Below, piece by piece: positions 1 through 64,000 of a DNA stretch of 64,000 nucleotides (the first letter of the stretch is position 1; each line of letters starts with the position of its first letter). The notes below the pieces were generated by a model that was given only the letters and a program-made list of their open reading frames with translations, was not told where the DNA came from and ran no database searches. Source of the stretch: an uncultured Spiribacter sp. (GTDB lineage: Bacteria > Pseudomonadota > Gammaproteobacteria > Nitrococcales > Nitrococcaceae); contig CALGDM010000028.1 of assembly GCA_937884605.1 (NCBI GenBank), positions 62,001-126,000 of the forward strand. Reading direction: 5' to 3'. The position numbers were made by a program, and so were the translations under genes.

Positions 1-109
1 GGATCCGGGCGGTGAGAAGCGCGATCTGCACTTCCGGGGATCCGGTATCACCTTCCGCCCGCCCGTAATCACGGACGATCTCCTGCTTCTGCTGCGCGCT
101 GAGCGACAT
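1..109 (-). CDS. rpsO: 30S ribosomal protein S15 (N-terminal part; continues beyond window)
   Basis: Reverse translation [36 protein letters not shown], typical S15 N-terminus; downstream of truB as in the truB-rpsO-pnp cluster. Confidence 0.93.
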
Positions 110-153
110 CAATGACTCCTGAATGAAAAACTGATTAACAACAATTCGATATT

Positions 154-1083
154 CTATCCGTGGGGGCGGCGCTGAACAAGCAAACGCCGGGGAGCAACGC
201 CCCGATCACCGGCGCGCTCACCCATCCCGAGAAAACCCTCCGCTTCGGCATAGACCCGACACAGCCCGGCCGGTGCGGTTTCATCGGCCGCCAGGGCCAC
301 GGCCTGTCCCTGGCAAAAGCGCACCGAGGCGGTGGTGGGCAGGGTAACCGCTGGATAAGACCGCAACCCGGCATCGGCCGGCAGGAGGCAGGCGTCAAGG
401 CCCTCGGGATCGGCCATGTGACGCTGCTCGAGGGCCTCAAGGGTCCACATGCCGTCGCCCTCGAAGGGCCCCAGTGCCGTGCGCCGGAGCGTTTCGACAT
501 GCGCACCGCAGCCCAGCGCCTCGCCAATATCGGTCACCAGGCTGCGGATGTAGGTCCCCTTGGAGCATTCAACGGTGAGCCGCAGCCGGTCGGGCTCGGT
601 CCACTCGCCGGTGAGCGAATGAATGGTGACCGGGCGCGGCGGCCGCTCCACCGTCCGGCCCTCGCGCGCGAGCTCGTGCAGGCGACGCCCCTCATGCTTG
701 AGCGCCGAGACCATGGGCGGAACCTGCTCGATCGCTCCGCGAAACTCAGCCAGGACCGATTCAAGGCGTTCGGCGTCGACACCGGGGACCGGCCGCTCGG
801 CCAGGGGCTTGCCATCCGCATCGGCGCTGTCGGTCACCACGCCGAGTCGGGCGGTGGCGACATATCGTTTATCGGCATCCAGCAGCCAGCCACTGATCTT
901 GGTGGCCTCGCCGAAACACATCACGAGCAGGCCCGTGGCGAGCGGATCGAGATTGCCGGTATGCCCCGCCTTGCGCGCATTCAGCCAGCCGCTGACCCGT
1001 CGCAGGGTCTGGTTGGACGTCTGCCCGGCGGGCTTGTCCGCCAACAGGATGCCGTCCACCGCTCGGCCCTTGCGACGCCCCAT
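154..1083 (-). CDS. truB: tRNA pseudouridine(55) synthase TruB
   Basis: [16 protein letters not shown]...[14 protein letters not shown] motif; synteny rbfA-truB-rpsO. Confidence 0.96.
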
Positions 1084-1092
1084 GGTCCCGGG

Positions 1093-1473
1093 TCAGTCCG
1101 AGTCCGGCGGAGTCGCGCTGTTGTCCGGCTGGACATCGTCGATCAGCCGGTTAAGCCGGGCCCCGCGCTCAAAAGTGGGGTCGTACTGAAAGCGCAGGGT
1201 GGGCACCTTGCGCAGCGTCAGTCGCCGCGCGAGCTGATGACGCAGGAAGGCCCCCGCGCCGGTCAGCACCCGCACCATGTCGCGGGACTGGTCGGCGTCC
1301 ATCCCCAGCCCCGTGACAAACACATCGGCATAGGAAAAATCCCGGCTGACCTGAACCTCCGAGACGGTGACCGACCCCACGCGGGGGTCGCGGACCTCGT
1401 CCCGGATCAGTTCCGCCAGCTCGCGCTGGATCTGGTCGCCGACACGACGCGCACGCGAGAAATCCCGCGGCAT
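1093..1473 (-). CDS. rbfA: 30S ribosome-binding factor RbfA
   Basis: MPRDFSRARRVGDQIQRELAELIRDEVRDPRVGSVTV; start trimmed to M14 of the ORF to clear the infB end. Confidence 0.94.
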   Translation of the reverse strand: MPRDFSRARRVGDQIQRELAELIRDEVRDPRVGSVTVSEVQVSRDFSYADVFVTGLGMDADQSRDMVRVLTGAGAFLRHQLARRLTLRKVPTLRFQYDPTFERGARLNRLIDDVQPDNSATPPDSD

Positions 1474-1475
1474 CC

Positions 1476-4115
1476 CTACAGCGTCCGCTCGACGGTGATG
1501 CGCTCGTAGCACTCGATCTGGTCACCGGCGCGCACATCGTTGTAGTGCTTCACGCCGATGCCGCATTCGGTACCCGACTGCACTTCCTTGACGTCGTCCT
1601 TGAAACGCCGCAGCGATTCGAGCTCGCCTTCGAACACCACCACGCTCTCGCGCAGCACGCGAATCGGGTTGCGCCGCCGCACGACCCCGTCGACCACCAG
1701 GCAGCCGGCAATCTGGCCGAGCTGCGACGAGCGGAACACTTCGCGCACCTCGGCGGTGCCGATGATGTTCTCGCGGGTCTCGGGCTCGAGCATGCCACTG
1801 ATGGCATTGCGCAGCTGATCGATGGCGTCGTAGATGATGCTGTAGTAGTGCGGCTTGACGTCGTTTTCCTGCGCCAGGCGTCGGGCCTTGGCGTCGGCAC
1901 GCACGTTAAAGCCGATCAGCAGCGCTTCCGAGGCGATCGCCAGGTTGACGTCGGACTCGTTGATCGCGCCAACCCCCGTGGCCACCGGCACGATGCGCAC
2001 CTCATCGGTGGACAGGTTGGCGAGGGACTGGGTCAGCGCCTCGACCGAGCCCTGCACATCGCCCTTGATGACCAGGTTGACGGTCTTCACCGCCTCGTCC
2101 TGCATCGAGTTGAACAGCTCGTCCATCTTGGCCGCCTTCTGCGCCTGAAGGCGCTTATCGCGGCTCTTCTCGCGACGCCGATCCACCAGCTCACGGGCCT
2201 TGCGCTCGTCCTCGACGGCCAGGACCTCGTCACCGGCTTCGGGCAGCCCCGAGAGCCCCAGGATCACGACTGGCGTCGACGGCCCGGCCGATTTCACGCG
2301 CTCGCCCCGCTCATCGAGCATGGCGCGGACGCGGCCAAACTCGGTGCCCGAGATAATCGTGTCGCCCTGCTCGAGGACGCCATTCTGCACGAGGATGGTT
2401 GCCACCGGACCGCGGCCGCGATCGAGACTTGATTCCACCACCACACCCGAGGCCGGGCAATCGCGGACTGCCTTGAGCTCGAGGAGCTCCGCCTGCAGCG
2501 CCACGGCCTCGAGCAACGCCTCGACGCCCTGGCCATTGATGGCCGAGCAGGGGATGAACTGCGTGTCACCCCCCCATTCCTCGGGCACCACTTCGCGGGC
2601 CACCAGCTCGTTTTTGACACGATCGGGATCGGCCTCCTCGCGGTCGATCTTGTTGACCGCCACCACCAGCGGCACACCCGCCGCGCGGGCATGCTTGACC
2701 GCCTCTTCGGTCTGCGGCATCACGCCGTCATCGGCGGCCACGACCAGGATGACCACGTCGGTGACCTGCGCGCCGCGCGCCCGCATGGCGGTAAACGCCT
2801 CGTGGCCCGGTGTGTCGAGAAAGGTCAAATCACCGCGCTCGGACGGCACCCGATACGCGCCGATATGCTGGGTGATGCCACCGGCCTCGCCCGACGCCAC
2901 CTTGGCTCGCCGGATGTAGTCGAGCAGCGTGGTCTTGCCATGGTCGACATGGCCCATGATCGTCACCACCGCCGAGCGGGGCTCTTCGGTGCCCTCGGGC
3001 TCGGTGGTCTGACTGAGCACCTCGTCCTCGAGGTCGTCCTCGCGCACCACATGCGGTCGATGACCGAGTTCTTCGACCAGAAGCACCGCAGTGTCCTGAT
3101 CAATCGCCTGGTTGATGGTGGCCATCACACCCTGCTTCATCATTTCCTTGATCAGGTCGGCCGCCTTGACACTCATGCGCTGGGCGAGATCACCCACGGT
3201 AATCGTCTCGGGGACCTGAACATCACGCACCACCGGCGCGGTGGGCTTTTCGAAACCCTGCTGAAGGGCCGAACTGGCAGCGCCGGCGGCACCGCCCTTG
3301 CGCGCCCGCCGGCCACCGGCCTCGGCCTTCTTGCGGGCCTTGCCCTTGCCCCGGGACGCCTTGCGGGCGGCCCGCTCTTCGGCCTCGCGCTCGCGCTTGG
3401 CCTCGGCCTCAAGGCGCTTGCGCTCCTTGTCGTCCTCGATTTCCTTGTTGCGTGCCGCTTCCGACTCGGTCTTCTGCGCCTGCGCCTCGAGGTCGGCAGG
3501 CGTCTGGGTCGGCTCGGCAGCGGTTTCGCTGGCGGCTGTCGCGGTCGCAGTGTCGGTCTCGGTGCCGCCCTCGGCTTCGCGAGCCTCGGCCTGCGCGGCC
3601 TCCTCCGCCTCACGGGCCTGACGGTCGGCTTCGGCCTGCGCTGCGGCGTCAGCCTGACGCTGGGCCTCGGCCTGACGCGCCTCCTCGGCGGCCTTCACGT
3701 CCTGCTGCAGGACGCGCTCGAGCACCTGGACATCCTGCTCGGCGGCCTCGGCTTCCACCACACTGCGCTTGACGTAGGTGCGCTTCTTGCGCACCTCGAC
3801 GTTCACGGTCCGTCCCGCGCCGGCGCCACGACTGCCCCGCGGACTGCGCCGTTCGCCACCGCCCGAGGGCATTTTCAGCTGACTGTGACTGCGCCGCTTG
3901 AGGGTGATCTGTGACGGTCCGCCCTCTTCGCTGTCATCGCGCCGACCATGGGTCTTGCGGATGTGCTCGAGCAGCGCGGACTTGTCCGCATCGGATAGCG
4001 TTGCGTCAGGATCATCGCTCGCCAGCCCCGCCTCGCGGAGCTGGATCAGCACCCGATCCAGCGGCACACCCGTCCTGTCTGCAAAATCCCGGACTGTGCT
4101 CTGCGCCATATTCAA
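1476..4115 (-). CDS. infB: Translation initiation factor IF-2
   Basis: 879 aa; [16 protein letters not shown]1, DTPGHEAF G3, NKID G4; charged low-complexity N-terminus. Confidence 0.98.
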
Positions 4116-4140
4116 TACCTCCGTCCCGGCTTTACCGAGA

Positions 4141-5637
4141 TTAGTCCTGACCCTCGCCGGCGTCGGCGAACCAGGGCTCTCGAGCCTTCATGATCAGCGC
4201 TGCCGCGCGCTCTGCATCAAGCCCTTCAATATCACTTACATCGTCCACTGACTGCTCGGCCAGGTCTTCCATGGTCTGGATTCCCCGCGCGGCGAGCTGC
4301 TCAGCGAGCGCCGTGTCCATGCCCTCGAGGCCGAGCAGATCCTCGGCCGGGGCGTCCGCCGCCGCGGCCTCGGCTTCGCGCTCGGCCAGTACGTCGCGGG
4401 CGCGCTGCCGCAGCGCGTTGACGAGATCCTCATCAAAGCCCTCGATCTCGAGCAGCTCGACCACCGGCACGTAGGCGATTTCCTCGAGACTCGAAAAGCC
4501 TTCCTCAACCAGCAACCCGGCCAGCTCTTCGTCCACGTCCAGCGATTGCGCGAACCGATCCACCAGCTCCGCCGCCTCGGACTCGCTCTTGGCCTCGGCC
4601 TCCGACGCGGTCATGACGTTGAGCTCCCAGCCGGTCAGCTCGCTGGCCAGCCGAACATTCTGGCCGCCGCGACCGATGGCCTGCGAGAGCTGATCCTCGC
4701 CCACGGCGATATCCATGCTGTGGCGATCCTCGTCGACAACGATGGACTCGACCTCGGCCGGGGCCATCGCGTTGATCACGAACTGCGCCGGGTTCTCGTT
4801 CCACAGGATGATGTCGATGCGCTCGCCGGAGAGTTCGTTGGACACCGCCTGGACCCGCGAGCCACGCATTCCCACGCAGGCCCCCACCGGATCGATGCGG
4901 CTGTCGAGGGCATTCACCGAAATCTTGGCGCGCAGGCCCGGATCACGAGCGGCGCCCAGGATATCGAGCAGTTCCTGACCCACTTCGGGCACTTCGAGCT
5001 TGAACAGCTCGACCAGAAACGCCGGTGCCGAGCGGCTCGCGAACAGCTGCGGCCCACGCGCCTCCTCGCGCACCTCGCGCAGCCAGGCCCGCAGCCGATC
5101 GCCGGGACGCACCGCCTCGCGCGGGATCATGTCCTCGCGGGGAATGAACGCCTCGGCATTGCTGCCCAGATCGAGAAACACGTTGCCCCGCTCGACCCGC
5201 TTGACTACCCCCGAGATCAGCTCGCCCGTGCGGTCGCGGTAGGCCTCGACCACCTTGGCGCGTTCGGCGTCGCGAACCCGCTGGACAATGACCTGCTTGG
5301 CGGTCTGGGCGGCGATTCGCCCAAACTCCACCGATTCCAGCGGCTCCTCGATGGTGCCGCCGACGTCGACCTCGGGATCGATCCCGCGGGCCTCGCTGAG
5401 CGTTATCTGCTGATCCGGATATTCCTGTTCGGCGTCATCCTCGACCACCTCCCAGACCCGGAACGTCTCGTACTCGCCTGTGCGCCGATCGACCGATACC
5501 CGGGCACCGATCTCGCCGTCGTGGCGCTTTTGCGTCGCCGAGGCAAGGGCGGCCTCGATGGCCTGGAAGATCACTTCCTGCTCGACACCCTTCTCGTTTG
5601 CGATCGCGTCGACCACCAGCAGAATTTCCTTGCTCAT
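4141..5637 (-). CDS. nusA: Transcription termination/antitermination protein NusA
   Basis: [19 protein letters not shown]1/KH domains ([14 protein letters not shown]), C-terminal acidic repeats. Confidence 0.97.
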
Positions 5638-5671
5638 CGTCTACCGTTCTCCGATTGGAATACGCCGCGGC

Positions 5672-6124
5672 TCACGGCTCCAGCTCAATATGTGCATTGT
5701 CGATGGCCTCCAGCGGTACCACGAATCGACCGTCCGCCGACTCGACCGCCACACCCTCGTCGGTCAGCCCCTCGAGGCGACCGGTGATCTTGCGACGCCC
5801 ATCGATCCGCTCGCGCAGCCGCAACCGCACTGCCTCGCCGGCAAACCGCGTGTAATCGGAGGGCTTGAAAACCGGGCGGTCGAGCCCGGGGGAGGAGACC
5901 TCGAGGTGATAATCCCCGGCGATGGGATCTTCGACGTCGAGCACCCCACTGACCTGATGGCTGACCCGTGCGCAGTCATCCACTGTAATGCCTGCCGGGG
6001 CATCAATGAACACGCGCAGACAGGCCTCGCGCCGGCCGGGCTGAAACTCCAGGCCGACACACTCATAGCCCAGTCCTTCGATGACCGGTTCAAGCAGTTC
6101 AGTAACGTGTTCGGGCGCTTTCAT
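5672..6124 (-). CDS. rimP: Ribosome maturation factor RimP
   Basis: MKAPEHVTELLEPVIEGLGYECVGLEF...VSSPGLDRPVF; upstream of nusA; start trimmed. Confidence 0.94.
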   Translation of the reverse strand: MKAPEHVTELLEPVIEGLGYECVGLEFQPGRREACLRVFIDAPAGITVDDCARVSHQVSGVLDVEDPIAGDYHLEVSSPGLDRPVFKPSDYTRFAGEAVRLRLRERIDGRRKITGRLEGLTDEGVAVESADGRFVVPLEAIDNAHIELEP

Positions 6125-6208
6125 GTCTGTTCGTATCCGGTACCTGCCGGAACAAAAAATGGGCCCGAGGCCCATTTCAACGCCGGCTGTTGCCTCTGCA
6201 ACACCGGC

Positions 6209-6232
6209 AAAAAAAAAGGCCGCAAGCGGCCT
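6209..6232 (-). terminator. Rho-independent terminator downstream of tRNA-fMet
   Basis: Minus strand AAGGCCGCTTGCGGCCTT followed by a 9-T tract (plus strand 9 A at 6209-6217). Confidence 0.85.
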
Positions 6233-6249
6233 TCTCGAAGATGCCTGAT

Positions 6250-6326
<77 letters not shown>

Positions 6327-6339
6327 ACCGACTCGAAGA

Positions 6340-6368
6340 ATGTTAGACGCTTCGATGCGCTTTTTCAA
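6340..6368 (-). promoter_or_regulatory. Sigma70-type promoter for tRNA-fMet
   Basis: Minus strand TTGAAA-N17-TAACAT, 13 nt upstream of the tRNA 5' end. Confidence 0.7.
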
Positions 6369-6709
6369 GACTCGCGACGTTGACCGCGACGGTCCCGGCG
6401 CTGCAACCGGCGGCGCAGATCGTGATGATAGATGAACCCCGGCAAGGCAAAGACGGCAAACAGCGACAGATTCATCACCCAGAACTCCCAGCCCTGCACC
6501 TGGAGCTCGCCCTGGGTGCGATATTCCAGCCCCGCGCCAACAAGCCCGACCAGGCCAAACAGCAGCAGCCACTCCACCAGCCGGATCCACTCCGGCTTGC
6601 CGCCCTGGGGCGGTGACCCGACAAACGCCACCCGCTCGCTCATCCACGGCAGGTTGGCAGCGATGATAGCCACCACCAACAGCGCGACAATCGCAGTCTC
6701 GGCTGTCAT
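6365..6709 (-). CDS. DUF2818-like small membrane protein following nuoN
   Basis: MTAETAIVALLVVAIIAANLPWMSERV...; hydrophobic; location after nuoN. Confidence 0.75.
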   Translation of the reverse strand: MTAETAIVALLVVAIIAANLPWMSERVAFVGSPPQGGKPEWIRLVEWLLLFGLVGLVGAGLEYRTQGELQVQGWEFWVMNLSLFAVFALPGFIYHHDLRRRLQRRDRRGQRRES

Positions 6710-6716
6710 CGCCGGC

Positions 6717-8156
6717 TCAGAGCCCCAGCGCAATCCGGCAGATTTCGATCAGCCGATCCGGGAACAGGCCAAGCAGCAGAATGACCCCGCCATTCAGTGC
6801 CACGATAACCCGCTGACCGGCAGGCGCCTCGAGGGGCACCGGCGACTCGAGCCGGTCGAAGTACACCGCCTTGAGCACTCGCAGGTAATAGAACGCCCCG
6901 ATGACAGCGAACAGCACCGCCACCACGGCCAGCCAGACCATGCCGGTGTCGATCAGCGATTGCAGCACCAGCCACTTGGCGTAGAACCCAACCGTGCCGG
7001 GGATGCCGGTCATCGAGAACATGAGCAGCAACATCACCAGCGCAAACCCGCTGTGACGGTCATTGAGCCCACGCATGTCATCGATCATCTCGGCTTCGAA
7101 CCCGCGCCGGGACAGCAGAATGATCATCCCGAAGGCGCCACTGGCCATGATGCCGTAGCTGATCGCGTAGAAAAGCGCCGCCGAATAGCCTTCGGGCGTC
7201 CCGGCGATCAGGCCGAGAAACAGAAACCCGATGTGCGAGATGGTCGAGTAGGCCAGCATGCGCTTGAAGTTGGTCTGCACCAGCGCGAACAGATTACCGA
7301 CCGCCAGTGACCCGACCGCCAGCAGCACTGCCATCGCCTGCCACTGGTCGTGCAGGTCGCCGAGCCCGTCCACCAGCAGACGCAGGAACAGCGCCAGCGC
7401 CGCGATCTTGGGCGCGGTACCCAGAAATGCGGTGGCCGAGGTGGGCGCACCCTGATAGACATCGGGCAACCACATATGGAACGGCGCTGCACCGAACTTG
7501 AATGCCACACCCACCAGCGCGAAGGTCATGCCGAAGGCCATGAGCAGGAGGTTGTCACCCGCCGCCGCCTGCGTGGCAATGGTATCGATGAGCAGACTGC
7601 CCGAGGCGCCGTAGATCATCGACATGCCGTAGAGCATCATCCCCGAGGACAACGCCCCCAGAACGAAGTACTTCATGGCCGCCTCGGCACCGATCCGGCT
7701 GTCACGATCGAACGCCACCATGGCGTAGAGGCTGAGCGAGAGCATCTCGAGCCCGACGTAGAGGACCAGCAGGCTGCTGGCCGATGCCATGACGAACATG
7801 CCCAGGTTGGCAATCAGCGCCAGCAGATAGAACTCGCCCTTGAGCAGATCGCGCTGGCGCAGATAATCCCGACTGTAGCCCAGAGTAACCATCGACAGAC
7901 CGGCCACGGTCACCTTGAGTACCGCCGCCAGGCTGTCGCTGACGTACATGCCGTTGAAGGTGATCGCCCGGTCCACGCCCCAGTGGGTGCTCAGCGCGAG
8001 ACCAATGGCTCCCAGTAGCGTCACCTGGGTCAGAAAGAACGCAAGCCGGCTCTGCTGGCTGCGGTCGAACAGATCGGCGATCAGCACGACACAGAGCATC
8101 ACGCCCAGCCAGATCTCCGGAGCGGCCATCGCGAATTGCGGCATTTCGAAATTCAT
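6717..8156 (-). CDS. nuoN: NADH-quinone oxidoreductase subunit N
   Basis: Multi-TM antiporter-like subunit, KFGAAPFHMWLPDVYQGAP; nuo order. Confidence 0.96.
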   Translation of the reverse strand: MNFEMPQFAMAAPEIWLGVMLCVVLIADLFDRSQQSRLAFFLTQVTLLGAIGLALSTHWGVDRAITFNGMYVSDSLAAVLKVTVAGLSMVTLGYSRDYLRQRDLLKGEFYLLALIANLGMFVMASASSLLVLYVGLEMLSLSLYAMVAFDRDSRIGAEAAMKYFVLGALSSGMMLYGMSMIYGASGSLLIDTIATQAAAGDNLLLMAFGMTFALVGVAFKFGAAPFHMWLPDVYQGAPTSATAFLGTAPKIAALALFLRLLVDGLGDLHDQWQAMAVLLAVGSLAVGNLFALVQTNFKRMLAYSTISHIGFLFLGLIAGTPEGYSAALFYAISYGIMASGAFGMIILLSRRGFEAEMIDDMRGLNDRHSGFALVMLLLMFSMTGIPGTVGFYAKWLVLQSLIDTGMVWLAVVAVLFAVIGAFYYLRVLKAVYFDRLESPVPLEAPAGQRVIVALNGGVILLLGLFPDRLIEICRIALGL

Positions 8157-8177
8157 TATCGTCCTCTGGCCTGGATA

Positions 8178-9701
8178 CTAGAGAGCGGGCATCACGATGC
8201 CCAGAAGCGCTTCCAGCGAAGGCGCCATGACATTGATCAGGGGCGCCGGATAGACGCCGAAGAACAGCACCACGCCCACCAGACTGCCGAGCAGCAGGCG
8301 CTCGCGCCCGTTGATGTCGCGCAGTTCATCCACCTGCGTGTTTTTGACCTGGCCATAGACCACGCGCTTGATCATCCACAGGCTGTAGGCGGCCCCCAGG
8401 ATAAGGGTCAGCCCGGCGATGGCCGCATACCAGAACCCGGCCTGGAAGCTGGCGAGGATCACCATGAATTCGCCGACAAACCCGGAAGTGCCCGGCAGCC
8501 CCGCATTGGCCATGGCAAAGAACACGAACAGTCCGGCAAACACCGGCATGCGGTTGGCCACTCCGCCATAGTCGGCGATCCGTCGGGTGTGCATGCGGTC
8601 ATAGAGCACACCGACGCAGAGGAACATCGCCGCCGAGACAAAGCCGTGCGAGATCATCTGCACGAGCCCGCCCTCAAGCGCCAGCAAAGCGCCATCGCGG
8701 GTGCCCTCGCCGGCGACGATGCGAAAGATCAGGAAGAACGCCAGGGTGACAAAGCCCATGTGGGCGATGGACGAGTAGGCGATCAGTTTTTTGAGATCCT
8801 GTTGCACCATCGCCACCAGACCGATGTAGACCACGGCGATCAGCGACAGCCCGATGAGCAGCCAGTCCAGCGCCATACTGGCCTCGGGCGCGATCGGCAG
8901 GCTGAAGCGCAGAAACCCGTACCCGCCGATCTTGAGCGTGATCGCCGCGAGGATCACCGAGCCGCCGGTGGGCGCCTCGACGTGGGCGTCGGGCAGCCAG
9001 GTGTGGACCGGAAACATCGGCACCTTGACGGCAAACGCCGCCAGAAACGCCAGAAAGATCAGCACCTGCGAAGCAAACGGCAGACCCAGGCCATAGAAGT
9101 CTTCGATGGCAAAGCTGCCCGCCTGACCGCGCAGATAGATCAGCGCCACCAGCATCATCACCGACCCGAGAAAGGTGTAGAGGAAGAACTTGAGGGTGGC
9201 GTAGATGCGATTGGGCCCGCCCCAGATCCCGATGATCAGGAACATGGGAATCAGCATGGCCTCGAAGAAGACATAGAACAGCAGGGCGTCGAGCGCACTG
9301 AAAACGCCGATCATGATCCCTTCCATGATCAGGAAGGCGGCCAGATACTGGGCGGGCTTGTAGCGCACCACCTCCCAGGCCGCGATCACCACCAGCAGCG
9401 TCGAGAAGGCGGTCAGCACCACCAGCGGCATCGAGATGCCGTCGACGCCCAGGTAATACTCAATACCGAACGACTCGATCCAGGCCGCTCGCTCGACGAA
9501 CTGCATCCCGGCGACGCCGGTCTCGAAACCGAACCACAGAACCAGCCCCAGAATCAGCGTGAGCCCGGCGACCGCAAGCGCCGACCAGCGGGCCCGATCG
9601 GCGCTGTCGCGTCCAGTCCACAGGACCGCCGCACCCCCGAGAATCGGCAGCCAGATCAACAGGCTCAGCAAAGGCCAACCTCCCAACATGTTCAGAACCA
9701 C
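8178..9701 (-). CDS. nuoM: NADH-quinone oxidoreductase subunit M
   Basis: KVPMFPVHTWLPDAHVEAPTGGSVILA. Confidence 0.97.
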   Translation of the reverse strand: MVLNMLGGWPLLSLLIWLPILGGAAVLWTGRDSADRARWSALAVAGLTLILGLVLWFGFETGVAGMQFVERAAWIESFGIEYYLGVDGISMPLVVLTAFSTLLVVIAAWEVVRYKPAQYLAAFLIMEGIMIGVFSALDALLFYVFFEAMLIPMFLIIGIWGGPNRIYATLKFFLYTFLGSVMMLVALIYLRGQAGSFAIEDFYGLGLPFASQVLIFLAFLAAFAVKVPMFPVHTWLPDAHVEAPTGGSVILAAITLKIGGYGFLRFSLPIAPEASMALDWLLIGLSLIAVVYIGLVAMVQQDLKKLIAYSSIAHMGFVTLAFFLIFRIVAGEGTRDGALLALEGGLVQMISHGFVSAAMFLCVGVLYDRMHTRRIADYGGVANRMPVFAGLFVFFAMANAGLPGTSGFVGEFMVILASFQAGFWYAAIAGLTLILGAAYSLWMIKRVVYGQVKNTQVDELRDINGRERLLLGSLVGVVLFFGVYPAPLINVMAPSLEALLGIVMPAL

Positions 9702-11668
9702 CCCCGCCAGCTACCCACGAATACCGTCAGCAGAACCAGCAGGCCGACAATCATCACGAAGGCATAGTGATAGAGAAAACCGGTTTGCCCGCCCCGCAGT
9801 GCAGTGGCGAGTCGCCCCACCGTGCGCGCGGTGCCATTGACGATCACCCCGTCGATGAGCCCCTGATCGCCGCCGCGCCAGAGTGCCCGGCCCAGCCGGC
9901 GTCCGCCGCCGGCAAACCCGGTGTTGTAGATATCATCGAAGCCGTATTTGCGCTGCAGCACCCGCACCGCCCAGGACAGGCGCGTGTTGATGGCGGGCAG
10001 CAGGTCCGGGCGTTTGAGGTACAGGAACCACGCCAGCACCGCCCCGGCAACGGCTAGCCAGAACGCCGGGTTGACCGCCGCATGCAGACCGAACGCCAGC
10101 GGGCCGTGGAAGCTCTCGGCCTTTTTTGCCAGCACATCGTTGGCCGGTGCCACCTGAATGGCCGCCCCAAAGAAGTCCCCGAACAATAACGGCTCGATGG
10201 TGAAGTACCCCAGCACCACCGAGGGGATCGCCAGCGCCACCAACGGCCATTCCATCACCGGCAGCACGTACCGCGGCAGATGCTTGATGTGCTCCCTGGC
10301 GTGCGGGTCGATGCGCTCCTCGCCCCAGAACACCAGAAAGTACAGGCGGAAGCTGTAGAGCGCGGTAATGAACACCCCCAGCAGCACTGCCCAGTAGGCA
10401 AAGCCCGCGCCAAAGCGATCGGCGAGATGCACCGCCTCGATGATGGCGTCCTTGGAGTAGTACCCCGAAAAAAACGGTGTGCCCACCAGCGACAGGGTGG
10501 CCAGCAGCATCGTGATGTGGGTGATGGGCAGGTAACGGCGCAGGTTGCCCATACGGCGCATGTCCTGCTCGTGATGGAGGGCCACGATGACCGCCCCCGC
10601 CCCCAGGAACAGCAGCGCCTTGAAAAAGGCGTGGGTCATCACATGGAAAACACCGGCCGCGTAAGCCGACGCCCCCAGGCCGACGAACATGTAACCAAGC
10701 TGCGAGAGCGTGGAGTAGGCGATCACCCGCTTGATGTCGTTCTGCACCAGCCCGATCGCGCCCATGAACAGCGCGGTCACGGCGCCCAGGATCAACACCA
10801 GTGACAGCGCCGCGTCGGAGAGTTCAAACAGCGGCGACAGCCGTGCCACCAGAAAGATGCCGGCGGTCACCATGGTGGCGGCATGGATCAGGGCCGAAAT
10901 GGGGGTGGGGCCCTCCATGGAATCGGGCAGCCAGACATGCAGCGGCACCTGGGCGGATTTGCCCATCGCCCCGATGAACAGCAGGATCGCGGCGACGGTC
11001 GCCACCAGCGCTTCGGCACCGAACAGGGTCATGGTTTGATCCGGCGCCGCCGCCGCCGCGCTGAAGACCTCGGCGTAGTCCAGACTGCCGTAGTAGGTCA
11101 GGACCGCGGCAATGCCCAGCAGAAACCCGAAGTCACCCACGCGGTTGACCAGAAACGCCTTGAGGTTGGCGAAGATGGCCGTTTCCTTCTGATACCAGAA
11201 CCCAATGAGCAGGTAAGACACCAGGCCCACCGCTTCCCAGCCAAAGAACAGCTGCAGGAAGTTGTTGGCCATCACGAGCATCAGCATCGAGAAGGTGAAC
11301 AGATTGATGAAGCTGAAAAACCGGGAATAGCCGGCGTCGTCATACATGTAGCCGATGGTGTAGACATGGACTGCCAGAGACACCGTGGTCACGATCACCA
11401 TCATCAGCGCGGTCAGGCGATCGACCAGAAACCCGACCTCGAGGTTGAGCCCGCCGACCACGGCCCACTGATAGAGCGTTTCGTTGAACACCCCGACACC
11501 GCCCCAGACATGCTGGTAGAGCACCACCAGCGAGAGCACCGCGGAAACGGCCACGGCACCCACGGTCAGACGGTGCGCGTTCTTCCAGCCGATGCGCTTG
11601 CCGGCGAGCCCGGCCACCGCGGCGCCGATCAGCGGCGCCAGCACGATAAGCAGATAGATCGACTTCAT
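9692..11668 (-). CDS. nuoL: NADH-quinone oxidoreductase subunit L
   Basis: 658 aa; GKSAQVPLHVWLPDSMEGPTPISALIHAATMVTAGIFL. Confidence 0.98.
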   Translation of the reverse strand: MKSIYLLIVLAPLIGAAVAGLAGKRIGWKNAHRLTVGAVAVSAVLSLVVLYQHVWGGVGVFNETLYQWAVVGGLNLEVGFLVDRLTALMMVIVTTVSLAVHVYTIGYMYDDAGYSRFFSFINLFTFSMLMLVMANNFLQLFFGWEAVGLVSYLLIGFWYQKETAIFANLKAFLVNRVGDFGFLLGIAAVLTYYGSLDYAEVFSAAAAAPDQTMTLFGAEALVATVAAILLFIGAMGKSAQVPLHVWLPDSMEGPTPISALIHAATMVTAGIFLVARLSPLFELSDAALSLVLILGAVTALFMGAIGLVQNDIKRVIAYSTLSQLGYMFVGLGASAYAAGVFHVMTHAFFKALLFLGAGAVIVALHHEQDMRRMGNLRRYLPITHITMLLATLSLVGTPFFSGYYSKDAIIEAVHLADRFGAGFAYWAVLLGVFITALYSFRLYFLVFWGEERIDPHAREHIKHLPRYVLPVMEWPLVALAIPSVVLGYFTIEPLLFGDFFGAAIQVAPANDVLAKKAESFHGPLAFGLHAAVNPAFWLAVAGAVLAWFLYLKRPDLLPAINTRLSWAVRVLQRKYGFDDIYNTGFAGGGRRLGRALWRGGDQGLIDGVIVNGTARTVGRLATALRGGQTGFLYHYAFVMIVGLLVLLTVFVGSWRGWF

Positions 11669-11671
11669 TCC

Positions 11672-11977
11672 CTAACCCCGCATGCTGTCCAGGTCGGCGA
11701 CATTGATGGTGTCCCGGTTGCGGAACAGCACCACGAGAATCGCCAGCCCAATGGCCGATTCCGCCGCCGCGACGGTGAGGATGAAGAACACGAACACCTG
11801 ACCGTGGATATCACCGAGAAAATGCGAGAAGGCGATGAAGTTGAAGTTCACGGCGAGCAGGATCAGCTCAATGGACATGAGCAGGACGATGGCATTCTTT
11901 CGATTGAGAAAGATGCCCGCCATGCCAATGGAAAACAGCAGTGCGCTGAGGACCAGATAGTCGGAGAGCGCTAACAT
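11672..11977 (-). CDS. nuoK: NADH-quinone oxidoreductase subunit K
   Basis: 101 aa, [27 protein letters not shown]. Confidence 0.96.
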
Positions 11978-11994
11978 GTATGCCCCGGTTGTTG

Positions 11995-12606
11995 TTATGA
12001 GTCGGAATCGCGTTCGCTTGGCATCCGCACCATCCGCAGCCGATCTGCCTTCCGGGTGCGGACCTGCGCGGCAATGTCCTGATGCTTGGTATCACCCCGC
12101 CGGCGATGCGTGAGCATGATGGCCGCGATGATCGCCAGCAGCAGAACAATCGCCGCCAGCTCGAACGGATACACATAAACGGTGTAAAGCACGCTGCCGA
12201 GCAGCCGGATGTTATTGCCATCCAGCGCCCCGGCGGCGGCAACCTGCTCTTCGGGGACCAGGTCCACCACACCGGCGCCGATCACCAGCAGCATCTGGAG
12301 CACCATGACCAGCCCTACCAGCACCCCCAGCGGCAGGTAGCGCGCAAACCCCTCGCGCATTACCGACAGGTTGATGTCGAGCATCATCACCACGAACAGG
12401 AACAGCACCATGACTGCCCCCACATAGACCAGCACGAGCGCGATGCCCAGGAACTCGGCCTCAATGAGCAGCCATAGCGCCGCGCTGCTGAAAAAAGCCA
12501 GCACCAGCGATAACGCGGAATGCACCGGATTGCGGGCGGTCACCACCAGCGTTGCCGCCAGCAGAAGAACCGCCGCAAAAAAGTAGAATATCGCTTTCTC
12601 AATCAC
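11995..12606 (-). CDS. nuoJ: NADH-quinone oxidoreductase subunit J
   Basis: [50 protein letters not shown]. Confidence 0.96.
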
Positions 12607-12631
12607 GTCGTGCCCCTACCCCCCCTGAGGC

Positions 12632-13120
12632 TTACCGATACGGTGCGTCGGCGGCGCGGTCCTTGAACAGCTGCTCTTCGTATTTGTCCCCGACCGCGAG
12701 CAGGTCCTGCTTGGTCATGATCTGCTCGCCGCGCTCCTCGAAGTGATATTCGTGGATGCGCGTCTCGACGATCGAGTCCACCGGGCATGACTCTTCACAA
12801 AAGCCGCAATAGATGCACTTGAACAGGTCGATGTCGTAGCGCGTGGTCCGCCGGGTGCCATCCTCACGCTGCTCGGAGTCGATGGTGATGGCCAGCGCCG
12901 GGCAGACCGCTTCGCAAAGCTTGCAGGCAATGCAGCGCTCCTCGCCGTTGGGATAACGACGCAGGGCGTGCAGCCCGCGGAAGCGCGGCGACTGGGGCGC
13001 TTTCTCCTCGGGATACTCCAGGGTGTACTTGGCTTCGAACAGATGCCGACCGGTCAGCCGCATGCCCTTGAGCAGCTCGGTCAGCATGAACGTGCCGAAA
13101 AATTCCTTCACTGACTGCAT
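12632..13120 (-). CDS. nuoI: NADH-quinone oxidoreductase subunit I
   Basis: Two 4Fe-4S motifs [12 protein letters not shown] and [12 protein letters not shown]. Confidence 0.97.
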
Positions 13121-13134
13121 GGTTGCCTACCTAT

Positions 13135-14157
13135 CTATGAAAACCACGGGCCGACCTCGCCCAGGCTGAGGCCCGCGACAACAATCAGCCAGACCACCGT
13201 AACCGGGATCAGGACTTTCCAGCCCAGCCGCATGATCTGGTCGTAGCGATAACGCGGGAACGTACCCCGGAACCAGATGTACAGGAACAGGAACAGGCAC
13301 ACCTTGAGCAGGAACCAGACCAGTCCCGGCACCCAGTCGAACAGCGGCCCCAGCAGCGGCAGTCCCTCGAACGGCGAATACCATCCGCCCAGGAACAGAA
13401 TCGCGGCGAGACCCGATATCAGGATCATGTTCGCATATTCGGCCAGGAAAAAGATGGCGAACGCCATTCCGGAGTACTCGACGTGGAAGCCGGCGACGAT
13501 CTCCGACTCGCCCTCGGCCACGTCAAAGGGCAGGCGGTTGGTTTCCGCCACACCCGAAATCCAGTACACAACGAACAGCGGCAGCAGCGGCAGCCAGAAC
13601 CAGTTCCAGATCGGCCCCTGCTGCGCCTGGATGATCTCGCCCATGTTGAGACTGCCCGCTGCCATCAGCACGCCGACGAGGGCAAAGCCCATGGCGATCT
13701 CGTAGGAGACCACCTGGGCCCCGGCGCGCAGGGCACCGAGCAGGGCATATTTGGAGTTAGACGCCCAGCCGGCCAGGATAATGCCGTAAACCCCCATGGA
13801 GGTCATGGCCAGGACGTACAGCAGCCCGGCGTTGACGTCGGCGATCACCAACCCGTCGGCCAGTGGCAGAACCGCCCAGGCGGCCAGTGCCGGCATGATC
13901 GAGAGCATCGGCGCGAGCACGAACAGAAAGCGGTTGGCGTTCTGCGGCAACACCACCTCTTTCATGAGCAGTTTCAGCGCGTCGGCAAACGGCTGCAGAA
14001 GCCCGTGCCAGCCGACCCGGTTGGGTCCGCGCCGCAGCTGCATCGAGCTGATGACCTTGCGCTCGGCATAGGTCATATACGCCACCGCCAGGAACAGCGG
14101 CACGATCAGTGCCACGATCTTGGCGGTGATCCAGCTCAATTCAATCAGTGCGTTCAT
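13135..14157 (-). CDS. nuoH: NADH-quinone oxidoreductase subunit H
   Basis: [61 protein letters not shown]. Confidence 0.97.
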
Positions 14158-16568
14158 GCCGCGGCTCCGTCTGCCACCACCTCGATGGCGCCCATCAAGG
14201 CCCCGAGACCGGCGCTACCCTCGACACCCGCCGGGATCCAGACGCTGCCGGCCGGAACGGCGTCGTCGACGGCCACCGGCAGCCGGCGGGCCGCACCCGC
14301 CTGCCGGACATTGACGGTGTCATCAGCCGCCACGCCGAGCCGCTGGGCATCGGCGGGGTTCAGCACTGCCCGGGCCGGGGCGGCATGATCGGTCTGCTGC
14401 AGTGATTCCGCATGCCGGGTCAGCGCATCCACGCCGAACATGGCCGGATAGCCGATGCGGGTCAGGCCGCTGTGCTCCGATGCCCGGGCCGGGATGCGGG
14501 CCGTCGGCCGCGCTACGCCGGTCCCCTCGGCCAGGCGCTGGAGCTCGTGATGAATCTCGTCCGGCGCCTGATAGTTGAAGCCCTCGATGTCGAGCACGTT
14601 GGCAAGCACCCGCAGAAGCCGCCACGCCGGCCGGGCATCGCCCTGCGGATAGCCGACACCGGCAAAGGTCTGCCAGCGGCCCTCGGCATTGACCAGCGTA
14701 CCCGCGGTCTCACCCAGGGTGGCGATCGGCAGCAGCACATCGGCCTGTTCGCGCAGCGCCGGGGTGTCGTAGGCCGACAGGGCGATCACGGCTTCGGCCT
14801 CCCCCAGCGCCCGGGTGGCCGCTTCGCCGTCAAAGAAGTCGTGCTCGGGCTCGACATTCATCAGGACATAGCCCTGGCGCGGAGTCTCAAGCATCGCGGC
14901 GGCATCCAGTCCCTCGGCGTTCGCGCCGTCGGCACGCCGCCCCGGCACGGCCCCTGCGAGCCAGGCACCCGCCGTATTGGCGCCGGGCGTCAATTCGTTG
15001 TAATCGGCACCGGTCAGACGGGCAATCTCGGCCGCCAGATAGCGCAGCTCGGCACCCGCCGGATGACTGTCGGCCAGCCCGCCCAGAAGCAGGGCGCGGC
15101 GGCCCTCGCCCACCAGCGCCGCCGCGATCTGACGAGCCGGTTCATCGGCGGCGGCCTCGCCCAGCCACTGCTCGAGCCCCGCGGGCTCGTTGACCTGGAG
15201 AAGGCCGGCTACGGCCCGGGCAACGCCGGCCAGCGCCCGCGGCATGGCATCGGCCGCAACCACCTGCTCCACGCCCAACGGCAGGTTCCAGTCGAAGGCC
15301 CGCGGGTTGAGCACCATCACCTCGGCGCCATTGCGGGCCGCCTTGCGCAGGCGATGATTGATCAATGGCTGTTCATGCCGGGGATAGCCGCCGATGACAA
15401 ACGCCGCGTCCAGATTCTCGAGCTCGGCCACTGGCGTCTCGAGCCCGGCAAAGCCGCCGGTCTCGACGCCGTCGCGGAAGTCGCCGCGGCGCAACCGCGA
15501 GTCGATGTTGTTGCTACCCATGGCCCGGACAATCCGGCTCAGCAGATACATTTCCTCGAGCGTCGAGGACGGGGATACCAGCGCGCCCAGTGCTTCGGGG
15601 CCATGGCGCTCGACGGTATCGCGCAGGTGATTGGCCGCGGCTTCGATGGCCGTCTGCCAGTCAACGCTCTGCCACTCGCCGTTCTCGCGGATCTGCGGGG
15701 TGGCAAGCCGGGCATCGCTGTAGATGCCCTCATAGGAGAAGCGATCACGGTCGCTGATCCAGCACTCGTTGACCGCCTCGTTGTCACGCGGGACCACGCG
15801 TTTGACCGTTCCCCGGACCTGATGAAGATCGATGTTTGACCCCAGGCAGTCATGGGGCGCAATGCTCGAGTGACTGAGCATTTCCCAGGCGCGGGCCGTG
15901 TAGCGATAGGGGCGCGAGGTCAGCGCCCCCACCGGGCAAAGGTCAATGATGTTGCCGGACAGTTCCGAGTGCACGCCAGTGCCCACCAGCGTGCTGATTT
16001 CGGTGTGCTCGCCGCGATACATCGCCCCCAGCTCGGAGGTGCCGGCCACCTCGTCGAGGAACCGCACGCAGCGCGTGCAGTGGATGCAGCGGGTCATCTC
16101 GGTGGCCACCAGCGGCCCCAGGTTCTCGTCCTTGACCACGCGCTTGCGCTCGGAGAATCGCGACACGCTGCGGCCATACCCCAGCGCCAGATCCTGCAGC
16201 TCGCACTCGCCACCCTGATCACAGATCGGGCAGTCCAGCGGATGATTGATCAGCAGAAACTCCATCACGCCGCGCTGCGCCTTGAGCGCCCGCTCGGAAG
16301 TGGTCTGTACCACCATGCCGTCGGCCACGGCGGTAATGCAGGCCGGCAGCGGCTTGGGCGCCTTGCGGCCGTTCATCTCGACATCCACCAGGCACATCCG
16401 GCAGTTAGCCGGTGCCGAGAGCTTGCTGTGATAGCAAAAGCGCGGGATGTCGATGCCGTGCTCGTCGGCCACCGAGATCAGCGAGGCCCCCTTGGGCGCC
16501 TCGATGGACTGACCATCGATGGTGACACTGACCGTCTCGGGGTTCTGGGTCTTGACTTCTGCGCTCAT
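14154..16568 (-). CDS. nuoG: NADH-quinone oxidoreductase subunit G
   Basis: 2Fe-2S/4Fe-4S motifs ([44 protein letters not shown]). Confidence 0.97.
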
Positions 16569-17842
16569 GCGGCCGCCTCGACAATGGAACGCTTGTGTTC
16601 GATGTAGTGTTCAAACTCGTGCCGCCAGTGCTTGAGCACGCCCTGCACCGGCCAGGCCGACGCCTCGCCAAAGGCGCAGATGGTGTGACCGGCAATCTGC
16701 CCGGCCGCCGAATCCAGAAGCTCCAGATCCTCGGGGCGACCGTGGCCCTCGTAGATGCGCTTGATCACCCGGTACATCCACCCGGTGCCCTCGCGGCACG
16801 GCGTGCACTGACCGCATGACTCGGCGTAGTAAAAGCGGCTGATGCACATCAGCGCCCGCACCATGTCGGTGGTCTCGTCCATGACCACCACGCCGCCCGA
16901 GCCCAGCGCCGAGCCGGCCTCCATGAGGGCGTCGTAGTCCATGGTCAGTTCCATCATCTGGTCCCCGGGGATCATCGGCATCGAGGAGCCGCCCGGGATG
17001 ACCGCCTTCAGCTGCCGGCCCTTCCAGACCCCACCGGCCATGGCCAGCAGATCACGGAACGGCGTGCCCAGCGGCACCTCGAAATTGCCCGGATTTTCCA
17101 CATGGCCCGACACCGAGAAGATCTTCATCCCGCCGTTGTTGGGCTTGCCCAGCTCGAGGAACCAGTCGGCACCGTTGCGGATGATCGACGGCACGGAGGC
17201 GATGGTCTCGGTGTTGTTGATCGTGGTCGGCCGGCCGTAGATCCCCGACTGGGCCGGGAAGGGCGGCTTATTGCGCGGCATGCCCTTCTTGCCCTCGATG
17301 GACTCCATCAGCGCCGACTCTTCGCCGCAGATGTAGGCGCCGGCGCCCACGTAGTTGTAGACCTCGAAATCGACGCCGGAGCCCAGGATATCCCGGCCCA
17401 GATAGCCGGCTTCGCGGGCTTCCCGCACGGCCTGCTCCATGCGCTCGTTGGGCTCGCGCATGAACTCGCCGCGCATATAGTTATAGGCCACTTCCACACC
17501 CATGGCGTAGCCGGCGATGATCATGCCCTCAATCAGGGCGTGCGGGTTATAGCGAAGGATGTCGCGGTCCTTGCAGGTCCCCGGTTCGGACTCGTCGGAG
17601 TTGACCAGCAGATATTTGGTGCCGGGGGCGTTGCGCGGCATGAAGCTCCATTTGATCCCCGCCGGAAAGCCGGCGCCGCCCCGGCCACGCAGATTGGCCG
17701 ACTTCACTGTCTCAATAATGTCTTCCTGACTGATGCCGTCGCGGAGCACCCGCTCCAGGGCCTCGTAGCCGCCGATGGCCCGATAGTTCTCGAGGGTCCA
17801 CGGCTCGTCGAATTGCAGTGTCGTGTAGCAGACGTTGGTCAT
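16565..17842 (-). CDS. nuoF: NADH-quinone oxidoreductase subunit F
   Basis: [32 protein letters not shown]; start trimmed to [15 protein letters not shown]. Confidence 0.97.
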
Positions 17843-17844
17843 GG

Positions 17845-18354
17845 CTACTCCAGATCGTCGAGGATTCGGTCGATTTTCTCGGGCGTCAGATCCGTATGAA
17901 AGACCTCGTCCACCAGCATCATGGGAGCGCTGCGGCAGGCAGCCAGACATTCCTCCTCGCGTTTGAGGGTGATGCGACCGTCACTGGTGGTTTCGCCGAG
18001 ACTGATGCCCAGCTTTTTCTCAACATGCTCGACGATCTCATCCGACCCCCGCAGCATGCAGGAAATGTTGGTACATATATTGACTCGGTGACGGCCGCCG
18101 GGTTCGGTCTCGAACATGCCGTAGAACGTCGCCACTTCATAGACCCGGGCCGGCGCCATGCCCAGGTAGTCGGCCACCGCGTCCATCCGCTCGCGGGGCA
18201 GCCAGCCCGTATTATGCTGAACCACATGGAGCGCCGGTATCACCGCCGAGCGGCGCCCTTCCGGGGTGTCCGGAAACTGTGTCAGCCAGCGGTCGATTTC
18301 CTCGCGCTCGGGCGCAGTCAGTGCGTTCTGATCCGGGCTTTCGGTTGCAGTCAC
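17845..18354 (-). CDS. nuoE: NADH-quinone oxidoreductase subunit E
   Basis: [43 protein letters not shown]. Confidence 0.97.
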
Positions 18355-19604
18355 CGGTCCACCTCTCCGAAAACGATATCCATGGTTCCCATCACCGTAA
18401 CGACATCCGCCAGCATGTGGCCGCGGACCATTTCATCCATGGCCGACATGTGGGCAAAGCCCGGCGCACGCAGTTTGAGCCGATAGGGCTTGTTGGCGCC
18501 ATCCGAGACGATGTAAGCACCAAACTCGCCCTTCGGCGCCTCAATGGAGGCATAGACCTCGCCGGGCGGTGTGCAGTAACCCTCGGTGAACAGCTTGAAG
18601 TGATGAATGAGCGATTCCATGTCGTCCTTCATCTCTTCGCGACTGGGCGGGACCACCTTGTGATCGCCCAGAATGACCGGGCCGTCATTGCGACGCAGCC
18701 AGTCAGCGCACTGGCGAATGATCCGCACTGACTGCCGGAGTTCTTCCATACGGACCAGATAACGGTCGTAGCAGTCGCCGTTGGTCCCCACGGGGATGTC
18801 GAAGTCCATGCGGTCATAGACCTCGTAGGGCTGCTTGCGGCGCAGATCCCACTCCACGCCCGAGCCCCGCAGCATCGGCCCGGTAAAGCCGAGTTGCAGC
18901 GCCCGCTCGGGCGATACCACGGCCACGTCCACCAGGCGCTGCTTCCAGATACGGTTATCGGTGAGCAGGGTGTCGATTTCGTCGATGGTGCCCGAGAACC
19001 GATCGCAGAAGGCCTCGATAAAGTCGAGCATGCTGCCTTCGCGATCGGCATTCATGCGCTTGAGGTCCTTCTCGCTGCGGTATTCCGAGTCACGGTATTT
19101 GGGCATCCGCTCGGGAAGATCGCGATAGACGCCGCCGGGCCGGTAGTAGGTGGCATGCATGCGCGTGCCGCTGACCGCCTCGTAGCAGTCCATCAGCTCC
19201 TCGCGCTCCTTGAACGCGTAGAGAAAGACGGTCATGGCGCCGACATCAAGCCCGTGTGCCCCGATCCACAGCAGGTGATTGAGGATGCGGGTGATCTCGT
19301 CGAACATTGTGCGGATGTACTGAGCCCGCTCCGGCGGCTTGACCCCCAGCAGCTTCTCGATGGCAAGCACATAGGCATGCTCGTTGCACATCATCGACAC
19401 GTAATCGAGCCGGTCCATGTAGCCGATGCTCTGGTTGAACGGCTTGGTTTCGGCGAGCTTTTCGGTCGCCCGGTGCAGCAACCCGATATGGGGGTCGGCA
19501 TGCCGGACCACCTCACCATCCATTTCGAGCACCAGCCGCAGCACCCCATGGGCGGCGGGGTGCTGGGGGCCGAAGTTGACGGTATAGCTACTGATCTCAG
19601 GCAT
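18351..19604 (-). CDS. nuoD: NADH-quinone oxidoreductase subunit D
   Basis: [40 protein letters not shown]. Confidence 0.98.
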
Positions 19605-20328
19605 CGGGAGCCTCCTGCTTGGAGGGGTCGGCGTAGCGGTTGTCGTCGCGGATTACCCGCGGCACCAGCACGCGCGGCTCGATGGATACCGGCTCGTAGA
19701 CCACCCGACCCCGATTTTCGTCGTACCGCACTTCGACATTGCCAATGAGCGGAAAGTCCTTGCGGAACGGATGGCCAACAAAGCCGTAGTCGGTAAGGAT
19801 GCGGCGCAGGTCGGGATGGCCGTTGAAGATGACCCCGAACAGATCGAACGCCTCGCGCTCCTGCCAGTTGGCCGAGGCATACAGCGGGACGATGGAATCG
19901 AGCATGGGCAGATCATCGTCGGCGGCAAAGCAGCGTACCCGCAGTCGGTGATTATGGGTCACCGATAACAGGTGATACACCGCCGCAAAGCGGCGCCCGG
20001 TGCTCTCGCGCACCGGCTGCACGCCATAGATGCCCGTCAACCCCAGACGCCCGGTGCTGAAGCCGTCCACACCGCGACTGAAGCCCGTATTGGTGGCCTC
20101 TTCGGTGATCCACTCATCCTGGCCATAGGCCGCATAGTCGACGCCCGCGATATCGAGCAGCTGGCTGAAGGCCAGTGCCGAGTCGTCGCGCAGGGTCTGC
20201 ATGGCGGCGTAGAGATCGCCGGGAGCCACCTCGATTTCCGCCTCGCGGTATTCGCAGCGGCTGGCGACGACGCGTTCGCCCAGCGATGACTGGACTTTTT
20301 CGAGCACCTTTTCAGCCGTCAGGGCCAT
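19597..20328 (-). CDS. nuoC: NADH-quinone oxidoreductase subunit C
   Basis: [40 protein letters not shown]; start trimmed to [11 protein letters not shown]. Confidence 0.96.
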
Positions 20329-20339
20329 GGCAATTCTCC

Positions 20340-20816
20340 CTAGCGTGCGATGGTGTTCGTGCGGTGGATCTTGTTCTGCAGCTGAACCACGCCGTAGAGC
20401 AGCGCCTCGGCGGTGGGCGGGCAGCCGGGTACATAGATGTCCACCGGCACGATCCGGTCGCAGCCCCGTGTCACCGAGTAGGAGTAGTGATAGTAGCCAC
20501 CACCGTTGGCGCAGGAGCCCATCGAGATCACCCACTTGGGATCGGGCATCTGGTCATAGACCCGGCGCAGCGCCGGCGCCATCTTGTTGACCAGCGTGCC
20601 GGCGACGATCATTACGTCGGACTGCCGCGGTGACGGCCGAAAGATGAGCCCCAGGCGGTCCATGTCATAACGGGCCGCGCCCGCATGCATCATTTCGACC
20701 GCACAGCAGGCCAGACCGAAGGTCATCGGCCACAACGAGCCGGTGCGGGCCCAATTGATGAGCTTGTCCGCCGAGGTTGTCACGAAGCCCTTGTCGAGAG
20801 CGCCTTCTATTCCCAT
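20340..20816 (-). CDS. nuoB: NADH-quinone oxidoreductase subunit B
   Basis: [66 protein letters not shown]. Confidence 0.98.
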
Positions 20817-21163
20817 TCCAGAGCCCCCTTCTTCCACTCGTAGAGGAAACCGACCAGAAGAACACCAATGAATATCGCCATGGCGCCATAACCGAACAGC
20901 CCGATCTCGTCGAGCACGATGGCCCACGGAAACAGAAAGGCGATCTCCAGATCGAAAATGATAAACAGGATGGCCACGAGGTAGTAGCGCACGTCAAACT
21001 GCATGCGCGAGTCCTCGAACGCCTCGAACCCGCACTCGTACGGCGACAGCTTTTCGTGATCCGGTCGTCGGGGTGCAAGGATGAAGCCCGCGGCGAGAGG
21101 CGCGATGCCAATCCCCATGGCGATGGCGATGAACACGAGGACGGGCAGATAGCTCTCGATCAT
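20807..21163 (-). CDS. nuoA: NADH-quinone oxidoreductase subunit A
   Basis: [39 protein letters not shown]; start trimmed to [10 protein letters not shown]. Confidence 0.96.
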
Positions 21164-21208
21164 AGGCGAATGCCACCTTTCAGTCGAAAAAGGTTGGTAG
21201 GACCAAGA

Positions 21209-21293
21209 TGGTGCGGATGGCCGGACTCGAACCGGCACGGCTTGCGCCACTGCCCCCTCAAGACAGCGTGTCTACCTGTTCCACCACATCCGC
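21209..21293 (-). tRNA. tRNA-Leu (GAG)
   Basis: GCGGATGTGGTGGAACAGGTAGACACGCTGTCTTGAGGGGGCAG...GGTTCGAGTCCGGCCATCCGCACCA; long variable arm, encoded CCA. Confidence 0.95.
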
Positions 21294-21371
21294 GGCACGG
21301 TGGCCTTGAACGGGAATGATACTAACAGCGCAGCCCGGTGCGGGCAATCCGCACGGGGCGGCGCGGAGGGC

Positions 21372-21731
21372 TCAATCGGGGGCGGGTGCCGGGGCCGAGG
21401 TGCCCTCGCCGTTGCCCTCATCGCCGGCAGCCGGCGCCGGTGCGCTCTCGCTGGACGGGGTGCTGGAGGCCGAGCCATCCACCACGCTGCCACCGGAGCT
21501 GAAGGTGCCGGCCATGATCGCCAGTGTCAGGCTGGTAGCGAAAAATCCCACACCCAGAACGCCGGTCAGACGCCCCAGAAATGACGCCGACCCGCGGGCG
21601 CCGAAGACCGTGTTGGAAGCGCCGCTGCCAAAGGCGGCGCCGGCATCAGCCCCCTTGCCGTGCTGCAGCAGCACGACGCCGATCAGCACCAGTGCGAGCC
21701 CGAGATGGATGGCCAGAACAATCGTGTACAT
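21372..21731 (-). CDS. secG: Preprotein translocase subunit SecG
   Basis: VLLQHGKGADAGAAFGSGASNTVFGARGSASFLGRLTG. Confidence 0.96.
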   Translation of the reverse strand: MYTIVLAIHLGLALVLIGVVLLQHGKGADAGAAFGSGASNTVFGARGSASFLGRLTGVLGVGFFATSLTLAIMAGTFSSGGSVVDGSASSTPSSESAPAPAAGDEGNGEGTSAPAPAPD

Positions 21732-21761
21732 CAGTCAGTCGATTCCGTTTGTCTACGGGGG

Positions 21762-22520
21762 TCAGCCCCGCGCTGCCGTGGCACAGATGGCCACAAAATC
21801 ATCGGCCTTGAGCGATGCGCCGCCAATCAGACCGCCATCGATGTCCGGCTCGGCCAGTAACTCGCCCGCGTTCGCCGCCTTCATGCTGCCGCCATAGAGC
21901 AGCTGCATCCGTTCGGCAAGCCCGGCATCGCGCGCCGCCAGGGTCTGGCGGATGAACGCGTGCATGGCCTGGGCCTGCTGCGCCGTGGCGGTGTGGCCGG
22001 TGCCGATCGCCCAGACCGGTTCGTAGGCAATGACTCCGTCGCCGAGCCCGGTGCCGGCATCAAGCCGGTCGATGACGCCGTTGAGCTGACCGGCGACCAC
22101 CGATTCGGTGCGGTCGGCCTCGCGTTCCTCAAGGGTCTCGCCCACGCAGAGGATGGGCCGCAGCCCCTGGTCGAGCGCCTGGGCGTAGCGCGCGGCGATC
22201 AGGGCCTCATCCTCGCCATAGTACTGGCGCCGCTCAGAGTGACCGAGGATGACGTAACGTGCACCCAGATCAGCCAGCATTGCCGCCGAGACCTCGCCGG
22301 TGCGGGCGCCTTCGGCGGCATCGGCGCAATTCTGCGCCCCCACTGCCACGGCCTGCCCGACGCGCTCGCGGACCGCCTCGAGGTGGACAAACGGCGGGCA
22401 CACCACCGTTTCGACGCCGTCCAGACCCGCGACGCCCTGCGCCACCGCGGTGGCGAGATGGCGGGCATCGTCGCCCAGTCCGTTCATTTTCCAGTTACCG
22501 GCAATCAGCGGCGTGCGCAT
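21762..22520 (-). CDS. tpiA: Triosephosphate isomerase
   Basis: AGNWKMNG; VILGHSERRQYYGE; AYEPVWAIGTG; LYGGSMKAANAGEL. Confidence 0.98.
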   Translation of the reverse strand: MRTPLIAGNWKMNGLGDDARHLATAVAQGVAGLDGVETVVCPPFVHLEAVRERVGQAVAVGAQNCADAAEGARTGEVSAAMLADLGARYVILGHSERRQYYGEDEALIAARYAQALDQGLRPILCVGETLEEREADRTESVVAGQLNGVIDRLDAGTGLGDGVIAYEPVWAIGTGHTATAQQAQAMHAFIRQTLAARDAGLAERMQLLYGGSMKAANAGELLAEPDIDGGLIGGASLKADDFVAICATAARG

Positions 22521-22571
22521 GGCAGTCCCCTGCTCAAAAACCGGAAAGGTTACTCATCGAGCCGCGTCGAA

Positions 22572-23942
22572 TCAATTCGCGTTGGCGCCGGCCGGCTCAG
22601 ACACGCCACACAAGGCCTGCACCTCGGCGGCCAGGGCACGGGCCCTGGCCTCGACCTGTGCGGCCTCTTCACCCTCGACCATCACCCGCAGCAGCGGCTC
22701 GGTGCCCGAGGCGCGCAGCAGCACCCGTCCGCGCTCGCCAAGCTCGGCCTCGAGCGCCTCCACCGCGCGGGTGATCCGGGCATCGCTCATGGGCCGACTG
22801 CCCCGCTCGATGGGCACATCGACGCGATGCTGGGGCGTGCAGGTCATGCCGTCGAGCAGTTCCGCAAGGGGCCGCCCGGATCGGACCATCGCCCCCAGCA
22901 CCTGCAGCGCCGATACCGTGCCATCACCGGTGGTGGTGCAGTCCAGGCAGACGATATGCCCCGACGATTCGCCGCCCAGGGTGCCATCATGCTCTCGGAG
23001 CATTTCCAGCACATAGCGGTCACCGACGCGGGCGCGATGAAAATCGATACCCAGGGTGCGCAACGCCCGCTCAAGCCCGAGGTTGCTCATCTGGGTACCC
23101 ACCACCGGCCCCCGCAGCACGCCGCGGCGGGCGCGCTCGGCCGCGATGATCCACAGCAGCTGGTCACCGTCGAGGACCTCGCCGCGCTGATCGACCATGA
23201 TCACGCGATCGCCGTCTCCATCGAGGGCGATACCGGCGTCGGCGCCCTGCTCGAGGACTGCCGCCTGCAGTCCGGCCGGATGCGTCGAGCCGCAGTCGAC
23301 ATTGATATTGAGCCCGTCCGGATGGGTACCACGACGAATCACGGTTGCGCCCAGCTCCTCGAACACCGCGGGGCCCACCTGGTAGCCCGCTCCGTTGGCG
23401 CAGTCGACGACCAGCTTGAGCCCGCGCAGATCCAGCCCCCTCGGACGCGCGGCCTTGCAGAATTCAATGTATCGCCCGGGCGCATCCATCAACCGGGTGG
23501 CCTTGCCGAGCTGGGCCGACTCGACGGTGGCGAGAGGCTGCTCGAGCTGCGCCTCGATGGCCAGCTCGGCCTCGTCGTCAAGCTTGAACCCGTCCGCCGA
23601 AAAGAACTTGATGCCGTTGTCCTCATGCCCATTGTGCGAGGCGCTGATCACAATACCGGCGCTGGCCCCCAGTGTGCGGGTCAGATAGGCAATCCCCGGT
23701 GTCGGCATGGGACCCAGCAGGCGGATGTTGATCCCGGCGGCCGACAGCCCCGACTCGAGCGCCGACTCGAACATATAGTTGGACAGCCGCGTGTCCTTGC
23801 CGATCAGCACTTCCCCGGCGCCGTGGCGCGCGGCAATGACGCGGCCCACCGCCCATCCCAGCTTGAGTACGAAGTCGGCGGTGATCGGTGACTCGCCCAC
23901 CCGGCCACGGATGCCATCGGTCCCGAAATACTTGCGCGTCAT
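22572..23942 (-). CDS. glmM: Phosphoglucosamine mutase
   Basis: [37 protein letters not shown]. Confidence 0.98.
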
Positions 23943-24787
23943 GCGTTCCCCCCTCCCTGTCGGCGGACATATTCCATCAGATTCACTGCATCCAGCGTCT
24001 CGGCCACGTCATGAGCCCGGATGATGGATGCCCCGTGCCACGCGGCCAGGGCCGCGGCGGCCACGCTGCCGGCCAGACGATCCGGCAGTTCACGCCCCAG
24101 CACCCGACCCACCAGCGATTTGCGCGACAGCCCGGCCAGCACCGGCACGCCCAGCTCTGTCAGGGCCGGCAGCTGCGCGAGCAGACGCGCGTTATGGGGA
24201 TCCTGCTTGCCAAACCCGAAGCCGGGGTCCACCAGCAATCGTGACCGGGGAATGCCCGCCGCCTCGGCTGCATCCAGCCGCTCGCGCAGGAATGTCGTGA
24301 CTTCGCCGAGCACATCGGTATAGGCGGGATTGTCCTGCATGGTGGCGGGTGTGCCCTGCATGTGCATCAGGCAGACCGGCAGCCCGGTCTCGCGGGCCGC
24401 CTCCAGCGCCCCGGGGCCACGCAGGGCCTTGATGTCATTGATCAGCCCGGCACCGGCGGCCGCCGCCGCCCTCATGACCACCGGCTTGGTGGTATCCACG
24501 GACAGGGGCACGTCAACGGCGTCGCGGAGTGCCTCAAGCACCGGGATGACGCGGTCGAGCTCTTCCTGCTCCGACACCCCGGTGGATCCAGGGCGGCTGG
24601 ACTCGCCGCCGACATCGATGATCGCCGCGCCCGCAGCCTGCATGGCGCGGGCATGATCAATGGCCGCTTGCTCGCCAACGAATCGACCCCCGTCCGAGAA
24701 GGAATCGGGGGTCACGTTGAGAATGCCCATCACCCGGGGGTGGCGCAGCGACAGCTCGCGCCCCCCGCAATCCAGCGACCCTGTCAC
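23939..24787 (-). CDS. folP: Dihydropteroate synthase
   Basis: [37 protein letters not shown]. Confidence 0.97.
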
Positions 24788-24793
24788 GGCAGG

Positions 24794-26722
24794 CTAGTGT
24801 TCACTGGCGGGCTTGCCGACGCCGACGCCATCATCAGCCACTTCACCGTCGCCCTCGTCGGCGGTGCCACCCCCCGGCGCAGTGCCTGACGGGCCCTCGC
24901 TTTCCTTGGGCGGACGTGGCGGCCGGCCGTTCATGATGTCATCGATCTGATCGCGATCGATGGTTTCATACTTCATGAGCGCATCGGCCATGGCGTGGAG
25001 CTTATCGTCGTGTTCCTTGAGCACACGGGTCGCTTCGGCATAGTTCTCCTCGACAATACGGCGCACCTCTTCGTCGATGGAATGCGCCGTTTCGTCGGAG
25101 ATGTTCTTCTGCCCCATAGGCAGCCCCATGGCGTTCTGGCTTTCATCCTCGCCATAGGCAAGCGGCCCCATTTTGCTCGACAGCCCCCACTTGGTGACCA
25201 TGTTGCGGGCAATTTCAGTGACCCGCTCGATGTCATTCTGGGCGCCCGTGGTGACCCGCTCGGCCCCAAAGATCAGCTCCTCGGCGATGCGACCGCCGAA
25301 CAGGCCGCAGATGGAGCTGTTCAACCGCTGCTTGGTGTAGCTGTAGCGGTCTTCCTCGGGCAGGAACATGGTGACACCCAGCGCCCGGCCCCGCGGGATG
25401 ATGGTCACCTTGTGGACCGGGTCATGGTCCGGCACGTTGAGCCCGACGATTGCATGCCCTGCCTCGTGGTAGGCGGTCAGGCGCTTTTCGTCCTCGCCCA
25501 TCACCATGGACTTGCGCTCGGCACCCATGATGATCTTGTCCTTGGCGTCCTCGAAATCGTTCTGATCCACCACCCGCTTGTTACGCCGGGCGGCGAACAG
25601 GGCCGCCTCGTTGACCAGGTTGGCCAGATCCGCGCCCGAAAAGCCGGGGCAGCCCCGGGCAATCGTACGGGCGTTGACGTCGGTCGCCAGTGGCGTCTTG
25701 TTCATGTGCACGTTCAGAATCTGCTCGCGCCCCCGCACGTCCGGCAGTGGCACCACCACCTGGCGGTCAAAACGCCCCGGCCGCAGCAGCGCCGGGTCGA
25801 GCACATCGGGACGGTTGGTCGCGGCAATCACGATCACACCCTCATTGCCCTCGAACCCGTCCATCTCGACGAGCATCTGGTTGAGGGTCTGCTCGCGCTC
25901 ATCGTTGCCACCGCCCATGCCGGCACCCCGCTGCCGGCCGACGGCATCCAGCTCATCGATAAAGATGATGCAGGGCGCCTGCTTTTTGGCCTGCTCGAAC
26001 ATATCGCGCACACGCGACGCGCCCACGCCAACGAACATCTCGACAAAGTCCGAGCCCGAGATGCTGAAGAACGGCACCTTCGCCTCGCCGGCAATCGCCT
26101 TGGCGAGCAGCGTCTTACCCGTTCCCGGCGGGCCGACCATCATCACCCCGCGGGGGATATTGCCGCCGAGCCGCTGGAACTTGGACGGGTCGCTGAGAAA
26201 CTCCACCAGTTCGACCACGTCCTGCTTGGCCTCTTCCACCCCGGCGACGTCCTTGAAGGTCACCTTGACCTGCTCCTCGGACATCATTTTGGCGCGGCTC
26301 TTGCCAAACGACATGGCACCCCGGCCGCCACCGCCGCCCTGCATCTGACGCATGAAATAGATCCAGACGCCGATCAGCAGCAGGAAGGGGAACCACGAGA
26401 TGAGGATCTGCAGCAGCATGCTGCGGCCCTCAGGCTCTTCGGCACTGATATTGACCCCGCCGTCCATCAGCTGGCCCACCAGGGCGCTGTTGTCAGTCTC
26501 GGGACTGTAGGTCGTGAAATTCGACCCGTCGGCGCGCGTACCGCGAATCACCGGCCCCTTCATGGTGACCGAGTCCACCCGACTGTTCTCGACCTCGGTC
26601 AGGAACTGCGAGTACGGGATCTCCTGGGCGGTGGTCCCCTGCCCCTGGAAATTGCTGAAAACGGACATCAGCACCACGGCGATGACCACCCAGAGGAGCA
26701 AATTCTTCGCCATGTCGTTCAA
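24794..26722 (-). CDS. ftsH: ATP-dependent zinc metalloprotease FtsH
   Basis: [37 protein letters not shown]. Confidence 0.98.
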
Positions 26723-26758
26723 GACGGCCCACCTCTACACATCGAATAATTCAGCAGC

Positions 26759-27382
26759 CTACACTGCCCGAAAGCCACGGGCCAGCAGATAGACCTCTCG
26801 GCTCCGGCCCCGCGAGGCCGGGGGTTTGCGGCTTTGAACCCGGCGGAATGCCTGGCGCATTGCCTTGAGCAAATCATCAAAGCCCTGTCCCTGAAACGTT
26901 TTGACCAGCAGCCCACCCTCAGGTTTCAGGCGATCGCCACAGAAGTCGAGGGCAAGCTCGGCCAACCGCATGGCCGCGGGCTGATCAATCGCCTTCTGTC
27001 CAGCGAAGTTGGGGGCCATGTCCGAGATTACAAGGTCGACCGGGCGGCCGGCGAGCGCCACGTCCACCGCAGCCAGCCCGGCGTCGGTATCAAAGTCGTC
27101 ATGAACGAAGGTCACCCCGGGCGGAGGCGTCATTTCGAGCCGGTCCACGGCGATCACGCAGCCGCTCGGACCAACGCGGTGCGCGGCGTATTCACTCCAT
27201 CCGCCCGGTGCCGCCCCCAGATCGACCACGCACTGGCGCGGCTTGAGCAGCTGATCGCGCTGGTCGATGGCCTCGAGCTTGAAGGCAGCCCGGGAGCGCA
27301 GGCCGCGACGCTGGGCCTCGCGGACGTACGGATCGTTGAAGTGTTCGTCGAGCCAGCGCCGGCTGCCGCTGCTACGTGCCAC
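26759..27382 (-). CDS. rlmE: 23S rRNA (uridine(2552)-2'-O)-methyltransferase RlmE
   Basis: [37 protein letters not shown]...VDLGAAPGGWSEYAA; GTG start inferred (ATG would extend to 27430). Confidence 0.93.
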   Translation of the reverse strand: MARSSGSRRWLDEHFNDPYVREAQRRGLRSRAAFKLEAIDQRDQLLKPRQCVVDLGAAPGGWSEYAAHRVGPSGCVIAVDRLEMTPPPGVTFVHDDFDTDAGLAAVDVALAGRPVDLVISDMAPNFAGQKAIDQPAAMRLAELALDFCGDRLKPEGGLLVKTFQGQGFDDLLKAMRQAFRRVQSRKPPASRGRSREVYLLARGFRAV

Positions 27383-27602
27383 GCTGATGGTCCCGCAATA
27401 CGCCACGAGTGCGCCAGGCGATCCAGCCACCCGCGCCGAAACCGCTGAGCGCCAGCAGGGACAGATCCGCCCAGTCGCTCATTTCGACCCGCCAGATGAC
27501 GATCAGCACCCCCACCAGCAGTCCGACCACCACGGCGAGCTCAAGCTTGATGGCGTCCAGCCGCGACAGACCGCTATTCGTATCGGACCTCGACGATTTC
27601 AT
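27372..27602 (-). CDS. Small predicted membrane protein of unknown function
   Basis: [67 protein letters not shown]; two hydrophobic segments; overlaps the greA 3' end and rlmE 5' end; GGGAGG upstream. Confidence 0.5.
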
Positions 27603-28050
27603 AGGCTCGGTGGCCTCCCGGTGTCTGGACGTCGACGACATCGCCTTCCTCCTTGCCGATCAGCGCGCGGGCGATGGGTGATTGAACCGAAATGCGACCG
27701 TTCTTGATATCGGCCTCATCCTCACCGACGATCTGGTAGGTCTTCTCCGAGCCATCCTCCTCGTCAGCCAGCACCACGGTGACACCAAACACGACCTTGC
27801 CGTTCGCCGGCAGCGTCGTCACATCGATGATCTGGGCATTGGCCAGCTTGGACTCGATGTCGGCAATCCGCCCTTCGATGAAGCCCTGCTGCTCGCGGGC
27901 GGCATGGTACTCGGCATTTTCCTTGAGATCGCCGTGGGCCCGCGCCTCGGAAATGGCGTTGATCACCCGCGGACGGTCTTCGGTCTTGAGCCGGTTGAGC
28001 TCGTCACGAAGCAGCTCGGCACCGCGCACGGTGAGCGGTGTCTTACTCAT
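27574..28050 (-). CDS. greA: Transcription elongation factor GreA
   Basis: [57 protein letters not shown]. Confidence 0.98.
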
Positions 28051-31000
28051 GCTCTGGCCTCCCTGTGCAGATCCTGGAGTGAACGCACGTCGTCGGATTC
28101 AAGATACCCCAAGGCCTGACCGGTCGCCCGCGCACCGGCAATGGTCGTGGTGTAGCAGACCTTGTGCTGCAGCGCCTCGCGGCGGATCGAGAAGGAATCA
28201 GCGATCGCCTGCCGGCCTTCGGTGGTGTTGATGATCAGCTGGATATCGCCGTTTTTGATGGCATCGACGATATGCGGGCGTCCCTCGGCGACCTTGTTGA
28301 TGCGCTCGCAGGCAATGCCGGCCTGATCGAGGACATCGCCGGTGCCGTGGGTGGCGACGAGCTCGAAACCCTTGCGCACCAGATCCCGCGCAATCGGCGC
28401 GATCACCGGCTTGTCGGCATCCCGGACACTGATAAATACCCGGCCACTGCGCGGCAGCTCGACGCCGGCGGCATGCTGGGACTTGGCATAGGCCTCGCCG
28501 AATACCGGACCGATGCCCATGACCTCACCGGTGGACTTCATCTCCGGGCCCAGGATCGGATCGACACCGGGGAACTTGATGAACGGGAACACCGCCTCCT
28601 TGACCGAGTAGATCGGCGGGATCCGCTCGCGGGTACAGCCCTGATCCGCCAGGCTCCGGCCCACCATGCAGCGCGCGGCGATCTTGGCAAGCGGCAGGCC
28701 GGTAGCCTTGGAGACAAACGGCACCGTGCGCGACGCCCGCGGGTTGACCTCAAGCACGAAGACCTCGTCACCCTTAATGGCAAACTGGGCATTCATGAGG
28801 CCCACCACATTCAGCCGCAGCGCCATTGCCCGCATCTGCTCGCGAAGCCGGTCCACCACCTGGGGCGCCAGGCTATAGGGCGGCAACGAGCAGGCTGAAT
28901 CGCCGGAATGCACGCCGGCCTGCTCAATATGCTCCATGACACCGCCGATCAGGACATCCTCACCGTCGCAGATGGCATCAACATCGACTTCGATGGCGTC
29001 GTCCAGAAACCGGTCAAGGAGCACCGGGGATGCGTTGGAAACCCGCACCGCCTCGTTCATGTACTGGGCGAGCTCGGACTCCTGATAGACGATCTCCATC
29101 GCCCGACCGCCGAGGACGTAGGATGGCCGCACCACCAGCGGGTAGCCGATCTCCTCGGCCAGCCGGAACGCCTCGTCAGCGCTGCTCGCCGTGCGATTGG
29201 GCGGCTGCTGCAGTCCGGCTTCGGTGATCAGCCCCTGGAAGCGCTCGCGATCCTCGGCCAGATCGATGCAATCCGGCGTCGTCCCGACGATGGGCGCACC
29301 GCAGGCCTCGAGATCGCGGGCCAGCTTGAGCGGTGTCTGCCCCCCGTACTGGATGACAATGCCGGCCGGTTTTTCGACCTCGACGACTTCGAGCACGTCC
29401 TCGAGGGTCAGCGGCTCGAAGTACAGCCGATCCGATGTGTCGTAATCGGTGGATACCGTCTCGGGGTTGCAGTTGACCATGATGGTCTCGTAGCCGTCCT
29501 CGCGCAGGGCGAGCGCGGCGTGAACGCAGCAGTAGTCGAACTCGATCCCCTGTCCGATGCGGTTGGGCCCGCCGCCCAGGATCATGATCTTTTCGCGGTC
29601 GCTCGGCTCGGCCTCGTCCTCTTCGTCGTAGCTCGAGTAGAGGTAAGCCGTCGCGGTGGCAAACTCCGCGGCGCAGGAGTCAACGCGCTTGTACACCGGC
29701 CGCACGCCCAGCGCGTGCCGACGGCCGCGGACCTCGGCCTCGCTGACACCCAGTAGGCGTGCCATGCGGGCATCGGAAAAGCCGCTGCGCTTGAGCCGCC
29801 GCAGGGCGTCGGCATCGAGTTGTTCCAGCTCGGTGGTGGCGAGCGCTGTTTCGCGCTCGATCAGATCGCCCACCTGCGCCAGAAACCACGGGTCGATCCA
29901 GGTGTGCTCGAACAGCTGCTCGAGACTCAGCCCCGCGCGAAAGCCGTCGGCCACCCACAGCAACCGCTCGGGACCTGGCTGGCGCACTTCCTGGACCACC
30001 CGGTCCAGCGCCGTGTCGCTGGGCTCAACCCGCGGGTCGAGTCCCTCGAGACCATTTTCAAGCCCGCGCAACGCCTTCTGCAGCGATTCCTGGAAATTCC
30101 GCCCCATTGCCATGACTTCGCCCACCGACTTCATCTGCGTGGTCAGCACGGGCTTGGTGCGCATGAACTTCTCGAACGTAAAGCGCGGGATCTTGGTGAC
30201 GACATAGTCGATGCTGGGTTCGAACGACGCCGGCGTGCGCCCGCCGGTAATCTCGTTGCGCAACTCGTCCAGTGAGTAACCCACCGCCAGCTTGGCCGCC
30301 ACCTTGGCGATGGGAAAGCCGGTGGCCTTGGAGGCCAGCGCCGAGGACCGCGACACGCGGGGGTTCATCTCGATGACCACCAGACGGCCGTCATCGGGGT
30401 TGACCGCAAACTGGACGTTGGAGCCGCCGGTCTCGACACCGATCTCGCGCAGCACCGCCAGCGAGGCGTCGCGCATGATCTGGTATTCCTTGTCGGTCAG
30501 CGTCTGCGCCGGGGCCACGGTGATCGAATCCCCCGTGTGCACGCCCATGGGGTCGAGGTTTTCGATGGCGCAGATGATGATGGCGTTATCGCTGTGATCG
30601 CGCACCACCTCCATCTCGAACTCTTTCCAGCCCAGCACCGACTCCTCGATGAGCAGTTCGTTGGTCGGTGACAGATCAAGCCCGCGCTCACAGATCTCGG
30701 CGAACTCCTCAGCGTTGTAGGCGATGCCGCCGCCGCTGCCGCCGAGGGTGAAGGACGGGCGAATGATGGTGGGAAACCCGATGGCGCGTTGCGCCTCGTT
30801 GGCCTCTTCCATGGACTGGGCGATGCGCGCCGTGGGCGTATCCAGATTGATCCGCGCCATGGCCTGGCGGAAGGCCTCGCGGTCTTCGGCCTGGTCGATG
30901 GCGGACTTGGTGGCACCGATCATCTCGACCCCGTATTCCTCGAGTACCCCGCGGCGGTCCAGCTCGAGCGCGCAGTTCAGTGCCGTCTGTCCGCCCATGG

Positions 31001-31265
31001 TGGGCAGCACCGCATCGGGGCGTTCGCGCCGGATGATGCTGGCCACCACCTGGGGCTGGATGGGCTCGATGTACACGGCGTCGGCCATTTCCGGATCGGT
31101 CATGATGGTCGCCGGGTTCGAGTTGACCAGAATGACTCGATAGCCCTCCTCGCGCAGGGCCTTGCAGGCCTGGGCGCCGGAGTAATCGAATTCGCAGGCC
31201 TGGCCGATAACGATCGGCCCTGCCCCGATGATCAGAATGCTTTGGATGTCGGTGCGCTTGGGCAT
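28047..31265 (-). CDS. carB: Carbamoyl-phosphate synthase large subunit
   Basis: 1072 aa; [30 protein letters not shown]; duplicated ATP-grasp. Confidence 0.98.
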
Positions 31266-31275
31266 AGGGAAAGGT

Positions 31276-32436
31276 CTACCTGGTGGAACGGGCCGCCTGC
31301 CGGGCGGCCATCAAATCGACAAAGCGGGCAAAAAGCGGAGACACGTCATGCGGGCCGGGGCTGGCTTCGGGGTGGCCCTGAAAGCTGAAGGCCGGCGTGT
31401 CGGTCAGCTCGATGCCCTGCAGCGTGCCGTCGAACAGCGAACGGTTGATCACGCGCACGTTGCCGGGCAACGAATCGGCGTCCACGGCAAACCCATGGTT
31501 CTGGCTCGAGATCATGACGCGCTGGGTGTCGGCATCCACCACCGGGTGGTTGGCGCCGTGATGGCCGAACTTCATCTTGACACTGCCGGCACCGGCGGCC
31601 AGACCCAGCAGCTGATGCCCCAGGCAGATGCCGAACACCGGCATGCCGGCGGCAAGAAACTGCCGGGTCGCCTCGATGGCGTAATCCAGCGGCTCGGGGT
31701 CACCCGGGCCGTTGGACAGGAAAACGCCATCCGGCGCTTGGGCCAGCACCGTCGCGGCCGGCGTATCGGCCGGCACCACCGTGACCCGGCAGCCGCTGTC
31801 AACCAGGCGCCGGAGGATGTTGCGCTTGATCCCGAAATCATAGGCCACGACATGCCACGGGAGGTCGGAATCGGCCATCGCATCGCCCTCGCGCTCGCCG
31901 CGCGCGAGCGACCAACTGCCGAGCCGCCATTCATAGCGCTCGGCCGTGGTGACCGAGCGCACCAGATCGCGACCCGTGAGTGACGGATGCGCCCGGGCGG
32001 CGGCGACGGCGGCGGCCGGGTCGGGGGCGTCGCCGGCGATGATACAGCCGTTCTGAGCGCCCTTTTCGCGCAGCAAGCGCGTCAGCCGCCGGGTGTCGAT
32101 ATCACAGATCCCGACGATGCCGTGTTCGGCGAGGTATTCGGGCAGCGGCATGCGCGAGCGCCAGTTGCTCAGGCGCACTGGCGCGTCGCGAATGATCAGG
32201 CCCGCCAGCTGCGGGCCCGCGGACTCTTCATCAAGGGGAGTCGCGCCGGTGTTGCCGATGTGGGGGTAGGTCAGCGTCACCATCTGTCCGTAGTAGGACG
32301 GATCGGTGCAGATTTCCTGGTAACCGGTCATTGCCGTGTTGAAGCAGACCTCGCCCGCCGTCTGACCGGTGGCACCCAGTGCCGTCCCCCTGAAAATCGA
32401 GCCGTCTTCCAGCCCCAGAATCGCCAATTGAGTCAC
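31276..32436 (-). CDS. carA: Carbamoyl-phosphate synthase small subunit
   Basis: [46 protein letters not shown]; start codon reads GTG. Confidence 0.98.
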
Positions 32437-32456
32437 GCCTGTACCCCGTCTGCTCG

Positions 32457-32490
32457 CAAAAACGGGAGGGTTCCGCGGAAGCCCTCCCGT
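32457..32490 (-). terminator. Intrinsic terminator / candidate attenuator in the carAB leader
   Basis: Minus strand ACGGGAGGG-CTTCCGCGGAA-CCCTCCCGT then TTTT; 9 bp perfect stem ending about 20 nt before the carA start codon. Confidence 0.75.
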
Positions 32491-32641
32491 CCACTGTTTC
32501 AGCCGTAAAGTTTACGCCGTCGGCGGCTTGACTGTCCAATCACGACACCGCTCGAATTGCTTGCACCGGCGGCGCGAAAGGGGCTAGCCTTGCCGTCTTT
32601 CTGCCGCGGCTCCGCGGCCCATCAATCCGGTCCAGATCAGC

Positions 32642-33580
32642 ATGAACGCGCTTTCTCTTCGTCAGTTGAACAAGACGTATCCTGGCGGCGTCACGGCCCT
32701 TCGCGATATCAATCTCGAAGTCCGCCCCGGCGACTTCTATGGCCTTCTCGGGCCGAATGGTGCCGGCAAGACCACGATTATCGGCACAGTGGCATCCCTG
32801 GTGCGTCCCACCTCGGGCAATGTCGAGGTCTTCGGCCACGACATCCTCAGGGATCCCTGGGAGGCCAAGTCCAACATCGGCCTGGTCCCGCAGGAGTTCA
32901 ACTTCAATCAGTTCGAGACCGTCGCCCAGATCGTCACCAATCAGGCGGGGTTCTACGGCATCGACCGGACGACCGCCCGCGAGCGGGCGGAAAAGTACCT
33001 GCGCGAGCTCGACCTGTGGGGCAAGCGCGACGCCCCTTCGCGGCAGTTGTCCGGGGGCATGAAACGCCGGCTGATGATCGCCCGCGCCCTGGTCCACGAA
33101 CCGCGGCTGCTGATTCTTGACGAACCCACCGCCGGTGTGGATATCGAGCTGCGACGCTCAATGTGGGACTTTCTGCGGCGCATGAACGAGCGTGGCACCA
33201 CCATCATCCTGACCACGCACTACCTCGAGGAAGCCGAATCGCTGTGCCGCGGGATCGGCATTATCGATGGCGGGCGCATCATCGAGGATACCGATGTGCG
33301 GTCGCTTTTGACGAAACTCAAATCCCAGAGTTTTGTCCTTGATGTGACGACGCCGGTCAATGCGCTCCCCGCCCTGCCGGATTTTGGCGTGCTGCCGCTC
33401 GACGAGCGCACCATCGAGGTGGAGGTGCGTGGCGAGCAGACCCTCACGGAGTTGTTCAGTGCACTCAATGCCGCGGGGGTCGAGGTCACCAGCATGAAAA
33501 ACAAGTCCAACCGGCTCGAGGAACTGTTCGTTCGCATGCTCGGCACCGGCAACCCCGAACCCCAGTCGGAGACTGCGTGA
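32642..33580 (+). CDS. ABC transporter ATP-binding protein (YadG-like, ABC-2 exporter)
   Basis: LLGPNGAGKTTIIGT Walker A, LSGGMKRRLMIARAL signature, LLILDEPTAGVD Walker B. Confidence 0.94.
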   Translation: MNALSLRQLNKTYPGGVTALRDINLEVRPGDFYGLLGPNGAGKTTIIGTVASLVRPTSGNVEVFGHDILRDPWEAKSNIGLVPQEFNFNQFETVAQIVTNQAGFYGIDRTTARERAEKYLRELDLWGKRDAPSRQLSGGMKRRLMIARALVHEPRLLILDEPTAGVDIELRRSMWDFLRRMNERGTTIILTTHYLEEAESLCRGIGIIDGGRIIEDTDVRSLLTKLKSQSFVLDVTTPVNALPALPDFGVLPLDERTIEVEVRGEQTLTELFSALNAAGVEVTSMKNKSNRLEELFVRMLGTGNPEPQSETA

Positions 33581-34374
33581 TCATGGCCGGACTCTATCCT
33601 GCGTACCCCCGCCAGACGCTGACCGCGCTGCAGACCCTCGCCAGCAAGGAAACCCACCGCTACATGCGGATCTGGGTGCAGACCCTGCTGCCGCCGGCCA
33701 TCACGATGACGCTCTACTTTGTCATCTTCGGCGGGCTGATCGGCTCGCGGGTCGGGCCCATGGAGGGATACAGCTTCATGGAGTTCATCGCCCCGGGGAT
33801 CATCATGATGTCGGTGATCACCAACTCCTATACCAATGTGGTCTCGTCATTTTTTGGCGCCAAGTTCCAGCGCCATATCGAAGAGTTGCTGGTTTCGCCC
33901 ACCCCCAACTATGTCATTCTGGCCGGCTATGTCGCCGGGGGCGTCGGGCGCGGCCTGTGCACGGGGCTGATTGTCACGATTATCGCCAGTTTCTTTGCCG
34001 ATCTGAATATCCACAATCTGGCAGTAACGATCTCGGTGGTATTCCTCACCGCCGTGCTTTTCTCGCTGGGCGGGTTCATCAACGGGGTATTCGCCAAGAA
34101 ATTCGACGATATCTCGATTGTGCCCACGTTCATTCTCACGCCAATGACCTATCTGGGCGGCGTGTTCTATTCGATCTCGCTGCTGCCCGAATTCTGGCAG
34201 CATGTCTCGCTGATCAACCCGATCTTCTACATGGTCAATGCCTTCCGCTATGGCGTGCTGGGGAGTTCCGATGTGCCCATCGTCATTGCCTACACCCTGA
34301 TCCTCGGATTCATCGCCGCGGGGACAACACTGAGCCTCTGGCTGCTCAACCGCGGCACCGGTCTGCGCAGCTGA
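33577..34374 (+). CDS. ABC-2 type permease (YadH-like)
   Basis: Multi-TM protein; ISIVPTFILTPMTYLGGVFYSISLLPEFWQ; GTG start overlapping the ATPase stop. Confidence 0.92.
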   Translation: MIMAGLYPAYPRQTLTALQTLASKETHRYMRIWVQTLLPPAITMTLYFVIFGGLIGSRVGPMEGYSFMEFIAPGIIMMSVITNSYTNVVSSFFGAKFQRHIEELLVSPTPNYVILAGYVAGGVGRGLCTGLIVTIIASFFADLNIHNLAVTISVVFLTAVLFSLGGFINGVFAKKFDDISIVPTFILTPMTYLGGVFYSISLLPEFWQHVSLINPIFYMVNAFRYGVLGSSDVPIVIAYTLILGFIAAGTTLSLWLLNRGTGLRS

Positions 34375-35726
34375 TGGCAACAACGACGCCCATGGATCTG
34401 GAGCGCACCCCGCTTCTCACCGATCTCTACGAGCTGACCATGCTGCAGACCTATTATGCGCATGGCATGACCGAAGAGGCGGTATTCGAGCTTTTCATGC
34501 GCCAGTCGAGCCATCGCGGCTTTTTTGTGGCGGCCGGGCTTGAACAGGGCCTGGAATGGCTCGAGACCCTGGCCTTTGGCGATGCGGAACTCGAGTGGAT
34601 GCGCGCCTCGGGGCTTTTCTCCGATACGTTCATCGAGACCATGGCGGGGTTCCGCTTCAGCGGCCGGGTCAATGCCCTGCCCGAAGGCACGGTATTCTTT
34701 GCCGAAGAGCCGCTGGTGCAGATCGTTGCCCCGCTGCCCGAGGCCCAGCTGATCGAATCGCGGCTGATGAACATCCTCCATTACCAGACGCTGATCGCCT
34801 CCAAGGCGGCGCGCTGCCGACTGGTGGCCGGGGACACGCCGGTGATCGACTTCGGCATGCGCCGGGCCCACGGCGGCGAGGCCGGCACCTGGGCATCGCG
34901 GGCCTGCTACATGGCCGGCTTCGAGGCAACCGCGACCTGCCTGGGCAGCGCGCGTTACGGCATCCCGCCCACGGGCACCATGGCGCATGCCTTCATCCTG
35001 GCCCACGACAGCGAGGTGGAGGCGTTCGAGCGCTTTGCGCGCAATCACCCGGACAATGTGGTGCTGCTGATCGACACCCATGACGTGCGCCGCGGGGCCG
35101 AGCATGTGGTGGAGGTGGCGGAGCGCCTTGCCCGGGATTCGATTCCGGTCAAGGGGGTGCGTATCGACAGTGGCGACCTTGCCCGCAACGCCCGTATGAC
35201 CCGGGCTATCCTTGACGCCGGTGGTCTCGAGGACACCCGGATTCTGGTCAGCGGGGGACTCGATGAATACCGCCTCGAAAGCCTGTTGGCGGAGGGCGCC
35301 CCGATCGACGGGGTCGGCGTGGGCTCCAACGTCAACACCTCGGCCGACCAGCCGTTTCTGGATTCGGCCTACAAGCTCCACTACTTTCGGGGCAAGCCGC
35401 GCAGCAAGCACTCCTCGGGCAAGACCGATCTACCCGGCCGCAAGCAGGTCTATCGGGACTATGACGAAGGCGGCATGATGAAGGGCGATACGCTGGGCTT
35501 GATGGAAACGGCGACCCCCGCCGAGGGCCTGCTCGAAACCGTCATGGAGAATGGCCGGCGGCTGCCCGCTGCTCACGCCTCGCTGGCCGATACCCGGGCG
35601 CACTGTCAGAGCCAGCTCTCTGCCCTGCCCGAAGGGGTCCGGGCGCTGCGCGAGCCCGCCGAGTATCCCGTGACGCTCTCAGCGGAGCTCGAACAGCTGC
35701 TGGCGCAGACAACCCCCGAGTCCTAG
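34374..35726 (+). CDS. pncB: Nicotinate phosphoribosyltransferase
   Basis: MDLERTPLLTDLYELTMLQTYYAHGMTEEAVFELFMR...DFGMRRAHGGEAG...GVRIDSGDLA; ATG overlaps permease stop (tgATGa). Confidence 0.92.
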   Translation: MATTTPMDLERTPLLTDLYELTMLQTYYAHGMTEEAVFELFMRQSSHRGFFVAAGLEQGLEWLETLAFGDAELEWMRASGLFSDTFIETMAGFRFSGRVNALPEGTVFFAEEPLVQIVAPLPEAQLIESRLMNILHYQTLIASKAARCRLVAGDTPVIDFGMRRAHGGEAGTWASRACYMAGFEATATCLGSARYGIPPTGTMAHAFILAHDSEVEAFERFARNHPDNVVLLIDTHDVRRGAEHVVEVAERLARDSIPVKGVRIDSGDLARNARMTRAILDAGGLEDTRILVSGGLDEYRLESLLAEGAPIDGVGVGSNVNTSADQPFLDSAYKLHYFRGKPRSKHSSGKTDLPGRKQVYRDYDEGGMMKGDTLGLMETATPAEGLLETVMENGRRLPAAHASLADTRAHCQSQLSALPEGVRALREPAEYPVTLSAELEQLLAQTTPES

Positions 35727-35735
35727 GCCTCGGGG
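35714..35735. terminator. Inverted repeat at the convergent pncB / H-NS gene ends
   Basis: CCCCGAG-TCCTAGGC-CTCGGGG; no clear T tract. Confidence 0.4.
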
Positions 35736-35754
35736 ATTGCGGGGTAGAGGGTGA

Positions 35755-36066
35755 TCAGTCGACCCGCAGCTCGTCGAGCGAGCGGCCCCCGGCCTCCCAC
35801 TCCTTGATCCACACCGGCTTGCGGCCGCGGCCCGACCAGGTCTTGCCGGCATCGGACGGATGCTGGAAGCGCACCTTGCCCTTTGCCCGGGTCTTGGCCG
35901 GCTGGCCACTGACCAGATCATTGAGCGTAAACCCATAACGCTCGGCGACCTGCTTCATTTCCTGCTGGGCCTTTTTCGCATCTTCCTTGCGTCGGCTCTG
36001 GATTTCGACGTCGATATCCTTTTTCAACTGATTCAGCTGCTCGGTGGTGTAGTTTGAAAGATCCAT
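35755..36066 (-). CDS. H-NS family histone-like nucleoid-structuring protein
   Basis: 103 aa; C-terminal KVRFQHPSDAGKTWSGRGRKPVWIKEW DNA-binding motif; AAGGGG ribosome-binding site. Confidence 0.92.
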   Translation of the reverse strand: MDLSNYTTEQLNQLKKDIDVEIQSRRKEDAKKAQQEMKQVAERYGFTLNDLVSGQPAKTRAKGKVRFQHPSDAGKTWSGRGRKPVWIKEWEAGGRSLDELRVD

Positions 36067-36170
36067 GTATTCCCCTTTTTTGAGTGGTCCAGTGGTGATA
36101 ACACCGCATAATATAATCCATTCGGCATTTGAAAACAGCCCCATCAATGCAACGCCTTGCGCAGGCCAAT

Positions 36171-36178
36171 GGTATACT
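36171..36178 (+). promoter_or_regulatory. Candidate extended -10 promoter for the downstream unknown ORF
   Basis: TGGTATACT (TGnTATACT), 29 nt before the inferred ATG at 36207. Confidence 0.5.
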
Positions 36179-36206
36179 CGGAGTTTTCCAATCGAGGGAG
36201 GCAGAA

Positions 36207-37442
36207 ATGCCGTCCGCCCTTTCCGCAACACCCGCCGTTCTCACGGTTGAACTCGATCCCGAACAGATCATGCGCCAGCGCCCGCCCGAGCCGCTGAGTC
36301 GCGACAATGCCGAAGTGCTGGCCGCGCCCATTGCCGATGATCTGCGCCGCATTGTCGGCGAGGAGATCGCCGAGTCGGGATTTGTCATGCCGGCGGCGCT
36401 CTACGATCTCACTGAACTGCTGCGGCCGGGTCTGCCCATGGTCGAGGCGCTCCTCGACGTCTATCGCGGGAGCCTGCGCGGCGGCCCCTTCATTCCGCAA
36501 TTGCTCGCCCTCGGGAGTAATGCGGGACGCTTTCCCGAGTCGGCCATCGCACCGTTGCGACGCCCGGGATCGGGGCCGCTTCTGGCGATTCCTTTCGCGC
36601 TGGTGGCGCCGGGCGAACAGCTTGATCCGTTACGCCGAAAACTCGAAAACGTGCTACTGGAAAAAGGCCGCGCGGGACTCGCAACGGATCGCGCTCTGCG
36701 CCAGCTGATGGGCATTGCGCCGATTAATCTCAGTTATGCCACATTCCACGATCTTTCCGCGCTTATGAAAGTGCAGCTCGAGCACGCCCAATTCGGGGAT
36801 CTCTGGCGATTGATCGAGGCCGCCCTTTACCGTCCCGACAGCATCGAGGACTGCCAATTGGAGAGCGGCAATCGATTGTTGGGCACGGGGGGCGATGTGT
36901 GGACACCATGGCTGAGCCTTGATGCCTGGGCAGAACGCCACGAGGCGACCGCCGAGGAGGCGATCCGCGGCTATGGCGAGTGGGTACGCCATCAGCGCCA
37001 GTACCTGTCCGGTCTCGAAAGCCACGGAATTGCCGTGCATGCCGTCGCGCCCACCAAAGGCGTGGAGTCGGAGGATCCCGAGGTTGCCCTGGCGGTGGCC
37101 CAGGCCCATGTCATCGACTCACAGCAACCCTGGTATCGCGAGATCATCACCGAGGATCCAGCCCTGACGCAGGCGGCGCTGGTGACGCTGACCGAGCAGG
37201 CCGACCCGCAGCTGGGCCCCATCGCCTATACGGCGCTGGTGCAGGCGGCGGATGGCCAGCTTCTCAGCCTGGTCCATGACTATCCAATCCAGCCGGCGGG
37301 GATGCAGGCGGTGATTGCGCACTGGCAAGCGCGTGCCGAGGCACTCGGGGCGCAATGGCAGCTGGAGCGGCCGGGGCAGATCGTGGCCGCCGGACATCCG
37401 GCCGGTCTCCAGCCGTGGCTCGATACCCAGGGCAGTGCCTAG
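36207..37442 (+). CDS. Hypothetical protein, family not recognised (411 aa)
   Basis: Long ORF, start MPSALSATPAVLTVELDPEQIM preceded by GGGAGG; coding-like composition; stop overlaps the convergent pdxH stop. Confidence 0.85.
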   Translation: MPSALSATPAVLTVELDPEQIMRQRPPEPLSRDNAEVLAAPIADDLRRIVGEEIAESGFVMPAALYDLTELLRPGLPMVEALLDVYRGSLRGGPFIPQLLALGSNAGRFPESAIAPLRRPGSGPLLAIPFALVAPGEQLDPLRRKLENVLLEKGRAGLATDRALRQLMGIAPINLSYATFHDLSALMKVQLEHAQFGDLWRLIEAALYRPDSIEDCQLESGNRLLGTGGDVWTPWLSLDAWAERHEATAEEAIRGYGEWVRHQRQYLSGLESHGIAVHAVAPTKGVESEDPEVALAVAQAHVIDSQQPWYREIITEDPALTQAALVTLTEQADPQLGPIAYTALVQAADGQLLSLVHDYPIQPAGMQAVIAHWQARAEALGAQWQLERPGQIVAAGHPAGLQPWLDTQGSA

Positions 37443-38029
37443 GGATTGAGCAGGCTCCAGGTCCACTCCTGGTCAGCACCGCGGGTGTAGCGCTCGCGGT
37501 CATGGAGCCGGCCCTCGCGGCCCTGCCAGAACTCGATCATCGCGGGCCGGACGCGATAGCCGGTCCAGTGCGGCGGCCGCGTTACCGGCGCATCGGCAAA
37601 CCGCGCCTCGACCTCGGCGAGTCGTGCCTCAAACTCATCGCGATCGGCGAGCACCTGCGACTGGTGCGAAGCCCAGGCACCCAGCTGGCTCAACCGCGGA
37701 CGGCTGGCGAAATAGGCATCGGCCTCGGCATCGCTCACAAACTCGACACGGCCCTCGATGATGACCTGCCGGGCAAGCGCCGCCCAGAAGAATTTCAAGG
37801 CCACCTGCGGGTTCTCCGCCAGCTGTGTGCCCTTTTTGCTCAGGGTGTTGGTGTAGAACACAAACCCCTCGTGATCAAAATGCTTGAGCAGCACCGTGCG
37901 CACACCCGGCTGACCGTCGGCGCGGGCCGTGGCCAGTGTCATCGCCGTCGGCTCAACCACGTCCGGTGTCTCGCGGGCCGTCTCGAGCCATTCGCCGAAC
38001 CGCTCGATGGCGGTCTCATAGAGTGTCAT
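37439..38029 (-). CDS. pdxH: Pyridoxamine 5'-phosphate oxidase
   Basis: AMTLATARADGQPGVRTVLLKHFDHEGFVFYTNTLSKKGTQLAENP; C-terminal ERYTRGADQEWTWSLLNP. Confidence 0.97.
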   Translation of the reverse strand: MTLYETAIERFGEWLETARETPDVVEPTAMTLATARADGQPGVRTVLLKHFDHEGFVFYTNTLSKKGTQLAENPQVALKFFWAALARQVIIEGRVEFVSDAEADAYFASRPRLSQLGAWASHQSQVLADRDEFEARLAEVEARFADAPVTRPPHWTGYRVRPAMIEFWQGREGRLHDRERYTRGADQEWTWSLLNP

Positions 38030-38046
38030 TGCGTCGTCCTTCCCGA

Positions 38047-39351
38047 TTATTGACCCATGGGCTCAACCGTGACGGTGAGCCCGTCCACCGCCGTTACGCG
38101 AACCCTATCACCGACTTCCAGCGATGGATCACCGACCGCCCGCCAGCGCTCGCCCTCAACACGCACCCGCAGTTGTGGCCGGGTGGCGGTGACCGTGCCC
38201 GTCAGGCCCTGCATATGGGCTCGGCCCGCCACACCGCGTCGGCGGAACGCCCGCAGGGCCAGCCAGGCCGTGCCCATGAAGATGACCAGACTGGCGGCGG
38301 AGACACCGGCGACCAATAGGAGCGAGAGCTCATAGCCCGGCCCCTGCGTATCGAAGAGCAGCACCGACCCCAACCCGAAGGCCAGCACGCCGCCCACGCC
38401 CAGCGCGCCGAACGACGGCACCAGCGCTTCGCCCACCATGAAGGCAGCGCCCAGCAGGATCAGCGCAAGCCCGGCGTAGTTCACCGGCAGAAGCTGGATC
38501 GCGAACAGCCCCAGCAGCAGCGACGTCCCGCCGATCACGCCAGGGACGATGGCGCCGGGGTTGGCCAGTTCAAAGATCAGCCCGTAGAGCCCGACCAGCA
38601 GCAGGATATAGGCCACGTTCGGATGAGTGATCACCGCAAGAAACTCGTCTGACCATTCCGGCAGACGATCCTCGATGCGCCGATCGGCGACGTCGAGGGG
38701 GACGGCATCAACACGGTCCATCAGTTGCTGCCCGTCAACGGCCGTGAGCACGGCGCGGCGGTCGGGTGCGACCTGATTGATGACGTTTTCCTCCAGCGCG
38801 CTGCGGGCTGAAAGGCTGACCGATTCGCGCACCGCCTGCTCGGCCCAGTCGGCATTGCGCCCGCGCAGTTCGGCCAGCGACCGGATATAGGCCACGGCAT
38901 CGTTGATGCGCTTGCGCTCCATGGTGGAGGCGTCGCCTTCGGTGTCATCCCCGTCATCCTCCACGGCTCCGCCGCCCGGCCCCACCCGCACCGGCGTCGC
39001 GGCCCCAAGATTGGTCCCCGGCGCCATTGCCGCCCAGTGCGTCGCGTAGAGGATATACGTGCCGGCGCTGGCGGCGCGGGCCCCCGAGGGCGCGACATAG
39101 CCGAGGACCGGCACCGGCGAGTCAAGAATGGACTGGACGATGTCGCGCATGGCCGAGTCGAGGCCGCCCGGCGTATCAATGCTCAGCAGGACGGCGGTGG
39201 CCGAGGCCTCACGGGCGTCCTCGAGGCCGTCAGCGACATACTGTGCCGTCGCCGGCCCGATGCTGCCATTAATACTGAGCCGGTGGACGGACTCCCCGGC
39301 CGCCGAGCCGGCAAGCGCAAGCAACAGGGCGATCAACAGAGCACGCATCAT
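38047..39351 (-). CDS. nfeD: NfeD-like ClpP-class membrane serine protease
   Basis: INGSIGPATAQYVADGLEDAREASATAVLLSIDTPGGLDSAMRDIVQSILDSPVPVLGYVAPSGARAASAGTYI; C-terminal TM and OB-fold NfeD domain. Confidence 0.9.
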   Translation of the reverse strand: MMRALLIALLLALAGSAAGESVHRLSINGSIGPATAQYVADGLEDAREASATAVLLSIDTPGGLDSAMRDIVQSILDSPVPVLGYVAPSGARAASAGTYILYATHWAAMAPGTNLGAATPVRVGPGGGAVEDDGDDTEGDASTMERKRINDAVAYIRSLAELRGRNADWAEQAVRESVSLSARSALEENVINQVAPDRRAVLTAVDGQQLMDRVDAVPLDVADRRIEDRLPEWSDEFLAVITHPNVAYILLLVGLYGLIFELANPGAIVPGVIGGTSLLLGLFAIQLLPVNYAGLALILLGAAFMVGEALVPSFGALGVGGVLAFGLGSVLLFDTQGPGYELSLLLVAGVSAASLVIFMGTAWLALRAFRRRGVAGRAHMQGLTGTVTATRPQLRVRVEGERWRAVGDPSLEVGDRVRVTAVDGLTVTVEPMGQ

Positions 39352-39390
39352 GCATTGTCAGAACGCATGACGCGCGCCCCGGTTCCCGGG

Positions 39391-40062
<672 letters not shown>

Positions 40063-41217
40063 TTATTGTTGATTCACGCTGATCGAGCGAAGCTGGCCCC
40101 GGCGATCCAGCAGGAGGATACGCTCGCCGTCCACCCGCGGCGCCGCCGAAACCCGGGCATTGTCGACGGCATAGCGGGCCTCGAGGGCGCCGTCCCGCAG
40201 CCCGATCCAGTTCAGGTAACCGTCACTGCCGGCCACGATCAGCCCGTCACGATAGCGCCGCGGTGCGGTCAGCGACAGCCCCTCGAGCGCGTCAAGGCGC
40301 CACACCGAGGCGCCGTTGCGGCGGTCGAAGGCCCACAGGCGCCCGCGTTCGTCGGTCACATAGACATTGCTGTCGTCGACACTGATGCCGCCCAGCACCG
40401 AGACGTCCCGCGTCCAGGCGATCTGCCCGCTGGAAAGCGCAATGCCGGCCACCCGGCCCTGATAGGTCCCGGCGAATACGTCACCGCCGGCCACTGCCGG
40501 GTCGGCATCCAGGTCGACCATACGCTCGAGATCGCTGCGCCCGTCGGGCACGGCGACGCTGGCCTCCCAGGCGACATCGCCGTTGCCCAGATCGAGCGCC
40601 CCGAGGCGGCCGTTGTCAAAGCCGACGATGACGCCGCCATTCACCAGGACCGGCGAGGCATGCCCGCGCAGACTCAGGGCCGGGACGCCGCTGCGGTACA
40701 ACCAGCGCTGCTCACCGCTATCCGCCTCGAGTGCAAACACGCCGCCATCGCCGGTGCGCACGACGACGCTGCCCTGCCCCACTGCCGGTGGCGCGAGCAC
40801 CTCGCTGCTCACCCGCTGCCGCCACTGCACGTCGCCGCTGTCGGGATCCAGCAGGATGACCTCGGCATCGGCCGTGCCCACCGCGACGCCGGACTCACCG
40901 ATGCCAACAGCGCCCGTGATGGTGACATCGAGGTCCTGACGCCAGAGCCTTTCGCCACTCTCCGCGTTAAAGGCCGCCACGGTGCCGTTGGCGGCGGCGG
41001 CAAAGGCCCGCTCGCCCATCAGCGCCGGCTCGATCCGATACCCCGGTGGTGTGTCGGCGCCCAGAGAGACCGACCAGTGCTCGGTGACCGCTGGCTCAGC
41101 CGGCGGCGTCTCGAGTGCCGGCGGATCCTCCGCCTTGATGAGCGATGGTCCGCCGCAGCCCGCCAGCATACCGGCGAGCGTCAGCCCAATGGTGATCCTG
41201 AGGGTAGCGGTCTTCAT
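40063..41217 (-). CDS. bamB: Outer membrane assembly lipoprotein BamB
   Basis: Lipobox LAGMLAGCG; PQQ-like beta-propeller repeats; next to yfgM/hisS. Confidence 0.95.
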   Translation of the reverse strand: MKTATLRITIGLTLAGMLAGCGGPSLIKAEDPPALETPPAEPAVTEHWSVSLGADTPPGYRIEPALMGERAFAAAANGTVAAFNAESGERLWRQDLDVTITGAVGIGESGVAVGTADAEVILLDPDSGDVQWRQRVSSEVLAPPAVGQGSVVVRTGDGGVFALEADSGEQRWLYRSGVPALSLRGHASPVLVNGGVIVGFDNGRLGALDLGNGDVAWEASVAVPDGRSDLERMVDLDADPAVAGGDVFAGTYQGRVAGIALSSGQIAWTRDVSVLGGISVDDSNVYVTDERGRLWAFDRRNGASVWRLDALEGLSLTAPRRYRDGLIVAGSDGYLNWIGLRDGALEARYAVDNARVSAAPRVDGERILLLDRRGQLRSISVNQQ

Positions 41218-41843
41218 GATGCCGGGGCCCCGCCCAGATCGAAGAGCTTGATCTCCACCAGCGAGCGGCGTTGTCCGGATATTGCCTGCAGTGCCTGCTG
41301 GTAGGCATCGATGGCGGCCTCGGTATTGCCCTGCGCAACCTGCAGATCACCCTGCAGTTCGAGGAACCGACCGCGCAGCGCGCCGTCAGGCAGTGGCTCG
41401 AGCACCGCCAGCGCCGCACTGCGGTCGCCTTCAACGCGCAGCGCTTCGGCCTGGCGCATGCGCGCGACCACTGCCAGCGGGCTATCGGCCTGCTCCGCGG
41501 TCACCCAACCCAGGGCATCAGCGGCGCTGCCCGGGTTGTCCGCGTCGAGTTCTGCGGTCGCCACGGCAAAGGTCGCCATCGCCACATAGGGACTGTCCGC
41601 GTGGGCCTCGCGCAGTGAGCGCAACCGATTGCCCGCCGCCTCGCGATCATCATTGTTGAGCGACTGCAGGATCGCGGCGTAGTCCGCCGAGGCTTCTGCC
41701 GCCTGCCGCTCCTGCCAGGCCGTCCACTGCTGCCAGCCCAGCACCGCGGCCAGCACCGCAATGGCGGCGATGATCACCAGGCGCCCATAGCGGTGCCACC
41801 AGTCGCGGATTGCCTCGAGTTGTTCTTCGTCGTCGTATGCCAC
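41214..41843 (-). CDS. yfgM: YfgM-like tetratricopeptide protein
   Basis: MAYDDEEQLEAIRDWWHRYGRLVIIAAIAVLAAVLGWQQW; between hisS and bamB. Confidence 0.93.
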   Translation of the reverse strand: MAYDDEEQLEAIRDWWHRYGRLVIIAAIAVLAAVLGWQQWTAWQERQAAEASADYAAILQSLNNDDREAAGNRLRSLREAHADSPYVAMATFAVATAELDADNPGSAADALGWVTAEQADSPLAVVARMRQAEALRVEGDRSAALAVLEPLPDGALRGRFLELQGDLQVAQGNTEAAIDAYQQALQAISGQRRSLVEIKLFDLGGAPAS

Positions 41844-41860
41844 GGCTTTCCAATATCCTT

Positions 41861-43138
41861 TCAGTGGGTCTGCAGCGCGGAGAGTATCTCCGGGAGCTGT
41901 CCGATGGCCACCGTGATCTGATCGAGATCGTCACGCAGATACTTCACGGTGAGGGTGTCGGCGGCGGCTTCCTCGGCACCGCGGATCAGCGCCACCGCTG
42001 CGCCGCTGCGATCCGCACGGCGCAGCTGGCTTTTCATGGATCCCCCGCCCAGCGGCATCTCCAGATGCAGCCATGGGAGCTCGTCGCGGAGGCGCTCGGC
42101 GAGCGCCAGGGTATCGACCTGCAGGTCGGGGGCGCCCACCACCAGCGCGGCATGGGGCGTCGGCGCCGGCGGCGCCGTGCCAGCCGCCTCGACCAGCGAA
42201 ACCAGCCGTTCGAGGCCGGCCGCGAAGCCGATGGCGGGCGTCGGCCGGCCGCCGATCATCTCCACCAGCACATCATAGCGTCCGCCAGCCAGCACCGTGC
42301 CCTGAGCCCCCAGATCGGCGCTGATCCACTCAAACACCGTCCCGCCATAGTAATCGAGCCCGCGCACGAGCCGTGAATTGACCTGATACGGTTGCCCGGC
42401 CTGATCGAGCATGCGGCACAGGGTATCGAAATGCGCCCGAGACTCGTCATCCAGATAGTCGGTCAAGTCCGGTGCCGTGGCGATGACCGGCGCCATGGCG
42501 GGGTTCTTGCTGTCGAGCACTCGCAGCGGGTTGCTGTGAAGACGCCGCCGGGCGTCGTCATCGAGGGCATCGGCATGGGCCTCGAAATGCTCGATCAGCG
42601 CCGCCCGATAGCGTCCCCGGTCTGCGGATGTGCCGAGGCTGTTGAGCTCGAGGCGCAGGTCGCTGATGCCCAGTGCGCGCAGGATGCGCCCCGACAGCAG
42701 GATCAGTTCGGCATCAATGTCGGGGCCCGGCACGCCGAACGCTTCCGCGCCCACCTGATGAAACTGGCGATAACGCCCTTTCTGCGGACGCTCATGGCGA
42801 AACATCGGCCCGCTGTACCAGAGCCGCGGCTGGGCGTTATGCAGCAGCCCGCGCTGCAGCGCCGCACGGACACAGCCGGCAGTGCCCTCGGGCCGCAGGG
42901 TCAGGCTGTCGCCATTGCGGTCGGTGAAGGTGTACATCTCTTTTTCGACGATGTCGGTCACCTCACCGATGGCGCGCGAAAAAAGCTCGGTTTTCTCGAC
43001 AATGGGCAGGCGAATCCCCGCGTAGCCATAACGCTCGAGCTCGCGGCGGAATGTCGCCTCGACGAATTGCCAGGCCGGCCCTTCCGCCGGCAGCACGTCG
43101 CCAAAACCACGAACGTTCTGGATGGCCTTACTCACCAT
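41861..43138 (-). CDS. hisS: Histidine--tRNA ligase
   Basis: [45 protein letters not shown]. Confidence 0.98.
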
Positions 43139-44111
43139 TGCCCCCCACGGTCAGGCGGGCCACGCTACCCCGCGCGTACTCGGCCAGATTCACGGGCTCT
43201 CCCTCGTATTCGATCTCAACATTGGTGACATCCCCCACGACGATGTCGAACGGCGCCTCGCCATCGAGCCGCTCGTCCCCGGACTCGGCGATACCGAACA
43301 AAAGCCGTTCGCCACTGGCATCGGTCACCTCCATCCACGACTCGCCACTAAAGCGCAGAACCAGCGCCGCTGACTCGTTCTCTCCTGCCCCATCGGGCTC
43401 GGTGGGCTCGCGACTGGCGTCGCTCTCCCCGGACTCACCCATGACCGCATCCGCAATCGCCTGGCGGTCGAGTTCGGGTTCCATTGAGGAGTCATCGGGT
43501 TGAGTGATCGGCTCGGGTTCCGGCTCGGGTTCCGGCTCGGGCTCCGGCTCGGCCTCCGGCTCGGGTTCGGTCGGCGCTGCGGATGACTCGGCCGTGTCCG
43601 CACTCAGTGTCTCGGCGGGGGCGTCATCCTCAGCGGTGGGCGTGGCCGGAAACGGCAGGTTCAATTCCGAGCGTGACAACCACCAGCCGCCGGCGACCAC
43701 GCCACCAATGATCAGTGCCAGGCCCAGGGCCACCCCGATCACCCCAGTGCCGCGGCGCGCTGCCGACCGGGCCCGCCGCTTGCGGGTCTCCTCACCGACG
43801 TGGGGGTTCAGTGCCTGGCGCTCGCCGCCGCCCCGGGCATCGGCGAGCTGCCGGATCAGCGGCTCGGGATCGAGGCCGAGGAGCTGCGCGTAGCTGCGCA
43901 CATAGCCCCGGACGTACGCGAGCGGCGGCAGGTTGTCGACATCGTCTGCCTCGAGCGCCTCGATGGTGCGGCGATTGAGGTGCAGCCCATCCGCCACCCC
44001 GGCGGTGTCCTTGTCCTGGCGCAGGCGCTCATCGCGCAGCGCGCGGCCCGGACCGGTCCGGGACCGCTCGGTTCGGGTTGTCTCACCCGATTCATCGTTA
44101 TGCGTCATCAA
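43128..44111 (-). CDS. rodZ: RodZ-like cytoskeletal/helix-turn-helix protein
   Basis: N-terminal HTH ([33 protein letters not shown]), single TM, P/E-rich linker, C-terminal DUF4115-like domain. Confidence 0.9.
43508..43573. repeat. Short tandem repeat encoding the (PE)n linker of RodZ
   Basis: Reiterated GGCTCGGGTTCC-type 12-mers; encodes [21 protein letters not shown] on the minus strand. Confidence 0.8.
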
Positions 44112-44115
44112 CCCG

Positions 44116-44865
44116 TTACTCCGTCAGTCGTGCGGCCTGCTCGGACGCAGGAAACTGGTCCCTGAGCCTCGCCGTCAGCTTCCTCTGACGCACCGCCTGA
44201 TCACCGGCTCTGGCAATCCTGATCCCCAGCCAGAGCCCCGCAGGATTGTCTTCTACCGCCGCAGTGTAGCGTGAATACCATGCACCTGCGGCATTGACCT
44301 CGTCACGGGCAAGACTCCACTCGGCCAGCCCCCGCAGGGCCGGCGCATAATCGGGCTCGATGCGCAGGGCGCGGCGCCAGTAGCGGTCGGCGCGCGGCGC
44401 CAGTCCGGCGGATTCGTCCCGGGTCAGGCAGTGCGCGGCATTGCTGAGCGCCATTGCACGACCATCGTAGCGGCGCAGCGCGGCGGCTTGCTCCCAGTGC
44501 TCGATGGCGGCCACGGTCTGCCCCGCGCGGCAAAGAAAACCCGCGTAGTTATTCAGTGCCGGCCCGCTTCGCCCACTGAGCGACAACGCTCGGCGATAAT
44601 GGCGTTCAGCCCGAACGGGATCCGCCAGCCGATCCTGGATCTCGGCGGCCACCAGATGGGCGTCCACCAGGGTGTCGTCCTGGGACAACGCCTGCCGGAC
44701 CTTGGCGAGAGCGGTGTCAAGCGCGCCGTTGCTCAGGTGGTAGCTGGCGATTTCGGTGTTGGCGCTGGCAGCCATCGATGCCTGCTCGCGGGTGGCCGGC
44801 CCGGTCTGCTGAGTCGTGCATCCGACAACCGTCAGCATGAGCAGGACCGCCGCCAGACTGCGCAT
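44116..44865 (-). CDS. pilW: Type IV pilus biogenesis/stability protein PilF/PilW (TPR lipoprotein)
   Basis: Lipobox LMLTVVGCT; TPR repeats; between rlmN and rodZ. Confidence 0.85.
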   Translation of the reverse strand: MRSLAAVLLMLTVVGCTTQQTGPATREQASMAASANTEIASYHLSNGALDTALAKVRQALSQDDTLVDAHLVAAEIQDRLADPVRAERHYRRALSLSGRSGPALNNYAGFLCRAGQTVAAIEHWEQAAALRRYDGRAMALSNAAHCLTRDESAGLAPRADRYWRRALRIEPDYAPALRGLAEWSLARDEVNAAGAWYSRYTAAVEDNPAGLWLGIRIARAGDQAVRQRKLTARLRDQFPASEQAARLTE

Positions 44866-46001
44866 CAGGCGTTGGCCGATGCCGATCCGCGCTTGCCCTG
44901 GTTGCGGCGGTTGATCACCTGCCCCACCAGCTGGCCGCAGGCGCCGTCGATGTCCTGCCCTCGGGTGCGCCGGGTGGTGGTGATAAACCCCGCGTTCTGG
45001 AGAATCTCCGAGAATCGCTGGATCCGCGCCCGCGGCGAGGCCTCGTAGCGCGTGCCGGGGAAGGGATTGAACGGAATCAGGTTGATCTTGGACGGGATAT
45101 GCCGGAGCAGCCGCGCGAGCTCGCGAGCCTGTGCATCGCTGTCATTGACGCCATCGAGCATCACGTACTCCCAGTAAATGCAGTGATGCGGCGTATTACC
45201 CAGATAATGCTCGCAGGCCGGGAGCAGCTCGCGCAGCGGATACTTGCGATTGATCGGCACGATCTCGTCACGCAGCGCGTCATTCGGGGCGTGCAGCGAG
45301 ACCGCCAGACTGATGTTACTCACGTCCGCCAGCCGATAGAGTGCCGGCACCAACCCCACGGTCGAGAGCGTGACCCGTCGCCGGGAAAGTCCCCAGGCAT
45401 AGGGGTCGACCATGAGGTTGGTGGCCGCGATGACATTGCGGAAGTTGGCGAGCGGCTCGCCCATGCCCATCATCACCACGTTGGTGACCCGCCGGCCGCG
45501 TCCCTCGTCCTCGAGGGCCTGGGTGGCATAGTGGAGCTGGCCGATGATTTCCGCTGCGGAGAGATTGCGGTTGAAGCCCTGCTTGCCCGTGGAGCAGAAC
45601 CCGCAGTCGAGGGCGCAACCCACCTGCGAGGACACGCACAGCGTGCCGCGTCCCCGCTCGGGGATGTAGACCGTCTCCACCGCCTGGCCGCTTTCGAGCG
45701 CCAGCAGCCATTTCCGCGTGCCGTCTTCTGACTCGCGATCGAAGATGGCCCGGGGGACCTGCAGCTCGGCCACATCGACGAGCTTGCGCCGAAACCCCTT
45801 GGCCAGATCGGTCATCGCATCAAAGTCGAATACCCGGCGCTGATGCAGCCATTGCCGCAGCTGCTTGCCACGGAATGGCTTTTCGTCGAGTTCACGCAGC
45901 AGCCCGTCCAGCCCGGCCGCATCCAGGCCGAGCAGGTTGAGCCGTCCGGACTCGGTACGGGGCTGACCGTCAGCCGCGGCTGTGGAGGTCATCTTCACCA
46001 A
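44865..46001 (-). CDS. rlmN: 23S rRNA (adenine(2503)-C2)-methyltransferase RlmN
   Basis: [19 protein letters not shown] radical SAM CX3CX2[22 protein letters not shown]; start may be the internal ATG at 45992. Confidence 0.97.
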
Positions 46002-46398
46002 AGAAGAAGGCGATCTCTTCGCGCGCCGTCTCGGGCGAGTCAGAGCCGTGGGCGGCGTTCGCGTCGACGGTTTCGGCCAGATCGTGGCGAATCGTTCCGG
46101 CAGCGGCCTCGGCCGGGTTGGTGGCGCCCATCACCTCGCGGTTCTTGCGGATGGCGTCGTGGCCCTCGAGCACCTGGACCATCACCGGGCCTGACGTCAT
46201 GAAGTTGACCAGAGCGGTAAAGAACGGGCGCTCGCGATGCACCGCGTAGAAGGACTCGGCCTGGGCCTGGGTGAGATGCGTCATGCGCGCGGCGATGATC
46301 TGCAGACCGGCCATTTCGAAGCGACGATAGATCTCGCCGATATTGTTGTGGGCGACGGCATCCGGCTTGACGATGGAGAGGGTGCGTTCAACGGCCAT
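45970..46398 (-). CDS. ndk: Nucleoside diphosphate kinase
   Basis: [54 protein letters not shown]. Confidence 0.98.
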
Positions 46399-46467
46399 GC
46401 AATGGGCTCCTGTGCGTGTTGATAAAGACGAGCCGGGCAGTCTACCCAGCGGCTCGCTCAGCGACAA

Positions 46468-46794
46468 TCACTCGACGGCAAAGCTCTCGCCGCAGCCGCA
46501 GGCCGCCGAGACGTTGGGGTTGCGAAAGCTGAACCGCTCGTTGAGGCCTTCACGCACAAAGTCGACCTCCATGCCCTCGAGAAACGGCAGGCTCTTGCGG
46601 TCAATGACCACCGAGACGCCATGCTGCTCGACCACCAGATCATTATCGCCCGGCGCCTCGGCGTAATCGACGGTATACATGAACCCCGAGCAGCCCGAGG
46701 TGCGCACGCCCAGACGCAGTCCCATGCCTTTTTCGTGGCGAACCAGCGAATCCCGGATATGGTTCGCCGCCCGTTCGGTCAGTTCAATGCTCAT
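46468..46794 (-). CDS. iscA: Iron-sulfur cluster assembly protein IscA
   Basis: MSIELTERAANHIRDSL; VRTSGCSGFMYTVDYA; AACGCGESF (three conserved Cys retained). Confidence 0.92.
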   Translation of the reverse strand: MSIELTERAANHIRDSLVRHEKGMGLRLGVRTSGCSGFMYTVDYAEAPGDNDLVVEQHGVSVVIDRKSLPFLEGMEVDFVREGLNERFSFRNPNVSAACGCGESFAVE

Positions 46795-47164
46795 CGCTTG
46801 CTCCATTTGCCTCATGCGGCCACGCAGTCAACGCCGACCGCATGGCGTCTTCAATAGTCAGCGCCCCGGTGCGCGCTTCGTCCGCCAGGCCAGTGGTCTC
46901 GGCGAGCCAGCGGCCGGTCACCGTTCGCGCCACCGCCGGTGTCCGGCCCTCAAGCCAGCCGGCGAGCCAGCCTGCCGCGCCGATGATATCGGCATCGCCG
47001 AATACCTCGAAGCGGGCCTCGCGGATGACCCTCGAATCGCCGCAAAGCCAGCAGTCCACCCGGCAGCCCTCATCGATTCGGCCGGCGGTGCCATGCTGCC
47101 AGCGGCTGCGCTCGCGTGGCGCGCCCAGCCTTGCGTCATTCCACGATCCCCGATCCGCGGGCAT
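46784..47164 (-). CDS. IscU/NifU_N-like scaffold protein lacking the canonical ligand cysteines
   Basis: VIREARFEVFGDADIIGAAGWLAGWLEGR...ARTGALTIEDAMRSALTAW aligns by eye with IscU IIEDARFKTYGCGSAIASSSLVTEWVKGK...IHCSILAEDAIKAAIADY; lies between iscS and iscA; start uncertain. Confidence 0.75.
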   Translation of the reverse strand: MPADRGSWNDARLGAPRERSRWQHGTAGRIDEGCRVDCWLCGDSRVIREARFEVFGDADIIGAAGWLAGWLEGRTPAVARTVTGRWLAETTGLADEARTGALTIEDAMRSALTAWPHEANGASDEH

Positions 47165-47168
47165 GGAT

Positions 47169-48386
47169 TCAAGCCATTTCCAGCGCGGTTGTGACGCCGT
47201 ACGCAGAACCCACCGTCCAACGCCCCTCTTCGATCTCACGCCAGAGCGGCGAAATGCCACGCAGCCCGGTCACGGCGGCCGCGACCTCGGCGCCCGCGAC
47301 GTCGACTTCGGCGGCGTCGGTAAACCGGCCGACGCTGATGCGCACCGAGGCATAGGCCAGCGCATCCGGTCGTCCCATGGCGCGCAACACGTGGGAGGGA
47401 CCATCACGCCGGCTGCAGGCCGAGCCGAACCCCACCGACAGGTGACCGAGCGCCGCGCGCAGGGCACCCCCGTGCACCCCCGGAAACGAGGCATTCAGAA
47501 TGGCCGGCGCGCCGTCCCCCCGACCGTTGATCACAACGCTGCCCAGCCCTCGCAGGGCATCGACAAGGCGCCCGCGCAGTGCCCGCTGACGCGCCTGTTC
47601 GATGGCATCATCGCGGTGGCGCAGGGCATCGCCCATTCCCCCAATCAAGCCCACCGGCAGCGTCCCGGAGCGCAGTCCCGACTGCTGCCCGCCGCCGTGC
47701 ATCAGCGGCGCCAGGCGCACGTCGGGGCGCACACAAAGCGCCCCGATACCCTTCGGCCCACAGCACTTGTGAGCGGACAGCGAGACCAGATCGGCATGGT
47801 GGTAGGGCCCCGGCTCGGGCACTCGCCCCACCGCCTGGGCGGCATCCAGATGCAGCCGCGCCCCCACCGCCTTCACCCGCGGTGCCAACTGGTCGATGGG
47901 CTGGATAACGCCGGTTTCATTGTTGACCGGCGCCAGCGAGACCAGCGCGACGTCGCGGTCCAGCGCGGCCTCGAGGGTCTCCGGGCTCAGCCGGCCGTCC
48001 GCTTCGACGGGCAGCCGCTCGACCTGCAGGCCCGCCTCGCGGGCGGCGTCGGCGGCGGCAAGGACGGCGGAGTGCTCTGTCTCGCTGATCAATATCCGGC
48101 GCCGCTCGCCGCCGCGCTGATCAATCGCCCGCGCCAGGCCGAGGATTGCAAGGTTATCCGCCTCGGTCGCGCCACTGGTCCAGATGACCTGAAAGTCGCG
48201 ATCCCCGAGGGTTTCCAGCACCCGCTCCTGCGCTGTCTCGATCACCGCCGCCGCCCGACGGCCATGGGGATGGCTGCTGGACGGGTTGGCGAACACGCCG
48301 TCGGGGCCCTGAAGTGCGGCCATGGTGGCCGCCACCCGCGGGTCAAGCGGTGTGGTCGCCGCGTAGTCCAGATACGCGCGGGTCAT
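47169..48386 (-). CDS. iscS: Cysteine desulfurase (IscS/NifS family)
   Basis: [44 protein letters not shown] lysine; active-site loop [18 protein letters not shown]. Confidence 0.93.
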
Positions 48387-49165
48387 GATCCCTCGTTTTT
48401 CGAGCGGTCCTGCATGCCGCAGTCATCGATGTCGGGGATATCGCTGTCATTGACCTCGCCGCCCAGCGCGCGCAGCGCATGGCACATCTCCTGGAGGCGT
48501 TCATCGGTGTGATGGACATGATCAAGGATGGCATTGATGGCATTGGCAACCGGATCGGGCATGTCCTGGGTCGCGCCATAGGCGTCAAACCCGATCCGGC
48601 GGGCGGTTTCGACGCGCCGCTGCTCGGCCTCGGAGCGCGCTGGCGCCTCGCTGCCGATCCGCGCCACGCGGGCCGGGATGCCCACCATCGTGGCATGCGC
48701 CGGCACATCCTTGACCACCACCGCGTTGGACCCGATCCGCGCCCCCGCGCCGACATCCAGCGGTCCGAGTACCTTGGCGCCCGCGCCCACCACCACATCA
48801 TTGCCCAGCGTGGGATGGCGCTTGCCGGCCCGCCACGAGGTGCCACCCAGGGTCACCCCCTGGTAGAGCGTGCAGTCATCACCCACCTCGGCCGTCTCGC
48901 CAATGACCACGCCCAGGCCGTGATCGATGAAAAAGCGCCGGCCGATCCGCGCACCGGGGTGGATCTCGATGCCGGTCAAAAGCCGCGCTATCAGCGCCAG
49001 AAAGCGCGCAACGCCGCCCAGGCGGTGTCGCCACAGCCAGTGGTTCATCCGATGCAGGATCAGGGCATGGACACCCGGATAGCTGATCAGAACCTCGAAG
49101 TGATTGCGCGCCGCAGGGTCGCGGTCGAAGACGCAGTTAATGTCTTCACGAAGCCGTTTAAACAT
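48383..49165 (-). CDS. cysE: Serine O-acetyltransferase
   Basis: [35 protein letters not shown]...hexapeptide repeats; start could be a GTG at 49192. Confidence 0.95.
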
Positions 49166-49210
49166 ACCGGGAGTATACTCGGGTGTCGTCACCGCCAGCC
49201 AGCCGGGTCG

Positions 49211-49933
49211 TCATGGCCGCAGCCGCTTGAGCAGGCCGCGCAGCAGATCCACCTCGTCAACGCTGGGTCGCGCGCGATTGATGAAGTGGCGCAGCCGCCG
49301 GAGCATGACCTCGCGGGGCCCGCGACGGGTGTAGCCACTGGCATCGGCCAGGGCCTCGAGCTGGCCATGCAGGCCCTCGAGGTGGGCACCGGTGGCCAGC
49401 GCGGTTGCGGGTTCGGGGCTGGGCACCGAGCCACCCGGCACAGCGCCGCGGGCAACGAAAATCTCGTAGGCCATCAGCTGCACCGCCGCGGCCAGATTGA
49501 GCGCCGGGTAGTCGGGATTGGCGGGGATGTGCACCAGCCGGTGACAGCAGGCGAGCTCGGCATTGGTCAGCCCGGTGCGCTCGCGCCCGAACAGCACCGC
49601 CACCGGGCCTGATTCGGCGGCAATGGTGGCAGCGGCCTCGCGCGGTGTCAGCGCCGGGACGCCATCCCGGCGTGGACGCGCCGTCAGCCCCAGACACAGC
49701 TCGGTGTCGGCCACGGCGGGGGCAAGCGCGTCATGGTGACACGCGCCGGTCAGCACCGGAGCGGCATGCGCGGCCATTGCGATGGCCTGATCATCCACCG
49801 CGCACTGCGGTTCGACCAGAACCAGCTGATCCAGCGCCATGGTCAGCATTGCCCGCGCCGTGGCGCCGAGATTGCCGGAATGTGAAGTCCCCACCAGCAC
49901 GAAGCGGCAGTCTGGGGCATTGGGATTGTTCAA
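49211..49933 (-). CDS. trmJ: tRNA (cytidine/uridine-2'-O-)-methyltransferase TrmJ
   Basis: FVLVGTSHSGNLGATARAMLTM; VLFGRERTGLTNAEL; TTG start inferred after GGGGAG (ORF extends to 49963). Confidence 0.93.
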   Translation of the reverse strand: MNNPNAPDCRFVLVGTSHSGNLGATARAMLTMALDQLVLVEPQCAVDDQAIAMAAHAAPVLTGACHHDALAPAVADTELCLGLTARPRRDGVPALTPREAAATIAAESGPVAVLFGRERTGLTNAELACCHRLVHIPANPDYPALNLAAAVQLMAYEIFVARGAVPGGSVPSPEPATALATGAHLEGLHGQLEALADASGYTRRGPREVMLRRLRHFINRARPSVDEVDLLRGLLKRLRP

Positions 49934-50026
49934 GACACGGACTCCCCGGTTTGCTGTTATCATTGTGGATTACGCAGAGTTTTGCGGCATCGCTCGCCGT
50001 CACCAGCCCGATTTCAGGACCGATTC

Positions 50027-50824
50027 ATGCAACCGATGATCAACGTTGCGGTGCGCGCCGCACGCAGCGCCGGCAACATCATTGTCCACCATATCAACCG
50101 GCTTGACCGCATCAATGTCGAGGCCAAGGGCGAAAACGATTTCGTCAGCGACGTCGATCGCATGGCCGAGGACGAGATTCGCGCCAGCCTCAAGCAGGCC
50201 TATCCCGATCATGCGGTGGTGGGTGAGGAGCGCGGCGGCGCGGAAGATGCCGACTACGTCTGGGTGGTGGACCCACTGGATGGCACGCTCAACTACCTGC
50301 GTGGGGTGCCGCATTTTGCCGTCTCCATCGCGCTGAAATACCGCGGAGCGCTGGAAGCCGGGGTGATCTATGACCCGATCCGTCAGGAGCTGTGGACGGC
50401 AAAGCGCGGTGGCGGCTGCACGTTCGAGGGACGCCGGATGCGCATCCAGCCGCGTCCATCCCTTGACAATGCCCTGATCGGGACCGGTTTTCCGCTACGC
50501 CTGCAGGCCTACCACGATGCCTATCTGGGGATGTTTGGCGATATCTTCCGGCGGGCCGGCGATCTGCGCCGTGGTGGCTCGGCCGCCCTGGATCTGGCCT
50601 ATGTGGCCTGCGGCCGGCTTGACGGCTTCTGGGAGATCGGCCTCAAACCCTGGGACATGGCAGCGGGGGCTTTGATGATTCGCGAGGCCGGCGGCATCGT
50701 CGGCGACTTCGCCGGCGGCGATGGCTATCTGGATACCGGCAACATTGTCGCGGGCAGTCCCAAATTGTTTGCCGATATGGTCCGCACCATCGCTCCGCAT
50801 CGCGTCGAGGGGATTCGCGCCTGA
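50027..50824 (+). CDS. suhB: Inositol-1-monophosphatase SuhB
   Basis: GEERGG; WVVDPLDGTLNYLRGVPHFAVSIAL; WDMAAGALMIREAGG. Confidence 0.96.
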   Translation: MQPMINVAVRAARSAGNIIVHHINRLDRINVEAKGENDFVSDVDRMAEDEIRASLKQAYPDHAVVGEERGGAEDADYVWVVDPLDGTLNYLRGVPHFAVSIALKYRGALEAGVIYDPIRQELWTAKRGGGCTFEGRRMRIQPRPSLDNALIGTGFPLRLQAYHDAYLGMFGDIFRRAGDLRRGGSAALDLAYVACGRLDGFWEIGLKPWDMAAGALMIREAGGIVGDFAGGDGYLDTGNIVAGSPKLFADMVRTIAPHRVEGIRA

Positions 50825-50831
50825 GAACCGA

Positions 50832-51743
50832 TCAGGCCACGCTTTGCCGGGCGGGGACCTGTTCGGCGGTCTTGAGCGTCTCGCGCACTTCGCTCCAGCG
50901 CAGCAATGACAGCTCGCCGGCGTAGGATTCAACCAGCGCCGTGCAGCTCTCCACCCAGTCGCCGTCGTTGCAGTACAGCACCCCCTGCTGATCGAGGATC
51001 TCGGCATGGTGGATGTGCCCGCAGACCAGACCGTCCACTTCTGCCTCGCGCGCCTCGTGCAAAAGCGCCTCTTCGTAGCTGGCGATGTAGCGCATGACAT
51101 TCTTGGTGCGCTGCTTGAGATGGGCGGCCAGCGACCAGTAGGGCCGGTTCAGCGCCTGCCGGATGCGGTTGACCCAGTGATTGGCGCGAATCAGCCAGGC
51201 ATACATACGGCTGCCGAGCACTGCCACCAGACGACTGTACTGAACCACCGTGTCAAATTCGTCGCCGTGCAGCACCAGCAGCCGCCGGCCGTCGGCACAC
51301 TCATGGGTGTCGCGCAGCTTGATGCTGATGCCCTCGATGGACATCCCGGCATAGTCGCGCATCATTTCGTCATGATTGCCCGGGATGTAGACCACCCGTG
51401 TGCCCTGGCGGGCGCGCTCGAGGATGGTCTGGACCACGGCGTTGTGGCTGTCCGGCCAGTTGAAGCGCCGCCGGCGCATCTCCCAGATGTCGAGGATGTC
51501 GCCCACCAGATACAGGGTGTCGCATTCGATGGACTGCAGAAAATCCAGCAGAAACTCGGCCTGAGCCCCACTGAACCCGAGGTGCGTGTCGGAGATGAAC
51601 ACACTCCGGTAGCGGAGCGGCCTGAGCATTTCGACGTCCGGCATGGTCTTGTCGTCCCCGTTGCCCATCTGCGGGGCATCGTAATCGGGGTTTATGACCG
51701 TCTCGTGACGCGGTTGCGGATCGGGCTCAGGGCTGCTCGTCAT
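50832..51743 (-). CDS. UDP-2,3-diacylglucosamine diphosphatase-like metallophosphoesterase
   Basis: FISDTHLG; LVGDILDIWEM; PGNHDEMM; HGDEFD; CGHIHH. Confidence 0.88.
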   Translation of the reverse strand: MTSSPEPDPQPRHETVINPDYDAPQMGNGDDKTMPDVEMLRPLRYRSVFISDTHLGFSGAQAEFLLDFLQSIECDTLYLVGDILDIWEMRRRRFNWPDSHNAVVQTILERARQGTRVVYIPGNHDEMMRDYAGMSIEGISIKLRDTHECADGRRLLVLHGDEFDTVVQYSRLVAVLGSRMYAWLIRANHWVNRIRQALNRPYWSLAAHLKQRTKNVMRYIASYEEALLHEAREAEVDGLVCGHIHHAEILDQQGVLYCNDGDWVESCTALVESYAGELSLLRWSEVRETLKTAEQVPARQSVA

Positions 51744-52662
51744 CGGCATCCTCGCCTTCCTTCGGCGGCGGCACCAGATCCTCTTTGCTGACGCCCAGCG
51801 CCAGCGCCGCCGCGCTCGCGACATAAATGGATGAATAGGTCCCCACCAGCACGCCGACGATGAGCGTGACGGCAAAGCCGCGGATCAACTCACCGCCGAA
51901 CAGCGCCAGCGCGAACAGCACCAGCAGCGTGGTCAGACTCGTCACCAGCGTACGCGGCAGCATCTGGTTGATGGAGCGGTTGGTGATGGACTCGGAAGTG
52001 CCCTTGCGAATCCGCAGGAAGTTCTCGCGGATGCGATCGAACACCACGATGGTGTCGTTGAGTGAGTAGCCGATCACCGCCAGCAGCGCCGCCAGCACGG
52101 TCAAGTCAAAGGTCATGCCGATAGCGGCAAAGAGACCCAGCGTAACCACCACGTCATGCACCACCGCGGCCACCGCCCCAATGGCAAAGCGGTATTCAAA
52201 GCGAAACGCCACATACAGCAGGATCCCGCCCAGTGCGTAGAGCAGTGCGAGCCCGCCTTTTTCGGCCAGTTCGTCGCCCACCTGCGGGCCGACGAACTCG
52301 ACCCGGCGCAGTTCGGCGTCGGGATTATCCCCGCGCAGGGTCTCGAGGACCGCATTGCTGAGCGCATCCCCCTGCCCCGCATCCGGTGCCAGGCGGATCA
52401 GGATGTCGCGGGCAGTGCCAAAGGTCTGCACCACGGCATCCTCGTAGCCGTCCTGCGCGAGCACCTCGCGCACCTCGGTGAGCTCCACGGCCTGGGGATA
52501 GCCCACTTCGACCAGTGTGCCGCCCGTAAAGTCCAGCCCCAGGTTGAGGCCGCGCACGCCCAGAAAGCCGATGGCGGCCACAAGCAGCACCGCCGTCAGC
52601 AGCGCCAGGCGCCGGCGGTAGGCCATGAAAGCGATGTCGGGCTCGCGCTTGAAGAAATCCAC
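51727..52662 (-). CDS. secF: Protein translocase subunit SecF
   Basis: LNLGLDFTGGTLVEV; GYSLNDTIVVFDRIRENF. Confidence 0.97.
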   Translation of the reverse strand: MDFFKREPDIAFMAYRRRLALLTAVLLVAAIGFLGVRGLNLGLDFTGGTLVEVGYPQAVELTEVREVLAQDGYEDAVVQTFGTARDILIRLAPDAGQGDALSNAVLETLRGDNPDAELRRVEFVGPQVGDELAEKGGLALLYALGGILLYVAFRFEYRFAIGAVAAVVHDVVVTLGLFAAIGMTFDLTVLAALLAVIGYSLNDTIVVFDRIRENFLRIRKGTSESITNRSINQMLPRTLVTSLTTLLVLFALALFGGELIRGFAVTLIVGVLVGTYSSIYVASAAALALGVSKEDLVPPPKEGEDADDEQP

Positions 52663-52672
52663 AAGCGTCTCC

Positions 52673-54535
52673 TCAGATAGCCAGACGAGCGCCGCGACGC
52701 CCGCCGTAGATCAGATTGACGACCGCGCGCGTGCCAAGGATCGCCGTGAACATCGAGCTGACAATGCCGATCGACAGGGTGACCGCAAACCCCTTCACCG
52801 GCCCGCTGCCGAAGGCGAACAGCACCACCGCGGCGATCAGGGTGGTGACGTTGGCGTCGGCAATGGTCGAGAAGGCCTTGCCATAGCCGGCCTCGATGGC
52901 CTGCTGGGTGCTACTGCCACCGCGCAGTTCCTCGCGGATGCGCTCGTAGATCAGCACGTTGGCGTCCACCGCCATGCCCACCGTGAGCACGATCCCGGCG
53001 ATACCCGGCAGCGTCAGCGTGGCCTGCAATAGCGATAGCACTGCCACGATGAGGATCAGGTTGGCCAGCAGCGCCCCATTGGCGATCAGCCCGAACACCT
53101 TGTAGTAAATGGCCATGAACGCGACCACCAGCAGAAAGCCCGCTACCACCGCGGCCAGTCCCTGATTGATGTTCTCCTGACCCAGGCTGGGACCGATGGT
53201 GCGCTCCTCGACGATCTGCATGGGAGCGGCCAGGGAGCCGGCGCGCAGCAACAGGGCGAGGTTGCGCGCCTCCCGCGAGCTCTCGAGGCCGGAAATACGG
53301 AAGCGGCTGCCGAGCTGCTCCTGGATGCGCGCGATGTTGATCACCTCCTGGGTCTCGACCTGCTGGCGCACCACCTCACCGTCGACACGACGCGGCTCGA
53401 TCTGGGTCTCCTTGAACAGGACCGCCATGTGATCACCCACCCGGTCGGCGGTTGTCCGGTTCATGATGCTGCCGCCACTGCCACTGAGGCGAATATTGAC
53501 CTGGGGCTGCCCATTCTGGGTGTCGATGCCCGAGGAGGCGTCGGTAATGGCCTCGCCGGTAATGATGACCTCGCGCTCGAGCAGCACATAGCCGCCATCG
53601 CGCTCGGGATAACGCTCGGTACCCGGCGGCACCGGATCATCGGCATCGCCGCGGTAGGGGAAGTTCGCCGAGTCCACCATCCGAAACTCGAGGGTGGCGG
53701 TGGCACCGATAATCTCCTTGGCGCGGGCCGTGTCCTGCACCCCGGGCAGCTGGACGACAATGCGGCTCAGGCCCTGCCGCTGAATCACCGGCTCGGCCAC
53801 ACCGAGCTCGTTGACCCGATTTCGCAGCGTGGTCATGTTCTGCTCGACCGCCGCGTTGCGCACCTCGCGCTGCTTTTCCTCGCTCAGCGTGGCGGTCAGC
53901 AATGGCTGATCGTCCTCGCTCGCCCCGGCCTCAAAACCAAGGTCAAGGTAGTCGGGGCTCAGCGTCGAGCGCGCCGCATCGCGGGCCTCGCCGTCGGCAA
54001 AGGCGAGCCGCACCGTGGTGCCCTGGACACTGGCGTCACGGTAGCGGATATCGGCCTCGCGCAGCTGACGACGAAACTCGTCGCGGTAGCCGGTCATGGT
54101 CTGATCCAGCACGGCCTCGACGTCGACATCCATGAGAAAGTGCACACCGCCGCGCAGATCCAGGCCCAGATACATGGGCCGCCCGCCCAGCCCCTGAAGC
54201 CAGTCGGGGGTGGCCGGCGCCAGGTTGAGTGCGACGGTGTAATCCCCGCCCAGCGCGAGGGCCAGCTCATCCGCTGCCCGCACCTGGGCCTCGGCGCTGC
54301 CGAGGCGCAGCAGCAGGTGGTCGTCGGTCAGTTCCCGCCCCTGCACGCGGATGCCATCCGCGCTCAGTTGCTCGCTGATCCGCTCCCGTACATCCGCCGT
54401 GGGGGCTCCCCCTGACGCACTGCTGATCTGCAGGGCCGGGTCCTGGCCGAATAGATTGGGCAACGCGTAGAGGCAGCCAGCCGCAATCACGGCCACCACC
54501 AGCAGATACTTCCAGAGCGGATAGCGATTCATCAT
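52673..54535 (-). CDS. secD: Protein translocase subunit SecD
   Basis: LGLDLRGGVHFLMDVD; GMAVDANVLIYERIREELR. Confidence 0.98.
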   Translation of the reverse strand: MMNRYPLWKYLLVVAVIAAGCLYALPNLFGQDPALQISSASGGAPTADVRERISEQLSADGIRVQGRELTDDHLLLRLGSAEAQVRAADELALALGGDYTVALNLAPATPDWLQGLGGRPMYLGLDLRGGVHFLMDVDVEAVLDQTMTGYRDEFRRQLREADIRYRDASVQGTTVRLAFADGEARDAARSTLSPDYLDLGFEAGASEDDQPLLTATLSEEKQREVRNAAVEQNMTTLRNRVNELGVAEPVIQRQGLSRIVVQLPGVQDTARAKEIIGATATLEFRMVDSANFPYRGDADDPVPPGTERYPERDGGYVLLEREVIITGEAITDASSGIDTQNGQPQVNIRLSGSGGSIMNRTTADRVGDHMAVLFKETQIEPRRVDGEVVRQQVETQEVINIARIQEQLGSRFRISGLESSREARNLALLLRAGSLAAPMQIVEERTIGPSLGQENINQGLAAVVAGFLLVVAFMAIYYKVFGLIANGALLANLILIVAVLSLLQATLTLPGIAGIVLTVGMAVDANVLIYERIREELRGGSSTQQAIEAGYGKAFSTIADANVTTLIAAVVLFAFGSGPVKGFAVTLSIGIVSSMFTAILGTRAVVNLIYGGRRGARLAI

Positions 54536-54537
54536 AC

Positions 54538-54921
54538 CTACTTCGACGAGTCGCTCTTGCCGGTGTCGTCCTTGGCGACCGCGTCGGCCTTGTCCAGGCC
54601 CGCCTTCATCGCGCCCTTCGGCAGGACCTGCGCCACCGCGCTTTTCTGCAGCCGCACCTCGACGCCTTCGGTAAGGCTCACGTTGGCATAGGTATCGCCA
54701 ACGTCGCTGATACGACCGACCAGCCCGCCATTGGTGAGCACCTCATCGCCCTTGGAGAGATTCTGGACGAGCTTCTTGTGCTCTTTGGCGCGTTTCTGCT
54801 GCGGGCGGATGAGCAGAAAGTAGAAGATCACGATCAGTGCAATGGGAAAGATCAGACCGGTCAGGCCGGCACCGGGCTGGCCACCGGACTGGGCCAGGGC
54901 ATCGTTGATAAAGAAATCCAT
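54538..54921 (-). CDS. yajC: Preprotein translocase subunit YajC
   Basis: LIVIFYFLLIRPQQKRAKEHKKLVQNLSKGDEVLTNGGLVGRI. Confidence 0.97.
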   Translation of the reverse strand: MDFFINDALAQSGGQPGAGLTGLIFPIALIVIFYFLLIRPQQKRAKEHKKLVQNLSKGDEVLTNGGLVGRISDVGDTYANVSLTEGVEVRLQKSAVAQVLPKGAMKAGLDKADAVAKDDTGKSDSSK

Positions 54922-54950
54922 GGAAGTCTCCCTCGAATTAAAGGTCGGGA

Positions 54951-57100
<2,150 letters not shown>

Positions 57101-57107
57101 GCAGTGC

Positions 57108-57116
57108 TGTTATACT
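57108..57116 (+). promoter_or_regulatory. Candidate extended -10 promoter for tRNA-Leu(CAA)
   Basis: TGTTATACT (TGnTATACT), 10 nt upstream of the tRNA 5' end. Confidence 0.55.
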
Positions 57117-57126
57117 TGTCGTTAAA

Positions 57127-57213
57127 GCCGGGGTGGCGGAACTGGTAGACGCGCCGGACTCAAAATCCGGTTCTCGCGAGAGAGTGCGGGTTCGAGCCCC
57201 GCCCCCGGCACCA
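57127..57213 (+). tRNA. tRNA-Leu (CAA)
   Basis: GCCGGGGTGGCGGAACTGGTAGACGCGCCGGACTCAAAATCCGG...GGGTTCGAGCCCCGCCCCCGGCACCA; long variable arm. Confidence 0.96.
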
Positions 57214-57231
57214 GAACCCCGGTTGTGGGGA

Positions 57232-57384
57232 TCAATCGTCGCCGTCGGCGCTCTTCTCGAGCGCATCACCCGCCTTCTGGACATCCTTGCCAAGGCCCTC
57301 AAGGGTATTGCAGCCGGTGGCCAGAATGAGTGTCAGACTGAGGCACAGCAACACTGCCAGTCGTTTGAGATTGCCTGCGGCCAT
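57232..57384 (-). CDS. Entericidin-family small lipoprotein (50 aa; absent from the ORF track)
   Basis: Reverse-strand translation MAAGNLKRLAVLLCLSLTLILATGCNTLEGLGKDVQKAGDALEKSADGDD*; lipobox LATGC; EcnA/B-like tail NTLEGLGKDVQKAGDALEKSA. Confidence 0.85.
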   Translation of the reverse strand: MAAGNLKRLAVLLCLSLTLILATGCNTLEGLGKDVQKAGDALEKSADGDD

Positions 57385-57487
57385 GATCGGTGACTCCCGC
57401 GGTGGTTAATATCAGCGCATCATAACAAGCGCCTCGACACCTGTGGCATCCTTCAGCGCAGCAATGATAAGATTTCAATCTTGAGAA

Positions 57488-57563
57488 GGGGCCGTAGCTC
57501 AGCCGGGAGAGCGTCGCGTTCGCAACGCGAAGGTCAGGGGTTCGATCCCCCTCGGCTCCACCA
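57488..57563 (+). tRNA. tRNA-Ala (CGC)
   Basis: GGGGCCGTAGCTCAGCCGGGAGAGCGTCGCGTTCGCAACGCGAAGGTCAGGGGTTCGATCCCCCTCGGCTCCACCA; CGC anticodon; G3:U70 alanine identity pair. Confidence 0.96.
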
Positions 57564-58577
57564 ATCCCCGAATCGACTCACCCAGTCGCGTCCTGCTGCA
57601 CTGACCTCGACGGTCGTGAACGCGGGTGGGACGTTTTCGCCATCCAGGCTTATCCGCACGATCTGTGAACGCCGACGCGGCTGGAAAGCGCGCTGGAATT
57701 CCTCGGGCAGACGCACGGATAGTGGTCGCACGGCTTCGATTGTGCCTTCGATACGCTGGAACCCGTAACGGATTCTGACCCGGTCGCCTTCGGCCACTGA
57801 ATAGAGCGCGCCGGGTGGGGTATAGGCCAGGACATAAGGCTCGCCCACCACCAGGGTCATCAGGTTACCCGACTCGCCGGTGTGGCCGCCTGCCTTGACT
57901 TGACGATCCATGACGACACCATCGTGCTCGGCGCGGACCTGTCCGCCGTCAAATTGCTCGCGCAGATCATCAAGACTGCGCCCGAACCGCGCGACGATGT
58001 CATCAAGCGTGTCGATCTCGCGCGCTAATCCCTCCTCCCGGGCCTCGAACTCGGTCGCCTGCAGGGTGCTGCGGTAATCGGCCATCACCAGCTCATGCAG
58101 GGTCAGATTCGTACTCAGCCCTTCTTCGTAGGCCTTTTCGCGCAGACCAAGCAACTCGGCGATAGTCACCGCCTGATCGCGGGCGACCGGCAGCATGCGA
58201 GCAATGGTATAGCGCTCAGCCGCCAGCGCGGCCCGCCGACGTCGCCATTCCGCCCGCTGCGCCGCGAGATTGGCGATGTCACGCTGCACCGGCATCGATT
58301 CCAGCTCGGCCAACAGCTGCCCGGCCTGCACGCGGTCGCCTTCCCTGACATGCAGCGCCGTCACCCGCCCCGAATAGCTGACACTCACCGACACCTGATC
58401 CTGGGTCACCATCCCCGGCGCCGACAGATAGACGCGATCCCCGAAAAAGATATCCAGCAGCCACACCACCAGCGCCAGCAGCAGCAACAGATAGATCCAC
58501 CGCCCGATACGCCCTCGGTGAGTGCGCTGCTCGGTCTGCAAACGATCGACACGAGGGGGTCGGCGCAGACGATGCAT
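57534..58577 (-). CDS. HlyD/membrane-fusion-type protein (Alg44 C-terminal-like)
   Basis: N-terminal TM, biotinyl-lipoyl-like SGRVTALHVREGDRVQAGQLLAELES, coiled coil, MDRQVKAGGHTGESGNLMTLV; start overlaps the GT2 stop. Confidence 0.85.
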   Translation of the reverse strand: MHRLRRPPRVDRLQTEQRTHRGRIGRWIYLLLLLALVVWLLDIFFGDRVYLSAPGMVTQDQVSVSVSYSGRVTALHVREGDRVQAGQLLAELESMPVQRDIANLAAQRAEWRRRRAALAAERYTIARMLPVARDQAVTIAELLGLREKAYEEGLSTNLTLHELVMADYRSTLQATEFEAREEGLAREIDTLDDIVARFGRSLDDLREQFDGGQVRAEHDGVVMDRQVKAGGHTGESGNLMTLVVGEPYVLAYTPPGALYSVAEGDRVRIRYGFQRIEGTIEAVRPLSVRLPEEFQRAFQPRRRSQIVRISLDGENVPPAFTTVEVSAAGRDWVSRFGDWWSRGGSNP

Positions 58578-59836
58578 CAGAACCGATCCGCCGCGTCGCG
58601 GACTTTTGATGGCACGTACGGATCGGCATAGGAGCGGCGAAACACCCATTCATCCAGATAGGCGATCATGCGAATCCCTCGCTGCACAAACGTCGAGAAC
58701 AGAATCTGACCGGGCACATACAAAAGATACCCGAGCGGCGCACGCGAGCCGCTCATGACCCGGGCGACACCATAGACCAGCAGGCCCTGGAGGATGTAGA
58801 TGAGCAGGGTCGCGCCCAGCACCGTCATGGCGCCGTGCGGCCCCAGTGTCCAGAACAGCCAGACGATATAGACGTAGAAACTGATCGACAGAACCACCTG
58901 ATAGAACAGGATATTCGCCATTGCGAGGGCATTCTCCCAACGAAAGCCCCGCCAGAACGGGTCGAAAGCCGCGCCGTATTTGCGCAGCCGAAACCGGATA
59001 ACGCTGCGATTCCAGCGCAGCCGCTGACGGGTGAACCCGCTCAGCGTCCCGGGCACATCGGTCATCGACCAGGCATGCGGAGCAAACGCGACCGCCCAAC
59101 CGGCCCGCCGCAGCTTGTCGGTAATATCGGCATCCTCGCCGGGTCCGACATCCCAGCCCCCCGCCTGCCTGAGGGCCTGCTTTCGGAACACGCCAAAGGC
59201 CCCCGAGACAATCGACAGGATCCCCAGCGCGGCGGTGAATCGGCGTCCAAGGGCGATACTGGTTATATACTCAATCGCCTGAAAGCGCGCCATCAGGGTA
59301 GTCCCGGCATTACGCACGGCCAGATTGCCCGCTACCGCCCCCACCTGGGGATCGGCCATCGGGGCAATCAACTGCTCGAAGGCATCGCGATCGAAGGTGG
59401 TATCAATATCCACGATGCTCACCAGATCATGGCGGGCGTACCCCAGACCCATGTTGATGGCACTGGATTTGCCACCCCGGATGCCAGTGGACACCACCCG
59501 GTCGAGCTCGCCTCGACGCCGCAGCGCCCAGCCAATCTCGCGCATGCGGTCAACCGATCCGTCATCCACCAGAATCAGCTCCAGCTTTTGGTGGGTCTGC
59601 TCGGTGAGCGATCGAACGGTGCGCTGCAGGGCCTCGCCCTCATTGAACCCGACCAGCAAAACGCTGACCGCGGGGCGATGATGGCAGTCCGGTACGCGCC
59701 GTTCCCAGGGCGCTGCCATCAGAATGGCGAGAACGCTCAGGCCGTAGCGCGACAGATCAAAGATGACGTAGTGCCAGAACAGGTAGACAAACCCCTGCAG
59801 ATCGAGCTGACTGAGCAGGGCAATAGAGCTTTCCAT
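58577..59836 (-). CDS. Membrane GT2 family (processive-type) glycosyltransferase
   Basis: VSVLLVGFNEGEALQRTVRSL; VDDGS; DID; GEDADITDKLRRAGW; RQRLRW (QxxRW-type); multiple TMs. Confidence 0.9.
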   Translation of the reverse strand: MESSIALLSQLDLQGFVYLFWHYVIFDLSRYGLSVLAILMAAPWERRVPDCHHRPAVSVLLVGFNEGEALQRTVRSLTEQTHQKLELILVDDGSVDRMREIGWALRRRGELDRVVSTGIRGGKSSAINMGLGYARHDLVSIVDIDTTFDRDAFEQLIAPMADPQVGAVAGNLAVRNAGTTLMARFQAIEYITSIALGRRFTAALGILSIVSGAFGVFRKQALRQAGGWDVGPGEDADITDKLRRAGWAVAFAPHAWSMTDVPGTLSGFTRQRLRWNRSVIRFRLRKYGAAFDPFWRGFRWENALAMANILFYQVVLSISFYVYIVWLFWTLGPHGAMTVLGATLLIYILQGLLVYGVARVMSGSRAPLGYLLYVPGQILFSTFVQRGIRMIAYLDEWVFRRSYADPYVPSKVRDAADRF

Positions 59837-61170
59837 CAGCCGGTCAGTGCCTCGAGCACCGCAGCGGCGGCATCCACCCCCTCGGTGCGCTCGATGGTGA
59901 TTTCCATCGGTCCGGCCACCACCGCCTCAGTGGTATGCCGCAGACGCCGTGCAATGGCCTCGGTTTCGGCGATAGGGGTCTCGGGCAAGAGCACGTAGAC
60001 GATCTGGCCACGGGCTGTGACGGCATCGGTTTGGCGCAGGCATTCAGACAGCACATCCACCAGATGGGCAAAGACCTGCGAGAGACCCCGGCCCCCCAGC
60101 GTATCGCTGATCGCGTCGATGTTGTGCACGCGCACGACCAGTAACGACAATGGGCGCTCGTAACGCCGGGCCTGAGCCTGCTGGAAACGCAGTAAAGTAA
60201 TGAAATCCCTCACCCAGTAACCCACCGAGCCGCGGGCTACGCTCGCCTCGAGACTCAAATGCGGCAGAATGCCGCGATGCAGCGCCGCGACCCCGCCCGG
60301 GGTGATGGCGTAATGCCACCAGGTCCGCGTGTCCATCTGCTCGCTGTCGGTATGCCGATCGCAATCAGTGCATAGAAAACCAACGGCCGGGTCGCTGTTT
60401 TCGGTGCCGCAAGAACCGCATACAAAGACCATGCCCGGTTTATCGTAATCCACGCCGTAATGGCGCAGCAGGCGCTGACACTTGGGGCACTCCAGCGAAT
60501 GCCCACGCAGAAACTCGGACTCCGGCCCCTGGTAGGCACAGCGGTAGTGGTGGACGAGAGCGGCGGGTTTCAGATCGCTACTGCGGCATTCGGTGCACTC
60601 CTCGCGGACATTCAGACGCGAGCCCCCGCACGCCGGGCAGTAGTGGATGCAGTCGAATCGCTCCCGGGCCAGCAATTCCGTCGCGGCCAACTCCTCGAGC
60701 AGCGCCCGAGGGTTCTCGATGCCCCGCAAAGCGGCGTACCGGACGACCATCGGGCGGGTGAAATCCCAGGAGGCATGGAGAGGGGTCTGTCGCGAATAGG
60801 CCATGGCGAGCACGATCAACGCCTCGGTATCGGCCAATGCATCGATGTCCGGGAGTTGCGCGAGTCGCTCCAGCACGGGTCGGGCAACGCCAATCGCCTC
60901 GGCGAGCGCCGCCGGCTGCAGGCTGGGGACACTGTATAGCGCCCCTGACACTGAATGGCCCGAGGCATTGATCACGGGCATCAATGCCCCGTGCGCGGTG
61001 AGCGGGGTTGCGTCCAGCGCCTCGACCGGAGTGCCGGGCATGAGCACCGCCACATCAGCCTGCTCGGGACCATCGGCAACGGTATAGGCGTCGCTAAGCC
61101 AATCCGGGCGGGTCGTCTCCCCCACCATCCATAAACGAACGCGGGCGGTTGCAGAATCCATTCGCATCAT
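59836..61170 (-). CDS. Zinc-ribbon (TackOD1-like) protein with C-terminal degenerate GGDEF-like domain
   Basis: CPAC..CTEC..CPKC..CGSC..CTDC series; C-terminal PLSLLVVRVHNIDAISDTLGGRGLSQVFAHLVDVLSECLRQTDAVTARGQIVYVLLPET resembles GGDEF with the catalytic motif lost. Confidence 0.7.
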   Translation of the reverse strand: MMRMDSATARVRLWMVGETTRPDWLSDAYTVADGPEQADVAVLMPGTPVEALDATPLTAHGALMPVINASGHSVSGALYSVPSLQPAALAEAIGVARPVLERLAQLPDIDALADTEALIVLAMAYSRQTPLHASWDFTRPMVVRYAALRGIENPRALLEELAATELLARERFDCIHYCPACGGSRLNVREECTECRSSDLKPAALVHHYRCAYQGPESEFLRGHSLECPKCQRLLRHYGVDYDKPGMVFVCGSCGTENSDPAVGFLCTDCDRHTDSEQMDTRTWWHYAITPGGVAALHRGILPHLSLEASVARGSVGYWVRDFITLLRFQQAQARRYERPLSLLVVRVHNIDAISDTLGGRGLSQVFAHLVDVLSECLRQTDAVTARGQIVYVLLPETPIAETEAIARRLRHTTEAVVAGPMEITIERTEGVDAAAAVLEALTG

Positions 61171-61199
61171 CGCTTAGTGACTGTAAACTCAGTGTATAC

Positions 61200-61276
61200 G
61201 CCCCGATAGCTCAGCTGGATAGAGCAATCGCCTCCTAAGCGATAGGTCGCAGGTTCGAATCCTGCTCGGGGCGCCA
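61200..61276 (+). tRNA. tRNA-Arg (CCT)
   Basis: GCCCCGATAGCTCAGCTGGATAGAGCAATCGCCTCCTAAGCGATAGGTCGCAGGTTCGAATCCTGCTCGGGGCGCCA. Confidence 0.96.
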
Positions 61277-61285
61277 CTCACCCGC

Positions 61286-61834
61286 TCACGGCCCGGCCGT
61301 TATCCAGCCGATTGACGCATCGAGCGACCACTGCGCCTGCTCGGCATGCGCGTGCATCAGACGGAGTACCTCGTGGGCGTGGCTGCGTGTCAGGGACAGC
61401 CCGGCAATGGCAGCCGGTTCGAGGCGCTCATCCGGCATGCCCGGCAGCGGCTGGCCGAGTAGCGCAATCACGATCTGCTCCTGTTGACTCTCGACCCGGG
61501 CCTCCGTGACCAGCCAGTGCGTCCACTGCGTCGGCGCAGGCGGCGTCTCGGCCGCGCCGGATTCATCCTGATGACGCTGGGCGGCGACCTGCGAGCGCGC
61601 ACCGATGTGCTCCAGGGCCATCACCGCGTCATGGGCGGATTCGCCCTCGGCCGCCGGGTGGGAGCGTTTGAGTGTGTTATTGATCGGCTGCATGAGCCCG
61701 CGCAGCGCCCGCCGGGACAACCACGCCCCCCGGCCCTCGCCCGAGGCCATGGTCAACATCAGCCCAAGACGATCCTCAAGCGCGGAGTAAGTCATTCGAA
61801 TACGATTGGCACGGGGCAGGGACAGCTCAGCCAT
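61286..61834 (-). CDS. Hypothetical protein (182 aa)
   Basis: ORF filling the gap between tRNA-Arg and der; MAELSLPRANRIRMTYSALEDRLGLMLTMASGEGRGAWLSRRALRGLMQP; same strand as der. Confidence 0.65.
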   Translation of the reverse strand: MAELSLPRANRIRMTYSALEDRLGLMLTMASGEGRGAWLSRRALRGLMQPINNTLKRSHPAAEGESAHDAVMALEHIGARSQVAAQRHQDESGAAETPPAPTQWTHWLVTEARVESQQEQIVIALLGQPLPGMPDERLEPAAIAGLSLTRSHAHEVLRLMHAHAEQAQWSLDASIGWITAGP

Positions 61835-61843
61835 TCTATCTTT

Positions 61844-63280
61844 CTAACGGCGATTGCGACGCACGATTCGCTCGCGCTTTTTGCGCTGACGCGGCGTCAG
61901 CGTATTGCGGCGGCCGGCATAGGGGTTGTCGCCGGTGCGCAGTTCCAGCCGAATGGGGGTCCCGTGGAGCTGGAAGGCCTTGCGGAAGCGGTTGATCAGA
62001 AATCGCCGATAGGCATCGGGCAAATCACGGGTCTGGTTGCCGTGGACCACGATGGTGGGTGGGTTTTTACCCCCTTGATGGGCGTAGCGCAGCTTGATGC
62101 GCCGACCGCGGACAAGCGGCGGCTGATGGACGCTGATCGCCTCTTCGAGCACCCGATTGAGCGCCGGTGTCGGCAATTCGCGGCGCGCCGCTGCATGCAC
62201 ATGCGCCACCTCCTCGAGCAGCCGGCCCACGCCCGTGCCATGCAGCGCCGAGATGAATCGGGGTCGGGTAAAGTCGAGAAACCCCAGCTTGACGTCGAGC
62301 TCGCGGCGGATGCGCTCGCGGTTTTCGGTGATCAGCCCATCCCACTTATTGACCGCCAGGACCAGTCCGCGACCGGCGTTGATGGCATGACCGATGAGGT
62401 GGGCATCCTGCTCGGAGATCTCCTGCTGGGCATCGAGCACCATGATCACCACCTGGGCCGCTTCGATGGCCTGCAGGGTCTTGATGACACTGAATTTCTC
62501 CACGCCATCACTGACCCGGCTCCGGCGCCGCACACCGGCGGTATCGATCAGGGTGAAGGGGCGACCATCGCGCTCGAACGGCACCCGGATCGAATCCCGT
62601 GTGGTCCCGGGCATGTCATAGACCAGCACCCGCTCCTCGCCGATGAGACGGTTCACCAGCGTGGACTTGCCAACATTGGGGCGGCCGATGATGGCCACAT
62701 CAATGGGCGCATCGGGCGGGTCGGGCGACTCGGTAACGCGATCGGCGTCGGCTGAATCGAGGGAGTCTGGAGCGGCCCAGGCCTCCCCCAGACAATCCTC
62801 AAGCACCGCACTCATCAGCTGCGTGACCCCGCGCCCCTGCACCGCTGCGATCGGCCAGGGCGAATCCATCCCCAGCGAGTGGAATTCGGCGCCAGCGACG
62901 TCCGCATCAACCCCGTCGATCTTGTTCATGACCAGCCAGACGCGTTTGCCGCGCCGGCGCAGATCGCGGGTCAGGGTCTCGTCGCCGGGGGTAACGCCAA
63001 CCCGCGCGTCGACCAGAAACAGGATGACATCGGCCTCGTCCAGCGCGCGCAGCGCCTGACGCTGCATGTGGTGATAGGTGACATCATCCGGCTCGCCGAG
63101 GCCGCCGGTGTCCACCACCACGTAGGGCGCCGGCCCCAGACGGCCGACGCCATACTGGCGATCACGCGTGAGCCCCGGGAAGTCGGCCACCAGGGCGTCC
63201 CGCGTCCGCGTGAGTCGGTTAAAAAGGGTGGATTTGCCCACATTGGGCCGCCCCACCAGGGCGATTACCGGTTGCTCCAT
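61844..63280 (-). CDS. der: GTPase Der (EngA)
   Basis: Two GTPase domains: [18 protein letters not shown] and [18 protein letters not shown]. Confidence 0.98.
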
Positions 63281-63328
63281 TGCCTCATGATAGCAGTCGG
63301 CAAGCCCCGTCGGGGTGGCAATCGGCGT

Positions 63329-64000
63329 TCACAGCGCCGCCGCCAGCAAGCGTTGCGTGTACGCGGCCTGCGGGTCGGTAAAAATCCGTTCCGCCGGCCC
63401 CGCCTCCACCACCTTCCCGTCCTGCATGACCAGCATGCGATGGCTCATGGCGCGCACGATCTTCAGGTCGTGACTGATAAACACATAGGCCAGGCCGTGC
63501 CGGGCCTGCAGCGTTCGCAGCAGCTCGACGAGCTGGGTCTGAACACTTCGATCCAGCGCCGAGGTGGGCTCATCCAGCACCACCACGGCCGGCTTCAGGA
63601 CAATGGCGCGGGCCACCGCCACGCGCTGGCGCTGGCCGCCGGAGAGTTCGTGGGGAAAGCGCTCCGCCAGTGCCGGGTCGAGGCCGACTTCGGCAAGGGC
63701 CTCGCGGGCCAGGGCACCGCGCTCGGCGGCATCAGCCCCGATGCGATGCACGGCCAGCCCCTCGCCAATGATCTGCTCGACGGACATCCGCGGGCTGAGA
63801 CTGCCGTAGGGATCCTGAAAAACCACCTGCAGCCGGCGACGCAGGGGTCGCAACGCGCCCTTGCCAAGGCGACTGATATCGCGCCCCTCGAACCGGATCT
63901 CGCCGGTGGCGGCCTGCAGCCGCAGCAGCGCCATCCCCAATGTGGTCTTGCCGGATCCGCTCTCGCCCACCACCCCCAGGGTTTCCCCGGCGCTGACCTG
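63329..64000 (-). CDS. Oligopeptide/YejF-type ABC transporter ATP-binding protein (C-terminal part; continues beyond window)
   Basis: VVGESGSGKTTLGMALLRL; VFQDPYGSLSPRMSVEQII; LSGGQRQRVAVARAI; reading frame open to the window end (QVSAGETLGVVGESG). Confidence 0.92.
   Translation of the reverse strand, partial: QVSAGETLGVVGESGSGKTTLGMALLRLQAATGEIRFEGRDISRLGKGALRPLRRRLQVVFQDPYGSLSPRMSVEQIIGEGLAVHRIGADAAERGALAREALAEVGLDPALAERFPHELSGGQRQRVAVARAIVLKPAVVVLDEPTSALDRSVQTQLVELLRTLQARHGLAYVFISHDLKIVRAMSHRMLVMQDGKVVEAGPAERIFTDPQAAYTQRLLAAAL

Follow-up and report, generated by a model that had tools for sequence, protein, structure and literature searches.

A probable c-di-GMP-gated, synthase-dependent surface-polysaccharide operon between two tRNA genes of a Spiribacter genome

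Results

Gene content and genomic site

The window, by which we mean the whole stretch of 64,000 nucleotides that was analysed, comes from an uncultured Spiribacter sp. with a draft genome of 1.8 Mb (91% complete), in a gammaproteobacterial genus with assemblies of 1.2-2.2 Mb. Three overlapping genes lie on its reverse strand, as a preliminary description of this DNA had stated. In transcription order they encode a predicted cytoplasmic c-di-GMP receptor of 444 residues (gene 1, 59836..61170), a membrane GT2 of 419 residues resembling processive polysaccharide synthases (gene 2, 58577..59836) and a HlyD-type periplasmic adaptor (gene 3, 57534..58577). Both junctions are TGATG stop/start overlaps (59834..59838 and 58575..58579, reverse strand), through which the three open reading frames are translationally coupled, and they place the start of the GT2 at 59836 and that of HlyD most likely at 58577; the HlyD frame is open from 58649, and a start there would add 24 residues.

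The operon fills the spacer between tRNA-Ala(cgc) (57488..57563, forward strand) and tRNA-Arg(cct) (61200..61276, forward strand), the flanks already named in the preliminary description, and this spacer lies between queA and der. Gene 3 ends within the tRNA-Ala gene, its last ten codons running antisense to it, and the HlyD C-terminus encoded there is identical in a second species (L018). In five congeners the spacer measures 19-52 bp; in two others it is 1.4 kb long and contains an MFS-like gene, in one it exceeds 8 kb, and in the window and the sister species it is occupied by the TackOD1-GT2-HlyD operon. Since its content varies in this way among congeners, the spacer that holds the operon is a recurrent insertion spot. 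The GC content of the operon is only slightly low (63.3% vs 65.2%), and a search for direct repeats that an insertion at the tRNA might have left gave nothing beyond short chance-like matches.

A zinc-ribbon protein with a degenerate GGDEF domain

The product of gene 1 consists of a divergent N-terminal region, a TackOD1 zinc-ribbon domain (PF18551, residues 116-289, 60304..60825, reverse strand) and a degenerate GGDEF domain (PF00990, residues 326-416, 59923..60195, reverse strand), with no predicted transmembrane segment. Pfam matched both domains (TackOD1 4.1e-46, GGDEF 3.1e-6), and the TackOD1 score of 157 bits against a curated cut-off of 32 places the protein in that family; none of the ten CxxC cysteines is missing, nor is the HxxxC pair. 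The GGDEF region also matches solved GGDEF domains by profile, and an AlphaFold model of the protein (pLDDT 81.8) retrieved GGDEF structures with Foldseek, including 3ign and 5euh.

The GG[DE]EF catalytic motif is absent from all 103 TackOD1 proteins compared, that of the window included, which speaks against an active diguanylate cyclase. The RxxD inhibitory (I) site is kept in 99 of the 103; in the window it is R379-D382 (60025..60036, reverse strand), which gives this protein the RxxD with a dead active site of PelD/BcsE-type receptors. The secondary arginine is R409, equivalent by alignment to R390 of PleD, and its column holds R in 87 proteins and K in eight (together 95/103). A dead GGDEF domain with a retained I-site is, as read from residues, suggestive of the arrangement by which PelD and BcsE bind c-di-GMP. 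The RxxD motif is also common among intact GGDEF proteins (9/14 in a small local control set), so the residue pattern suggests a c-di-GMP receptor and is not proof of one. The retained I-site supports the c-di-GMP-like sensor of the preliminary description more strongly than could be known at that stage.

Conservation in the family is strongest at the nearly invariant cysteines and histidines of TackOD1, which would favour a metal or redox sensor that controls the synthase through its zinc ribbon, the GGDEF domain being a structural or dimerisation relic. Two congeners (L020, L021), in which the TackOD1 protein beside GT2 and HlyD has no GGDEF, point the same way. We consider such a sensor unlikely, however, as the RxxD motif and the secondary Arg/Lys are kept in more than 90% of the proteins despite the loss of the catalytic motif in all of them.

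The GT2 synthase

The product of gene 2 matches Glycos_transf_2 (3.5e-26) and shows candidate transmembrane segments together with the motifs D92, DxD (143/145), ED (234/235) and QRLRW (271-275), all of them invariant in alignment A2. Among NCBIfam models the nearest is PgaC/IcaA (3.5e-49), but the score against the PgaC equivalog is 168 bits, far below the cut-off of 422, which argues against an assignment to PNAG synthesis; PgaC, NodC and MftF, the nearest library models, all remain under their cut-offs. Hyaluronan and cellulose synthases are among its closest relatives of solved structure. The annotation by profile models that had been suggested at the outset thus found no library model above its cut-off for a characterised pathway, while Pfam bore out all three domain assignments, namely zinc ribbon with degenerate GGDEF, GT2 and HlyD. 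The absences noted earlier also hold at the window locus: Pfam gives no PilZ match on the synthase or the adaptor, which speaks against a PilZ-type alginate or cellulose system, neither BcsB nor PgaB is encoded there, and no pgaA, pgaB or pgaD stands beside the operon.

The adaptor and the outer-membrane channel

Gene 3 encodes a protein with matches to HlyD_3 (1.6e-9) and Biotin_lipoyl_2 (2.6e-9) and a single N-terminal transmembrane segment, at residues 46-76 in the numbering of the long form that starts at 58649. In most relatives of the operon a fourth gene encodes an outer-membrane protein (OEP), the first ~450 residues of which match OEP/TolC and the model of which folds as TolC (pLDDT 90.9; Foldseek to TolC 1e-15). 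The tip motif GAAT occurs in the HlyD of 60 of the 71 loci that carry a TolC-like gene and in none of the 16 that do not, the OEP2-form loci L061, L063, L065, L066 and L070 being scored as without classic OEP. This distribution fits docking of the HlyD tip on a TolC-like channel.

The last ~250 residues of OEP match no Pfam family and contain an LDxE motif that is invariant (D559, E561), with E658 nearly so. Their sequence gave nothing significant against the PDB, and in the model they form a barrel that Foldseek relates to GH18 chitinases at E ~1e-4. Because isocitrate lyase barrels match with similar or better E values, we read this predicted barrel as hydrolase-like, of GH18 type, only tentatively. 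The same C-terminal domain recurs in OEP2, an alternative form of the protein that has diverged further (hhalign probability 97.5%).

A dedicated OEP gene is missing from a minority three-gene subtype, to which the window belongs together with its sister L018, Legionella and others. The absence of an outer-membrane porin asserted in the preliminary description is therefore correct for the window and wrong for the system as a whole, most relatives having the TolC-GH18-like fusion. No GH18-like barrel was found in the genome of the window or in eleven other genomes with three-gene or short-OEP forms, while two positive controls matched, and a search of the rest of the window's genome for an OEP2-type protein gave none. 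That genome (91% complete) has one tolC locus and one other OEP. The tolC gene lies in what we take, from the sequences, to be a pcm-waaA setting. Judged from these gene contents the window's system would probably use this housekeeping TolC; as the window has no dedicated channel and its HlyD tip has no GAAT, this exit route is a guess.

Conservation of the gene linkage

A scan of GTDB with one genome per species returned at least 568 loci encoding relatives of the TackOD1 protein. Among the best 80 of these, which were picked by similarity to the operon-type protein so that other TackOD1 contexts are under-sampled, TackOD1 adjoins GT2 and HlyD in 76, of which 71 possess OEP as well and five only the three genes; in two of the four exceptions (L091, L135) the contig ends inside the GT2. 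The hosts of these 80 loci comprise Pseudomonas, Stutzerimonas, Nitrosomonas, Thioalkalivibrio, Legionella, Marinobacter and Desulfobacterota-type bacteria, as well as Nitratidesulfovibrio, Synergistota, Bacillota, Anaeromyxobacter and a Sedimentisphaerales MAG. The gene order is TackOD1-GT2-OEP-HlyD, and OEP-HlyD-TackOD1-GT2 in Synergistota and Bacillota; the window has the core module, its three genes adjacent on one strand, and no dedicated TolC-GH18-like channel. There is no recurrent fifth gene, the commonest neighbour cluster being an ABC ATPase at 11 loci. Three-gene forms also occur on replicons of Photobacterium and of an alphaproteobacterium, and at least the first two genes on an Aeromonas plasmid.

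An even draw of 369 Gammaproteobacteria gave TackOD1 at E<1e-40 in 17 genomes, that of the window included, and 15 of the 16 other loci, which reach E<1e-50, have GT2 and HlyD alongside. Across 91 operons, the pairwise distances of any one of the three proteins correlate with those of the others (r 0.92-0.96; permuted maximum 0.17), values inflated in part by shared organismal descent. Within the genus, TackOD1 and the GT2 (>470 bits) occur in the same nine genomes, and a tenth genome with TackOD1, G045, has only a PgaC-like GT2, presumably, as read from the sequences, in a pga-type operon. Of ten congeneric or same-order loci, all but that of G045 have TackOD1 adjoining the GT2. They occupy several unrelated chromosomal sites, and outside the sister species the proteins are 26-39% identical to those of the window. 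With a GT2 profile, operon carriers score above 500 bits and no non-carrier genome exceeds 260 bits, a partly circular count in which only the score gap is informative, many carriers having supplied the profile.

On account of these linkage counts, the three-gene set is a real system, probably for a surface polysaccharide, and not a chance neighbourhood. The survey of TackOD1-GT2-HlyD neighbourhoods proposed in the preliminary description thus found the linkage strongly conserved, and the lack of conservation in other genomes that would have spoken against the system did not appear. HlyD and TolC-like proteins are common to drug and protein exporters, and GT2 and HlyD could in principle handle a product other than a polysaccharide, such as a glycolipid or a substrate exported in type I fashion through HlyD/TolC. 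We regard this as very improbable: the conserved core includes no ABC, RND or MFS pump and the GT2 is the sole inner-membrane partner, with processive-synthase motifs and PgaC, NodC and hyaluronan synthase as nearest profiles; moreover, the channel bears the GH18-like barrel and GH16 or galE stands beside some copies.

Discussion

The genes, their coupling, their domains, their linkage and the loss of the cyclase motif with a kept I-site make it probable that the window carries a c-di-GMP-gated, synthase-dependent surface-polysaccharide operon, in which c-di-GMP binding, GT2 activation, the polymer and exit by TolC are steps that we infer. In this mechanism the cytoplasmic TackOD1-GGDEF protein would bind c-di-GMP at RxxD, with the zinc-ribbon module serving as a scaffold or as a second sensor, and the bound form would activate the membrane GT2. 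The synthase would polymerise a nucleotide-sugar and extrude the chain across the inner membrane, while HlyD would span the periplasm to a TolC-type channel, which may be the dedicated TolC-GH18-like fusion in most relatives and probably the housekeeping TolC in the host of the window.

As to the polymer, the GH18-like barrel is a hint of an N-acetylhexosamine polymer, and sugar-related neighbours consist of GH16 at one locus, galE at one and epimerase-like genes near eight. The polymer may contain HexNAc, an assignment that we think somewhat more apt to fail than to hold, and a beta-glucan is the main alternative.

More broadly, TackOD1-GT2-OEP-HlyD could represent a wide class of polysaccharide secretion by synthase-dependent systems that spans several bacterial phyla and has gone unrecognised, with a zinc-ribbon/c-di-GMP receptor and a TolC-GH18-like polymer-processing fusion, and TackOD1, the 'thaumarchaeal output domain', could be at root a polysaccharide-control module; we hold this proposal with slightly less than even confidence. 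TackOD1 is an archaeal output domain with no assigned function that also occurs in some bacteria (PMC5847659), and our literature search for it returned nothing beyond the archaeal survey of two-component systems and, in an unrelated paper, the mention of an accession. No description of a TackOD1-GT2-TolC-HlyD module was found in the literature searched, which lay mostly outside subscription journals. The proposal would assign a function to an orphan domain named from archaea and would tie it to c-di-GMP matrix control in Pseudomonas, Nitrosomonas, Legionella and others.

Comparison with known systems

Catalytically dead GGDEF domains with RxxD bind c-di-GMP and control a polysaccharide machine in PelD and in BcsE of E. 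coli cellulose secretion (PMC8461298, PMC7439463). In gene 1 TackOD1 takes the place of the GAF domain of PelD or of the REC and N-terminal parts of BcsE, and the partners are a single GT2 and HlyD instead of PelEFG or the Bcs complex. The bgsBA system of Sinorhizobium/Rhizobium, which makes a mixed-linkage beta-glucan, has a GT2 and an HlyD-like protein, is activated by c-di-GMP and has no PilZ (PMC9495663, PMC5567048); there BgsA itself senses the dinucleotide with its C-terminus and, unlike in the window, no separate receptor gene is involved. In comparison with PgaABCD of PNAG, the window's GT2 has PgaC as its nearest library model, far under the cut-off, and PgaA, PgaB and PgaD are lacking. 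A tripartite route of synthase, HlyD adaptor and TolC has been proposed, and is unproven, for cyanobacterial cellulose export by XcsA-XcsB-TolC (PMC12430437), where XcsA has a PilZ domain and TolC is encoded outside the operon, whereas the window's synthase has no PilZ; the present linkage would add operonic evidence for a HlyD-TolC exit of polysaccharides of the kind proposed there.

The closest likeness is to MxdABCD of Shewanella oneidensis, in which a degenerate-GGDEF c-di-GMP binder, a GT2 and an efflux-type adaptor have been proposed to make an exopolysaccharide and are needed for three-dimensional biofilm (PMC7666153, PMC3691769, PMC3409153, PMC11395469). Compared by description, receptor, GT2 and adaptor follow in the same order as in the window, so that gene 1 would correspond to MxdA, gene 2 to MxdB and gene 3 to the efflux-pump-like MxdC. 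The loss of three-dimensional biofilm in Mxd mutants, together with the three-gene form in Photobacterium and the partial one on the Aeromonas plasmid, agrees with this homology, whereas nothing in the window corresponds to MxdD and the likeness depends on published descriptions, which report no zinc ribbon (TackOD1) for MxdA. We consider the homology rather likely, and it is compatible with the c-di-GMP-gated operon that we propose, of which Mxd would be a partly characterised form. The view of the locus as a minimal, poorly described exopolysaccharide system is thus supported overall, with the qualification that Mxd may be its characterised relative. By analogy the window probably holds an Mxd-like system, of which the TackOD1 and TolC-barrel components are recognised here, and if the link is true the biofilm phenotype of Mxd gains a concrete machine.

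Insertion between the tRNA genes

Comparison of the window with loci L187-L193 and L195 shows that the spacer between tRNA-Ala and tRNA-Arg (window 57563-61200) is an insertion spot. The spacer measures only 19-52 bp in five congeners, in two congeners it extends to 1.4 kb and holds an MFS-like gene, and in the genome G051 it exceeds 8 kb and carries genes that, in our own reading, resemble LapD and LapG. At the operon border the HlyD frame terminates ten codons into tRNA-Ala, on the opposite strand (window 57534-57563); its C-terminus, WWSRGGSNP, is also found in the sister species (L018). Between der and tRNA-Arg lies a 182-aa ORF (window 61286-61834), which matches no Pfam family and is kept in several congeners with 58-83% identity.

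Other contexts of TackOD1 and OEP

Two congeners possess a compact unit in which an NMT1-like binding protein is accompanied by a GGDEF-less TackOD1 protein, GT2 and HlyD (L020:6306-10272; L021:1-3916). At loci L057 and L087 a TackOD1-GGDEF gene is found beside a PhoR-type histidine kinase gene, with neither GT2 nor HlyD nearby. In a region of congener G045 (L194:2751-13764), TackOD1 is split into 102 and 192 aa. Ahead of it come a gene for a phosphonate-type binding protein and one encoding CHASE8-GGDEF-EAL, and a pga-like operon is located a few kb away; these neighbours suggest the control of another polysaccharide by TackOD1 in G045.

At one locus the TolC-like channel (OEP) bears an additional N-terminal AMIN domain (L058:10932-13442). 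In Stutzerimonas, the C-terminal part of the OEP (L126:13700-14461) is a barrel domain of ~250 residues matching no Pfam family, which is probably GH18-like by fold and is joined to TolC-like channels across several phyla.
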